Of a stretch of DNA of 38,770 nucleotides, positions 1 to 38,770 are shown in pieces. Below the pieces are notes generated by a model, which saw only the letters and a program-made list of their open reading frames with translations, made no database searches and was not told where the DNA came from. Origin of the DNA: a virus. The DNA lies in the IMG/VR virus record IMGVR_UViG_3300030385_001802, positions 1-38,770 of that record; one strand, given 5' to 3'. A program made the translations under genes and the position numbers. The stretch's first letter is position 1. Every line of letters begins with the position of its first letter.

Positions 1-236
1 ACTGATTTCATTTGTTTAGTCACAACGCCCATTTCCTTGGTCATAACAGCCAGCTTCTTGTCAAAACCACTCAAATCAGGGGCGGTATACGATTGTATCT
101 GCTCTTTCATGTCCATATAGTCCTTATAGACCTCAAAAGCACCGTACAATCCCCCTACAAACGTCGATAATCCTATAATAACGGCAAACATCTTGCCGCC
201 CTTGAACTTTACACCGCCAACTTCGACCTCTGCCAT
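1..236 (-). CDS. Membrane-anchored coiled-coil protein, N-terminal part (cut by window edge)
   Basis: The gene starts with ATG at 236 and runs off the left edge, giving 78 visible residues. It opens with MAEVEVGGVKFKGGK, then a hydrophobic segment (about residues 15-35) and a charged, probably helical stretch containing PDLSGFDKKLAV. The protein at 37859-38455 has the same start (MAEVE), a membrane segment at the same place and PDLSGFDKRLAV, so the two are homologues, but by eye only about a third of residues agree. It lies directly downstream of the proline-rich gene, just as 37859-38455 lies downstream of 38456-38770. I read it as an alternative allele of that gene. The function is unknown; a short N-tail, one membrane helix and a long coil would suit a membrane or envelope role late in infection. 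Confidence 0.8.
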   Translation of the reverse strand, partial: MAEVEVGGVKFKGGKMFAVIIGLSTFVGGLYGAFEVYKDYMDMKEQIQSYTAPDLSGFDKKLAVMTKEMGVVTKQMKS

Positions 237-1511
237 CTATTTTCTCCACTGGCTCTCGACGAGCGCATTATGGAGTCCGTTGCTCTTCCCAAATACGAGA
301 TAGTTGGTCATCCGGTCGATCATCGACGGGCCGTCCGGAACGTTTGCCGCGCTGAAAAATGTAGCCGCCGCTGCGTCCTTGATCAGCGGCCCGGTCGCAA
401 TCTTACCTGACAGCAAATTCATGACGACCAGCATTGTCGTTTGGCTGGCGGCGGAATAACGCTGGCTGGGCGCAATCTTCTTCACGACCTTCTGAGCAGC
501 CGCACGGACCTTTTGCTGGCGGGTCTGGCGAGGGGCGGGTTGCTCGCGCTCACGCGCCGGGGCCGCTGAAGGCTCTGGCTCTGTCGCTGCATCCGCCGCC
601 TCTGTGTCCGGCTCTGGTCCCGGTCCTGGCTCTGGTTGCGGCTCTGGTTGCGGCTCTGGTTCCGCCGCCTGTATCTCCGCTTCGACTTCGGCGGTAGCCG
701 CTGCTTCTTCCTGTTGCTGCTGTTCCGGTGGCGGTGGCGCAACCGGCTCAATAGTCGGAGGTGGGGGCGGTACCGGTGGCGCTTGTGTTCCAAGCGTTGC
801 GATTGTCGTGGCAGGGGGTGGCGGTCCAGCCGTCGGAGATGCCGCGACAGTCTCAGTGGGCGGTGGCGGTGGGGGTGGTGCCAGAGATGCCGTCACGATC
901 TCGGTAGCTTGGGCTATCTGATCCAATATTTGCTGTTCAACTACAGTTTGATACGAAATTGTAAGGTCAGGGCTTGAGAATTTTGGCCCGAAAAAACCAG
1001 ATTGAAACCCGGCATCAATGCCGAACAGGCTGAACTCCCCTAATAAAATATCAAAACTGTTGGTGCCCACCGTATCCTGGAATGTAAAATTTCGCAGCCC
1101 GCTGAAATCCAGTTCAACCTCACGCTCGAATTTCTCGGCTAGATCGAGACCATCGAATAACGAAATCGTCAGGCGGAAAACATCCCGGCAATCCCCTGCT
1201 TGGGTCAGCGTTGTACATGACGCCAGTACTGCATTTGATGGGTGACTGTCCACCCCCACGGATGTATTAAGGCTGAAGCCCTGACGAAGCTCTGCCGTCG
1301 TCAACGGAACGCTAAAGCTGCTGGTGTATGTGCCGCCACCGGCCGCCGCGTTTCCCGTACAGAATTGCCCGGCGGTACATCCACTTATTGTGCTGCTTGT
1401 GGTCGATCCGCTGGTGCTGAACTCGGACAAAGCGGGCAGCACGTTGCCGGTGATGGCCGGTTCTGCAAAGGCGGGCGTGATGAAAAATAACAGGAGGAAG
1501 AGCCAACGCAT
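237..1511 (-). CDS. Secreted proline-rich protein with conserved C-terminal domain
   Basis: This 424-residue protein starts with a clear signal peptide (MRWLFLLLFFITPAFA, cleavage before EPA). Next come a Cys-containing, beta-rich-looking region to about residue 190, a Pro/Ala/Glu-rich linker (about 210-335) with runs of seven prolines and repeated EPQP units, and a conserved 80-residue C-terminus beginning KKIAPSQRYSAASQTT. The same C-terminus recurs, diverged, at 38456-38770. The gene follows another secreted-protein gene (1511-2047) with one base of overlap, late in the structural/lysis operon. From memory, similar signal-peptide plus polyproline proteins occur in marine tailed phages, without known function. 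A role in the periplasm or at the cell surface during lysis or virion release is inference. No catalytic motif is visible. Confidence 0.75.
   Translation of the reverse strand: MRWLFLLLFFITPAFAEPAITGNVLPALSEFSTSGSTTSSTISGCTAGQFCTGNAAAGGGTYTSSFSVPLTTAELRQGFSLNTSVGVDSHPSNAVLASCTTLTQAGDCRDVFRLTISLFDGLDLAEKFEREVELDFSGLRNFTFQDTVGTNSFDILLGEFSLFGIDAGFQSGFFGPKFSSPDLTISYQTVVEQQILDQIAQATEIVTASLAPPPPPPPTETVAASPTAGPPPPATTIATLGTQAPPVPPPPPTIEPVAPPPPEQQQQEEAAATAEVEAEIQAAEPEPQPEPQPEPGPGPEPDTEAADAATEPEPSAAPAREREQPAPRQTRQQKVRAAAQKVVKKIAPSQRYSAASQTTMLVVMNLLSGKIATGPLIKDAAAATFFSAANVPDGPSMIDRMTNYLVFGKSNGLHNALVESQWRK
487..551. repeat. 65-bp exact direct repeat, left copy (pairs with 38706-38770)
   Basis: These 65 bases, inside the proline-rich protein gene, are identical to the last 65 bases of the window. 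Base 486 (g) differs from 38705 (a), and upstream of it the two regions are alignable but clearly diverged. The repeat therefore marks where the right end of the window rejoins the sequence at 552. Confidence 0.95.
628..663. repeat. 12-bp tandem repeat coding for Glu-Pro-Gln-Pro units
   Basis: Three consecutive 12-base units (GGCTCTGGTTGC twice, then GGCTCTGGTTCC) lie in frame in the linker of the proline-rich protein. Less regular copies extend toward 604. Such in-frame tandem repeats can change in length by slippage. Confidence 0.8.
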
Positions 1512-2047
1512 CAGTCGCCACCGAAATCTTCTGGGTCTGCTAGGTCTGGCGTGGAATCGACTTCTTTCTTATCCGCCTCAACCTTTGCCGCCACGCGAAT
1601 GATCGACCCTTCTGGAGACTTATCCGGGTTGGATAACCACTTCGCCCGACTTTCGTCGCCAATGGCTCCAAGATAGGGACATGGCGAGCCTGCCTGCCAG
1701 AGACCGTTCCACACGCGAACGTCCTGGCACAGAATGCTGATGCCGGCGACTTTTAGCCCCATGCCGTAGACGGATCGTGCCAGGAGGATCAACTCGCAGT
1801 TCAAGTCCCGTGTGGTCGTACCGCCGCTAATACCAAACAGGCTTGTCTGCAGCGCGCCGCTGGTGCCGGTCTGGCAGATGGTGGAAGAATTCACAACGAT
1901 GCTGGGGCTAGACGCAGTGGGGGGAGTTTTATCGACCACCGTTGAAGATGAAACGGTCGCAGAGGTTACCGTATCGACCGCAGAAGCGGGGAGCGCGTGG
2001 AAAAGGATCACGGCCACAGCTACCGCTGTTACTGCCTTCGAAACCAT
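1511..2047 (-). CDS. Small secreted phage protein
   Basis: I choose ATG 2047 (178 residues) because GGTGAAGAG lies just upstream and the protein then begins with a good signal peptide (MVSKAVTAVAVAVILFHALPASA, cut before VDTV). The open frame extends further upstream, but that would bury the signal. The mature part has a Ser/Thr-rich N-terminus, then a compact region with four Cys (NSSTICQTG, RDLNCELI, ISILCQDVR, AGSPCPYLG) that could form two disulfides, and a charged C-tail rich in Asp and Lys. I recall close relatives in marine tailed phages, all unnamed. It overlaps the upstream holin-like gene by 19 bases and the downstream proline-rich gene by one base, so the secreted pair is probably translated together. 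Function unknown. Confidence 0.8.
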   Translation of the reverse strand: MVSKAVTAVAVAVILFHALPASAVDTVTSATVSSSTVVDKTPPTASSPSIVVNSSTICQTGTSGALQTSLFGISGGTTTRDLNCELILLARSVYGMGLKVAGISILCQDVRVWNGLWQAGSPCPYLGAIGDESRAKWLSNPDKSPEGSIIRVAAKVEADKKEVDSTPDLADPEDFGGD

Positions 2048-2208
2048 CTCTTCACCGTCTTCGTCTCCCACAGGCGAATTAGGCTCCATATGACGCTGAG
2101 ACCCGCTGCCAGCGCGGGGAGCCACTCCACCAGGGTCGCGCCCACGATAGCGAAGGAGGAGATATCAAACGCGGATTTGATCTGGTCGTTCATGGTGGCG
2201 TCGGCCAT
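2029..2208 (-). CDS. Holin-like small membrane protein
   Basis: This 59-residue protein starts with MADATMNDQIKSAFD, has one strong hydrophobic stretch (about residues 18-44, containing FAIVGATLVEWLPALAAG) and ends in a basic tail (ETKTVKRWFRRQ). Short acidic N-terminus, one or two membrane segments and a basic C-terminus are typical of phage holins, including the T7 gp17.5 type. It overlaps the fiber chaperone gene by 19 bases and the next secreted-protein gene by 19 bases. ATG 2193 is an alternative start. In T7-like phages a holin directly behind the tail fiber genes is usual, which supports the call, but sequence alone does not prove pore formation. Two further holin-like proteins lie at 37072-37708. 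Confidence 0.65.
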   Translation of the reverse strand: MADATMNDQIKSAFDISSFAIVGATLVEWLPALAAGLSVIWSLIRLWETKTVKRWFRRQ

Positions 2209-2480
2209 GTAGGATTATCGGGATCAGCCGTATTGGCTGGAAGATCACGCAGCGTTTGGCGGTAAGTTGCCCAACTGGCTTTGGCGCCATCGTCTAACGG
2301 CGAGTCGTTGTATTGTGTCCAATCGCTGGAGACTAATTTGGCGTTACGCTCTGTACGAAGACTAACTAGCGCCCGTGCTGGCTTTTCTTCTTCCCAAGTT
2401 GCCTCTTCAGCATCTCTCGCTGTTTCTTCTTCCGGCGTAAGTTGGATATCAACACCATCTACATTCTTGAATCTAGGCAT
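2190..2480 (-). CDS. Tail fiber assembly chaperone-like protein
   Basis: This 96-residue, acidic, Trp-containing protein lies immediately behind the tail fiber gene and overlaps it by 8 bases. Its second half (RNAKLVSSDWTQYNDSPL, then WATYRQTLRDLPANT and a PDNPTWPTPP-like end) is the signature of the phage tail assembly chaperone family (Phage_tail_APC and relatives), where the segment mimics part of the fiber tip. The N-terminal half is Glu-rich (TPEEETARDAEEATWEEEK). The likely role is folding or trimerising the neighbouring fiber. The size is normal for the family. Confidence 0.8.
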   Translation of the reverse strand: MPRFKNVDGVDIQLTPEEETARDAEEATWEEEKPARALVSLRTERNAKLVSSDWTQYNDSPLDDGAKASWATYRQTLRDLPANTADPDNPTWPTPP

Positions 2481-5298
2481 GAGTCACCTTATGGATTGAG
2501 AAACGACCTGACGTAATATTGCCAGAGGACATGAGAAATTGAACAGCATCGACATCGGCAGCCGATTTCCTTTGCCCTGCCCCCTCGCAAAGTGCTACTT
2601 CTGGAGTGGCTTGAGTACCGAAATAGGTCACAGACCATGTGATCATCGTATTGAATGCCGTGTCGGCAGGATTATGCACAGTGACTACACCATTTAGATG
2701 CTCGATTGTGGCATTACCTATCGTATTAGTATTTGTCATCTGGATTTCCGTGTCACCGGTACTGTTCGATCCCGTGATGGAGGTGTTGGGATCACCCTTG
2801 AAAATCGCGCCCCATGAATAATTCGATCCACCACTATCAAAGGTGCTACCGCCGTCGGTGCTGGTCCGAAAGAATAAATTGACGCCATCCGTCGCTGGTT
2901 TAACGCCCTCCAAATGAATCTCAAATGTATCGGCATCCCCAGGCGTAAAAGTGATGTCGATACTGGCACTGTTAGATGCTTCGACTGTGCTAATAAGTCC
3001 CTTAGAACCACCAGCCAAATCGATGATTCCCTGCACTGTATCTTCTTTTAGCGCCTGAGAATCTGTGGCGTCGGCGAAGATGATTGTGTCGGCTGCGGTG
3101 ATAGTTGTGTCTGTCAGGCCCGCCAATGCTCCATGCAATCCTGCTGGAGTAACTGCGCGGGCGGTGTCAGTTCCGGTTACCGACTCAGCGGTCGTTGCAA
3201 GCTCAATGATGCCTTTTGTGGCAGCAGCTGCATCGGGAACAAGATCAATGATTCCCTGTACAGTATCTTCTTTTAAGGCATTGCTATCTGTAGCGTCTGC
3301 GAAAATAACGGTATCTGAAACCGTCACAGTTGCATCTGTTAGTCCAGCTAGTGCTCCATGTAGACCGGCTGGCGTGACGACCCGAGCGGTGTCCGTTCCT
3401 GTTACCGTCTCGGCGGTGGTCGCAAGTTCAACCTTACCTTCAGCCGATGTGGTGGCAGTGGATACACTTGACCCGGCGTCACCACTGAAGGCAAAAATGA
3501 CCCCGACAGTATCGCCATCGGCCAGCGTACCGAATGTTGCTTGATGGGTCACGGAAACCTTGGAATAGGTCGAAGCCGAGACCACGTCGCCGCTGACTTT
3601 GAAGACGACACCTGCAGTGCTGGTGCCCGCCTCTTGAATGTAAATTACCGCACTGTTGGGCGACGTTGGATCATCCAGGCTATCGACCAGTGCATTAATG
3701 CTAACGCCATTCTTTTCAACGTCGTCAAAATATAAAACTGTAGCTGAAGCCAGGGAGGAGTGATTCGCCCACACCTTCCCAACCCCTTGATCGCTATCTG
3801 TAGTGGTGGTCTCCCAGGTCATCTGAATTCCGGGCGCCTTGGTCGTCGCCGTGATAGCCGTATTGATGGCACCTTGAGTAGCGAGGAGGGTCGCGCTGCC
3901 GGTAGAAACGACGCCGTTGTCAATGCCCGTGACGGTCGCGCCGGTCGCTAACTCCAGGGATGTGTCTCCTTTTAGTACTGTTCCTGTTATTGCAGCAGCA
4001 GATGCGCCGCCGATCACCGCACCATCGACTGTGCCACCGTCAATATTAATGGTCGTGACCTGACCCAAGTCGGCGCTGGTGCCGCTCAGGTTCAACCCGG
4101 CGAACCGGGCCTGTGCGAGAGAATAGGTGATGTTGCCGGTGGTGTCCGCCGTCGCCGTGGTCGTGCCAAAACCAAAATAGTCCCCGCTCTCATCCCAGCC
4201 CATGAATACGTTGTCGCCGGTCGAGCCGCGCTCCATGAGCAAACCGAGATCGTTGGCGTTACTGGACGCGCCAGAATTCAATTCGAGCAGCGGGTCTTTT
4301 ATTTCTGTGTTGGTGGCATCCACCGTTACCGTGGTTCCGTTCACAGTCAGGTTACCTGCAACGATCAGGTCAGCGCCAACGTCGATATTGGCAGTGGTCT
4401 GGATACTATCGGTCCAGGTCTTGAGCCAACGAACCCCGGTAGTTCCGAGGCTGTCAGTGCTATCGGTGTCAGATACAACGTCACCGCCGTGGGTAGTGAC
4501 GCCTACGATATGCGCCGTGCCAGCTACACCTAGACCGCCATCAGTGTGGATGCTGCCTGTGGTGCCGCTGGTGGATGTAGTAGTAGCGTCAATCGACAAG
4601 ATACCGGAGCCGGTGATCGCGGTAGCTGCTAATGTCCCGGTGACGGTTAGACCCGTGGTGGATAGATCAAGACCCTTGACGCCGTTGACCGACCAGCCTA
4701 GCTGATCGGCACCTACGCGCCACATGCCGATGTTAGGGTCGGACGTGAAAGAATAAAACGGCAACAGCGCCGTCCCGTTCCCACCAAGGAACTGCCCGGC
4801 TGCTGTTGTCGATGTCGTCAGGGCATCGGCGTCTGCATTGAATAGAACGTAGGCGTTTGCAACAGGTTCAGGGAATGTGGTTGACGCGCCACCAGTGTAG
4901 GTATCGGGGAATTTGAAGCTCTGCGCGATATCACCATCACGTTCCTGCCCTGCCATCGTCAACCGGTCAAAATCGGTTTCGATGGTGTTCGCCGCAAACG
5001 GATCGTTGGTCACATAATCGGTGGTTTGGGTGGTGGTGGTATTCCGCCTGATGTGCCACTGGACCGTGGATGCCGGCGCCGATGCGGCGATTACCGTACC
5101 GGTAGAACCTGACCCACCGGTGACCGTGTAATGGCTGGTATAGGACTTCGTTACCTCGACACCGGTAGCGATCGTCCGCTCGACAACGGTCAACTCGGAT
5201 GCTGAACCAGTACCCTGGAACGCGAAGGTCACCGCGAAGGCCGTGACGCTGCCGTCACCCGTATAGCTGACTGATGTGGTTGTGGCTGAAACACTCAT
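2473..5298 (-). CDS. Tail fiber protein with T7-type N-terminal domain
   Basis: This 941-residue protein probably forms the receptor-binding fiber trimer. Residues 1-130 resemble the T7 fiber N-terminal attachment domain (VSYTGDGSVTAFAVTFAF near the start, then IETDFDRLTMAGQERDGDIAQ). The middle is a long Gly/Thr/Ser-rich, beta-repeat shaft. Residues about 620-760 hold two near-identical 75-residue repeats (LATTAE-TVTGTDTAR-V-VTPAGLHGALAGL), a type often found in fibers that exchange tips. The C-terminus (about 770-941) is a distinct globular domain containing SNSASIDITFTPGDADTFE. There is no obvious C-terminal chaperone or peptidase motif. The chaperone-like gene follows, and the giant virion gene (5295-8228) precedes with a 4-base overlap. 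The tip domain should decide host range. Confidence 0.88.
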   Translation of the reverse strand: MSVSATTTSVSYTGDGSVTAFAVTFAFQGTGSASELTVVERTIATGVEVTKSYTSHYTVTGGSGSTGTVIAASAPASTVQWHIRRNTTTTQTTDYVTNDPFAANTIETDFDRLTMAGQERDGDIAQSFKFPDTYTGGASTTFPEPVANAYVLFNADADALTTSTTAAGQFLGGNGTALLPFYSFTSDPNIGMWRVGADQLGWSVNGVKGLDLSTTGLTVTGTLAATAITGSGILSIDATTTSTSGTTGSIHTDGGLGVAGTAHIVGVTTHGGDVVSDTDSTDSLGTTGVRWLKTWTDSIQTTANIDVGADLIVAGNLTVNGTTVTVDATNTEIKDPLLELNSGASSNANDLGLLMERGSTGDNVFMGWDESGDYFGFGTTTATADTTGNITYSLAQARFAGLNLSGTSADLGQVTTINIDGGTVDGAVIGGASAAAITGTVLKGDTSLELATGATVTGIDNGVVSTGSATLLATQGAINTAITATTKAPGIQMTWETTTTDSDQGVGKVWANHSSLASATVLYFDDVEKNGVSINALVDSLDDPTSPNSAVIYIQEAGTSTAGVVFKVSGDVVSASTYSKVSVTHQATFGTLADGDTVGVIFAFSGDAGSSVSTATTSAEGKVELATTAETVTGTDTARVVTPAGLHGALAGLTDATVTVSDTVIFADATDSNALKEDTVQGIIDLVPDAAAATKGIIELATTAESVTGTDTARAVTPAGLHGALAGLTDTTITAADTIIFADATDSQALKEDTVQGIIDLAGGSKGLISTVEASNSASIDITFTPGDADTFEIHLEGVKPATDGVNLFFRTSTDGGSTFDSGGSNYSWGAIFKGDPNTSITGSNSTGDTEIQMTNTNTIGNATIEHLNGVVTVHNPADTAFNTMITWSVTYFGTQATPEVALCEGAGQRKSAADVDAVQFLMSSGNITSGRFSIHKVTHA
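3015..3439. repeat. Two 225-bp imperfect direct repeats inside the tail fiber gene
   Basis: Two copies, about 3015-3214 and 3240-3439, are offset by 225 bases (75 codons) and keep the reading frame. Both carry atgattccctg and tgctccatg at matching places. Differences are largely at third codon positions, so the copies are old enough to have drifted while the protein stayed conserved. Confidence 0.85.
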
Positions 5299-8228
5299 TG
5301 CCCTTGTCTCCCGACGGCTTCAATAATTTCACGGTGATCGAAAACCTTCTGTCGCAGGTCAGCGAATCGATCCTGGTACTCTGGGTCATCCAAAAGAAAC
5401 ATTTTGGCGATGGCTTTATAATCGGCATCTATTGCCTTGATCAGGTCTTGTTTGATGGGCATAGACGCTTCTTTGAATGCCTTCAACGTCACAGTCTGTT
5501 CCAGGGCGTCATAGAAGGACGGTAACACCACGGTCTTGTTCCTTACCTTCATGGACGGCGGATGGGCGGCGAACTTGACGAAAGCGTCATACTCTTCTGC
5601 TGTTAAAGGGACACCGTCAATCTTACGCGGTGGCATTGTCAACGGTACGCCAGCCGCCACCACCTCGACCATGACAGGGTCGGCCTCGATCTTCTTGATG
5701 TCCTCACCCAGGATATCTGCCATGAACGGCGGCAGCAGAACCGACCTGATATTAGCACCTTTCTGGATACGGGGATTCCCGAACCGATCCCGGAGGAGGG
5801 GACCATCAGTCTCTGTAAACGGCAACCTGCCATCCAACTTCTTGAGCGCGGCATACAGGTCGCGTAATATTATCGGCTCGTTGCGGTCAGGGATAATGCT
5901 GTCCATCAGCGGGTTCTGGACACGCTCAATGGATGCAAGCAGGGCAGAGAATGGAACCTGTGATCCGATCAAGTCCTGCACCAACCTGGATACCGCTGTA
6001 TTACGTTCAGTGCCTGTCCGCTTGGAGATGACACCGGCGATGTTAGCAAAGCCTCGCATGAAGGTTTGATCCTTCATGTAATCGAAGACGGTGTCCAGGC
6101 CCGACATCACAATGTCCTCGATCTCCTCCTGTGTGGCTGTCGGCCACCGGAACCTTTCTGCTACATCGGCCGCAATAGCCAGCACCATACTGGCGGGTTC
6201 TAGCTTGGCGTAAGAGACATAATCCACATCATCAGGATGCTGGATGTACATGTGCCCGACCTGTATCCAACGCGGGTTCTCGACGCCCTCCTTGGGGGAT
6301 ACGAGAGACCACTTCTTCCACCCAAGGGATTCAAGTTGTTTCCGCATATTGGCGTCAGTGGGACCAGTGCCGGTGATGCCACCATTGATGTATTCATAGG
6401 CGGCATAACCCATGGCCGCGGTGCCCATGCTGGCACGGGCGATAAGAACGTCCCGTTTAATGGGGTCTTTAGCGTTGGCGATGGCCTTAACAAAGCCGTA
6501 AGGTGAACGCTCTGCCGCCGCCTTGAAGATGTTAACCGGTGTCCGAAAGAACGGCACCAACATTCTGCCAAGCGTAGTCCCTTGAATGGAAGCACCGGCC
6601 GTACCAAGGAAACCCTCGACCGGGTTGGTAAAGGTGGCGTATTGAGCAAACTCCTCTGCCGACTTGCTGATGTCCTCATGCCGCCCGGCGAAAACGTCAT
6701 CCAGAGTCTCTGCAATGTCATCAACCGATGCGCCGTTGCGTTTCATGTCCAAGGCGCGGCGGGTGGCTAAAGAATTCAGTTCCCGCCGGTACGCAACCGC
6801 CTTGAAGAACTCATCGGCAGTCATCAGGGCACGTCCAGGAAGGCGGATACCAGCACCGATATAATCCACCCACCGCTGATGGATGGCGTCGGCGTCAGGT
6901 ATCAGATTGGCGCCCGTGATCATGCGGCGTTTTGACGCCTCGATCTTGCTGGCGAGATCACGCACCGGAGCCTCTGTGCGCCATGCTTCACCGGCGAGGC
7001 GCCAGCCATCACCGATACCCTGCACCGCACCGACCAGGTCGGAAACGGTTTCTTGCAGGTAAACCCGGTCAGCTTTTGAACCCATCACCTGACGAGCCAG
7101 ACCGATGAGCCCAGCGCCGAAACGCTCTGGCACCTGCATGAACTGGAACATCGCGTTGCCGGTTATGTTGGCAAAATGCGTTGCCGGCGCGGATAGTAAT
7201 CCGTTGATCCACACCTCGAACCATGTGCCTTTGATCTTATCCCAGGCGCCATACGAAAACTTATTGCGTTGTGCTTGCGAGGGCAGAACAAGGTAGGACT
7301 TTGCCATCTCGCGGACTGATTTGTCGCCACCGAACTGTTCCATTATGTTGGTAATACTTTGTGCGTCCACATCTTCACCAACACCGCGGGGAATGCGGAA
7401 CGCGGCCAGGGCTCTACCCGCTTCCATCTGCGCGCCCTTCATGTTGGTTTGTAACGCGCTATGGAACGCCATGTGCTGGCGGAACTTCAAGAGATCACGG
7501 GAATCTGTGCTGGTTGCCGCGATCTTAGCCAACCGGTTTAATTCCATGCCTGATGTGGCGATGGCCTGTAATGATGCGGTGATCTCCTCCGCGTTCATCG
7601 CGGTGCCAACTTCCCGGCGCAGCAGCCTCTCCACCGTTCTATCCAGACCCATGCCTTTGGCAAGCGCCTGTGTCTCCTCCCATGACATCTTGCCACGGCC
7701 AGCCGCGCGACCGGCGTCCTTCCACATCTCGGCGACCTTATCGATGGTCTTCTTGAGAGCGTCGGGACCGTCTATATTCTCCAGATTAAACTCTGCTGTC
7801 GGGATACCTTCTGCCCGTTGCGCGGCGGTGGGTGAGGGGGCACCACTGGTCTTGCCGGTAAGGGTGTTGAACTCCAACACCTCCTCCGGGGTGGCTTCCC
7901 TGATAACCGTATATTCTCCGACCTGCCCAGCCGTGCGACCCTTTCCAACAACGTCATCAAGACGCTTGGTTGTCTTGGCACCACCCTGGAAAAGGCTTTT
8001 TAGGATCGTCGTGCCGATCCCGGCAACCTGGAATTCCTCTGTCTCGGGTCCGGGTTCCAGTAGCGAAACCGGCTCATCTATAGAGGGCGCCTCGCCAAGC
8101 AGGTTCTCTCCACCCAGATCAATATCATCCGGCGCCGGGACTGCCGGCATTTGCCCATCAAAAAACCCCGGCTGGGGGGCCAGGGCTTGGTCGGGAGAGG
8201 TGACTAGATCAAAAGGATTAATTGCCAT
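5295..8228 (-). CDS. Giant internal virion (DNA ejection) protein
   Basis: This 977-residue protein follows another giant gene with a one-base contact and precedes the fiber gene. It has an acidic, proline-rich N-terminus (about 1-75), helical segments throughout and a central region (about 540-640) with FRTPVNIFKAAAERSPYG and nearby small hydrophobic stretches. Proteins of this kind, encoded between tail tube and fiber genes in podoviruses, sit in the capsid core and are ejected first to form a channel for DNA. I see no transglycosylase catalytic signature such as that in T7 gp16. The assignment rests on length, position and general similarity to large unnamed structural proteins of podoviruses. 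Confidence 0.7.
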   Translation of the reverse strand: MAINPFDLVTSPDQALAPQPGFFDGQMPAVPAPDDIDLGGENLLGEAPSIDEPVSLLEPGPETEEFQVAGIGTTILKSLFQGGAKTTKRLDDVVGKGRTAGQVGEYTVIREATPEEVLEFNTLTGKTSGAPSPTAAQRAEGIPTAEFNLENIDGPDALKKTIDKVAEMWKDAGRAAGRGKMSWEETQALAKGMGLDRTVERLLRREVGTAMNAEEITASLQAIATSGMELNRLAKIAATSTDSRDLLKFRQHMAFHSALQTNMKGAQMEAGRALAAFRIPRGVGEDVDAQSITNIMEQFGGDKSVREMAKSYLVLPSQAQRNKFSYGAWDKIKGTWFEVWINGLLSAPATHFANITGNAMFQFMQVPERFGAGLIGLARQVMGSKADRVYLQETVSDLVGAVQGIGDGWRLAGEAWRTEAPVRDLASKIEASKRRMITGANLIPDADAIHQRWVDYIGAGIRLPGRALMTADEFFKAVAYRRELNSLATRRALDMKRNGASVDDIAETLDDVFAGRHEDISKSAEEFAQYATFTNPVEGFLGTAGASIQGTTLGRMLVPFFRTPVNIFKAAAERSPYGFVKAIANAKDPIKRDVLIARASMGTAAMGYAAYEYINGGITGTGPTDANMRKQLESLGWKKWSLVSPKEGVENPRWIQVGHMYIQHPDDVDYVSYAKLEPASMVLAIAADVAERFRWPTATQEEIEDIVMSGLDTVFDYMKDQTFMRGFANIAGVISKRTGTERNTAVSRLVQDLIGSQVPFSALLASIERVQNPLMDSIIPDRNEPIILRDLYAALKKLDGRLPFTETDGPLLRDRFGNPRIQKGANIRSVLLPPFMADILGEDIKKIEADPVMVEVVAAGVPLTMPPRKIDGVPLTAEEYDAFVKFAAHPPSMKVRNKTVVLPSFYDALEQTVTLKAFKEASMPIKQDLIKAIDADYKAIAKMFLLDDPEYQDRFADLRQKVFDHREIIEAVGRQGQ

Positions 8229-11119
8229 TAGTACGAACCTCCAGCCGGGCGCTCTTCCTGCATCGCGGCCGCCGTGGCCGCCGTGGCTCCTGCCGCGCTG
8301 AATAGCGGCACCCCTTTCTTCATTACGCTCTCGCGCATTTTCGGGGTGATGGGGAGGGTCCAGACTTCAGCCCCCCTTGCTGCACCTTTAATTGCAGAGG
8401 CTGCTTCTTCTCTGGATGTAAATGTTGGTATACGAGTAGTATCTGGGTCCATCCAATGACTCTCAGTGATTGGATCATAAATTTTCCAATTCCCTCGGCC
8501 ATCTGTTACAAGTCGCAATGAATGTTTTGTGCCTATTTGAGTCGTCCCAACCTTAGACCCAAACTTCTTGCCCCACTTCTCGGCGTACTTCTTGAGCATC
8601 TTGTCGTAGAAGCCCTTCATGCCTTCGCCGCCGACTTGCAGGTCGAGGCCAGAATAATCCCTACCATCTGGCCATTTGGGGGCGTCTTTTATGACCTTCT
8701 CCGCAAGGTCTTTACCAATAACGTCCGCTAATTTATCCTCCGTAACAACCTCTTGAAGCCCCACGCTCTGCCCATCCTTTTCGCCGGTAACATAGTATTG
8801 CCCATCTTTCGTGCCACCCCTCAATTTCTCAACGCGCACCGTGTCCAGTTGCTTACTCAGATCATACCGCTCTGCCTGTATCTTCCCAGGCGTCCACGCA
8901 ATCGCGTCATAACCCTCCTCCGCTGCCATGCGCGCAACGCGGCGGAATGACATTTCATGCCATGTCTTTTTGAATGGGGCGTCGGGGACGCGAGTTTTCA
9001 TCGCGCCAAGATTATAATTAGCTGGATTATCTAATTGCTCTTGTGCCATCAATATGGCGTCTTCGGCACTTTTGATATTGATCTCAACCAATTCACCGTT
9101 ATCCACACGCGACATCGGAGATGTGATATTGGTAACAAATTGACCATCCTGGTCACGAATTTCCCAGACTCCGCCGCCAAACTTCTCCATTTTCTCTGCT
9201 GATAATTTTCCTGTGGGCGTCCTATACCCTTCCTTCCGCCCCTTCTGGTGCCAATCAGATTGGATTTCTTCGATGAACAGTATCTTCTCACCGTTGGGGC
9301 CGGTGCGATCGTTCAGGCGGATATGGGCGAGGACGTTGTCTTCATCAAAGTGACCGGCGGTGAAATTACGTTGGTCGCTACCCTGACCAGCTTCCCTTAT
9401 AGCACGTTGCCAATGTTCGCTCTCTGGAGTAAAGACGTTTAGAACTTTATCTAATTCATAACCGTGTGCCTTTGCGAAAGCGTCACCCCGTAACTCTGGC
9501 GGCAACGATCTATTCGGCAACGTCAGCAACACCTCGCGATAGTTCTCACCACCGGGGAGGTTTAGGTTTGGTTCAGAATACTTGGGCGTTAATTGCCCCT
9601 GCGAGCTTAACTCGATACCTTCAGCGCGCCGCATCAGTTCGTCATGCTGGTCGAATAACCGCCGCGCTCCTTCGAGGTCACCAGTAGCTTGCAGGGTCTG
9701 GCCTTGGGACATCAGACTATTGGCTTGGCTAATAAGTTGATCAGGGGTTTCGCCGCCAAGAACGACCTCCCTGATCTCGACCTGATTGGCGTCAAGGAAA
9801 TCCCTGATCTCCTGCTTGGTGACGTTCTTCTTGCCCTTGAGGAAATCATCCAACCCGATCCATGACATTTCATCGGCCTTCACGCCCTCACCCTTGGCGA
9901 TCATCGCGCGCATCTGCGAGGCACCACCCTTCTCCATCGGGAGATTATCGACAGCGCGGCTAACAGCGGAATAGAAGCCTTGCGGGTCGAGGTCGGTAGC
10001 CGGCTTGGAAATCATCTCTCGTATCGTGGGACGGCCAACATCCTTGGTACTCAGGCCCACCGGGAGTTGCTTGACCTGTTGAACCGCTTGTCGGGCACTC
10101 GCATTCAATGTGCCCCATGGCACTGCCTTAACAGCTTTGATAGCTAAGAAGATTACCCCTTCAGCGGCCCCTCCTATAACAAAACCATCAAGAGAGTGTT
10201 TAACACGCCGAATAATTTCGGGGTCATTTTCAGTCTTCCTAAAGACATTAAAAACAGTATCCGCCCATTCCTTGCGTTCAGGACCAGACTTGGGCAACGC
10301 GTCAAGACCTTCAATCATCGACGGTATAGTTCCAAGCATTGTCTGGTCGGTTTTCGCCGATCCGCTACCCTGGATAAAGTCAGTCAGTGCGCCCCATGCC
10401 ATGCCACGCACAACTGGGTTAGCAACACCCAGCAACCGTACAGCTTGCACCGGCCCCGTTACCGCGCCAGTGCCAAACCGAGCAATACCCTCTGCGAGCG
10501 TTTTCACCCATGCGATACTGGCTTTCTCTCTAGTAAAAGCAGTGAAATCCTGGTCAAGGTCTGAAAGCCCCGGAATATTGCGTACAACCCAGGAATTCAG
10601 GGAATTGATACTCTCCTCTATGTTTCCGCTACCAAACGCAGGGTCTCCCACGTCATAACCAAAACTTTCAAGAAGGCTGTATGTAATATCCGCCGGGGCG
10701 CCAATGATCATCGCCAATGTTTTGTTAAAGTCGTCTCCTGCCCTTACTAAACCACTTAATGCACCAGACAATATATCCCGCGCAACGGACCCTTCTTCTT
10801 TATCAATTCCCGCTCCATAACCAAGGCCCGCGGACCCCAGTGCGCCAACCCCTGCAACACTATCAGACTTGAATTGGGGGTATCCCCGCTGGAACCATTG
10901 CAGGTCGGAACCGCCTGGTCCGACCCCCGCGATGGGCGGCTCTGGGCGAGGCAGCGTTGCGCTATTAACACTCGGCCCCTGTCCCGGACTCAAATCTGGT
11001 TTCTTATCCACCGCATCAACAGGATCAACAATGAGTGGCGCCGGCAGACTTGATGACATAGCGGCCGGGGAACCGGACTGTGCGAGGAGTAATTCTTCAT
11101 AGGCATCATCTGCGTTCAT
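8228..11119 (-). CDS. Giant virion protein with polyvalent-protein type domain
   Basis: This 963-residue protein overlaps its upstream neighbour by 4 bases (ATGA). The N-terminal third is Pro/Gly-rich with hydrophobic helices (about 120-330). Around residues 540-760 lies a domain with IEEIQSDWHQKGRKEGYR and, about 100 residues later, WHEMSFRRVARMAAEEGY followed by AIAWTPG. I associate this motif set with large polyvalent phage proteins thought to be injected with the DNA. The C-terminus ends in an Ala-rich tail. It is probably packaged in the capsid core and may act on host targets after ejection, but no enzyme activity can be assigned from sequence alone. Confidence 0.65.
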   Translation of the reverse strand: MNADDAYEELLLAQSGSPAAMSSSLPAPLIVDPVDAVDKKPDLSPGQGPSVNSATLPRPEPPIAGVGPGGSDLQWFQRGYPQFKSDSVAGVGALGSAGLGYGAGIDKEEGSVARDILSGALSGLVRAGDDFNKTLAMIIGAPADITYSLLESFGYDVGDPAFGSGNIEESINSLNSWVVRNIPGLSDLDQDFTAFTREKASIAWVKTLAEGIARFGTGAVTGPVQAVRLLGVANPVVRGMAWGALTDFIQGSGSAKTDQTMLGTIPSMIEGLDALPKSGPERKEWADTVFNVFRKTENDPEIIRRVKHSLDGFVIGGAAEGVIFLAIKAVKAVPWGTLNASARQAVQQVKQLPVGLSTKDVGRPTIREMISKPATDLDPQGFYSAVSRAVDNLPMEKGGASQMRAMIAKGEGVKADEMSWIGLDDFLKGKKNVTKQEIRDFLDANQVEIREVVLGGETPDQLISQANSLMSQGQTLQATGDLEGARRLFDQHDELMRRAEGIELSSQGQLTPKYSEPNLNLPGGENYREVLLTLPNRSLPPELRGDAFAKAHGYELDKVLNVFTPESEHWQRAIREAGQGSDQRNFTAGHFDEDNVLAHIRLNDRTGPNGEKILFIEEIQSDWHQKGRKEGYRTPTGKLSAEKMEKFGGGVWEIRDQDGQFVTNITSPMSRVDNGELVEINIKSAEDAILMAQEQLDNPANYNLGAMKTRVPDAPFKKTWHEMSFRRVARMAAEEGYDAIAWTPGKIQAERYDLSKQLDTVRVEKLRGGTKDGQYYVTGEKDGQSVGLQEVVTEDKLADVIGKDLAEKVIKDAPKWPDGRDYSGLDLQVGGEGMKGFYDKMLKKYAEKWGKKFGSKVGTTQIGTKHSLRLVTDGRGNWKIYDPITESHWMDPDTTRIPTFTSREEAASAIKGAARGAEVWTLPITPKMRESVMKKGVPLFSAAGATAATAAAMQEERPAGGSY

Positions 11120-12633
11120 TTTGTAAACACCAAATTCCCCAACCTGCGGAGCCTAGCAACATCGCCGGCCGACAAGCCCGACATATGTTTATTTATATAG
11201 GCTTCGAGAGCGGCGGCTGTTTCGACTTTAATTCCAGCCAATGTTTTTTCGGCGGCAGCAATAGCCGCTGTCTGATCCTTCTTCTCGCCCTCCTCAAATT
11301 CCTTAATCAACTTATTGGCGCGTTCAACCGGGTCAAAAGCCTCACCCTTATCCCGCGCCACAACCATTTCTGTCAGAACCGTAGTCCAGATGTTAGCTTG
11401 CGCCGCGTCAAATACGTCACCCTTCATACGCGCCGTGACCATGTCAGCCGGCACAAACGCTGGCGATGACTTAACGATTTCCCGCGCCCGGCTAGTCCTG
11501 GCATTCATCCTGGCGGTGAACATAGTCATCAATTCAGCTTGATCTGTACCCCCATACTCGACAATCTGGTCAATCGTGACCAAATGCGGGGTCATCAGGA
11601 TTCTCTTGCGTATTGCGATTGAGTCCTTCTGAACCAGGAACCGATTAGTGCGCCCCTCTACATCCTTGATCATCTGGTTAAAAGTACCGGGGTTCACCAT
11701 CTTGTTCTTAGCTAGAAGATCGATAATGCCTCTACGCCGCGCTAGTGCGTCTTCAGCAGTCTCATTGGACTTTTCTCTATAGAAATCCACTATCAAACCT
11801 TGGGCGCTTATCTTGAGGTTATTATCCGTGCGACGTTCTGCGTCATCTCCCAATTTCAACGACCTGCTGATATTGGTGATAGCCTTTGCTGTTAAACTAG
11901 CCTTTTTCTTTTCATCCAATTGAATCCACAGATGAAAAATGTCAAGGTCATCGAATACCCCCTTATCCATCTGCTGAAAAGCCGACACCATGGTGCCCAC
12001 GGTCTGGTCATTTATCCAACCGGTAACACCGTTCTCGGCAACATCCTGGACGAACTTCAGCTTTAATTTAGCCCCTGCCTCAGACGTGATGATGTGCTTT
12101 GATACAGCCAGGTTGATGGCATCCACGCCGGTGGTGGTCGCTAAAGACCAGGCAATCTTGTCACCGCCTGGGGCGATACCATCCACCAACGCAGCCAGGT
12201 TGGTATGAAGATCGCCCAACATCTCGGAATAAGCGCGCTTGGTCGCAGTACCCTGGATGGAAATCTGCGACTTCCCGGAAAGCAAAGCCCACTTACTGTC
12301 AAACGCCTTCCGCACCTTTGGATGCATCGTCTTCGTGATTTCACTATAAATCTCAGTCGCGCGACCGCCGAACCCGCTCAACGCATCGATACCGGGCTGC
12401 GATTTTAATTCCGTTTCAAGCCCACTTAGCCGCAACTGTGCGTTGACGGTCGCGGCCGTTAATTCGCTGGCTCGCTGGGATTCTTCTAAATTAACACCAA
12501 TTTTACCCATCTGCTGGAAGAAAATAGAACCAGCCTGGGCAACCTGCTTATCGATGGGCACCATCGTAGGGGCAGGTACGCCCGTAGTGCCCGGAATGCT
12601 CGACTGCCGCGTGTAAGTGGGGATAACAGCCAT
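11116..12633 (-). CDS. Internal virion protein
   Basis: This 505-residue, predominantly helical, charged protein lies in the block between tail tube B and the fiber. It begins MAVIPTYTRQSSIPGTTGVP and continues with a long run of predicted helices containing QVAQAGSIFFQQMGKIG. Position and helical content match the middle core protein (gp15-like) of T7-type phages, although no direct T7 similarity is evident. It touches the gp14-like gene by one base and overlaps the next by 4 bases, so the ejection proteins are probably translated as a coupled set. No membrane segment or catalytic motif is seen. Confidence 0.65.
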   Translation of the reverse strand: MAVIPTYTRQSSIPGTTGVPAPTMVPIDKQVAQAGSIFFQQMGKIGVNLEESQRASELTAATVNAQLRLSGLETELKSQPGIDALSGFGGRATEIYSEITKTMHPKVRKAFDSKWALLSGKSQISIQGTATKRAYSEMLGDLHTNLAALVDGIAPGGDKIAWSLATTTGVDAINLAVSKHIITSEAGAKLKLKFVQDVAENGVTGWINDQTVGTMVSAFQQMDKGVFDDLDIFHLWIQLDEKKKASLTAKAITNISRSLKLGDDAERRTDNNLKISAQGLIVDFYREKSNETAEDALARRRGIIDLLAKNKMVNPGTFNQMIKDVEGRTNRFLVQKDSIAIRKRILMTPHLVTIDQIVEYGGTDQAELMTMFTARMNARTSRAREIVKSSPAFVPADMVTARMKGDVFDAAQANIWTTVLTEMVVARDKGEAFDPVERANKLIKEFEEGEKKDQTAAIAAAEKTLAGIKVETAAALEAYINKHMSGLSAGDVARLRRLGNLVFTK

Positions 12634-13373
12634 TAAGCGAACGCCCCGGTACGGTATGCACCGGTCATCAGAGAAGTGCCGGCACCAATGGCGCCAACAA
12701 TTCTGGAGCTTTCTGCTCGACTCTCGTATGCTTCAGATGCGGCTCTCTCGGCCGCGGCGCCCTGTTCAGATGCAGTGGCGGCAACGTTCCCTCCGTAGAG
12801 GATAGCCAGCTTTTCCAACTGTCCCTCTGTATAGGTCGCAGAGGCAACCTGTAACGGCGTGTCCTGGTTGATCACAACGCCGGACGTGGCGTAACTCGGA
12901 CCCTGCCCAGACGTTGCCAGGTTGAACCTACTCTCAAACATAGCGGCGTCATGGGCAGATTTATACCTCCGTGACAAAGCGTTATTATCGTTTACTTGAG
13001 CGCGATACCCGGCCATCCCGGATTGATATCCGGCATAAGCGGAACCCTGGGCGGCATTTGCCAGCGCCATGGCGGCGGAACCGAACGATGATAAGGTGCT
13101 TAATGTGGTGCCCAGACTAAATGCACCGGCGGTGCCGAATAACCCAGATGTAGTCGCAACCGTTGCCCCGATTCCGGCGCCGACCACACTCGACGTCCCA
13201 ACAAGGATGGCTGACGAAGCAGCCGCCGCGGTTCCCGCAGCCGCAGCCGCTGATGCCGCAGCCGCCGCTGATGCCGCAGCCGCCGCGGTTCCCGCAGCCG
13301 CCGCGGTTCCCGCTGCCGCGGTTCCTCCCGCCAAAGCCGGCGCAGCCGCCATAAACCAGCACATTTCACTCAC
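12633..13373 (-). CDS. Small internal virion protein (gp14-like) with Ala-rich repeat
   Basis: This 246-residue protein is very rich in Ala and Gly in its first 70 residues, where Ala-Ala-Gly-Thr and Ala-Ala-Ser units repeat. It then has a glycine-zipper-like hydrophobic stretch (GAGIGATVATTSGLFGTAG) and a helical second half with YAGYQSGMAGYRAQVNDNNA. Small core proteins of T7-like phages have this position (after tail tube B) and this membrane-seeking character, since they insert in the outer membrane during ejection. The first four residues overlap tail tube B. A start further in is possible because the N-terminus is low complexity. Confidence 0.65.
   Translation of the reverse strand: MSEMCWFMAAAPALAGGTAAAGTAAAAGTAAAAASAAAAASAAAAAGTAAAASSAILVGTSSVVGAGIGATVATTSGLFGTAGAFSLGTTLSTLSSFGSAAMALANAAQGSAYAGYQSGMAGYRAQVNDNNALSRRYKSAHDAAMFESRFNLATSGQGPSYATSGVVINQDTPLQVASATYTEGQLEKLAILYGGNVAATASEQGAAAERAASEAYESRAESSRIVGAIGAGTSLMTGAYRTGAFA
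13219..13333. repeat. GC-rich imperfect tandem repeats coding for poly-Ala segments
   Basis: On the plus strand an 18-base unit (GCAGCCGCCGCGGTTCCC) recurs with 15- to 18-base variants such as GCAGCCGCCGCTGATGCC. All are in frame with the gp14-like gene and translate to Ala-rich repeats. Length variation by slippage, or assembly collapse, is possible here. Confidence 0.8.
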
Positions 13374-16300
13374 CCATCATTAGTTACGAGGCGCGTCATA
13401 ATTGCCGTGATATGAGAGGGCAGGGGTTGATCCTGTACTATCACAACCTGACCTTCCGTTTCCCATCCACCTCGGAAAGTCAGCGTTTTGTCACCTGAGA
13501 AAAGCGGCGGCGAACTATCCATCGGGTCGGAGCCACCTCGGAAATTGATCTCATCCAGGTCGGTGGTATTAGGCCCGACTTTTGCGCCGAGCGTCTGCTT
13601 GAAGCGGATTGTCGTATCGAAAATACGCTTTGTTTTCCCCTGTGCAACACCATCGTCCGAACCGGCCTCTGGGCGCAAGGTCTTCACTGTCGCCGTCGAA
13701 CCAAGCCCGATATGCACCTTACTGACCTCCGGGGAGATCGAAGAGATGGCACCAGACGAAACCGCCTGGTTCGCATAAACCGAACCGTTACCCAAGAACG
13801 AAACAGTTTCACCCTCCAGATGATCAAGACCGGTGACAGAAGCAACCGCCTGTCGCACCTTTCCGCCGCTGGTATAGGTGGTGAACGCCGCCCCGTCCGT
13901 ATTGAGATAAACCAGACCGCCGCTGGTGTATGCAGAATAGGCAGAGGTATCCACCCCAATCGTGAAATTATCAGCGTCAACTTTCGTAACCGTGTAACCA
14001 TTCCCGTTTAGCTGGGTCATCCCCGCGACATCTAAGAATCCAACCTCATTGCCGGTTGTGAGACCGTGTGCAATGGCCTTGATACTACCGGGGTTTGCCC
14101 TTGTGGCGCCAGACACCGGCTTGCCGGCAGTCGCCATGATCTCGAACGTGTTAGTGGTTTTCTCGATTACCCGGTATCGATTGTCATTGATCTCGGTCAT
14201 GCCACCCACATCGACAACATCCACCAGATCGCCGTCGCTAAATCCATGGGCCGATGCGGTAATCACAACCGGCTTTGCTTTGGTGGCGGCGGAAATCGTC
14301 ACAGGGCTATCCAGCGTCAATCCGCTGTCAACGTAGAATGCATCGGACTTGACCATGCTTTCATCAACATCGAACTGGCTTTCGAGGAACTCGACATATC
14401 TCCTGGTAATATTATTCACTGTGCGCTTGACGATCATCCACAGTTCATCTTCCCCGGAACCGGGAATAACAGACAAACTCTCGACCACGCCATGCGCTGT
14501 CGAACCGAAAGAACCGCCGAGCTTATGCCGGTGCCAGGCAATGACCTGCTGGTCGCGCAGGTAGGTCATACCGACTAGCTGGCCGTCAGCGCGAACACCC
14601 CAGACAACCGTCGAGGGCTCCTGTTGGTAGGCGATCTCGGTGATACCGCCCTTACCCACCTGGTTAGACAAAATTGTCAAATCTGGAGAATTGAAAGAAT
14701 CCTGTTCAAAAAGGTAAGCGAATTCCCTGATCTTCCTCTGTTGGCGCTGGATAAACAGAACAATATTGTCAATCCGCAAAGGCGTGTGCTTGTCTGAACC
14801 GCGGGTACCTTCCCGCACAACTCGAACATTTGTCGGCGTTAACGGAGCCGATGCGGTCGAACCGGAAATAGTAAACTCGCCACCGACAGTGCCGATCGCC
14901 ATGATCTTACCGGGAGATAGCCATCTGATGACGTTCACCTGGTCAGTCGCCAGGGTGTAGATCACAGGATCATTATCCAGGGTGCCCGGTGTGTGGTTCT
15001 CGTAATCACCGGATTTGGACCCCCACAATGTTTGCGGCTTATCGGTTGATCCGGCCCAGAAAAGTCGCTGTTCGTAAAATGCCGTTGTCGCAGGATATCC
15101 GGTGGTGTCGGACCAGGCACCCAATTTCCACTTGGTTTCGGCCGTTATACCGCCTAACGCCTCTGTAATATCTACCGTGATCACCATGGTCGATGCCCTC
15201 GATGCGATCGTGCCATATCCCCACTGGATGCCGCCATCTCTGAGAAATTCCCAGGTGACGGTGTTATCGACAATCTCATCACCCTCGGATGAGGGACCAC
15301 CGGAACCAGCCGACGTGCCGGCTTTAATACACTGATAAACATTACCAGAATTACGGGCAATCGCCTTGAGTGCGTAGGAGGTGGATGACGCCCAGGCCGT
15401 TGCCTGATGTCCGACAGTGATTAGACGACCAACATCCGTAGAAAGAAACCCCGAACCGTCGTTAATACTACCGGTTATGTTTATCGGTCCATACGATTTT
15501 CCAGCGGACCCATATGACGAAAACCCAGAGCCATCGATGTCAGCCCCATCCAGGTCATGCAGTTCATAAGTGTTCGTTGTTTTCTCAGAAACTATATAAT
15601 GGAGGTCATTAAGTTGCGTCATGCCGACAACGCTATCAATGAAAATTATATCACCGTTTGAATAACCGTGAGCATTATCGGTCACAGTAACCGGGTCTGA
15701 TTGAGTAGCGCCAGAGATGGTGGAAGTAAGCGTTGACCCCAAGGTGAACGTCACACCTGACCCAGTAGCAGCGCCGGGCTTAATGGTGGTCGTCGTTATG
15801 TTCTCCTCTATATATGGGCCATCTTCAAACACAATATCGGAAATCGTCCAGCTAGTATGCGCCGTTCGAGAAATCTTGCGCGGCGTGTAAGACGGGTGTG
15901 CCACATAAAGGACATCGGCTGACTGAGCAAATTGCAGGTCGGGGATATCAGCCGTCAAGAAAGTGGTGGTGACCGTGTAAACCCTGGCAACCGTGCCGGC
16001 ACTGGAATAGGCCGTATATGCCGACCCGTTGATGTTGGTGGAATCGACATCGGTCAATTCAAAGGTATTAGTGGTCTTATTTTTGATGACATAGTACTTA
16101 CCGTTGAGTTCGGTCATGCCAACGATGGCGGTTATATAGACCTCGTCTCCGTTTGAATACCCGTGGCTGCTTGCAGTAACAACAACGGGGTTGGCGGCGG
16201 TTGCGCCGGAAATCGCTTTGGTCGCCTCAAGGATCGCGCCCTGATCCTTGTAAAATCTCATATAGAGATTCCCGAATTCGATCACATACGCCTGGGTGAT

Positions 16301-16522
16301 CGAGAATTCAAACGGGTACAACCGGGTTGCGTTGGCGCTGGTCTTGACCTCTTTGACGAACCGCGAACCAGACCGTCGCGTAATGCCGCCATGGGGCTGG
16401 ACGATGAAATTCTCAAGGGTGGCAGCACCGTTGTTATATTTTGTTATATCGACACGTCCGAACAAATCCTCAGACAACTCACCGGCCGTGAAATTGGTGT
16501 TGATTATGCTGACGCGAGCCAT
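13370..16522 (-). CDS. Tail tubular protein B / tail nozzle, with four inserted repeat modules
   Basis: This 1050-residue protein starts MARVSIINTNFTAGELSEDL, with GRVDITKYNNGAATLENFI soon after, the typical opening of podovirus tail tube B (gp12-like nozzle) proteins. It directly follows tail tube A. Four related modules of 65-75 residues lie at about 103-178, 268-341, 735-800 and 800-875. Each carries ISGAT-x-ANPVVVT, HGYSNGD, GMTELNG and TTNTFEL-like signatures. They resemble small beta domains that NCBI often labels ubiquitin-activating E1 FCCH in phage tail proteins. The rest supplies the nozzle fold, with FYEQRLFWAGSTDKPQTLWG in the middle and a conserved C-terminal region. It should cap the tail and hold fibers. 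The modules probably decorate the outside. Confidence 0.88.
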   Translation of the reverse strand: MARVSIINTNFTAGELSEDLFGRVDITKYNNGAATLENFIVQPHGGITRRSGSRFVKEVKTSANATRLYPFEFSITQAYVIEFGNLYMRFYKDQGAILEATKAISGATAANPVVVTASSHGYSNGDEVYITAIVGMTELNGKYYVIKNKTTNTFELTDVDSTNINGSAYTAYSSAGTVARVYTVTTTFLTADIPDLQFAQSADVLYVAHPSYTPRKISRTAHTSWTISDIVFEDGPYIEENITTTTIKPGAATGSGVTFTLGSTLTSTISGATQSDPVTVTDNAHGYSNGDIIFIDSVVGMTQLNDLHYIVSEKTTNTYELHDLDGADIDGSGFSSYGSAGKSYGPINITGSINDGSGFLSTDVGRLITVGHQATAWASSTSYALKAIARNSGNVYQCIKAGTSAGSGGPSSEGDEIVDNTVTWEFLRDGGIQWGYGTIASRASTMVITVDITEALGGITAETKWKLGAWSDTTGYPATTAFYEQRLFWAGSTDKPQTLWGSKSGDYENHTPGTLDNDPVIYTLATDQVNVIRWLSPGKIMAIGTVGGEFTISGSTASAPLTPTNVRVVREGTRGSDKHTPLRIDNIVLFIQRQQRKIREFAYLFEQDSFNSPDLTILSNQVGKGGITEIAYQQEPSTVVWGVRADGQLVGMTYLRDQQVIAWHRHKLGGSFGSTAHGVVESLSVIPGSGEDELWMIVKRTVNNITRRYVEFLESQFDVDESMVKSDAFYVDSGLTLDSPVTISAATKAKPVVITASAHGFSDGDLVDVVDVGGMTEINDNRYRVIEKTTNTFEIMATAGKPVSGATRANPGSIKAIAHGLTTGNEVGFLDVAGMTQLNGNGYTVTKVDADNFTIGVDTSAYSAYTSGGLVYLNTDGAAFTTYTSGGKVRQAVASVTGLDHLEGETVSFLGNGSVYANQAVSSGAISSISPEVSKVHIGLGSTATVKTLRPEAGSDDGVAQGKTKRIFDTTIRFKQTLGAKVGPNTTDLDEINFRGGSDPMDSSPPLFSGDKTLTFRGGWETEGQVVIVQDQPLPSHITAIMTRLVTNDG

Positions 16523-17077
16523 CTAATTTCTCACATCAAGCCATGATAGCTCACTAGCCGATAAACTTTCCTGGGCATCAACCAATCGCGCTTGTTGAAG
16601 TTTCGCTATATATTTTGTCTCGGCGATTCTAGCAACAGTCTGGGACGCTGTGATATCATATGCAATATCAGCGGCCAGGCGCAGGGCGTAAGCCTCGATG
16701 AACAGGGCATCAAACAGATTGGCATCGGTGACCTGATGTAAATAGATCACATCCAGCGGCGCCGATGCGTCAGAAACAATTTGCCGCCCCTCAACAGCCC
16801 ATTCCTCGGTGGTATCGACCTCGATAATTCGGAGACAATCAGACGGCCAATCAAAAGCATTGGTATATTCAAACACCGGTGAAATGGTGTTCGCTGCGAT
16901 CTGCACACGTTTGATAGCGAAATTCCAGGGGTGGTCACGCAAACACTGATCCCGCGTTTGCTCGTATAAGCGATTACAGGCGCGACCTTCTTTGGTGTCG
17001 TCCGTCAGCGCGGTGATAGTGGCGCCGCCCAGGAACGTGATCGCGCGGTTGGCAATCTCAACAAATGTTGTTGCCAT
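16523..17077 (-). CDS. Tail tubular protein A (adaptor/gatekeeper)
   Basis: This 184-residue protein matches the gp11-like tail tube A family in length and sequence. It contains IANRAITFLGGATITALTDD at the start, CNRLYEQTRDQCLRDHPWNF at about 34-53 and a C-terminal helical part with FIEAYALRLAADIAYDIT. Such proteins bind under the portal and connect it to the nozzle. The stop is followed immediately by the tail tube B start (16522). A hairpin terminator lies just upstream at 17110-17131, so the tail genes may be expressed less than the capsid gene. Confidence 0.92.
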   Translation of the reverse strand: MATTFVEIANRAITFLGGATITALTDDTKEGRACNRLYEQTRDQCLRDHPWNFAIKRVQIAANTISPVFEYTNAFDWPSDCLRIIEVDTTEEWAVEGRQIVSDASAPLDVIYLHQVTDANLFDALFIEAYALRLAADIAYDITASQTVARIAETKYIAKLQQARLVDAQESLSASELSWLDVRN

Positions 17078-17096
17078 CAGGAACCTCTCGTAACCG

Positions 17097-17131
17097 TGAG
17101 AAAGAGAAAGGAGGGGGCGCTAACCCCCTCC
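17097..17131 (-). terminator. Rho-independent terminator between capsid and tail genes
   Basis: Read on the minus strand, GGAGGGGG pairs perfectly with CCCCCTCC across a 6-base loop (stem 17110-17131), followed by the T-rich stretch TTTCTCTTTCTC. It sits between the decoration-like gene and tail tube A. A partial terminator here would keep capsid transcripts high and tail transcripts low. Confidence 0.8.
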
Positions 17132-17136
17132 CAAAC

Positions 17137-17631
17137 TCAGTCAAGTACATACGCCAAATAACCGACAAGGTCATCGCCGGTGGCGATGGCCGTGTCTTGT
17201 GAGGTGGCGCGTATCTTGACCCCGTCCTTGGACTCGAACAGATAGGTTCCGCCAGTTAGAAGGTTGGCCGCGATGGCGCCCTCCAACGTCTGGAACCCAA
17301 CCGTGTCTACGCTGAGTCCGTTGATGAGACCGTCTGCATCGGCCGCGGTGGTCGATCCATCCATTGCCGTGTACGCATCCCAACCCAGGTCCAAGGCCGC
17401 TGAACTCGTCGTCCAGTTGACATAGGCTCTGGAAAGAGATGCCAACACGCGAACCCTCCCTGGCGGGAGCTTACCCAAGACGACCGACGATGTCGCATCA
17501 CCGGCACCGCTCTGTAGGCAAGTGAAGAACATGATCCGCATCCGGCCATGGTCCTCAGTGGTGTTGTTGTTGACAACCGGGACGGCGACAGTGTTGGCAT
17601 ACTCAGTCGAATTTTGAGTTGTAACAGCCAT
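17137..17631 (-). CDS. Probable capsid decoration / head-associated protein
   Basis: This 164-residue protein lies directly downstream of the major capsid gene, which is the usual place for a decoration or head-completion protein. It contains MRIMFFTCLQSGAGDATSSV and WTTSSAALDLGWDAYTAMDG, plus beta-rich stretches to the C-terminus (DDLVGYLAYVLD). I recall similar proteins after the capsid gene in other podoviruses, where they lack a characterised role. There is no signal or membrane segment. Strong translation is likely (a GGAGGG site precedes the start). Decoration is inferred from position only. Confidence 0.65.
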   Translation of the reverse strand: MAVTTQNSTEYANTVAVPVVNNNTTEDHGRMRIMFFTCLQSGAGDATSSVVLGKLPPGRVRVLASLSRAYVNWTTSSAALDLGWDAYTAMDGSTTAADADGLINGLSVDTVGFQTLEGAIAANLLTGGTYLFESKDGVKIRATSQDTAIATGDDLVGYLAYVLD

Positions 17632-17645
17632 TTTTCAGCCCTCCT

Positions 17646-18527
17646 TCAGGTTGGGTCACATTCGATGTAACCGATAAGCTTTTCTTGCATACGGGTTGCA
17701 CCGATGGACATTGAGTAAAAGACCTGAGTCGCGTAGTTTTTGTCACTACGCTCACTGATTTTGACGGCGGGCTCTTTGCCAATAGCCAGCTTCATGCCCG
17801 AATTTTGCCAGAACAGCACTTTATGGTCGCTGTTACTGTCAGTCTCGATCAGCTCAGTTCTCACGAAATCGAAGCCCAGGAACGTCGAGACTTCGCCGTG
17901 TACCAGCGCCTTAACGACTGCGTAGTCGCTACTGGTAACCTCGGTTTCGCCCAGAAGATTCTGGAGTTGCTTCGCATTGATGACGCAGGTACGACCTTCG
18001 TCCTCGGCTTCGTTAGCGTCGAGGATTTGCTTGGCAGCGCGCAACTTGCCGACATTAAGGCCAGTGTCAGCCGCGGGGCTGATACCAACCTGTACATCAA
18101 CCGTGTTGTTGCTGTCATAGCTGGTCGAAGTGCCGCCGGCCACGCCCGTATAGGCAGTACCGTCAGCAGCGTCGATGATAGCCTCGTCCATGGCCCGTCC
18201 CATCGCAGAACTTGCTGCAACGGCATAGGGACCAGAAGGATCGATCAACATTCTGACGCGATCCTCATCATCGATGAGGTCAGCCCAATCGTAGTCTGCG
18301 AGAGAGACCCGACGCCTGGAATGGGGTGTGTCCATTCTCGGCGTATCGGCGTGTCTCGTTGTGCGAACGCGAGCCGAAGTGACGCCGACCTGTTCAAAGA
18401 AAGCATTCTTGCCAGTAACCGTCTCGACTGAGACATTGCTACGAAGGCGCGAACTTTTCTGTTGAACCAGATGCTCGACGTTACCCTTGTATTGCTCGAC
18501 AAACGCGGTCGTGATTTGCACACTCAT
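17646..18527 (-). CDS. Major capsid protein
   Basis: This 293-residue protein has the length and pattern of the podovirus capsid family with an HK97-like fold (Phage_capsid_2 type). Features are AFVEQYKGNVEHLVQQKSSR near the start, a P-loop-like region with SLADYDWADLIDDEDR at about 94-109, and C-terminal A-domain elements such as INAKQLQNLLGE and MSIGATRMQEKLIGYI. The start has a strong site (GAGGAG). The gene lies between the scaffold gene and the decoration-like gene, and a terminator follows, which is the standard arrangement for a highly expressed coat protein. Confidence 0.92.
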   Translation of the reverse strand: MSVQITTAFVEQYKGNVEHLVQQKSSRLRSNVSVETVTGKNAFFEQVGVTSARVRTTRHADTPRMDTPHSRRRVSLADYDWADLIDDEDRVRMLIDPSGPYAVAASSAMGRAMDEAIIDAADGTAYTGVAGGTSTSYDSNNTVDVQVGISPAADTGLNVGKLRAAKQILDANEAEDEGRTCVINAKQLQNLLGETEVTSSDYAVVKALVHGEVSTFLGFDFVRTELIETDSNSDHKVLFWQNSGMKLAIGKEPAVKISERSDKNYATQVFYSMSIGATRMQEKLIGYIECDPT

Positions 18528-18638
18528 GGTGTACTCCTCTGCGTTAGTTGAGATTAAGGTGAAAGGGTTGCCCGGTGAACGGACCCTGCGTAGCTTCCGC
18601 TACCTTCTCGCTGGGCCAAAAAGGTTATCCAGCTTTGA
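18528..18638 (-). other. Non-coding leader of the capsid gene with a small hairpin
   Basis: These 111 bases separate the scaffold and capsid genes in an otherwise overlapping operon. On the minus strand GTAGC-GGAA-GCTAC (18590-18603) forms a tight hairpin with a GNRA-type loop and no U-tract, so it is more likely an mRNA processing or stabilising element than a terminator. The capsid ribosome site (GAGGAG) lies at the end. No good promoter was found. Confidence 0.4.
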
Positions 18639-19442
18639 CTATACGGTATCAGTTCCGAAAGCCAATTCCGTAAGGCGCGTCAACCTCTCGTTCAGCACCT
18701 TGTTTTCTGGGTGTGCGGCATCCATCAGAGCCGGGTTGGCCCTGATCTCCGCAATCTGTTCTCTCGCCATTTCCGGCGTTGTTCCGAATCTGCCGGCACC
18801 TTCGGCATCCTTGAACTGAGGTCCGGTGCCTAATTGCATACCGATCTTAGCGAAGGCGCGCACCAGGTCTGGATTTGAACCCAGCCCCGCGGCCTCAATA
18901 ATCTGTCCCAATTCGGGTGTGCCAAATTCCCGCATGGCAGCGCGGGCCGTCGCGACACGCTCATCAAAAGCGGTGCCATATTCTGTCTTTAATTCAGCTT
19001 CCCATTTGGCGTTCTGGTCCTGCCCGCCGGCCACCTGTTCATTATAAGTGCCCATCATCCGTTCGACAAAACTGTCATGCAACTTCTGGGCCATCGGCGC
19101 CGGTAGCTTTGCCCCGTGGGCAGCTTCGCGGAACCAATCAGATAATCCCTGATCATACTGGTCGAAGCCCTCGGGCGCCGCCAGGTTATAATCAGCCGCC
19201 TCTTTCGGGGTGCCCAGCTTCTCCCAGCCATCCCATTCACCCAGGTCGCTGTCTTCTGCCGGCAATACCACCTTATCGGCGCCGACAGCTTTCTCCAAAT
19301 TGACATATGATTTCATCAGGTCTGCGTTGGACTGCCATCCTTTTGCGTCAATAACTTCCTTGTAATCATCGAGCCCGTCAGTCCAATCGGTGGAGCCGTC
19401 CGGGTTGCCCGTCAAAACGGACCCTTCTGCTTCGTCAGCCAT
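18639..19442 (-). CDS. Capsid scaffolding protein
   Basis: This 267-residue, acidic, helical protein lies between portal/Bbp19-like genes and the capsid gene, as scaffolds of T7- and BPP-1-like phages do. The N-terminal half is Asp/Glu/Trp-rich (DGSTDWTDGLDDYKEVIDAK). A conserved motif block follows (YNLAAPEGFDQYDQGLSDWF at about 95-115). The C-terminus is basic-helical, the usual capsid-binding end. It assembles inside the procapsid and is removed during maturation. The first 8 bases overlap the Bbp19-like gene. Confidence 0.85.
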   Translation of the reverse strand: MADEAEGSVLTGNPDGSTDWTDGLDDYKEVIDAKGWQSNADLMKSYVNLEKAVGADKVVLPAEDSDLGEWDGWEKLGTPKEAADYNLAAPEGFDQYDQGLSDWFREAAHGAKLPAPMAQKLHDSFVERMMGTYNEQVAGGQDQNAKWEAELKTEYGTAFDERVATARAAMREFGTPELGQIIEAAGLGSNPDLVRAFAKIGMQLGTGPQFKDAEGAGRFGTTPEMAREQIAEIRANPALMDAAHPENKVLNERLTRLTELAFGTDTV

Positions 19443-19704
19443 CTGCTACATCTTCCTTTATTCCAAGTGTGAACGCGGTAATTTGCTCCTCATCCAGAGC
19501 CAGAATCGTTATGATCCGTCGAATCATGTCCCGACCTCCCTCCATGTGCTGGAGTTCAGCGTCTGGTCGCACCCCGGTCATCGCATACAGGCCACAAACT
19601 TTCATCAAATCCCTGAGAATTATCTGACCCTGTGGCGTATGCAGGAAGATATCCCGGTACGCCTGTAATATCTCAGATTGGACCTTATTCTGTTCTTGGA
19701 CCAT
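19435..19704 (-). CDS. Bbp19-like small head protein
   Basis: This 89-residue protein starts at ATG 19704 (MVQEQNKVQSEILQAYRDIF). The open frame upstream is only a shadow of the portal gene. It has FLHTPQGQIILRDLMKVCG and ends with a helix (IIRRIITILAL). The region resembles the Bbp19-like phage domain, named after Bordetella phage BPP-1, where the gene also lies between scaffold and portal. Function is unknown, and a role in procapsid assembly is suggested by its fixed position. Confidence 0.75.
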   Translation of the reverse strand: MVQEQNKVQSEILQAYRDIFLHTPQGQIILRDLMKVCGLYAMTGVRPDAELQHMEGGRDMIRRIITILALDEEQITAFTLGIKEDVADG

Positions 19705-19723
19705 CGCCCCCCCCTGGTTACAG

Positions 19724-21346
19724 TTATTGCGGTGGCGGTAGCTGCCCCGCTGCCGCCATCTCGGAAATAGTCTGGGCCGCGTCGGCGGCAGGACCGGCGT
19801 TATCGACCATGACCTGCGCTTGCTGCTGCCGATTACGAGCATCGCGCATCGCCGCGATCTCATCCTCATTCCGCAAGATGCGTTGAGGCGCACCGTTCGT
19901 GTCGGCCAGGGTGCGCGTGATCTCATCGGTGTTGAAGTTATCCATGACGTTTGGATCGACAGCCGCGATCGGCTGCACCATCTCCAGGGTCCGCAAGATA
20001 CCAACGCCTTCCTCGGCCTTCATGGCGCGGCTTAATGGCGAGACATATTCGATTTCATATTCCCCGCCGGCCTCGACCAGAACGCCGGGCAGAGAGGGCA
20101 ACAAGCCCTGCTTGTCCAGGATGTCGAACTCGCGCTCGATCAACGGACCCAGCATCTCGGTCTGCTGCCGGCCGATGGTGGGAGCAAGCAGGGCACCTTT
20201 TTCCTGGGCGCGCTGCAACACTTCAGTTGCAGTCATAGTTGGGGTTTCAACTAAAATCTGAAACAAAGTCACCAGGAAAGCGTCGTTTATTACTTTCCTT
20301 CTTTGATCCATCATCTCCAGGCCGATATCAACACGGGCACCGGTGAACAGCGGTTGGATAGGTGGCTGATTACGGCCGTCCAGCCGGGCAAACGTAACGG
20401 CGCCGGAATTGGTATTGATGGGGAACATGACGCCTTCATCGGCCACCAGCAAAGGAGGATCAACAACCTTCTGACCAGCGCGGATAACCGTCTTCGACAT
20501 CTCGTTGATCATCTTGATATCAGGCAGGATCGTCATTGCCGGCGATCTGCCGAAAATCTCGCGCGGTCCTGAATTATACCTGCTGACGATGTAGGGGTTG
20601 GTCGCGAATCCGCCTTCTTCAATCAGGTGCTTTGATTTGATCTCGAAATAACCTGAAAAGAATATCGCATTTTTCCGATCACGGCGCATCGGGTCGCGAT
20701 CTTCACGGGGCATCACAACATGCAATAACCTGACATTCTGATCGGGCTTGTCCTTCAGGGTCTTCCTGAAATCATCAGAAAAATCCCCTTCAGGAAACAT
20801 CTTGTCCACGTTTCGCGCCGACGTTTCAAACCGCCGGTAAACGGTGTCAATCATGCCATGTTCATTTTCAGCGATAAACAGGTCGGCAAGATGGACCGAC
20901 CGGTAAATTGCGCCACGCACCGGCGCCTCATCGATGAATAGACCGGCAGTACCAAAGGCGCCAAGAGACATGTAACCCTCATGGACCTGGGACGCGAAGT
21001 TCGCTTTCGGTGAATACCGATGTGCGAACATGGCTTGCTCGACCTGGTCGAAATACAGCCGCACGTCATTGTCACGGTTCAAAACCTGGTTCGATGTCCG
21101 CAACGTGTGCCACCGGGCGCCGCGAGGGGTCAGTAAACTCTCGACGGCAGCGGCAAAACGTTCCAACGCCAAAGAGGCAGTGGCGTCAAATAACTTGGCC
21201 GTGCGCTTGTCGCCAGCTTCCCTCTGACCGGTGAAGACAGCACTACGCGGTAAAACACGTTCTGCGATCTCTTCCCAGTGAGATTCCCATGTGCCGCGGC
21301 TACGCTGTAAAAGCTCGAAACGCTTGAAGATCAATTCGTTTTCCAT
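19724..21346 (-). CDS. Portal protein (head-tail connector)
   Basis: This 540-residue protein is a T7-type head-to-tail connector (Head-tail_con family). Diagnostic stretches are FELLQRSRGTWESHWEEIAE at the N-terminus, KRTAKLFDATASLALERFAA at about 47-66 and SLGAFGTAGLFIDEAP at about 125-140. A stem/crown region is followed by a Gln/Ala-rich C-tail (RNRQQQAQVMVDNAGPA). It forms the dodecameric ring through which DNA is packaged and released. Its start (ATG 21346) touches the preceding small gene by one base. Length is normal for the family. Confidence 0.95.
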   Translation of the reverse strand: MENELIFKRFELLQRSRGTWESHWEEIAERVLPRSAVFTGQREAGDKRTAKLFDATASLALERFAAAVESLLTPRGARWHTLRTSNQVLNRDNDVRLYFDQVEQAMFAHRYSPKANFASQVHEGYMSLGAFGTAGLFIDEAPVRGAIYRSVHLADLFIAENEHGMIDTVYRRFETSARNVDKMFPEGDFSDDFRKTLKDKPDQNVRLLHVVMPREDRDPMRRDRKNAIFFSGYFEIKSKHLIEEGGFATNPYIVSRYNSGPREIFGRSPAMTILPDIKMINEMSKTVIRAGQKVVDPPLLVADEGVMFPINTNSGAVTFARLDGRNQPPIQPLFTGARVDIGLEMMDQRRKVINDAFLVTLFQILVETPTMTATEVLQRAQEKGALLAPTIGRQQTEMLGPLIEREFDILDKQGLLPSLPGVLVEAGGEYEIEYVSPLSRAMKAEEGVGILRTLEMVQPIAAVDPNVMDNFNTDEITRTLADTNGAPQRILRNEDEIAAMRDARNRQQQAQVMVDNAGPAADAAQTISEMAAAGQLPPPQ

Positions 21347-21573
21347 CAGACCCCCGTGAACGTTGTCTTGCGTATAGCATCGACACCGCTATTACGCGGG
21401 ACGCCCTGCAAAACTGTTTTGCCCTGAAACGTGCCACCGCCAGTGGTCGAGGTTGCAAGGCGCCGCGCCCGATCCAGACGATTACCTAAAGAAGAAGAAT
21501 TAGCGCCAGACGGCTGGGTGTTGTTTCCGTAATGTCGGTGAGATTGATGATCATGGACACCCGGAGCACACAT
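21346..21573 (-). CDS. Small hypothetical protein upstream of portal
   Basis: This 75-residue protein begins MCAPGVHDHQSHRHYGNN (ATG 21573, with GCTTGAGG just upstream) and ends in LQGVPRNSGVDAIRKTTFTGV. It is basic, His/Arg-rich at the N-terminus and Gly/Thr-rich later, with no membrane segment. The stop TGA of the preceding gene lies within its ribosome site and its own stop overlaps the portal start, so it is probably translated by coupling. I do not recognise the family. Such small proteins between terminase and portal genes are common in podoviruses. Confidence 0.6.
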   Translation of the reverse strand: MCAPGVHDHQSHRHYGNNTQPSGANSSSLGNRLDRARRLATSTTGGGTFQGKTVLQGVPRNSGVDAIRKTTFTGV

Positions 21574-21575
21574 CC

Positions 21576-21797
21576 TCAAGCGCCTAACAAGCTCTTCTTG
21601 CCGACAGCGGCCGCGGACGTGTCACCCAGTGAACCGGCAAGAATGGTGGAACTACGCCCCTTGGCCGCCAACAGCCGTCTGCGTTTTGCCGTGGCCTCGG
21701 CATTCACCACCGGATCGTCCCGCGTCGGGGGCGGCTCTGGCGGGAGCGGGAGCTCCGGGAGAGCCGGCACTTTTGGAGCGAAGGGTCCGAAACACAT
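21576..21797 (-). CDS. Small proline-rich phage protein (MCFGP type)
   Basis: This 73-residue protein starts at ATG 21797, preceded by GGAGA at the right distance; an ATG at 21812 would add five residues. It begins MCFGPFAPKVPALPELPLP and has a Pro-rich first third, then a basic helix (AEATAKRRRLLAAKGRSST) and SLGDTSAAAVGKKSLLGA. Short proteins with MCFGP and polyproline, ending in a Gly-rich Thr/Leu-Leu-Gly motif, occur beside the portal gene of many podoviruses, with unknown function. It overlaps the C-terminal end of the GNAT gene by about 146 bases in another frame. Confidence 0.7.
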   Translation of the reverse strand: MCFGPFAPKVPALPELPLPPEPPPTRDDPVVNAEATAKRRRLLAAKGRSSTILAGSLGDTSAAAVGKKSLLGA

Positions 21798-22287
21798 GAT
21801 TGAAATCTCCATCGCGCTCCAGGCGGGAGCGCGTCCATGAATAACAGTGATACGTCTTCCGAGATGGCCCGTAATCCTCGATAGACGCCTCGCGAGTCGC
21901 GCCTAAAGACTCCAACCACCTGTGGGCTGTATCGTGCCCCTCCATCGACCAGCACTCACAACGCACGGCGCCGGCATCGATCCACTGTGGCATAATACGC
22001 CGCTTGATATCCTTCGTCACGGCCAACGCAACCTCAGACCACCGATCGGTGGCGAACATCCAGACAGTCCACATCAACGGGCGTGACAGAAAAGCGCCAT
22101 ACGCCGCAACAGGGCAACCGCCAGAAAGAGCAACGATAGCAATGCCGCCGGCAGTACAGGACATCGCCGCCAAATCCTCGGCCTTACCAGACCAAATCAG
22201 CGGCATAATCTCCTCGACATCCAGATCACGCATGTTCCGCGCAATGAAAACGACATCACCATAGACCGCCGGGACCAACTCAACCAA
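21652..22287 (-). CDS. GNAT-like protein, T7 gp13 type (DUF2833-like)
   Basis: This 211-residue protein resembles the acetyltransferase-fold family of T7 internal proteins (gp13/DUF2833). It has a beta-rich core with MVELVPAVYGDVVFIARNMR, GGIAIVALSGGCPVAAYGAF, MWTVWMFATDRW and HRWLESLGATREASIEDYG. These are elements of the GNAT fold, though the acetyl-CoA binding loop is poorly conserved. The last 45 residues (Arg/Gly/Ala-rich) overlap the MCFGP-type gene and look like by-product sequence, so the functional protein may effectively end near residue 165. It lies between large terminase and portal. The role is unknown; a virion-assembly role is the common assumption for the family. Confidence 0.7.
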   Translation of the reverse strand: MVELVPAVYGDVVFIARNMRDLDVEEIMPLIWSGKAEDLAAMSCTAGGIAIVALSGGCPVAAYGAFLSRPLMWTVWMFATDRWSEVALAVTKDIKRRIMPQWIDAGAVRCECWSMEGHDTAHRWLESLGATREASIEDYGPSRKTYHCYSWTRSRLERDGDFNHVFRTLRSKSAGSPGAPAPARAAPDAGRSGGECRGHGKTQTAVGGQGA

Positions 22288-23611
22288 ACGTGTGATCCGG
22301 CGGCGTCACAACCTGACCGCCGCCAGGTAACCGGCCAGTACGGGCGGCGACAGATAAAACATCACCATCATCATCACGCAAACCAACACACAAATAACGA
22401 AATGAATCGCAGGAGTGAGAACTCCAATCATGGTTAGGCCGGTCTTTCCAATCCCCCGTCCTGTCCGAAAACTGACGATGGTAATGCCTGAGAGCCTTGA
22501 GCCCGTCAGAACAGTTCCCGCGATCGAAATAGCACCTGGGAATCGACGCCCGTACAGCCTCAATCCCATCTGCAACAGTCAACCTAGGCACTACGGTCGG
22601 ACGCACCCCTAAATTCATTAAAATCTCATAGCGAGAATTACCGGACCCCAATTCCCTGACCATCACGTCATGGGGAAATAAATGGCGCCCGTAAGTATAA
22701 GGACGTTCCTTCAAAATCTTGATGTAGTGATGAAGCCCCTGCCCGCTGTCCTCAAAATAATCGATGACGCGGATAACATTCTCCCGCGGCATAACCTGGA
22801 CAAACCAGATTGCAGTCGAATCCGCAATGCCCAAATCCCAACTCGTCGTCACCTCAAGATTCGGTTCCCAGGGAATACTCCCGATGCGGCCATCGAGGTC
22901 CGCGCTGTCGAGAGCCTTGGCAAAATAAGAACCGACTAATGGAGCTTGCCAATTTACCTCGAACTCCTGGTCATATTGCGACGGGTCCATCGTCACGCGA
23001 GCCGCGTCGAGCTCCGTTTGCTCCAGAACCCCCGTCTCGGATGCCGGAAAACGCATGGCAAACCACTCGGGGTTACCGTCTTCCATCTCCCTTAACGCGG
23101 TGTCGTAAATCTCCTTGAACTGATTCTCACCGCGCGGCGTTCCAATCCACAAGCACTTCCCGGTACCGAAATCAGACAGCGCAGGGCGCACAATCTCAGG
23201 AAACAACCGCGCATTCATGTCGGCAAATTCATCGAGACAACAGGCATCCAATCTAAGCCCGCGCAAACTGTCGGGATTCTCTGCCCCCAGGAGCCAGATA
23301 CGGCGCCCATCAGGAAGATCGCAACGCAACTCGGCCTCGTTAAACTTAACACCGGGAATAACCCCGGCGTAATCGCGCAACATCACCCAGGCAATCCGCT
23401 TCGCAGCGCCATAAGTAGGCGCAATATAAGCCCCTTGTGCGCGTGGATGGGGACACGTCAGTACTTCCCGCAACAACCAGTTAATCGCCATCACCGTTTT
23501 CCCGAACCTGCGATGGCAAACTGCTACGCTGAAACGCCTCGCCCGTGCGTGAAACTCCTTCTGCAAAGGCCGCGGCGTATAGGGAATCCTGATCTGCTGA
23601 ATCTCAGACAT
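22280..23611 (-). CDS. terL: Terminase large subunit
   Basis: This 443-residue packaging motor has a Walker A variant (HRRFGKT at about 34-40), Walker B with LDACCLDEFAD at about 132-142, and a C-terminal nuclease domain beginning WDLGIADSTAIWF (first metal Asp at about 250). Later acidic/His positions include NHDWSSHSCDSFRYLC near the end. It pumps DNA into the procapsid through the portal and cuts it. The N-terminus (MSEIQQIRIPYTPRPLQKEF) agrees with the family. The start overlaps the oxygenase gene by 8 bases and the stop overlaps the GNAT gene by 8 bases. Confidence 0.95.
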   Translation of the reverse strand: MSEIQQIRIPYTPRPLQKEFHARARRFSVAVCHRRFGKTVMAINWLLREVLTCPHPRAQGAYIAPTYGAAKRIAWVMLRDYAGVIPGVKFNEAELRCDLPDGRRIWLLGAENPDSLRGLRLDACCLDEFADMNARLFPEIVRPALSDFGTGKCLWIGTPRGENQFKEIYDTALREMEDGNPEWFAMRFPASETGVLEQTELDAARVTMDPSQYDQEFEVNWQAPLVGSYFAKALDSADLDGRIGSIPWEPNLEVTTSWDLGIADSTAIWFVQVMPRENVIRVIDYFEDSGQGLHHYIKILKERPYTYGRHLFPHDVMVRELGSGNSRYEILMNLGVRPTVVPRLTVADGIEAVRASIPRCYFDRGNCSDGLKALRHYHRQFSDRTGDWKDRPNHDWSSHSCDSFRYLCVGLRDDDGDVLSVAARTGRLPGGGQVVTPPDHTFG

Positions 23612-24041
23612 CGACCCCCCCTAAAAACATGATCAACGCCCGGCGGTTGCCACGATGCTTCGCTACCGAATGAACATTATCCGAGGCGCTGTCCCAGGTG
23701 ATCAAATCACAATAAGGAAATAACGGCGTATCAGGATCATCCTGGAAATAAAACCCGCCACCGGTAAAATCAGCATCCGGGTTCGTCAAAAGAACCCCAG
23801 CACTATACGAACACCAACTCATATGACCCTTGGCACCCCGATCCGTATGCCAGGGGTGACCCTCTAACCTCTGCTCCACCCTCACATAAGAAGGCGCCTC
23901 AAGAGAAACAGGCCAACAGGCACCGATCTCGGCCATTACGCCGGCAAGGCGAGGATCGGAAAACTCAAGATACCCTACCTCAGATGCAAGATCAGAAGCT
24001 TCCGCAACCGTCAGAACCCCCTCAATATAACACCTAGCCAA
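23604..24041 (-). CDS. 2-oxoglutarate/Fe(II)-dependent dioxygenase
   Basis: This 145-residue protein shows the metal-binding facial triad of the 2OG-Fe(II) oxygenase superfamily. H65-x-D67 lies in the sequence HPWHTDRGA, the distal His is H124 in NVHSVAKHRGNRR, and R133 is in place for 2OG. Between them the core strands include AGVLLTNPDADFTGGGFYFQ. The length fits a compact prolyl-hydroxylase-like enzyme. The predicted start is TTG (24041), 8 bases inside the preceding gene, with GGGAAG upstream. It sits between small phage proteins and the large terminase. The substrate is unknown: proline on a virion or host protein, a nucleobase, or a small molecule are all possible. Hydroxylases of this fold are common in marine phages. 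Confidence 0.85.
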   Translation of the reverse strand: MARCYIEGVLTVAEASDLASEVGYLEFSDPRLAGVMAEIGACWPVSLEAPSYVRVEQRLEGHPWHTDRGAKGHMSWCSYSAGVLLTNPDADFTGGGFYFQDDPDTPLFPYCDLITWDSASDNVHSVAKHRGNRRALIMFLGGVDV

Positions 24042-24252
24042 TCAACTTCCCGCCTAACCGGCGACCGCCGCCACCAGGCGTGGAAAGCTGCGCCGCGCGA
24101 GGCGAAGGCACCTCGCCCAGATGCTCGTTCTCAGGCGTCGAGGGATCATCAGCGACGAACTTGCCATCAGAAGCGTGGGCCTTCTTTACAGCAGCTTTCT
24201 GCTTGGCCGGCGCCTTCTTAGCCTTCAAAACCCTCTTCTTCAATAAAGCCAT
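24034..24252 (-). CDS. Lysine/alanine-rich basic protein
   Basis: This 72-residue protein has a strongly basic N-terminal half (MALLKKRVLKAKKAPAKQKA, then AVKKAH) reminiscent of histone H1 tails, followed by SDGKFVADDPSTPENEHLGE and a Gly-rich end. Lys/Ala/Pro repeats suggest nucleic-acid binding. The ADDPSTPE segment recurs, from memory, in small proteins near podovirus terminase genes. It overlaps the oxygenase gene by 8 bases and is separated from 24257-24514 by four bases. DNA binding during packaging is inference only. Confidence 0.65.
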   Translation of the reverse strand: MALLKKRVLKAKKAPAKQKAAVKKAHASDGKFVADDPSTPENEHLGEVPSPRAAQLSTPGGGGRRLGGKLIG

Positions 24253-24256
24253 CTTC

Positions 24257-24514
24257 CTATCCTAACAGTGATGTTCCAGCCCTTTTCGCCAATCGCTCAT
24301 CGCGGTCGGCGATCCGCGCCGCCGCCACCTTTTTCGCCTTGTCTTCCCTGTTAGCTTCGACACGGGCCGGGTCAATAATATCACCCAGACTGCCGCCCGC
24401 CTGCTTGCCCGCCCAGCCAGACGGGTCCAGAATATTCGCCATGGTACTGCCGCGACCAAAAATTTTATCGCTAAAAAACCCGCTAGGATTCAAAAAACCC
24501 TTTCCCATGCACAT
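24257..24514 (-). CDS. Small hypothetical phage protein
   Basis: This 85-residue protein starts at ATG 24514 (or 24508) with GAGGA eight bases upstream. It begins MCMGKGFLNPSGFFSDKIFG, continues with GGSLGDIIDPARVEANRED and ends in a basic helix with KKVAAARIADRDERLAKRAG. No catalytic, zinc or membrane motif is seen. The helical C-terminal part and small size are typical of the accessory proteins clustered in front of terminase genes. I do not recognise the family. Confidence 0.6.
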   Translation of the reverse strand: MCMGKGFLNPSGFFSDKIFGRGSTMANILDPSGWAGKQAGGSLGDIIDPARVEANREDKAKKVAAARIADRDERLAKRAGTSLLG

Positions 24515-24518
24515 GATT

Positions 24519-24692
24519 CTAATCCTCGGGTAAATATGGAAGGTCAACCATTGCCCCAACAGGGGCCAGAGGGGGCCAAAAAGTCTTGAAAAACAGTGGT
24601 CGCATTTGGAGCGTGGACCCATCAATACCCCAGACCGCCAGGAAATCCGGGGGTACCCCCCCCTCGACCGCAAATTCTAAACGACCAAACAT
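24519..24692 (-). CDS. Short hypothetical protein
   Basis: The ORF at 24692-24519 (57 residues from ATG 24692) contains WGIDGSTLQMRPLFFKTFWP followed by PPLAPVGAMVDLPYLPED. Its composition is protein-like, with Trp, Phe and Pro, rather than shadow-like. The stop sits within the ribosome site of the next gene, as in the other coupled genes here. It lies only a few bases behind a TATAAT box, so if that promoter is real the message would be nearly leaderless. There is no strong Shine-Dalgarno sequence. Existence is likely but not certain and function is unknown. Confidence 0.45.
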   Translation of the reverse strand: MFGRLEFAVEGGVPPDFLAVWGIDGSTLQMRPLFFKTFWPPLAPVGAMVDLPYLPED

Positions 24693-24702
24693 TTCTGCCA
24701 AT

Positions 24703-24733
24703 ATTATACGTTGTCATGTTCGCTAACGTTCAA
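24703..24733 (-). promoter_or_regulatory. Possible minus-strand promoter upstream of terminase genes
   Basis: A perfect TATAAT (24703-24708, minus strand) lies in the 243-base gap without genes between 24692 and 24936. TTGAAC (24728-24733) is 19 bases upstream, slightly longer than the ideal spacing. It could drive the genes from 24692 to terminase and beyond. The rest of the gap (24734-24935) shows no other clear element. Confidence 0.4.
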
Positions 24734-24935
24734 TTGACAAACCGACAGACGCGGGAAACCCACGGCCTACCTCAAAGGGACAGCGAACCGTCGATAATAC
24801 ACACTGAGCTCGGCGGCTGACGCCAGACCCAGGGGTAGGCCCAACGCCAGCCTAGCCGGCGGCTTCGACAGCACCAACATCCCTAGATTCCCTGCGCGAG
24901 AGGGCGAACTAACAGCTTCGGTCCAACGCTCAATC

Positions 24936-25079
24936 CTACACATCCTCCTCACTGTGTGGCCCAGGACACCCGCATTCAGCATAATGCAAATCGCAAACCG
25001 GGCATATTGGCTCGCCACACATCTCACATGCCACGCAATCGGCGGCATGAACGATCGGCCGAGTGAAATCAACGCTCAA
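24936..25079 (-). CDS. Small zinc-ribbon-like protein behind the small terminase
   Basis: This 47-residue protein starts with TTG at 25079, overlapping the stop of the small terminase gene (TTGA), with GGTGA just upstream. It contains two Cys pairs and further Cys/His (CVACEMCGEPICPVCDLHYA, then ECGCPGPH) and an acidic end (SEEDV). I recall the Cys-rich core with the CPGPH end from small proteins of marine podoviruses. It probably binds one or two zinc ions. A longer upstream reading frame exists but overlaps the terminase gene. Role unknown; position suggests packaging or late regulation. Confidence 0.6.
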   Translation of the reverse strand: MSVDFTRPIVHAADCVACEMCGEPICPVCDLHYAECGCPGPHSEEDV

Positions 25080-25552
25080 TTCACCACATCCTCTGGCGTA
25101 ATGGCATCGAGGCAAGCGTCGGGGATCGGCTGCGCAACGCCGACAGTCACGGGCGCCGCATCGTCCCACCCGATCACCATTGGACCGGTATGATGCACCT
25201 CCTGCTTATCCTTGTAACGAATGTCCAGCTTCGACAGCTTGGCAAGAGCCTGATGCCCCATGTTATTCGCGGCAGTGACCACGGCCTGGGCTCTCCTGAC
25301 GTCACCCTTGAGCGTGTTGTTGATCACACTGCGCTGGGCATCGACAGCCTCGGCGGCATGGACCATGATGCCGCGCTTTTCAGCAGCGAAGCATTCATCA
25401 TCCAGCGCCTTATCCTTGATGCGCCACTTCTGCAACGCCCTGATCGTCGGCATGTGGGCATCGAGGCAGACCGCCGTGATTGTCTCACCCACACTAAAGC
25501 GTTCGAGAATTTCCTCGATCATCTTATCGGTGCGGATTGAAGGCCGTGGCAT
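25076..25552 (-). CDS. terS: Terminase small subunit
   Basis: This 158-residue protein starts at ATG 25552 (MPRPSIRTDKMIEEILERFS, with GAGGT upstream). The upstream frame to 25624 reads through a terminator and is rejected. The N-terminal part has the helix-turn-helix pattern seen in small terminases (VGETITAVCLDAHMPTIRAL at about 21-40), followed by a long helix (VHAAEAVDAQRSVINNTL) and VTAANNMGHQALAKLSKLD. It recognises the packaging site and loads the large subunit. The large subunit lies further along the same operon, separated by several small genes. The C-terminus includes PMVIGWDDAAPV. Confidence 0.8.
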   Translation of the reverse strand: MPRPSIRTDKMIEEILERFSVGETITAVCLDAHMPTIRALQKWRIKDKALDDECFAAEKRGIMVHAAEAVDAQRSVINNTLKGDVRRAQAVVTAANNMGHQALAKLSKLDIRYKDKQEVHHTGPMVIGWDDAAPVTVGVAQPIPDACLDAITPEDVVN

Positions 25553-25561
25553 GCATACCTC

Positions 25562-25591
25562 AATAAAAATAGGGACCGCGTTAACGGCCCC
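25562..25591 (-). terminator. Rho-independent terminator at the early/late boundary
   Basis: On the minus strand GGGGCCG pairs with CGGTCCC (one G-T pair) across a 6-base loop, and TATTTTTATT follows. It lies only about ten bases before the small terminase start. Transcripts from the early operon should stop here unless an antiterminator acts or a later promoter supplies the late genes. Confidence 0.8.
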
Positions 25592-25653
25592 TTGAGTTGG
25601 GTAGATGGGAGGAAGTAGCGGCACAACTGCGCCAATAGCAAATCACCTACCAT

Positions 25654-25666
25654 CCACATGATGTGG
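25654..25666. promoter_or_regulatory. 13-bp perfect palindrome, possible operator
   Basis: CCACAT-G-ATGTGG is a perfect inverted repeat in the gap between the DUF6456-like gene and the early/late terminator. It could be a binding site for a dimeric regulator. No clear promoter overlaps it; a weak TTGATG-N17-TAGGTG can be drawn on the minus strand. Confidence 0.4.
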
Positions 25667-25691
25667 CATCAAGACGAACAAGAACAGAACA

Positions 25692-26207
25692 TCACGCCAC
25701 CTTATAGAACCCGACCAATCCATCCAGCGCCAGCCGCAGCGCCACCATGCCATCCTGTTCAGGCCGTTTGGACATCTTCACACCTTTCCAGCTACCGGCA
25801 GTGAAACCCTCCCCGACCACATGCTCGATAATATCCGACAGGGGGGCGCCCACATGCACCAACGCATCCCTGACACGCTGCTTCGACAACTGGATGGCTT
25901 CGACCGCTTCCAGGGGCATCTCTCCACCGCCTGGCGCATTATCGTATCTGACCTGGGCATATGTTGCAGCGAGGTGCGCTCTCCGATACTGCGCGGCGAA
26001 GATATCCGCCGCTATGTATTGCGTATTGGAGATCGACCCGCGACTATGATACGTCTCGATCGGATCGATCGTGGTATTCCGTAATGCCTTGATACCGGCG
26101 ACCGGTGTTTCAATCTCGACATATAACCCATGTTGTTGCTGTTCAGCAGGACCGTAATCCGAGGTCATGGTTCTTTTCATTTCTTTCTTTTTATTCTTCT
26201 TACTCAT
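25692..26207 (-). CDS. DUF6456-like protein, possible late regulator
   Basis: This 171-residue protein has a Lys-rich N-terminal tail (MSKKNKKKEMKRT), a middle helix set (IETYHSRGSISNTQYIAADI and FAAQYRRAHLA) and a C-terminal part ending VALRLALDGLVGFYKVA. The last segment and the arrangement of helices resemble DUF6456, a domain common in alphaproteobacterial regulatory proteins and their phages. The gene is the last one before the early/late terminator and directly follows the iteron cluster, which overlaps its leader. A good ribosome site (AGGTGGTGA) lies before ATG 26207. Regulation of late transcription or replication is inference from place and family. No enzymatic motif is seen. Confidence 0.55.
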   Translation of the reverse strand: MSKKNKKKEMKRTMTSDYGPAEQQQHGLYVEIETPVAGIKALRNTTIDPIETYHSRGSISNTQYIAADIFAAQYRRAHLAATYAQVRYDNAPGGGEMPLEAVEAIQLSKQRVRDALVHVGAPLSDIIEHVVGEGFTAGSWKGVKMSKRPEQDGMVALRLALDGLVGFYKVA

Positions 26208-26219
26208 TCACCACCTGTC

Positions 26220-26357
26220 CTGTCTCGTTTTACGTCCCATCAAAGCCGGCGAGACAGCAGGACCGCCTATGGACGGTCCCTGTCTTGTCTCGCCGTATGG
26301 GCATTTGCGCGAGACATGTCCCATTACCTGTCTCGCACCTGTCTCGCACCTGTCTCG
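26220..26357. repeat. Iteron-like CTGTCTCG repeat cluster, candidate replication origin
   Basis: The octamer CTGTCTCG occurs at 26220, 26328, 26339 and 26350. The last three are spaced exactly 11 bases, about one helical turn. Near matches lie at 26280 and 26285, and inverted copies (CGAGACAG at 26250 and CGAGACAT at 26310). TGTCTCGC (26286-26293) and GCGAGACA (26309-26316) form a perfect inverted repeat. The cluster fills the gap between the primase-helicase stop (26362) and the next start (26207). Iterons beside a replication gene are typical of origins. An operator for the DUF6456-like gene is the alternative. Confidence 0.7.
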
Positions 26358-26361
26358 TTCA

Positions 26362-28176
26362 CTATATCCTCCAGATGCTTTCACTATTGCCGGCAAATTT
26401 GCTGCCTTTGATGAGGTCGATCTTGGCTCTATCGACCACCTTCCTGGTTCCCGCCGACACCACGTCTGCGCCATCGTCTTTTGGCGGCATGATCCCGTTC
26501 CTGACGCACCACGTTCTGATATCTGTCATCGAGATAGATGCGACATCGGCGCCGTTATGACCTACAGGCCGTCTGCTGACATTGACTGCCAGATTGTCAT
26601 ATGCCTCCACGATGGCATCTCTGTAGTTGGCGCGATCATCGCCTTTCTTGCTGGTTTCTTTCGTGACGCCTGAGATGTTCCAGCCGTCCTGCGTGAGAGC
26701 GCATTGGATGGGCATGAACTCCTCGGCATTGAGGTGGGTACGGAGCCGGTGTTTGGTGAAGTTCAGGACGAACCCTTCACCGTTATCTTTCGGTCGGTCG
26801 AGACGCAGGACGGTATCCAGTTCCCACTCCCTTGTGTTGCTGCCGTATGATCGACCTTCCGCGTGGCCTGTGTGGTGGACCCATATCTGTGCGATGTAAC
26901 GATTTGTGAGACTTTTCATCAATTTCTTGACGGGTTCCCAGCTTTCCTCTTCTTTCATGTCGCCTGACAACAGGCACATGATACTGTCGAAGATGATGAC
27001 GTTGGGCTGATACAGGTCGATCTGGCGTTCCAGCCATGCCTGGCCTTCATCGTTGTTCAGGGGCGGGATGTCCTCGCCATCGGCTTGTAGGCTGTCACGG
27101 TTGAGCCCGAACACCTGTGCGTTCTCGCCGTAGAGGTTTGCGACCTGTTGTGTCCTCTCCTTGAACGTTTCCCGCGGCATCTCGCCGTCGATGTAGAGTA
27201 CGCGGCACGGTCTGCCACCCTTCCAGTTCAGGAAATCTTTGCCGGCGGCTATGGCTGTTGCCATGTTGAGGGCGAACAGGGTTTTCCCCAGCCCTGTTGG
27301 CGCATATATCATCCACCTTGAGGTCGTACACATCACGGTGCCCATTAGGTAGTCTCTGGGCGGCATTTCTTTCTTCAGCCACGCTGCGAGGCTTTCCCTG
27401 GCTGGATCGTTTGGTCGTATCTGCGAGATCAATGTGCGTATATCGTTGCGCTGTATCCACTGGACGATATCGTCCTTGTCGTTGAAGTCTTTGCATATGT
27501 CGGCGGTGGTGATGGATGCTGCGATGCCTGTGAGGCTTTCTGCCACTTTAGCCATGTGTTTGCGTCCCGGATCATCGTTGTCCGGGATCAGGATGACGTG
27601 CTTGCCGGCGAAGTGTTCATTGAGTTCCTGTTGCCAGTTACCGGCGCCACCTGGGTTGCAGGTTGCGGGGTAGCCGGCGCGGTTGAGTGCCTCGACGCCC
27701 TGTTCACCCTCGACAATGATGATGCTTTCGTAGGTATGCCAGTGATGCAGTTGATACGGCAGACGGGTAACGCCATCCATGTTGTGGCTGTTGTAGCTGT
27801 TGTGGCTGTCGAGGCCGTGTTGGCGGAACGTCTTGCCACCGTCTGGATCAGGCAACCGATCGACCACGAATACAGGTGTTCCGTTCTGGTCCCTGTATAT
27901 GTGTTGTCTGGGGTTAGGGTAGTCCGGGGGGAATGCGATATCGCCGGTATATTCGCTGACCTTATGTGGTTTGACGGCGCCGACGCGGAGCATGGCCTCA
28001 TAAACAGCGTCCTGGCTGCATCCTGCATGGCAATGCCACAGGACCATGTCGTCCTCGCCGTCACTGATGGACAGCGACGGGGTGCGGTCCTTGTGTGCCG
28101 GGCAGCGCGCGGTGAATGAGCCGTCGCTGTTAAGCCGGGCCTTTTCCAGGTGTGAGGCTATTTCTTTTGCTGTCAC
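26362..28176 (-). CDS. Primase-helicase (CHC2 zinc finger, Toprim, RepA-like ATPase)
   Basis: This 604-residue protein combines three parts. A CHC2-type zinc finger has C25, H28, C49 and C53 (ARCPAHKDRTPSLSI, then WHCHAGC). A Toprim domain at about 150-235 has IIIVEGEQGVEALNRAG and VILIPDNDDPGRKH. A RecA-fold RepA-like helicase domain at about 285-500 has Walker A in YAPTGLGKTLFALN, VLYIDGEMPRETF and NVIIFDSIMCLL. The C-terminal part includes a small wing-like segment (DIRTWCVRNGIMP). It primes and unwinds DNA at the origin. The start is GTG overlapping the preceding stop (TAGTG). With no DNA polymerase in the window, replication must borrow the host polymerase. The iteron cluster directly follows the gene. 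Confidence 0.92.
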   Translation of the reverse strand: MTAKEIASHLEKARLNSDGSFTARCPAHKDRTPSLSISDGEDDMVLWHCHAGCSQDAVYEAMLRVGAVKPHKVSEYTGDIAFPPDYPNPRQHIYRDQNGTPVFVVDRLPDPDGGKTFRQHGLDSHNSYNSHNMDGVTRLPYQLHHWHTYESIIIVEGEQGVEALNRAGYPATCNPGGAGNWQQELNEHFAGKHVILIPDNDDPGRKHMAKVAESLTGIAASITTADICKDFNDKDDIVQWIQRNDIRTLISQIRPNDPARESLAAWLKKEMPPRDYLMGTVMCTTSRWMIYAPTGLGKTLFALNMATAIAAGKDFLNWKGGRPCRVLYIDGEMPRETFKERTQQVANLYGENAQVFGLNRDSLQADGEDIPPLNNDEGQAWLERQIDLYQPNVIIFDSIMCLLSGDMKEEESWEPVKKLMKSLTNRYIAQIWVHHTGHAEGRSYGSNTREWELDTVLRLDRPKDNGEGFVLNFTKHRLRTHLNAEEFMPIQCALTQDGWNISGVTKETSKKGDDRANYRDAIVEAYDNLAVNVSRRPVGHNGADVASISMTDIRTWCVRNGIMPPKDDGADVVSAGTRKVVDRAKIDLIKGSKFAGNSESIWRI

Positions 28177-28544
28177 TAAAACGGTATCTCATCATCAAGC
28201 GGTTCAAGTCCGAAATCCTTGCGGAAATTGTCATCGGGGTGGCGCTGGTTCTCGAACCATGAAGCTCTGTTTTCGGCGAATGCGCTGATGATGATCGAAC
28301 CGAACATCATCAACTGGCCTTTATCGAGGGCGCGCAGATCGTGCTGGTTTATGCTGTCGAGGTAGGCGCCGGCCTTCTTTACCGCTTCCCAGAGCGGTGC
28401 GTCTTCGTCCTGTTCCAGATGGTGTCCGGTCATCATGTGCCTCTTTGAACAATAGAACGTTAATCCCCGTCCGTTTTTATGGCCGAAACCACGCGTGGCC
28501 TTGAAACAGACGGGGCAGAGCTTGTTGTGTTCTATGTATTCCAC
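28176..28544 (-). CDS. Small zinc-ribbon protein of the replication operon
   Basis: I place the start at GTG 28544 (122 residues, VEYIEHNKLCPVCFKATRG), overlapping the end of the previous gene. The longer upstream frame is Arg/Thr-rich and a shadow of it. A treble of Cys/His (CPVCF and, 20 residues later, YCSKRHMMTGHH) suggests a zinc ribbon, followed by a helical acidic C-terminus (PLWEAVKKAGAYLDSIN; GLEPLDDEIPF). The acidic tail is reminiscent of ssDNA-binding proteins. It lies between the possible ssDNA-binding protein and the primase-helicase, so a DNA-handling role is likely, but the family is not recognised. Confidence 0.6.
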   Translation of the reverse strand: MEYIEHNKLCPVCFKATRGFGHKNGRGLTFYCSKRHMMTGHHLEQDEDAPLWEAVKKAGAYLDSINQHDLRALDKGQLMMFGSIIISAFAENRASWFENQRHPDDNFRKDFGLEPLDDEIPF

Positions 28545-29245
28545 GCCCCTACCGGAGGTGCGACGGTGGCAGGTGGAGCCACCGGTGGAGCCGCCGCGGG
28601 CATTGGGGGTACAGGTGCCGGCGCACTGGGCACGGGCATGGGAGCCGGTGCTGGTGCCATGGGCGGTGGTGCAGGGGCAACGGGCTGCGCTTGTGGTGCG
28701 AAACACGCAGGTTGCTGGACCCACTGGACGATCTCGAAATTGGGCACCTGGGTTGAGTTCTGTCCGGTGCTTGTGAGTGTAGCGCCGGTCAGCCTGATCA
28801 GCGGATATAGGCCGGGGTTCTGTGGTGCCTGTTGTGCGATGACGGCCGCGATCTGGCAGAACCCTTTCCATGTGCCGACTGACGCCTGATCCCAGCATGC
28901 GGCGTTGTCATTATCCAGTGCCATGGGGATGCGGACGGCTTCAAGAAAGCCGGCGCCGGGGTAGGACAAAGGCTGACCCAGTGACGGGTTGGCGCGATAG
29001 TCCTTGGCGCCGCCTTTCGGCCAGTTCAGCCATCCGGTTTCGATGGTGTTGATGTCCCACACCGTGCCGGTCAGCATGTGCTGGGACACTATCGGCGCAT
29101 TGCCAGCCCCGGCAGCGCGGATCGAGAACGATGCCTGTTCGATGCCGTTTTCGGCAGAGCCCAGTGCATGCCAGTTAATGTAATACGCAAATGCTGCGCC
29201 ATCTCCACGGGGCTGTTCAGGGGGCGGTGCTACGAATGTATTCAC
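28532..29245 (-). CDS. Hypothetical replication/recombination protein with Pro/Ala-rich tail, possible ssDNA-binding protein
   Basis: This 237-residue protein starts at GTG 29245 with a strong site (AAGGAG). Residues 1-175 form a compact domain with several Trp (INWHALGSAE; TGWLNWPKGGAKDYRANP; DQASVGTWKGFCQIAAVIA) and residues 180-237 are a Pro/Ala tail (APAPPPMAPAPAPMPVPSAP). It sits between a RecE-like exonuclease and the primase-helicase, where phages often encode an annealing or ssDNA-binding protein. Many aromatic residues and a flexible C-tail fit that role, but the typical acidic C-terminal tip of bacterial SSB is missing and I do not recognise the family. Confidence 0.6.
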   Translation of the reverse strand: MNTFVAPPPEQPRGDGAAFAYYINWHALGSAENGIEQASFSIRAAGAGNAPIVSQHMLTGTVWDINTIETGWLNWPKGGAKDYRANPSLGQPLSYPGAGFLEAVRIPMALDNDNAACWDQASVGTWKGFCQIAAVIAQQAPQNPGLYPLIRLTGATLTSTGQNSTQVPNFEIVQWVQQPACFAPQAQPVAPAPPPMAPAPAPMPVPSAPAPVPPMPAAAPPVAPPATVAPPVGAWNT

Positions 29246-29598
29246 GTTGCTTCTCCTTTTTCAATTTTTCGCGTTAACTTCAAAACCTTTTTCATCGCCC
29301 TACTTTCAAGAAGGTTGATGTGCTTAATGAGGCTTTTAACTTTTCTATGCAGGTGCCTATTTTCACGGGTTAGCTCTTGAACCTTATTGTTGGATGACTC
29401 TGCGCGTTTCATATTTTTGTCAGCATTCAATGCGTTTACCACCAACTCTTGGAAGGTAAATAATTCCAACATCAGCGCGTCTGAATTAGGAATAATAAGG
29501 TTGCGTAACCCAGCCTCATGCTCCCTTAATTGCTCATGCACCTTGAAATACTTTTCCTTCCAAGCGGCGTAGTCCTTTTTATTTAACCTCGGCATCAC
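29242..29598 (-). CDS. Coiled-coil hypothetical protein
   Basis: This 118-residue, highly charged protein is mostly helical (VQELTRENRHLHRKVKSLIK; KKVLKLTRKIEKGEAT) with leucines at heptad spacing. Its DNA is visibly richer in A and T than the flanking genes. Stop and start overlap the neighbours by 4 bases each, so it is translated within the early operon. A similar short coiled-coil gene lies at 31191-31517. Both may be recent insertions. No known domain is recognised; dimerisation is likely. Confidence 0.55.
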   Translation of the reverse strand: MMPRLNKKDYAAWKEKYFKVHEQLREHEAGLRNLIIPNSDALMLELFTFQELVVNALNADKNMKRAESSNNKVQELTRENRHLHRKVKSLIKHINLLESRAMKKVLKLTRKIEKGEAT

Positions 29599-30476
29599 GC
29601 CGCCCCCTTGAGATCAATCTCTCTGGGGTTGGTGTGCTTGAAGGCGTAGGGCGGTAGGGATAACAGCACCTTCTCGGCGGCATAGCCGTGGAAATGCTGT
29701 TTCTCCTCGCATTCAAGATGCAGGTCGATGGCGGCGTTGTAGGATGCCCATCCTTCGGCCCGTGTTTGTGCGTCGAGTTCGTAGATGGCTGGTGCGTATG
29801 GCGGTGACTTCTCTATGACAAGGAACAGGAAGGTATCCCTTGGCGCGACCCTCAATTCCGGGTTTTTTCTTTCCTGTCGGTTCGCGATCTCAACCCAATT
29901 TAGATGTGACGCCTCGTAAGCCGCGTTCCATCCATAGGTGTACGATGCCGCCTGTTGATGATAGCCGTAATTGGCAACGGATTGCGCGAAGCCGCGAGGG
30001 CTCGCATCTGCTGCTGTTTTCAGGTCGATTAGAACGTCCTTGGCGCAATCCATTTTAAGTTTGCATTGCTGTCCGCGGTACTCGAAAAACGCTGCCTGTT
30101 CGTATATCGCACCACCACCACCCAGGATCGATGCGATGGCAGGACTCTGCCATACCCTATCCCTCATGGTCATGCAGGTATGATAGTCACCTTCAGTTAG
30201 CAGGATGACGCCCGCGGCGTCGGCCTCTTCGATGGCTTCCTTCCATGCTTTCCCACGGCGATCCTTTGGACCCTGCTTTATACCCTTGTCGGCGAGTTCC
30301 GGCTGAAGGACAGCAAGATGGACGGCGCTGCCCAGCGTCATGGCGTCGGTCTTTTCGGTCTGTACCTGCGCGTGGGCCGGTGTTTTGTTGATGAGGCGCC
30401 AAAGGTAAGAATTGTTGAGCCCGTCAGCCGCGAAATACTCGGCATCGGGCATGTCGAAGACACCGATCTTCATCAT
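29595..30476 (-). CDS. RecE-like PD-(D/E)XK exonuclease
   Basis: This 293-residue protein resembles the exodeoxyribonuclease VIII/RecE-type nuclease domain (DUF3799 family). It opens with DMPDAEYFAADGLNNSYLWR and TLGSAVHLAVLQPELADKG. The catalytic core follows: the acidic position in QQCKLKMDCAKDVLIDLKTA (the D-x(n)-D-L-K motif) and the downstream QAASYTYGWNAAYE motif. Such enzymes chew one strand to give 3' tails for annealing or recombination. It lies downstream of DUF6378 and RuvC-like genes, making a compact recombination cassette. Confidence 0.88.
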   Translation of the reverse strand: MMKIGVFDMPDAEYFAADGLNNSYLWRLINKTPAHAQVQTEKTDAMTLGSAVHLAVLQPELADKGIKQGPKDRRGKAWKEAIEEADAAGVILLTEGDYHTCMTMRDRVWQSPAIASILGGGGAIYEQAAFFEYRGQQCKLKMDCAKDVLIDLKTAADASPRGFAQSVANYGYHQQAASYTYGWNAAYEASHLNWVEIANRQERKNPELRVAPRDTFLFLVIEKSPPYAPAIYELDAQTRAEGWASYNAAIDLHLECEEKQHFHGYAAEKVLLSLPPYAFKHTNPREIDLKGAA

Positions 30477-30748
30477 GCCACCTCACTGAGGATGGCAGCG
30501 TAGCCGGCGAGATCGATCTGGCTATCGGCGTGATCGGGCTGATTTATGAGACGCGCCAGCTTGATACCGCACATAACCATGACGGCGTCAGCCGGGCTGA
30601 TGTCATACTCCAGCTTATCCCTGAGAATCACGTTCATCATTGCCGCCACCCGGTCATAGTTCTCGGCGGGTGAGCCGTACATATTTTCCCTGTTTGTAAC
30701 GGCAGCGCGCGCACCGTTAAGAATTTCAAAGCGCGGTTTGTCTTTCAT
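30473..30748 (-). CDS. DUF6378-like small protein
   Basis: I start at ATG 30748 (91 residues, AGGGGA upstream), which overlaps the resolvase stop (ATGA). The protein has the signature of DUF6378-type phage proteins: AAVTNRENMYGSPAENYDRV, then ISPADAVMVMCGIKLARLIN and DSQIDLAGYAAIL. The similarity extends over the whole length. It is helical and resembles small MazG-like nucleotide-handling folds, but a pyrophosphatase motif is not visible. It lies between the resolvase and the exonuclease. Function unknown. Confidence 0.75.
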   Translation of the reverse strand: MKDKPRFEILNGARAAVTNRENMYGSPAENYDRVAAMMNVILRDKLEYDISPADAVMVMCGIKLARLINQPDHADSQIDLAGYAAILSEVA

Positions 30749-31194
30749 CTGATAATCCCCTGTGATCTGCCCCAAAGGGCGATAAGTGCCGCTTCTGCGC
30801 GGCCGTCGTCTTTCTTACGCAAGAACTGGTCTGCGTTGGCAGGGAAGAGCCGTGTCGCAGCTTCCCTTGCCGCGTTCTTGTCCCGTCCCAGGTTATAGTG
30901 GCTTTTCCACTTCGCCGGAGTGACAAGCGTGAACGGGATAGCCAATGTTGCGAGAACACCTTTTATGACACCAAAGCCCTGCCCGAAATTGAAGGCGGAT
31001 TGCCGGCCCATGAGGTGGCTGTTGACGCTCTCCAGGTAGACATGATCCGGGACGAACTCTGTGAAAATGGCCGCGATCGCGGCGCCGTTGAGTTCTTTGT
31101 CGAAGACCGGCATATCCTCAATGAAGAGATGGCTGGATACCGGATAAAGCATGGCGATGGCGCCGGTCTTGCCGGGGTCAATGGCGGCGATCAT
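30745..31194 (-). CDS. RuvC-like Holliday junction resolvase
   Basis: This 149-residue protein has the RuvC fold: IAAIDPGKTGAIAM with catalytic D6, VYLESVNSHLMG with E55, TPAKWKSHYNL in the middle and a C-terminal acidic pair within KKDDGRAEAALIALWG. RuvC-like proteins of phages cut four-way junctions or branched DNA before packaging. Length is typical. Start ATG 31194 overlaps the previous stop by 4 bases. Confidence 0.92.
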   Translation of the reverse strand: MIAAIDPGKTGAIAMLYPVSSHLFIEDMPVFDKELNGAAIAAIFTEFVPDHVYLESVNSHLMGRQSAFNFGQGFGVIKGVLATLAIPFTLVTPAKWKSHYNLGRDKNAAREAATRLFPANADQFLRKKDDGRAEAALIALWGRSQGIIR

Positions 31195-31517
31195 GGCGCG
31201 GCCTTTTCTTTTTCAGTTAAAAGACCGCGCATTAATTTATTTTCGGCCCTCAAGGTCTTTATGGTTTCTCTCTGGCTACGGTTTTTCTGCGACATCTTTA
31301 AATCGGAATCGCGCAAATGCTCGTTCTCTGCCTGGATTTCTTTGGCCTTTACCTCGTATTTTTCCCTCTCAAGGCCGTCAAGAATTAGACCACGCGCCTT
31401 ATTAAGCATTGCCGCCAGTTCCCTAAAGCAAATTACGTTTCTGTTGATGGTTAACGCTGCTTTATCAACGTCAACGATTAACTCTTCTATGGATAGGATT
31501 CCGCGGGCGCCCTTCAT
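31191..31517 (-). CDS. Coiled-coil hypothetical protein
   Basis: This 108-residue protein has ILSIEELIVDVDKAALTINR near the start and a long charged coil in the second half (AKEIQAENEHLRDSDLKMSQ). Codon use is A/T-leaning compared with the neighbours. It overlaps both neighbours by 4 bases (ATGA). Its general style resembles 29242-29598, but by eye the two share no clear alignment beyond heptad spacing. Function unknown. Confidence 0.55.
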   Translation of the reverse strand: MKGARGILSIEELIVDVDKAALTINRNVICFRELAAMLNKARGLILDGLEREKYEVKAKEIQAENEHLRDSDLKMSQKNRSQRETIKTLRAENKLMRGLLTEKEKAAP

Positions 31518-31765
31518 TTCCCGTCCTTCAATTTCAGCAGCGCGTAATACTCCTTGCGCCGCATGGCGATGGTGGGTGTCATGCCCAGGCTGTCGTTATG
31601 CTCTGCCATGTCGAGGGCATATCGCGCCGCCCTGATCTCTTCGTCTGTGGGTTTCCTGGGGCCGAATATGCTGTCCCACCCATCCCTGTATGCTTTGGTC
31701 GGGATGGGGATCGTCCACCAGCGTTTGCGCTGTTGGCTGGGTGATTTGCTGTGGATGTCAATCAT
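31514..31765 (-). CDS. Small hypothetical early protein
   Basis: This 83-residue protein begins MIDIHSKSPSQQRKRWWTIP and has KAYRDGWDSIFGPRKPTDEE, then a basic/helical end (MRRKEYYALLKLKDGK). It starts immediately at the methyltransferase stop (TGATG overlap) and overlaps the next gene by 4 bases, so it is translated with them. Several Trp and Arg could bind nucleic acid, but no family is recognised. Confidence 0.6.
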   Translation of the reverse strand: MIDIHSKSPSQQRKRWWTIPIPTKAYRDGWDSIFGPRKPTDEEIRAARYALDMAEHNDSLGMTPTIAMRRKEYYALLKLKDGK

Positions 31766-32864
31766 CAGACTTTCTCCGCTGCGAGGATTCCCCGTCCGAT
31801 TTGCTCGACGACCTGGGGGACGATTGCGTTTCCGAGGGCTTTGAGTCGGGCGACGCGGTTTTTAACTCCGGTCGCAACTCTTCCGCAGTCAGGTTCGTCC
31901 AGCCAGCGGGGAACCCCATCAGCCATTCCACCCATTCTGGATTCAGGGAGCCACTGCTGTGGCCCTCCATCTTCACTGCGTTGGGTAGCTGGTCGTGATG
32001 CCCTCGCGCTTTCGCCAGATGCTCGTCGCTGTTTGCGCCCTTGTGATCCCTCGTTGTCGGCGTGGGCCACATCTTGGCCGCCGTTTGTAGGTTGAAACTT
32101 TCCTTGTGACCACTGGGCCTCTTCCCCGTGAAATTTGGGGTTGCCCCCCGTGGTGTTGCGTCCGGCGTCGGCCACAGTTTCGCCACCATTCCCAGATCGA
32201 TATTCTTCCCCCGCGCCAATTCCCTCTCTGCGCCCGCCACTGTTCTGCTTCCCTTGTTCCCGTCCGTCGCTTTCGCGGTGGGCCAGAGATGCGGGTTGTT
32301 CACTTGTTGCGAGAGCCGCAATTGCTGGTGGGCTTTGTACTTCACTTGACCCGGATGCTCGGCCACACTGGCGGTCATTGTTTGCCACAATCCAGACCCG
32401 ATCTCTTCGGTGCGGGGCATCGACGGCGCAAGCTGGAATAATAAATGGCGCGGCTTCGTACCCGAGGCTTTCCAGGTCAGAAAGGCTGCGCTGGAGGCCC
32501 AGCGGCTCGTTAACAAAGCCTCTGACATTTTCGCCAATGACCCATTGAGGCCGTAGCTTTTCAATAAGGGTAGCCATCGCCGGCCAGAGGTCGCGGTCAT
32601 CTTCTGCGCCTCGCTGCTGCCCGGCGACACTCCAGGGCTGGCAAGGAAATCCTCCACATACGAGATCGATTCTCCCAAGTTCATCTGTCGGGATGGTTCG
32701 CACATCGTCGTAAATCGGGACGTCCGGCCAGTGCTTTCTGAGGACGGCTTGACAGAACTTGTCTTGCTCGCAGAAGGCGACTGTCCGAAAAGGTCCGGCT
32801 GTTTCGAGCCCGAGTGAGAATCCGCCGATTCCGCTGAAGAGGTCGAGGACGGTAAGGTTTTCAT
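31758..32864 (-). CDS. Full-length ORF nested in the methyltransferase gene, different frame
   Basis: This 368-residue ORF starts four bases after the methyltransferase start (ATGAATGA) and overlaps it completely in another frame on the same strand. It is not random-looking: it contains LWQTMTASVAEHPGQVKY, LWPTPDATPRGATPN, WPTPTTRDHKGAN and LNPEWVEWLMGFPAGWT. I recognise these WPTP-x-RD and WVEWLMGFP-x-GWT signatures from phage and bacterial proteins that accompany cytosine methyltransferases, often annotated as methyltransferase-associated hypothetical proteins. The Ser/Thr-rich N-terminus is unlike a normal domain. Whether it is translated is not proven; no separate Shine-Dalgarno site exists beyond the shared one. 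Confidence 0.55.
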   Translation of the reverse strand: MKTLPSSTSSAESADSHSGSKQPDLFGQSPSASKTSSVKPSSESTGRTSRFTTMCEPSRQMNLGESISYVEDFLASPGVSPGSSEAQKMTATSGRRWLPLLKSYGLNGSLAKMSEALLTSRWASSAAFLTWKASGTKPRHLLFQLAPSMPRTEEIGSGLWQTMTASVAEHPGQVKYKAHQQLRLSQQVNNPHLWPTAKATDGNKGSRTVAGAERELARGKNIDLGMVAKLWPTPDATPRGATPNFTGKRPSGHKESFNLQTAAKMWPTPTTRDHKGANSDEHLAKARGHHDQLPNAVKMEGHSSGSLNPEWVEWLMGFPAGWTNLTAEELRPELKTASPDSKPSETQSSPRSSSKSDGESSQRRKSDD

Positions 32865-32868
32865 TCAC
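31765..32868 (-). CDS. dcm: DNA (cytosine-5)-methyltransferase
   Basis: This 367-residue protein carries the cytosine-C5 methyltransferase motifs in order: motif I (LDLFSGIGGFSLGLE), motif IV with catalytic Cys (GGFPCQPWSVAGQ at about 72-84), motif VI (ENVRGFVNE), motif VIII (DAPHRRDRVWIVA) and motifs IX-X (RLKALGNAIVPQVVEQIG). The segment between, about 180-330, is the target-recognition region and is unusually Gly/Arg/Ser/Asn-rich. No partner restriction enzyme is seen, so it more likely protects phage DNA or alters regulation. It follows the ribbon-helix-helix gene with 4 bases of overlap. The target sequence cannot be read from the protein. The whole gene is also open in another frame (31758-32864). 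Confidence 0.93.
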   Translation of the reverse strand: MNENLTVLDLFSGIGGFSLGLETAGPFRTVAFCEQDKFCQAVLRKHWPDVPIYDDVRTIPTDELGRIDLVCGGFPCQPWSVAGQQRGAEDDRDLWPAMATLIEKLRPQWVIGENVRGFVNEPLGLQRSLSDLESLGYEAAPFIIPACAVDAPHRRDRVWIVANNDRQCGRASGSSEVQSPPAIAALATSEQPASLAHRESDGREQGKQNSGGRREGIGAGEEYRSGNGGETVADAGRNTTGGNPKFHGEEAQWSQGKFQPTNGGQDVAHADNEGSQGRKQRRASGESARASRPATQRSEDGGPQQWLPESRMGGMADGVPRWLDEPDCGRVATGVKNRVARLKALGNAIVPQVVEQIGRGILAAEKV

Positions 32869-33056
32869 GTTTCCCTCGCCGCCTCGACGCGGCGCTCCAG
32901 CTTATCTATCTGATCCAGTAACGGGGGCAGGTGGGCGTCCAGAGCGGCCTCGATGGCGCTTGTCATGGTCGCCGGGGTGTGAGCCGCCACAGTATGCAGG
33001 TCCACCAGCAGGTCTGTGCGTAGTCTGAGAGAGAATGGGGTGCGGGGCATCGGCAT
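32865..33056 (-). CDS. Arc-type ribbon-helix-helix DNA-binding protein
   Basis: This 63-residue protein (or 61, from the second ATG) begins MPMPRTPFSLRLRTDLLVDL, a beta-strand followed by two helices, as in Arc/CopG-like repressors, with a basic/helical C-terminus (IDKLERRVEAARET). It is the first gene of the early minus-strand operon, 35-40 bases behind the strong promoter at 33098-33126. This makes it a good candidate for autoregulation or control of the opposite plus-strand promoter. The methyltransferase start overlaps its stop. Confidence 0.7.
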   Translation of the reverse strand: MPMPRTPFSLRLRTDLLVDLHTVAAHTPATMTSAIEAALDAHLPPLLDQIDKLERRVEAARET

Positions 33057-33089
33057 TGGGGCGCCTGTAAATTAATTTGGTCGGTGAGC

Positions 33090-33117
33090 TTGTAATTAAG
33101 ATATTTGTGCGTATGTA
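33090..33117 (+). promoter_or_regulatory. Possible plus-strand promoter for the lysogeny-like module
   Basis: TTGTAA (33090-33095) and TATGTA (33112-33117) are separated by 16 bases and point toward the gene at 33173. The match is moderate. It overlaps the opposite promoter at 33098-33126, so the two probably cannot be used at once. Confidence 0.45.
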
Positions 33118-33126
33118 CAGTGTCAA
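33098..33126 (-). promoter_or_regulatory. Strong sigma70-like early promoter (minus strand)
   Basis: A perfect TTGACA (33121-33126, minus strand) is followed by a 17-base spacer and TATCTT (33098-33103, four of six consensus positions). It lies 42 bases upstream of the ribbon-helix-helix gene and should start the early operon. TGTACA, a self-complementary hexamer (33113-33118), lies inside the spacer and could be an operator core. Confidence 0.75.
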
Positions 33127-33172
33127 GACGAACACCGTCAGGACGCAAACGGAAAGAGAGAGGAACAGAGAG

Positions 33173-33505
33173 ATGATTACGAAACGCACAGAGATAACAG
33201 GTTCAGGCGCAGTAGACATAGAGGGCACGGGAGATTATTCCGTTGTCGCCTCAACCGCATACGGTAATAATTTCGTTCTTTGTCATCGCTTCGACAGCGA
33301 GGAAGCGGCGGAAGTCGTCGCTCGCAAGGTTGAACGGGTCGGTTCGATCGATGAAGATCGTTGGGTTCTTTGGCGCACCACATACGGTTCCGCTGCGTTC
33401 GTAGAAGAAGAAGCAGAGGCCTCTTTATATGCGGGTTCAATTCGGTCAGGCGCTATATCGGAAGACGATCCCGCAATCCCCGCCAACATCCGCACACTTC
33501 TTTAG
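33173..33505 (+). CDS. Hypothetical protein, first gene of the plus-strand module
   Basis: I start at ATG 33173 (110 residues), behind GAGAGAGGAACAGAGAG, a leader repeated before the next two genes. The upstream frame to 33077 would overlap the promoter. The protein begins MITKRTEITGSGAVDIEG, has beta-strand-like stretches (DYSVVASTAYGNNFVLCHRF) and a helical DSEEAAEVVARKVERVG segment, and ends with DPAIPANIRTLL. No membrane, zinc or catalytic motif is visible. As the first gene in a module that includes a recombinase and a LexA-type DNA-binding protein it could be a regulator, but this is inference. Confidence 0.65.
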   Translation: MITKRTEITGSGAVDIEGTGDYSVVASTAYGNNFVLCHRFDSEEAAEVVARKVERVGSIDEDRWVLWRTTYGSAAFVEEEAEASLYAGSIRSGAISEDDPAIPANIRTLL

Positions 33506-33533
33506 TAACGCTCTCTCGCCATTCAAACCTATC

Positions 33534-33552
33534 AGCCCGGAAACGGGCTTTT
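33534..33552 (+). terminator. Short hairpin with T-run behind the first plus-strand gene
   Basis: AGCCCG pairs with CGGGCT around a GAAA loop, followed by TTT. The stem is only six pairs and the T-run short, so it is probably a partial terminator or attenuator between 33505 and 33590. Confidence 0.55.
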
Positions 33553-33589
33553 AGGCTGAGTACTGCTTAATGGAGAGAGGAATAGAGAG

Positions 33590-33793
33590 ATGACCCCCTA
33601 CCAAAAGGCCCGCCACCAAGTGATAAAATTCCGCGGACCTCTGGGCACCGTCTACTCCTGTCCCTTCTGCAAGCATTTCGAGATGACACGCCCTGGTATC
33701 GGACAAGGCCGGGGGCATGGCCTTCGCACCGGCGGCGCGGCGCACTCCCGCGTAAGCGCGCATATCGCCAGCAAACACTCAACAGAGGAATAG
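33590..33793 (+). CDS. Small C2H2-like zinc-finger protein
   Basis: This 67-residue protein begins MTPYQKARHQVIKFRGPLGT and contains YSCPFCKHFEM and, about 30 residues later, VSAHIASKHSTEE, giving a C-x2-C and H-x4-H arrangement that could bind zinc. The loop between is longer than in standard fingers. Its ribosome leader (TGGAGAGAGGAATAGAGAG) repeats that of the previous gene. It may bind DNA or RNA as a small regulator. No specific family is recognised. Confidence 0.65.
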   Translation: MTPYQKARHQVIKFRGPLGTVYSCPFCKHFEMTRPGIGQGRGHGLRTGGAAHSRVSAHIASKHSTEE

Positions 33794-33797
33794 ACAG

Positions 33798-34532
33798 ATG
33801 ACATCACAATCCACATATCAAAGCGGGAGCCCCTCTGAAGGCGCTGTTGTCATCTATTTGCGGGTATCCACCAAGAAGCAGGGCATCGACGGCAACGGCA
33901 TCGCCGCCCAGCGCCAAGCCTGTCTTGATCATCTCAACGGTGGCAACTGGCATCTCGTTGGCGAGTACACCGAACAGGAAAGCGGTGCCAAGAATGAACG
34001 CCCTGAACTGGAGAGAGCTTTGGCCCAGTGCGCCAAGGATGGCGCCACCCTGGTGATCGCCAAGCTGGACCGGTTGTCACGCAATGTCGCTTTTGTCAGC
34101 CGCATCATGGAGTCAGGCATCGATTTCGTTGCCGCCGACCAGCCCTTTGCCAACAAGCTGACCATCCATATTCTGGTCGCATTTGCCGAACACGAACGTG
34201 AAATGGCATCTCAGCGCACCAAGGCGGCGCTGGCGGTAGTCAAGAAGCGCGGCGTCAAGCTGGGCAACCCCGACATGAAGGCGCTGGGTGCGTCAGGCCG
34301 TGAGGCGCGATCGGTGAAGGCGCTGGCCCACGCCGAGAATGTCTTCCCTGTCATAGAGCGCATTCGTTCTTTCGGCATCACCACTCTGCGCGGTATCGCC
34401 AAAGAACTGAACGAGCGCAGGGTCGAGACTCCCGCTCGCCAGACCAAGATCAACAACGGCAAGCCGATCTTCGGCAACCCTGTCTGGCATCCAGAACAGG
34501 TCAAACAAATCATCGGATTGGTAGGAAAATGA
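33798..34532 (+). CDS. Serine recombinase (resolvase/invertase family)
   Basis: This 244-residue protein has the resolvase catalytic domain: YLRVSTKKQ with catalytic S24 and R22, AAQRQACLDHL, KLDRLSRNVAFV (with R78-type residues) and the long E helix (AFAEHEREMASQRTKAALA). The C-terminal part has the resolvase-type DNA-binding end (GITTLRGIAKELNERRV; NPVWHPEQVKQIIGLVG). The gene may integrate phage DNA or resolve genome multimers. Its length is nearer resolvases than large serine integrases. The next gene overlaps its stop by 4 bases. No attachment site could be identified by eye. Confidence 0.88.
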   Translation: MTSQSTYQSGSPSEGAVVIYLRVSTKKQGIDGNGIAAQRQACLDHLNGGNWHLVGEYTEQESGAKNERPELERALAQCAKDGATLVIAKLDRLSRNVAFVSRIMESGIDFVAADQPFANKLTIHILVAFAEHEREMASQRTKAALAVVKKRGVKLGNPDMKALGASGREARSVKALAHAENVFPVIERIRSFGITTLRGIAKELNERRVETPARQTKINNGKPIFGNPVWHPEQVKQIIGLVGK

Positions 34533-34837
34533 GAACCATCAAATTGAACGGCAAGAAAATCAATCTCAGCATAGCCGAGGAGCGCGCCCTTAGAACTCTC
34601 GCCTGGTATGATTTCGCCGCGCCGCCTAACGCCTTCGAAGAGGGGCCGCGAAGATGGCGCAAATATATTCTGCCTCGCGGAAGCCGCGCGGTGGAGCTTG
34701 GGGTTAACACCTCAACCCCGGCGTCTCGCAGACGTGCGGATAAATATTTCGCGAGACACCCGCGTCGGCGGGTCTGCGTTACGGGCGATCCGCGCCGGAT
34801 CAACGCGATCCTCAAGCAATTGAATCCGGGGGAATAA
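34529..34837 (+). CDS. Basic hypothetical protein
   Basis: This 102-residue protein overlaps the recombinase stop by 4 bases (ATGA) and is strongly basic (RRWRKYILPRGSRAVELGVN; RRADKYFARHPRRRVCVTGD). It may bind nucleic acid. It ends AILKQLNPGE, just before the LexA-type gene. The coupling suggests it works with the recombinase, perhaps as a directionality or accessory factor, but its sequence is not recognised. Confidence 0.6.
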   Translation: MRTIKLNGKKINLSIAEERALRTLAWYDFAAPPNAFEEGPRRWRKYILPRGSRAVELGVNTSTPASRRRADKYFARHPRRRVCVTGDPRRINAILKQLNPGE

Positions 34838-34840
34838 GAG

Positions 34841-35230
34841 ATGAAACGCACACTTTCCCGCCGGCAAAACCAAGTCCTCCAGTTCATCAAGGGTTTCATT
34901 GATGAGAATGGTATCGCGCCATCCTTTACGGACATGCGTGATGGTCTTGATATCGCGTCGAAGGGTCAGCTTTTCACCTTCCTCAATATCCTTGAGGACC
35001 GCGGACATATTGTTCGCGAGTACGGTGTCGAGAGGGGGATTGTGGTGGTCGAGGAGGAGGGGGGAACGCTGCGCCAGATACGGGACGCAGCCACCGCTTT
35101 CGTCAGCTTGCAGACAGATTACCGCCAGGCTTACGAAACTGACGCAGCCAGCAAGGAGGTCAAGGACCGGGCACCCGGCGTTGCCGCCGCGTTTGCTAAT
35201 CTCAAGTCATTGGTGGGGGATGGGGGATGA
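34841..35230 (+). CDS. LexA-type winged-helix DNA-binding protein without protease domain
   Basis: This 129-residue protein has the N-terminal LexA DNA-binding fold: TLSRRQNQVLQFIKGFIDEN, GIAPSFTDMRDGLDIASKGQ and FLNILEDRGHIVREYG. The second half (DAATAFVSLQTDYRQAYETD and after) is helical and does not contain the Ser-Lys autoprotease domain seen in LexA and many phage repressors. It is therefore unlikely to be cleaved in the SOS response. It sits in a module running away from the early operon, as a phage repressor would. Operators were not found by eye. Confidence 0.8.
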   Translation: MKRTLSRRQNQVLQFIKGFIDENGIAPSFTDMRDGLDIASKGQLFTFLNILEDRGHIVREYGVERGIVVVEEEGGTLRQIRDAATAFVSLQTDYRQAYETDAASKEVKDRAPGVAAAFANLKSLVGDGG

Positions 35231-35255
35231 TTGTCCCGGAAGAGACACCGTTTTA

Positions 35256-35699
35256 ATGAAACTTATCACTATCCCATTATCGTTAGAGGAAGCGAATGCC
35301 TTTGTGGAACAGAACCACCGGCACCACAAGCCAGTGGTCGGTCACAAGTTCTCCATCGGGGCGACGTTAGGCGATAATGTCGTCGGCGTTGTGATTGTTG
35401 GACGCCCTGTGTCAAGGCACCGCGATGACGGCATGACAATGGAAGTCACGCGCCTTTGCACTGATGGCACCCGCAACGCTTGTTCTTTTCTCTACGGTGC
35501 CGCCGCCAAAGCAACTTTTGCTTTGGGATACAAACGAATAGGTACATACATCTTAAAATCAGAACCAGGAACCAGCTTATCTGCCGCCGGATGGACGCTA
35601 ATAGGGGAAACCCCCGGCAAATCTTGGTCTAGACCAACGCGGCCCCGAGTAGATACACACCCCCTTGAACCGCGCTTTTTATTTGAGGTGACAAGATGA
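35256..35699 (+). CDS. XF1762-family GNAT-like protein
   Basis: This 147-residue protein starts at ATG 35256. The longer open frame upstream is a shadow of the LexA-type gene. It has EQNHRHHKPVVGHKFSIGAT, VVGVVIVGRPVSRHRDDG, VTRLCTDGTRNACSFLYG and YILKSEPGTSLSAAGW. I recognise these from the XF1762 family of small proteins common in phages and prophages, with a likely acetyltransferase fold. The last residues overlap the next small gene (ATGA). The substrate is unknown. Confidence 0.8.
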   Translation: MKLITIPLSLEEANAFVEQNHRHHKPVVGHKFSIGATLGDNVVGVVIVGRPVSRHRDDGMTMEVTRLCTDGTRNACSFLYGAAAKATFALGYKRIGTYILKSEPGTSLSAAGWTLIGETPGKSWSRPTRPRVDTHPLEPRFLFEVTR

Positions 35700-35857
35700 C
35701 CAAATTCATCGTCATCGTGACAATTGGACTTCTCATTTCCCTCGTCTTTGCCGAACTGGCGGCGGGATGCGGGCAGGTCACTCACTTCGCAGACCGAACG
35801 TGGGTGTCAAACGAATGCCTGTTCCTCCCCTCCGAAATAAGTTATGGTCGCTGGTGA
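35696..35857 (+). CDS. Small secreted or membrane peptide
   Basis: This 53-residue peptide starts with ATG inside the preceding stop (ATGA). It begins MTKFIVIVTIGLLISLVFAE, a good signal or membrane anchor, and has two Cys in the rest (AGCGQVTHFADRTWVSNECL). It ends just before the strong terminator. Small signal-peptide proteins at the ends of lysogeny modules can act in superinfection exclusion, but nothing here proves that. Coupling and composition support that it is translated. Confidence 0.55.
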   Translation: MTKFIVIVTIGLLISLVFAELAAGCGQVTHFADRTWVSNECLFLPSEISYGRW

Positions 35858-35876
35858 TACACCTCCCTGTGAACTG

Positions 35877-35903
35877 GCCCCGCAAAAGTGCGGGGCTTTT
35901 TTT
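35877..35903 (+). terminator. Strong rho-independent terminator ending the plus-strand module
   Basis: GCCCCGCA pairs perfectly with TGCGGGGC (35877-35896, 4-base loop), followed by seven T. It lies where the plus-strand module meets the end of the minus-strand late operon. On the minus strand the stem has no U-tract, so it stops plus-strand transcripts only. Confidence 0.92.
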
Positions 35904-36342
35904 ATGCTAACGCCCTCATTCGTTCAATTAAGCGTCCGCTACGTTCCGGCACCTGACGCCGCCATCTTGAGTCATACATCTGCTCTGCGGCTTCGTTCAT
36001 GTCCCCGGCCTCGACGGCAGCGAGGAATTTGACGAATTTTCCCATTCGGTTCAGGCCCATATTATAGGTCATATTTGCAACTATTAATTGAACAGTCTCG
36101 GGCATATCATTAAATCCCGGTAACAGCTTATGGCAGTCGGCGATGGTCCAGCTAATATCTTTAGCGAACAATTCCGCGACACGCTCCTCACTGACCGGGG
36201 TGCCTACTTCCATCTGATATTCAGGATCATCAAGTCGGACCAAATGGCCCACGCCACAAGTAGGCAACCCTAAGTGGTCTAAATAAATCGAATACACACA
36301 ACCTTCATCAGCCTCAAGCTCTTTGCGCAGTTGATCAATCAT
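35902..36342 (-). CDS. T4-type lysozyme (endolysin, GH24)
   Basis: This 146-residue protein shows the T4-type lysozyme triad: E13 in LEADEGCVYSIYLDHLG, D22 in YLDHLG and T28 in LPTCGVGH, equivalent to T4 E11, D20 and T26. Later elements include VQLIVANMTYNMGLNRMGKF and SRWRRQVPERSGRLIERMRA, both typical of phage lysozymes. It has no signal peptide, so it needs a holin to reach the wall. It overlaps the outer spanin gene by 8 bases and ends the late operon. Confidence 0.94.
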   Translation of the reverse strand: MIDQLRKELEADEGCVYSIYLDHLGLPTCGVGHLVRLDDPEYQMEVGTPVSEERVAELFAKDISWTIADCHKLLPGFNDMPETVQLIVANMTYNMGLNRMGKFVKFLAAVEAGDMNEAAEQMYDSRWRRQVPERSGRLIERMRALA

Positions 36343-36745
36343 TTTTCACCTTTTTCTTCTTTTTCCTCGGCGCGACGGCCTTCTCATAATAGATGATGAT
36401 CTGCTTTTGCTGCTGGAGGAACCGCTTCAATTCGGCCATATTCAAGGCCAGCGTCTCATAATCCCGTACACTGATCGCGTAAAACAGGAAATCACCGTTC
36501 TGTTTTACAAAACGCTGTTTAAACGCAGCGAACGTATCCTCGGTCACCACATAGAAGTGCAAGTTCGACAACTTCACAGGGCGTGGCCTATTCTGCACCG
36601 GTATCTTGCGCTCGACCTCCACCGTTCGAATCTCCAGCGGGAGAATCTTCTTGAAGCTGGAGCAGCTACTTAGCAGGAGCAGGGGCAGGAGCAATAGCGC
36701 CACTGATAGCTTCAAGGCTACGGAAGAGCTTCTTCGTCCCGGCAT
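36335..36745 (-). CDS. Outer-membrane lipoprotein, probable outer spanin
   Basis: This 136-residue protein begins with a basic tail and hydrophobic signal followed by a lipobox (LLLSSC, Cys 28), so it should be a lipoprotein. The rest has KLSNLHFYVVTEDTFAAFKQ and FLFYAISVRDYETLALNMAE and a Lys-rich end (RKKKKKVKND). Its start lies about 80 bases inside the inner spanin gene, the classic Rz/Rz1 arrangement. It is longer than many Rz1 proteins, and the VVTEDTF and YAISVRDYE segments are known to me from phage proteins of unknown role. With the inner partner it should fuse inner and outer membranes at lysis. Confidence 0.7.
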   Translation of the reverse strand: MPGRRSSSVALKLSVALLLLPLLLLSSCSSFKKILPLEIRTVEVERKIPVQNRPRPVKLSNLHFYVVTEDTFAAFKQRFVKQNGDFLFYAISVRDYETLALNMAELKRFLQQQKQIIIYYEKAVAPRKKKKKVKND

Positions 36746-37085
36746 TGATTTTTTTCTCCACTAAACCCGGCTTGCGTAGACTGAGTTTCGCCAGATTATG
36801 CTTGCGTAGCTTGCCAATCAAAACGTCTTTGTAGACATTCGCCTTGTCGAGGTTCGTCTGCAACTCCTTCGTCAGCGCCGAAAACCGCTCACGATCTTCG
36901 ATCATGGCCGTGATCGTATCGTCCTGCATCTTTTTGGCAGTCTCAAGTTTGACGGTGTTCTCCGTCAAGATGCGAATACGTTCCTGACTGTCTTTATAGT
37001 AGTAGTAAGCACCGTATCCTGCGCCCCCCAAGAGACCAAGAACGATGATCAGGAGGTAGATTTTCAGCATCTTACGGTTCGCCAC
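36666..37085 (-). CDS. Membrane-anchored coiled-coil protein, probable inner spanin
   Basis: This 139-residue protein has a single N-terminal membrane segment (about residues 8-30, LKIYLLIIVLGLLGGAGYGA) followed by a long periplasmic coil (LETAKKMQDDTITAMIEDRE; LTKELQTNLDKANVYKDVLI), as in Rz-type inner spanins. The C-terminal part has LSLRKPGLVEKKINAGTKKL and a proline-rich tail. The outer spanin start is nested inside its gene. It overlaps the holin-like gene by 14 bases. Confidence 0.75.
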   Translation of the reverse strand: MANRKMLKIYLLIIVLGLLGGAGYGAYYYYKDSQERIRILTENTVKLETAKKMQDDTITAMIEDRERFSALTKELQTNLDKANVYKDVLIGKLRKHNLAKLSLRKPGLVEKKINAGTKKLFRSLEAISGAIAPAPAPAK

Positions 37086-37236
37086 CCTTGTCCTTCAGGA
37101 TGAAGGCAACTATCGCCGCAGCCAACGCGACAAAAACCAACGCGGGCTGTCCGATTATAGCGGCAACTCCGATCACGGCGATGCCAGCCGCTGCCCATGA
37201 TGACGGCTCCATTATCCTCGTTAATATCCATTTCAT
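37072..37236 (-). CDS. Small two-segment membrane protein, holin-like, with possible second start
   Basis: From ATG 37236 (site GAGGAAGAG) this is a 54-residue protein with two hydrophobic segments (WAAAGIAVIGVAAIIGQP and ALVFVALAAAIVAFIL) and a charged end (KDKGGEP). An in-frame ATG at 37317, overlapping the stop of the 26-residue peptide gene, would add 27 mostly basic residues (MTRYRDARHRGRARLIP and more). Two starts that differ by a positively charged N-terminal extension are how lambda S makes holin and antiholin. Position in the lysis cassette fits a holin. Confidence 0.65.
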   Translation of the reverse strand: MKWILTRIMEPSSWAAAGIAVIGVAAIIGQPALVFVALAAAIVAFILKDKGGEP

Positions 37237-37313
37237 TTCTCTTCCTCTCGGTGGTTGTTGTGGTCGAGGTATTAATCTAGCCCGGCCACGATGCCGCGCA
37301 TCACGATATCTAG

Positions 37314-37394
37314 TCATTTTCTTAGCAAGATAATAATAGCCACGACGACTAATCCAATAATAATAAACTCGCCCAAGGTAAATGGAACCATCAT
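37314..37394 (-). CDS. 26-residue membrane peptide
   Basis: ATG 37394 overlaps the stop of the EF-hand protein (TAATG), with AAGGG just upstream, and encodes MMVPFTLGEFIIIGLVVVAI followed by IILLRK. It is a single membrane helix with a basic end. Its stop overlaps the next in-frame ATG (ATGA). Both overlaps are the coupling pattern used throughout this operon, which supports translation of this very short ORF. It could assist or inhibit a holin. Confidence 0.5.
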   Translation of the reverse strand: MMVPFTLGEFIIIGLVVVAIIILLRK

Positions 37395-37708
37395 TATTTT
37401 CCCTTAGTCATGTAGGCCGTCATCCCCATATACGCTCCGACAACGCCCGCCTGTCCTATATAGAATAGTCCGAAGAGGTCGGACAGAGCTTTTATACGAC
37501 CATCCGGGAAGATGGGGAGGAAGACCGCGACGGTGAAGAACAGCATCGACCCCATCGCTACCCAAGCCATCTGACGCTGGGCGTCGGCCTTCTCATGTTT
37601 CGCCAAGGCAGCTACTGCTGCCAACTCGGCGTCACTAACGACGCCGTCGCCGTCGAGATCAAGCTCGTTAGCTAATGTGGAGTCGGCCTCTAGCTTTTTC
37701 TGTGCCAT
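37394..37708 (-). CDS. EF-hand membrane protein of the lysis cassette
   Basis: I start at ATG 37708 (104 residues, AAAGGA upstream) rather than the upstream ATG at 37744, which lacks a good site. Residues 17-28 form a textbook EF-hand loop (DLDGDGVVSDAE; Asp at 1, 3, 5, Gly at 6, Glu at 12). Two membrane segments follow (about 46-66 and 78-100; FFTVAVFLPIF and FGLFYIGQAGVVGAYMG). A single calcium-binding loop in front of two membrane helices suggests a calcium-sensing holin or membrane regulator. Neighbours are holin-like and spanin genes. The calcium role is inference. Confidence 0.75.
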   Translation of the reverse strand: MAQKKLEADSTLANELDLDGDGVVSDAELAAVAALAKHEKADAQRQMAWVAMGSMLFFTVAVFLPIFPDGRIKALSDLFGLFYIGQAGVVGAYMGMTAYMTKGK

Positions 37709-37709
37709 G

Positions 37710-37862
37710 TCATTTCCTTTTTTTATCTTCAAGCAATTCTTCAAGCTCTTCGATCCGCTTGCCGAGGACTTTTAACGTGGGGCCATCCAGCAAGCGATTT
37801 TTCAGGATTTCGATCTCGGTTTCAAGCGCCCATTTCCGCGCCGCAAGCTCCTCCGGGGTCAT
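37710..37862 (-). CDS. 50-residue charged coiled-coil protein
   Basis: ATG 37862 overlaps the previous stop (ATGA). The 50-residue product (MTPEELAARKWALETEIEIL, then KNRLLDGPTLKVLGKRIEEL and a Lys-rich end) is almost wholly helical with strong charge. It is translated between a membrane coiled-coil protein and the EF-hand membrane protein. No family is recognised. Confidence 0.6.
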   Translation of the reverse strand: MTPEELAARKWALETEIEILKNRLLDGPTLKVLGKRIEELEELLEDKKRK

Positions 37863-38455
37863 TTGAGCAACGGGTTGTTGAGGGCATCTCTTAGGCGGCG
37901 GTCTAATTTCTGTGTGTGTGTATTTAGTCGAGCCTCGATGCCGTTGATCTTGGCGTCGAACCGTGTCACGGCGCTGCTTGTCTTGGCGTCAAACGTGCTG
38001 GCGGCACCGTTTACCTTGGCATCTAGTCTGTCAGAAGAGGCCGCTATAATAGAGCGTATAAGTTTCTCTGCCTGTCTCATCGCTGCCCGCGTGTCTGCGT
38101 CTGCCGATCTGGACCGGCGATCCACTGCGCTGATCTGCTTGTACGTTTTCGCGAGGTCGCTCCTAACGTCATCGCGCAGGTCGCGCGTTAGCTGCTGGAT
38201 TTCAGCGACACGAAGACGCACTGAGGTCATTTCTTTCCTGACTTCATGCACCACCTTGTTCTGCACTGCCAGCCGCTTGTCGAAGCCGCTCAGATCAGGC
38301 GACACGAACCCTTCAATCTTTGCTTCCATCTTTTGCCAGCGCGTGTACGCTTCCATGCCGCCCCATGCGATGGAGCCCAATGTCCCGATTAATGGTAAGA
38401 GCAACAGCAGCTTGCTCCCACCGATTTTTATGCCTTTATATTCGACCTCTGCCAT
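37859..38455 (-). CDS. Membrane-anchored long coiled-coil protein
   Basis: This 198-residue protein has a short N-tail (MAEVEYKGIKIGGSK), a membrane segment (about 15-35, LLLLLPLIGTLGSIAWGG) and a long charged coil (about 60-198, VRLRVAEIQQLTRDLRDDVR; RFDAKINGIEARLNTHTQKL). Its N-terminus matches the truncated gene at 1-236. Topology resembles inner-membrane tethered spanin or tail-sheath-like coils, but the actual role is unknown. It lies immediately downstream of the proline-rich secreted protein and starts the membrane cassette. Confidence 0.75.
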   Translation of the reverse strand: MAEVEYKGIKIGGSKLLLLLPLIGTLGSIAWGGMEAYTRWQKMEAKIEGFVSPDLSGFDKRLAVQNKVVHEVRKEMTSVRLRVAEIQQLTRDLRDDVRSDLAKTYKQISAVDRRSRSADADTRAAMRQAEKLIRSIIAASSDRLDAKVNGAASTFDAKTSSAVTRFDAKINGIEARLNTHTQKLDRRLRDALNNPLLK

Positions 38456-38770
38456 TTACTTAACCCACTGGCTCTCGACCATCGTATTATGAAGGCCGGC
38501 GGCCTGACCGAATACGCGGTAGCGGGTGAGCGGGTCGATCATCGACGGGCCGGGGGGCAAGGCTGCCGCGCTGAAAAACGTGGCCGCTGTCACGTCCTTG
38601 ATCACAACCCCGGTCGCAATTTTTCCTGACAGCAAATTCATCACGACCATCGTCGTCGTTTGAGATGCGGCACTGTACCGCTGGCTGGGCGCTATCTTTT
38701 TCACAACCTTCTGAGCAGCCGCACGGACCTTTTGCTGGCGGGTCTGGCGAGGGGCGGGTTGCTCGCGCTC
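38456..38770 (-). CDS. C-terminal part of proline-rich secreted protein, second allele (cut by window edge)
   Basis: This reading frame is open to the right edge (104 codons plus stop). It is homologous to the C-terminus of 237-1511: KKIAPSQRYSAASQTT is shared exactly, and the ends differ moderately (VESQWVK versus VESQWRK). Both regions are 315 bases from stop to the end of the shared repeat, with no insertions. Bases 38706-38770 are identical to 487-551. It is best read as a second allele that would continue into 552 onward in a circular map. Confidence 0.85.
   Translation of the reverse strand, partial: EREQPAPRQTRQQKVRAAAQKVVKKIAPSQRYSAASQTTTMVVMNLLSGKIATGVVIKDVTAATFFSAAALPPGPSMIDPLTRYRVFGQAAGLHNTMVESQWVK
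38706..38770. repeat. 65-bp exact direct repeat, right copy (pairs with 487-551)
   Basis: The terminal 65 bases equal 487-551 exactly. The difference at 38705 versus 486 marks the boundary. Divergent on one side and identical up to the end, this looks like an assembly overlap between two alleles of the same locus rather than a biological terminal repeat. Confidence 0.95.

Follow-up and report, generated by a model that had tools for sequence, protein, structure and literature searches.

Two overlapping frames of one phage gene as the probable subunits of a C5-cytosine DNA methyltransferase

Two nearly coextensive reading frames of a single phage gene, alpha and beta, are both open, conserved and selected, and we propose, with a probability of about 0.86, that they encode the two subunits of one C5-cytosine DNA methyltransferase, in which beta would carry the target-recognition region (TRD) and motif IX. 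The original prediction, made from the letters of the DNA, had noticed the overlap and suggested two genes in one sequence, a suggestion that stands: the beta homologues have open frames, and their substitution patterns indicate purifying selection. To identify this second protein with the TRD/motif IX portion of one and the same enzyme, for which M.EcoHK31I offers a precedent, goes beyond that prediction and is the most likely interpretation.

Results

The locus

The window, that is, the whole stretch of DNA analysed (38,770 nt, a 38.8-kb virus record), carries alpha and beta on its minus strand:

31765..32868, minus strand: alpha, putative C5-cytosine methyltransferase large subunit, 367 aa, GTG start; motifs I-VIII and X; matches to PF00145, phrog_363 and M.HhaI
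31758..32864, minus strand: beta, candidate TRD and motif IX subunit, 368 aa, ATG start, +1 frame relative to alpha; phrog_1008 match and conserved family alignments
32873..32877, minus strand: GAGGG, possible Shine-Dalgarno sequence shared by both, 4 nt before the alpha GTG and 8 nt before the beta ATG (sequence)

The two frames overlap over 1,100 nt, out of 1,104 nt of alpha and 1,107 nt of beta, with offsets of 4 nt between the starts and 7 nt between the ends; the same-strand ORFs of 367 and 368 residues first described are thereby confirmed. The start context reads GAGGG-AAAC-GTGA-ATG, with the beta ATG directly after the TGA of an upstream 63-aa ORF of unknown function (32865-33056, minus strand). 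Because this stop overlaps the alpha GTG (GTGA), translational coupling of the 63-aa ORF and alpha is suggested. Neighbouring genes on the same strand (29595-31194) code for an exonuclease VIII-like protein (phrog_412), a protein of the phosphofructokinase-labelled phrog_474 and a RuvC-like Holliday junction resolvase (phrog_1770). No restriction enzyme was recognised among the ORFs scanned.

Motifs of alpha and beta

Alpha matches PF00145 (E 1.3e-45) and phrog_363 (E 1.2e-78), and among solved enzymes its match to M.HhaI is limited to motifs I-VIII (residues 5-162). Motifs I, IV (PCQ), VI (ENV), VIII and X of C5-cytosine DNA methyltransferases were all found in alpha by sequence:

32821..32850, minus strand: motif I, VLDLFSGIGG (SAM binding)
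32629..32655, minus strand: motif IV, GGFPCQPWS (catalytic Cys)
32515..32535, minus strand: motif VI, GENVRGF
32383..32412, minus strand: motif VIII, HRRDRVWIVA
31954..32376, minus strand: Gly/Arg-rich stretch, residues 165-305, its composition explained by beta (shuffles and fourfold divergence)
31813..31845, minus strand: motif X, LKALGNAIVPQ, C-terminal

Between motifs VIII and X, alpha is Gly/Arg-rich, varies in length and has no motif IX. The view that this ORF has all the cytosine-5 methyltransferase motifs is therefore to be corrected, since motif IX and a recognisable TRD are absent from the alpha frame and both are present in beta; a PF00145-type enzyme with motif IX and a TRD is found in the alpha-beta pair only, not in one polypeptide.

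Beta matches phrog_1008 (E 3.4e-33) over positions 9-289 of the 329 of the profile, that is, over most of the protein. Pfam and NCBIfam models gave no match to beta, nor did a profile search of the PDB. Its parts are the following, with the WPTPTTRD and the LNPEWVEWLMGFPAGWT that had been claimed for the second frame both found:

32403..32483, minus strand: conserved N-terminal block FLTWKASGTKPRHLLFQLAPSMPRTEE, overlapping alpha up to motif VIII and partly a shadow of alpha (family alignment)
31947..32393, minus strand: putative TRD with repeat units (family alignment); the units recur in single-ORF actinophage enzymes, in frame with motif IX
32367-32393, minus strand: TRD unit GLWQT (family alignment)
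32250-32291, minus strand: TRD unit HLWPTAKATDGNKG (family alignment)
32145-32180, minus strand: TRD unit KLWPTPDATPRG (family alignment)
32037-32075, minus strand: TRD unit KMWPTPTTRDHKG (family alignment)
31896..31946, minus strand: motif IX, LNPEWVEWLMGFPAGWT, invariant or nearly so across 90 relatives

Homologue searches led to 330 loci in phages, metagenomic viruses and bacterial genomes from many phyla, so that independent homologues of the second frame, which the original prediction had proposed to count, number in the hundreds. Beta is a real protein family: its alignment consists of the conserved N-terminal block, WPTP-type units in varying number and a nearly invariant LNPEWVEWLMGFPxGWT, and all 332 beta segments sit in the +1 frame of an alpha (332/332). 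In AT-rich loci, the beta frame is filled with stops until about 160-180 nt into alpha and is then open until 60-90 nt before the alpha stop. Upstream of motif VIII, the conservation of beta is partly a shadow of alpha motifs. A QLTLF at the N-terminus of beta, considered as a sliding-clamp motif, was rejected for such a function because LTLFAGDS mirrors, in the +1 frame, alpha motif IV (V)DLIAGGFPC. Modelled alone by AlphaFold, beta is of low confidence (pLDDT 63, pTM 0.28), and a fold search with this model returned one weak row (Z 4.0).

Relatives with other frame arrangements

In PFR1 (a Propionibacterium phage) and Babsiella (a Mycobacterium phage), one ORF carries the motifs up to VIII, LLPTPTARD-type units, motif IX in the form FVEWMMGLP or FPEWMMGWP, and motif X. 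These enzymes resemble the window beta in their LLPTPTARD-type repeats, in the FVEWMMGLP motif IX and in matching phrog_1008 (PFR1 residues 185-342, Babsiella 426-614), but differ from the window in having motifs IX and X and the TRD, or at the least its final units, in one frame with motifs I-VIII. In EdgarPoe and Twister, two ORFs follow each other with an overlap of some tens of nt, and the second, TRD-IX-X, likewise matches phrog_1008. A model of a single-ORF relative aligned with M.HhaI over its whole length (Z 23-24), with the IX and X blocks at pLDDT mostly 88-96 (motif IX region about 90) and a TRD of low confidence. Since the TRD is of low confidence in this model as in that of beta, we treat it as a putative DNA-recognition fold. 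The actinophage counterpart of motif IX lines up weakly with M.HhaI LHPRECARVMGYPDSYK (residues 273-307); a HMMER alignment placed rlaaafpeWmmGwPagw on HhaI KLHPRECARVMGYPDSYK with a negligible score, and when the beta profile was compared with the actinophage regions, the PTP repeats were aligned (Prob 98) and motif IX was not. Because the repeats and motif IX occur in the single-ORF enzymes, phrog_1008 matches them and the model is M.HhaI-like, beta corresponds to the TRD/motif IX part of a methyltransferase.

Relative to motif VIII, and as assigned by pattern (with 273 loci unparsed), the window type has TRD and IX at +1 and X at 0, and the sequential split has all three at +1; other lineages have the TRD at +1 with IX and X at 0, a TRD that passes from +1 to 0, or all at 0. 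In the actinophage relatives L332, L335, L341 and L362-L386, the TRD units start at +1 after motif VIII and continue in frame 0 with IX and X, and the +1 part may be either translated or a relic. In L331 (1154-1807) and L339, the TRD units are at +1 with IX and X in frame 0, and the frame-0 TRD is Gly/Arg-rich as in alpha.

Translation start of beta

The window offers three candidate starts for beta, which may begin at M1 or at one of two internal methionines:

32664..32705, minus strand: alternative internal starts M54 (32705) and M61 (32684), at the position of the beta start in most relatives (sequence)

No Shine-Dalgarno sequence was found at M54 or M61 in the window, and the +4 ATG is, within the window's own clade, common only to its closest relative, L002. 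An earlier test for Shine-Dalgarno sequences across all candidate ATGs gave no enrichment; as such a test is informative only where an upstream stop constrains the start, it was restricted to the 59 loci in which the beta start is boxed in by such a stop. Of these loci, 46% have a Shine-Dalgarno sequence of at least 5 nt ahead of their first beta ATG, a feature seen at 3% of the other ATGs (P 4.5e-21; see, for example, tgacaaaggagagtttttATGAGC). Beta has its own ribosome-binding site in many relatives. A subfamily of proteobacterial phages and prophages (L171-L250 and the E. coli locus L426, including E. coli PT62) has xTGAATG starts with one Shine-Dalgarno sequence, as in the window, and by a simple pattern beta starts from the +4 ATG in 39 of 80 loci. 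Moreover, fourfold divergence at the alpha N-terminal codons of this subfamily is 0.245, against 0.468 elsewhere, a reduction that supports a full-length overlap there.

A +1 ribosomal frameshift near motif VIII, yielding a fused alpha(I-VIII)-beta(TRD-IX) protein beside or instead of free beta, would fit the position of the TRD units, which in widely differing relatives follow motif VIII immediately and in the +1 frame, as well as EdgarPoe and Twister, in which alpha ends there and the +1 ORF carries on with TRD-IX-X. We nevertheless regard a frameshift as unlikely: beta of the overlapping type stops before motif X, so that the fusion would be without X; beta has its own Shine-Dalgarno sequence and ATG in many relatives, with stops just upstream of that ATG in AT-rich loci; and no slippery site was identified. 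Even less probable, in our estimation, is that beta is translated but acts as an independent protein, for example in anti-restriction or regulation. Such a role could be accommodated by the N-terminal part of beta, which has no known fold match, and by the indirect nature of the case for an alpha-beta complex, but it is at odds with the constant company of alpha (in 332 matches beta is never away from it), with the presence of the beta repeats and motif IX in frame within single-ORF methyltransferases, and with an alpha that has no motif IX unless beta supplies it.

Selection on both frames

When the window gene was shuffled synonymously so as to preserve alpha, 23 of 2,000 shuffles had a +1 frame open over an equal length (P about 0.012, a modest value), and for most relatives 0-1 of 2,000 did; AT-rich relatives (GC 0.42-0.50) have an open beta frame that 0/2000 null shuffles reproduced. 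Because loci found via beta are biased, 26 non-redundant relatives were picked through alpha alone. The beta frame of 22 of them runs without a stop from motif IV to motif X, where 0.12 would be expected; the +2 frame has 14.7 stops on average. All 26 have motif IX in the beta frame: a pattern picks it out in 24, it reads LQGFP in L448, and in L499 it is represented by a partial YPIGWT tail. The openness of 62 of 62 beta cores was rejected as evidence, being circular (the core is defined inside a stop-free segment), and the alpha-selected set was used instead.

The ratio of third- to first-position substitutions is 2.18 in the 5' flank, 1.06 in the overlap and 2.34 in the 3' flank (109 disjoint pairs), and is lower in the overlap than in the 5' flank in 102 of the 109 pairs. 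Fourfold-site divergence was computed over 105 independent pairs, changes at alpha-fourfold sites being silent in alpha and non-silent in beta. At these alpha sites it is 0.39 in the 5' flank, 0.28 in the catalytic overlap, 0.12 in the TRD, 0.125 in motif IX and 0.55 in the 3' flank; divergence at beta-fourfold sites in the TRD is 0.385, and protein identity in the TRD is higher for beta (0.585) than for alpha (0.470). It is this pattern of fourfold divergence that shows alpha to dominate up to motif VIII and beta to dominate in the TRD and motif IX. The comparison of synonymous with non-synonymous change across relatives, which had been put forward with the overlap, thus gives purifying selection on the second frame.

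Over residues 166-305 of the window alpha, the Gly plus Arg fraction is 0.271, and the beta protein together with codon usage would by themselves give 0.272 +/- 0.016. This bears out the idea that the methyltransferase owes its Gly/Arg-rich region to the constraint from the second frame. In beta-preserving shuffles of the window gene, alpha stays open by chance in just 0.4%, so that keeping alpha open is itself selected. The G+R composition of alpha and the P+T+W composition of beta are each explained by the other frame; composition therefore gives no direction, which comes from fourfold divergence. In the window's closest pair, the catalytic block has an ordinary third-position excess, and selection on beta is thus seen at the level of the family and not in this copy alone. 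A non-coding shadow of the methyltransferase, open through GC-rich composition, agrees with the mildly unlikely open frame of the window taken alone and with the part of beta N-terminal conservation that mirrors alpha motifs, but is practically dismissed by the open frames of AT-rich relatives, the frozen alpha-fourfold sites in the TRD and motif IX, and the alpha-selected set. Of the features that the original prediction had associated with such a shadow, the confinement of full-length overlapping homologues to alpha genes is what we see (332/332), but many stops and a lack of selection are not.

Discussion

In the enzyme we propose, alpha would supply the SAM-binding and catalytic motifs (I-VIII) and motif X, and beta, encoded in the +1 frame of this DNA, would add the target-recognition region together with motif IX; by analogy with the two polypeptides of M.EcoHK31I, the chains would assemble into one complete enzyme. 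Alpha may be read across its Gly/Arg-rich middle chiefly to keep motif X attached, this middle being the presumed alpha-frame output of DNA optimised for beta. From the phage setting, the enzyme is probably a solitary methyltransferase that protects phage DNA by methylating it. We infer, for this phage, the translation of the two frames, the formation of the alpha-beta complex, its activity and target site, and its biological role.

A two-protein methyltransferase of this general kind has been known since 1995. M.EcoHK31I and M.EaeI are two-polypeptide C5 methyltransferases that recognise YGGCCR, and the small subunit of M.EcoHK31I is encoded in another frame inside the large one. As far as that arrangement goes, the window and its relatives are alike in encoding the small subunit within the large, in another frame, but the window ORFs differ in being almost coextensive. 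Of the two polypeptides of M.EcoHK31I, the large one has motifs I-VIII and X and the small one motif IX, with the predicted TRD placed in the large subunit (PMC3404938). Compared by this published description, the window likewise has I-VIII and X on the large subunit and IX on the small; in contrast, its recognition region is assigned to beta. M.AquI is split sequentially, with motifs IX and X and a portion of the variable region all on its second chain (PMC3404938). In the proposed reading, the window shares with M.AquI that two chains make one enzyme, but its motif X is in alpha and the overlap is 1,100 nt, not a sequential layout with little overlap. An M.AquI-like sequential layout is that of the actinophages EdgarPoe and Twister, not of the window. 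The phage 'DNA methyltransferase' families phrog_363 and phrog_1008 match the window alpha and beta, and the PHROG label is silent on phrog_1008 being the out-of-frame TRD/IX part. Gp55 and gp56 of the Paenibacillus larvae phage Shelly are arranged as in the window and were deposited with the note 'g55 internal gene' and no function given; this wording is absent from the 2018 paper on 48 P. larvae phages.

The window is 97-100% identical to L002 over the last third of the gene and 59% identical just before motif VIII, and against L003, L004 and L427-L429 the order is reversed, with 75-91% identity across most of the catalytic region and 34-72% within the TRD. This mosaic is the pattern expected of an exchangeable specificity segment. 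L009 (187-1955) has, behind a complete alpha1/beta1 pair, another intact beta, whose ATG overlaps the alpha1 stop (ATGA) and whose own alpha frame is without motifs I-IV and X; it is a possible second specificity subunit. WPTP units differ in number, the TRD recombines apart from the catalytic block, lineages differ in the frame at which the TRD rejoins the catalytic frame, and L009 has a second beta; we tentatively suggest, as somewhat less than an even chance, a large, deeply old phage methyltransferase family in which the specificity for DNA sequence belongs to an out-of-frame subunit, translated on its own and evolving as a cassette that can be exchanged.

That nearly the same 1.1 kb codes for two proteins, both selected across many phyla, makes a very clear example of extended overlap on one strand, in phages as in bacteria. 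Should beta be the specificity subunit, expression of the annotated methyltransferase ORF by itself, whether recoded or deprived of beta, would be unsuccessful or misleading; for hundreds of phage enzymes, beta would be the chain from which to predict recognition sites; and the single ORF, the sequential split and the full overlap would form a natural series for a domain moving out of frame. The alpha/beta family is large, and gene callers drop the second protein almost everywhere, so that it is left out of nearly all annotation. Public records, whether of phages, plasmids or E. coli, seldom annotate beta; for some P. larvae phages, two methyltransferases are listed at the same place. A prophage copy in E. 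coli PCP07014 (L425, 2500-3261), with a stop at nearly the same place in both frames, is annotated as a pseudogene.
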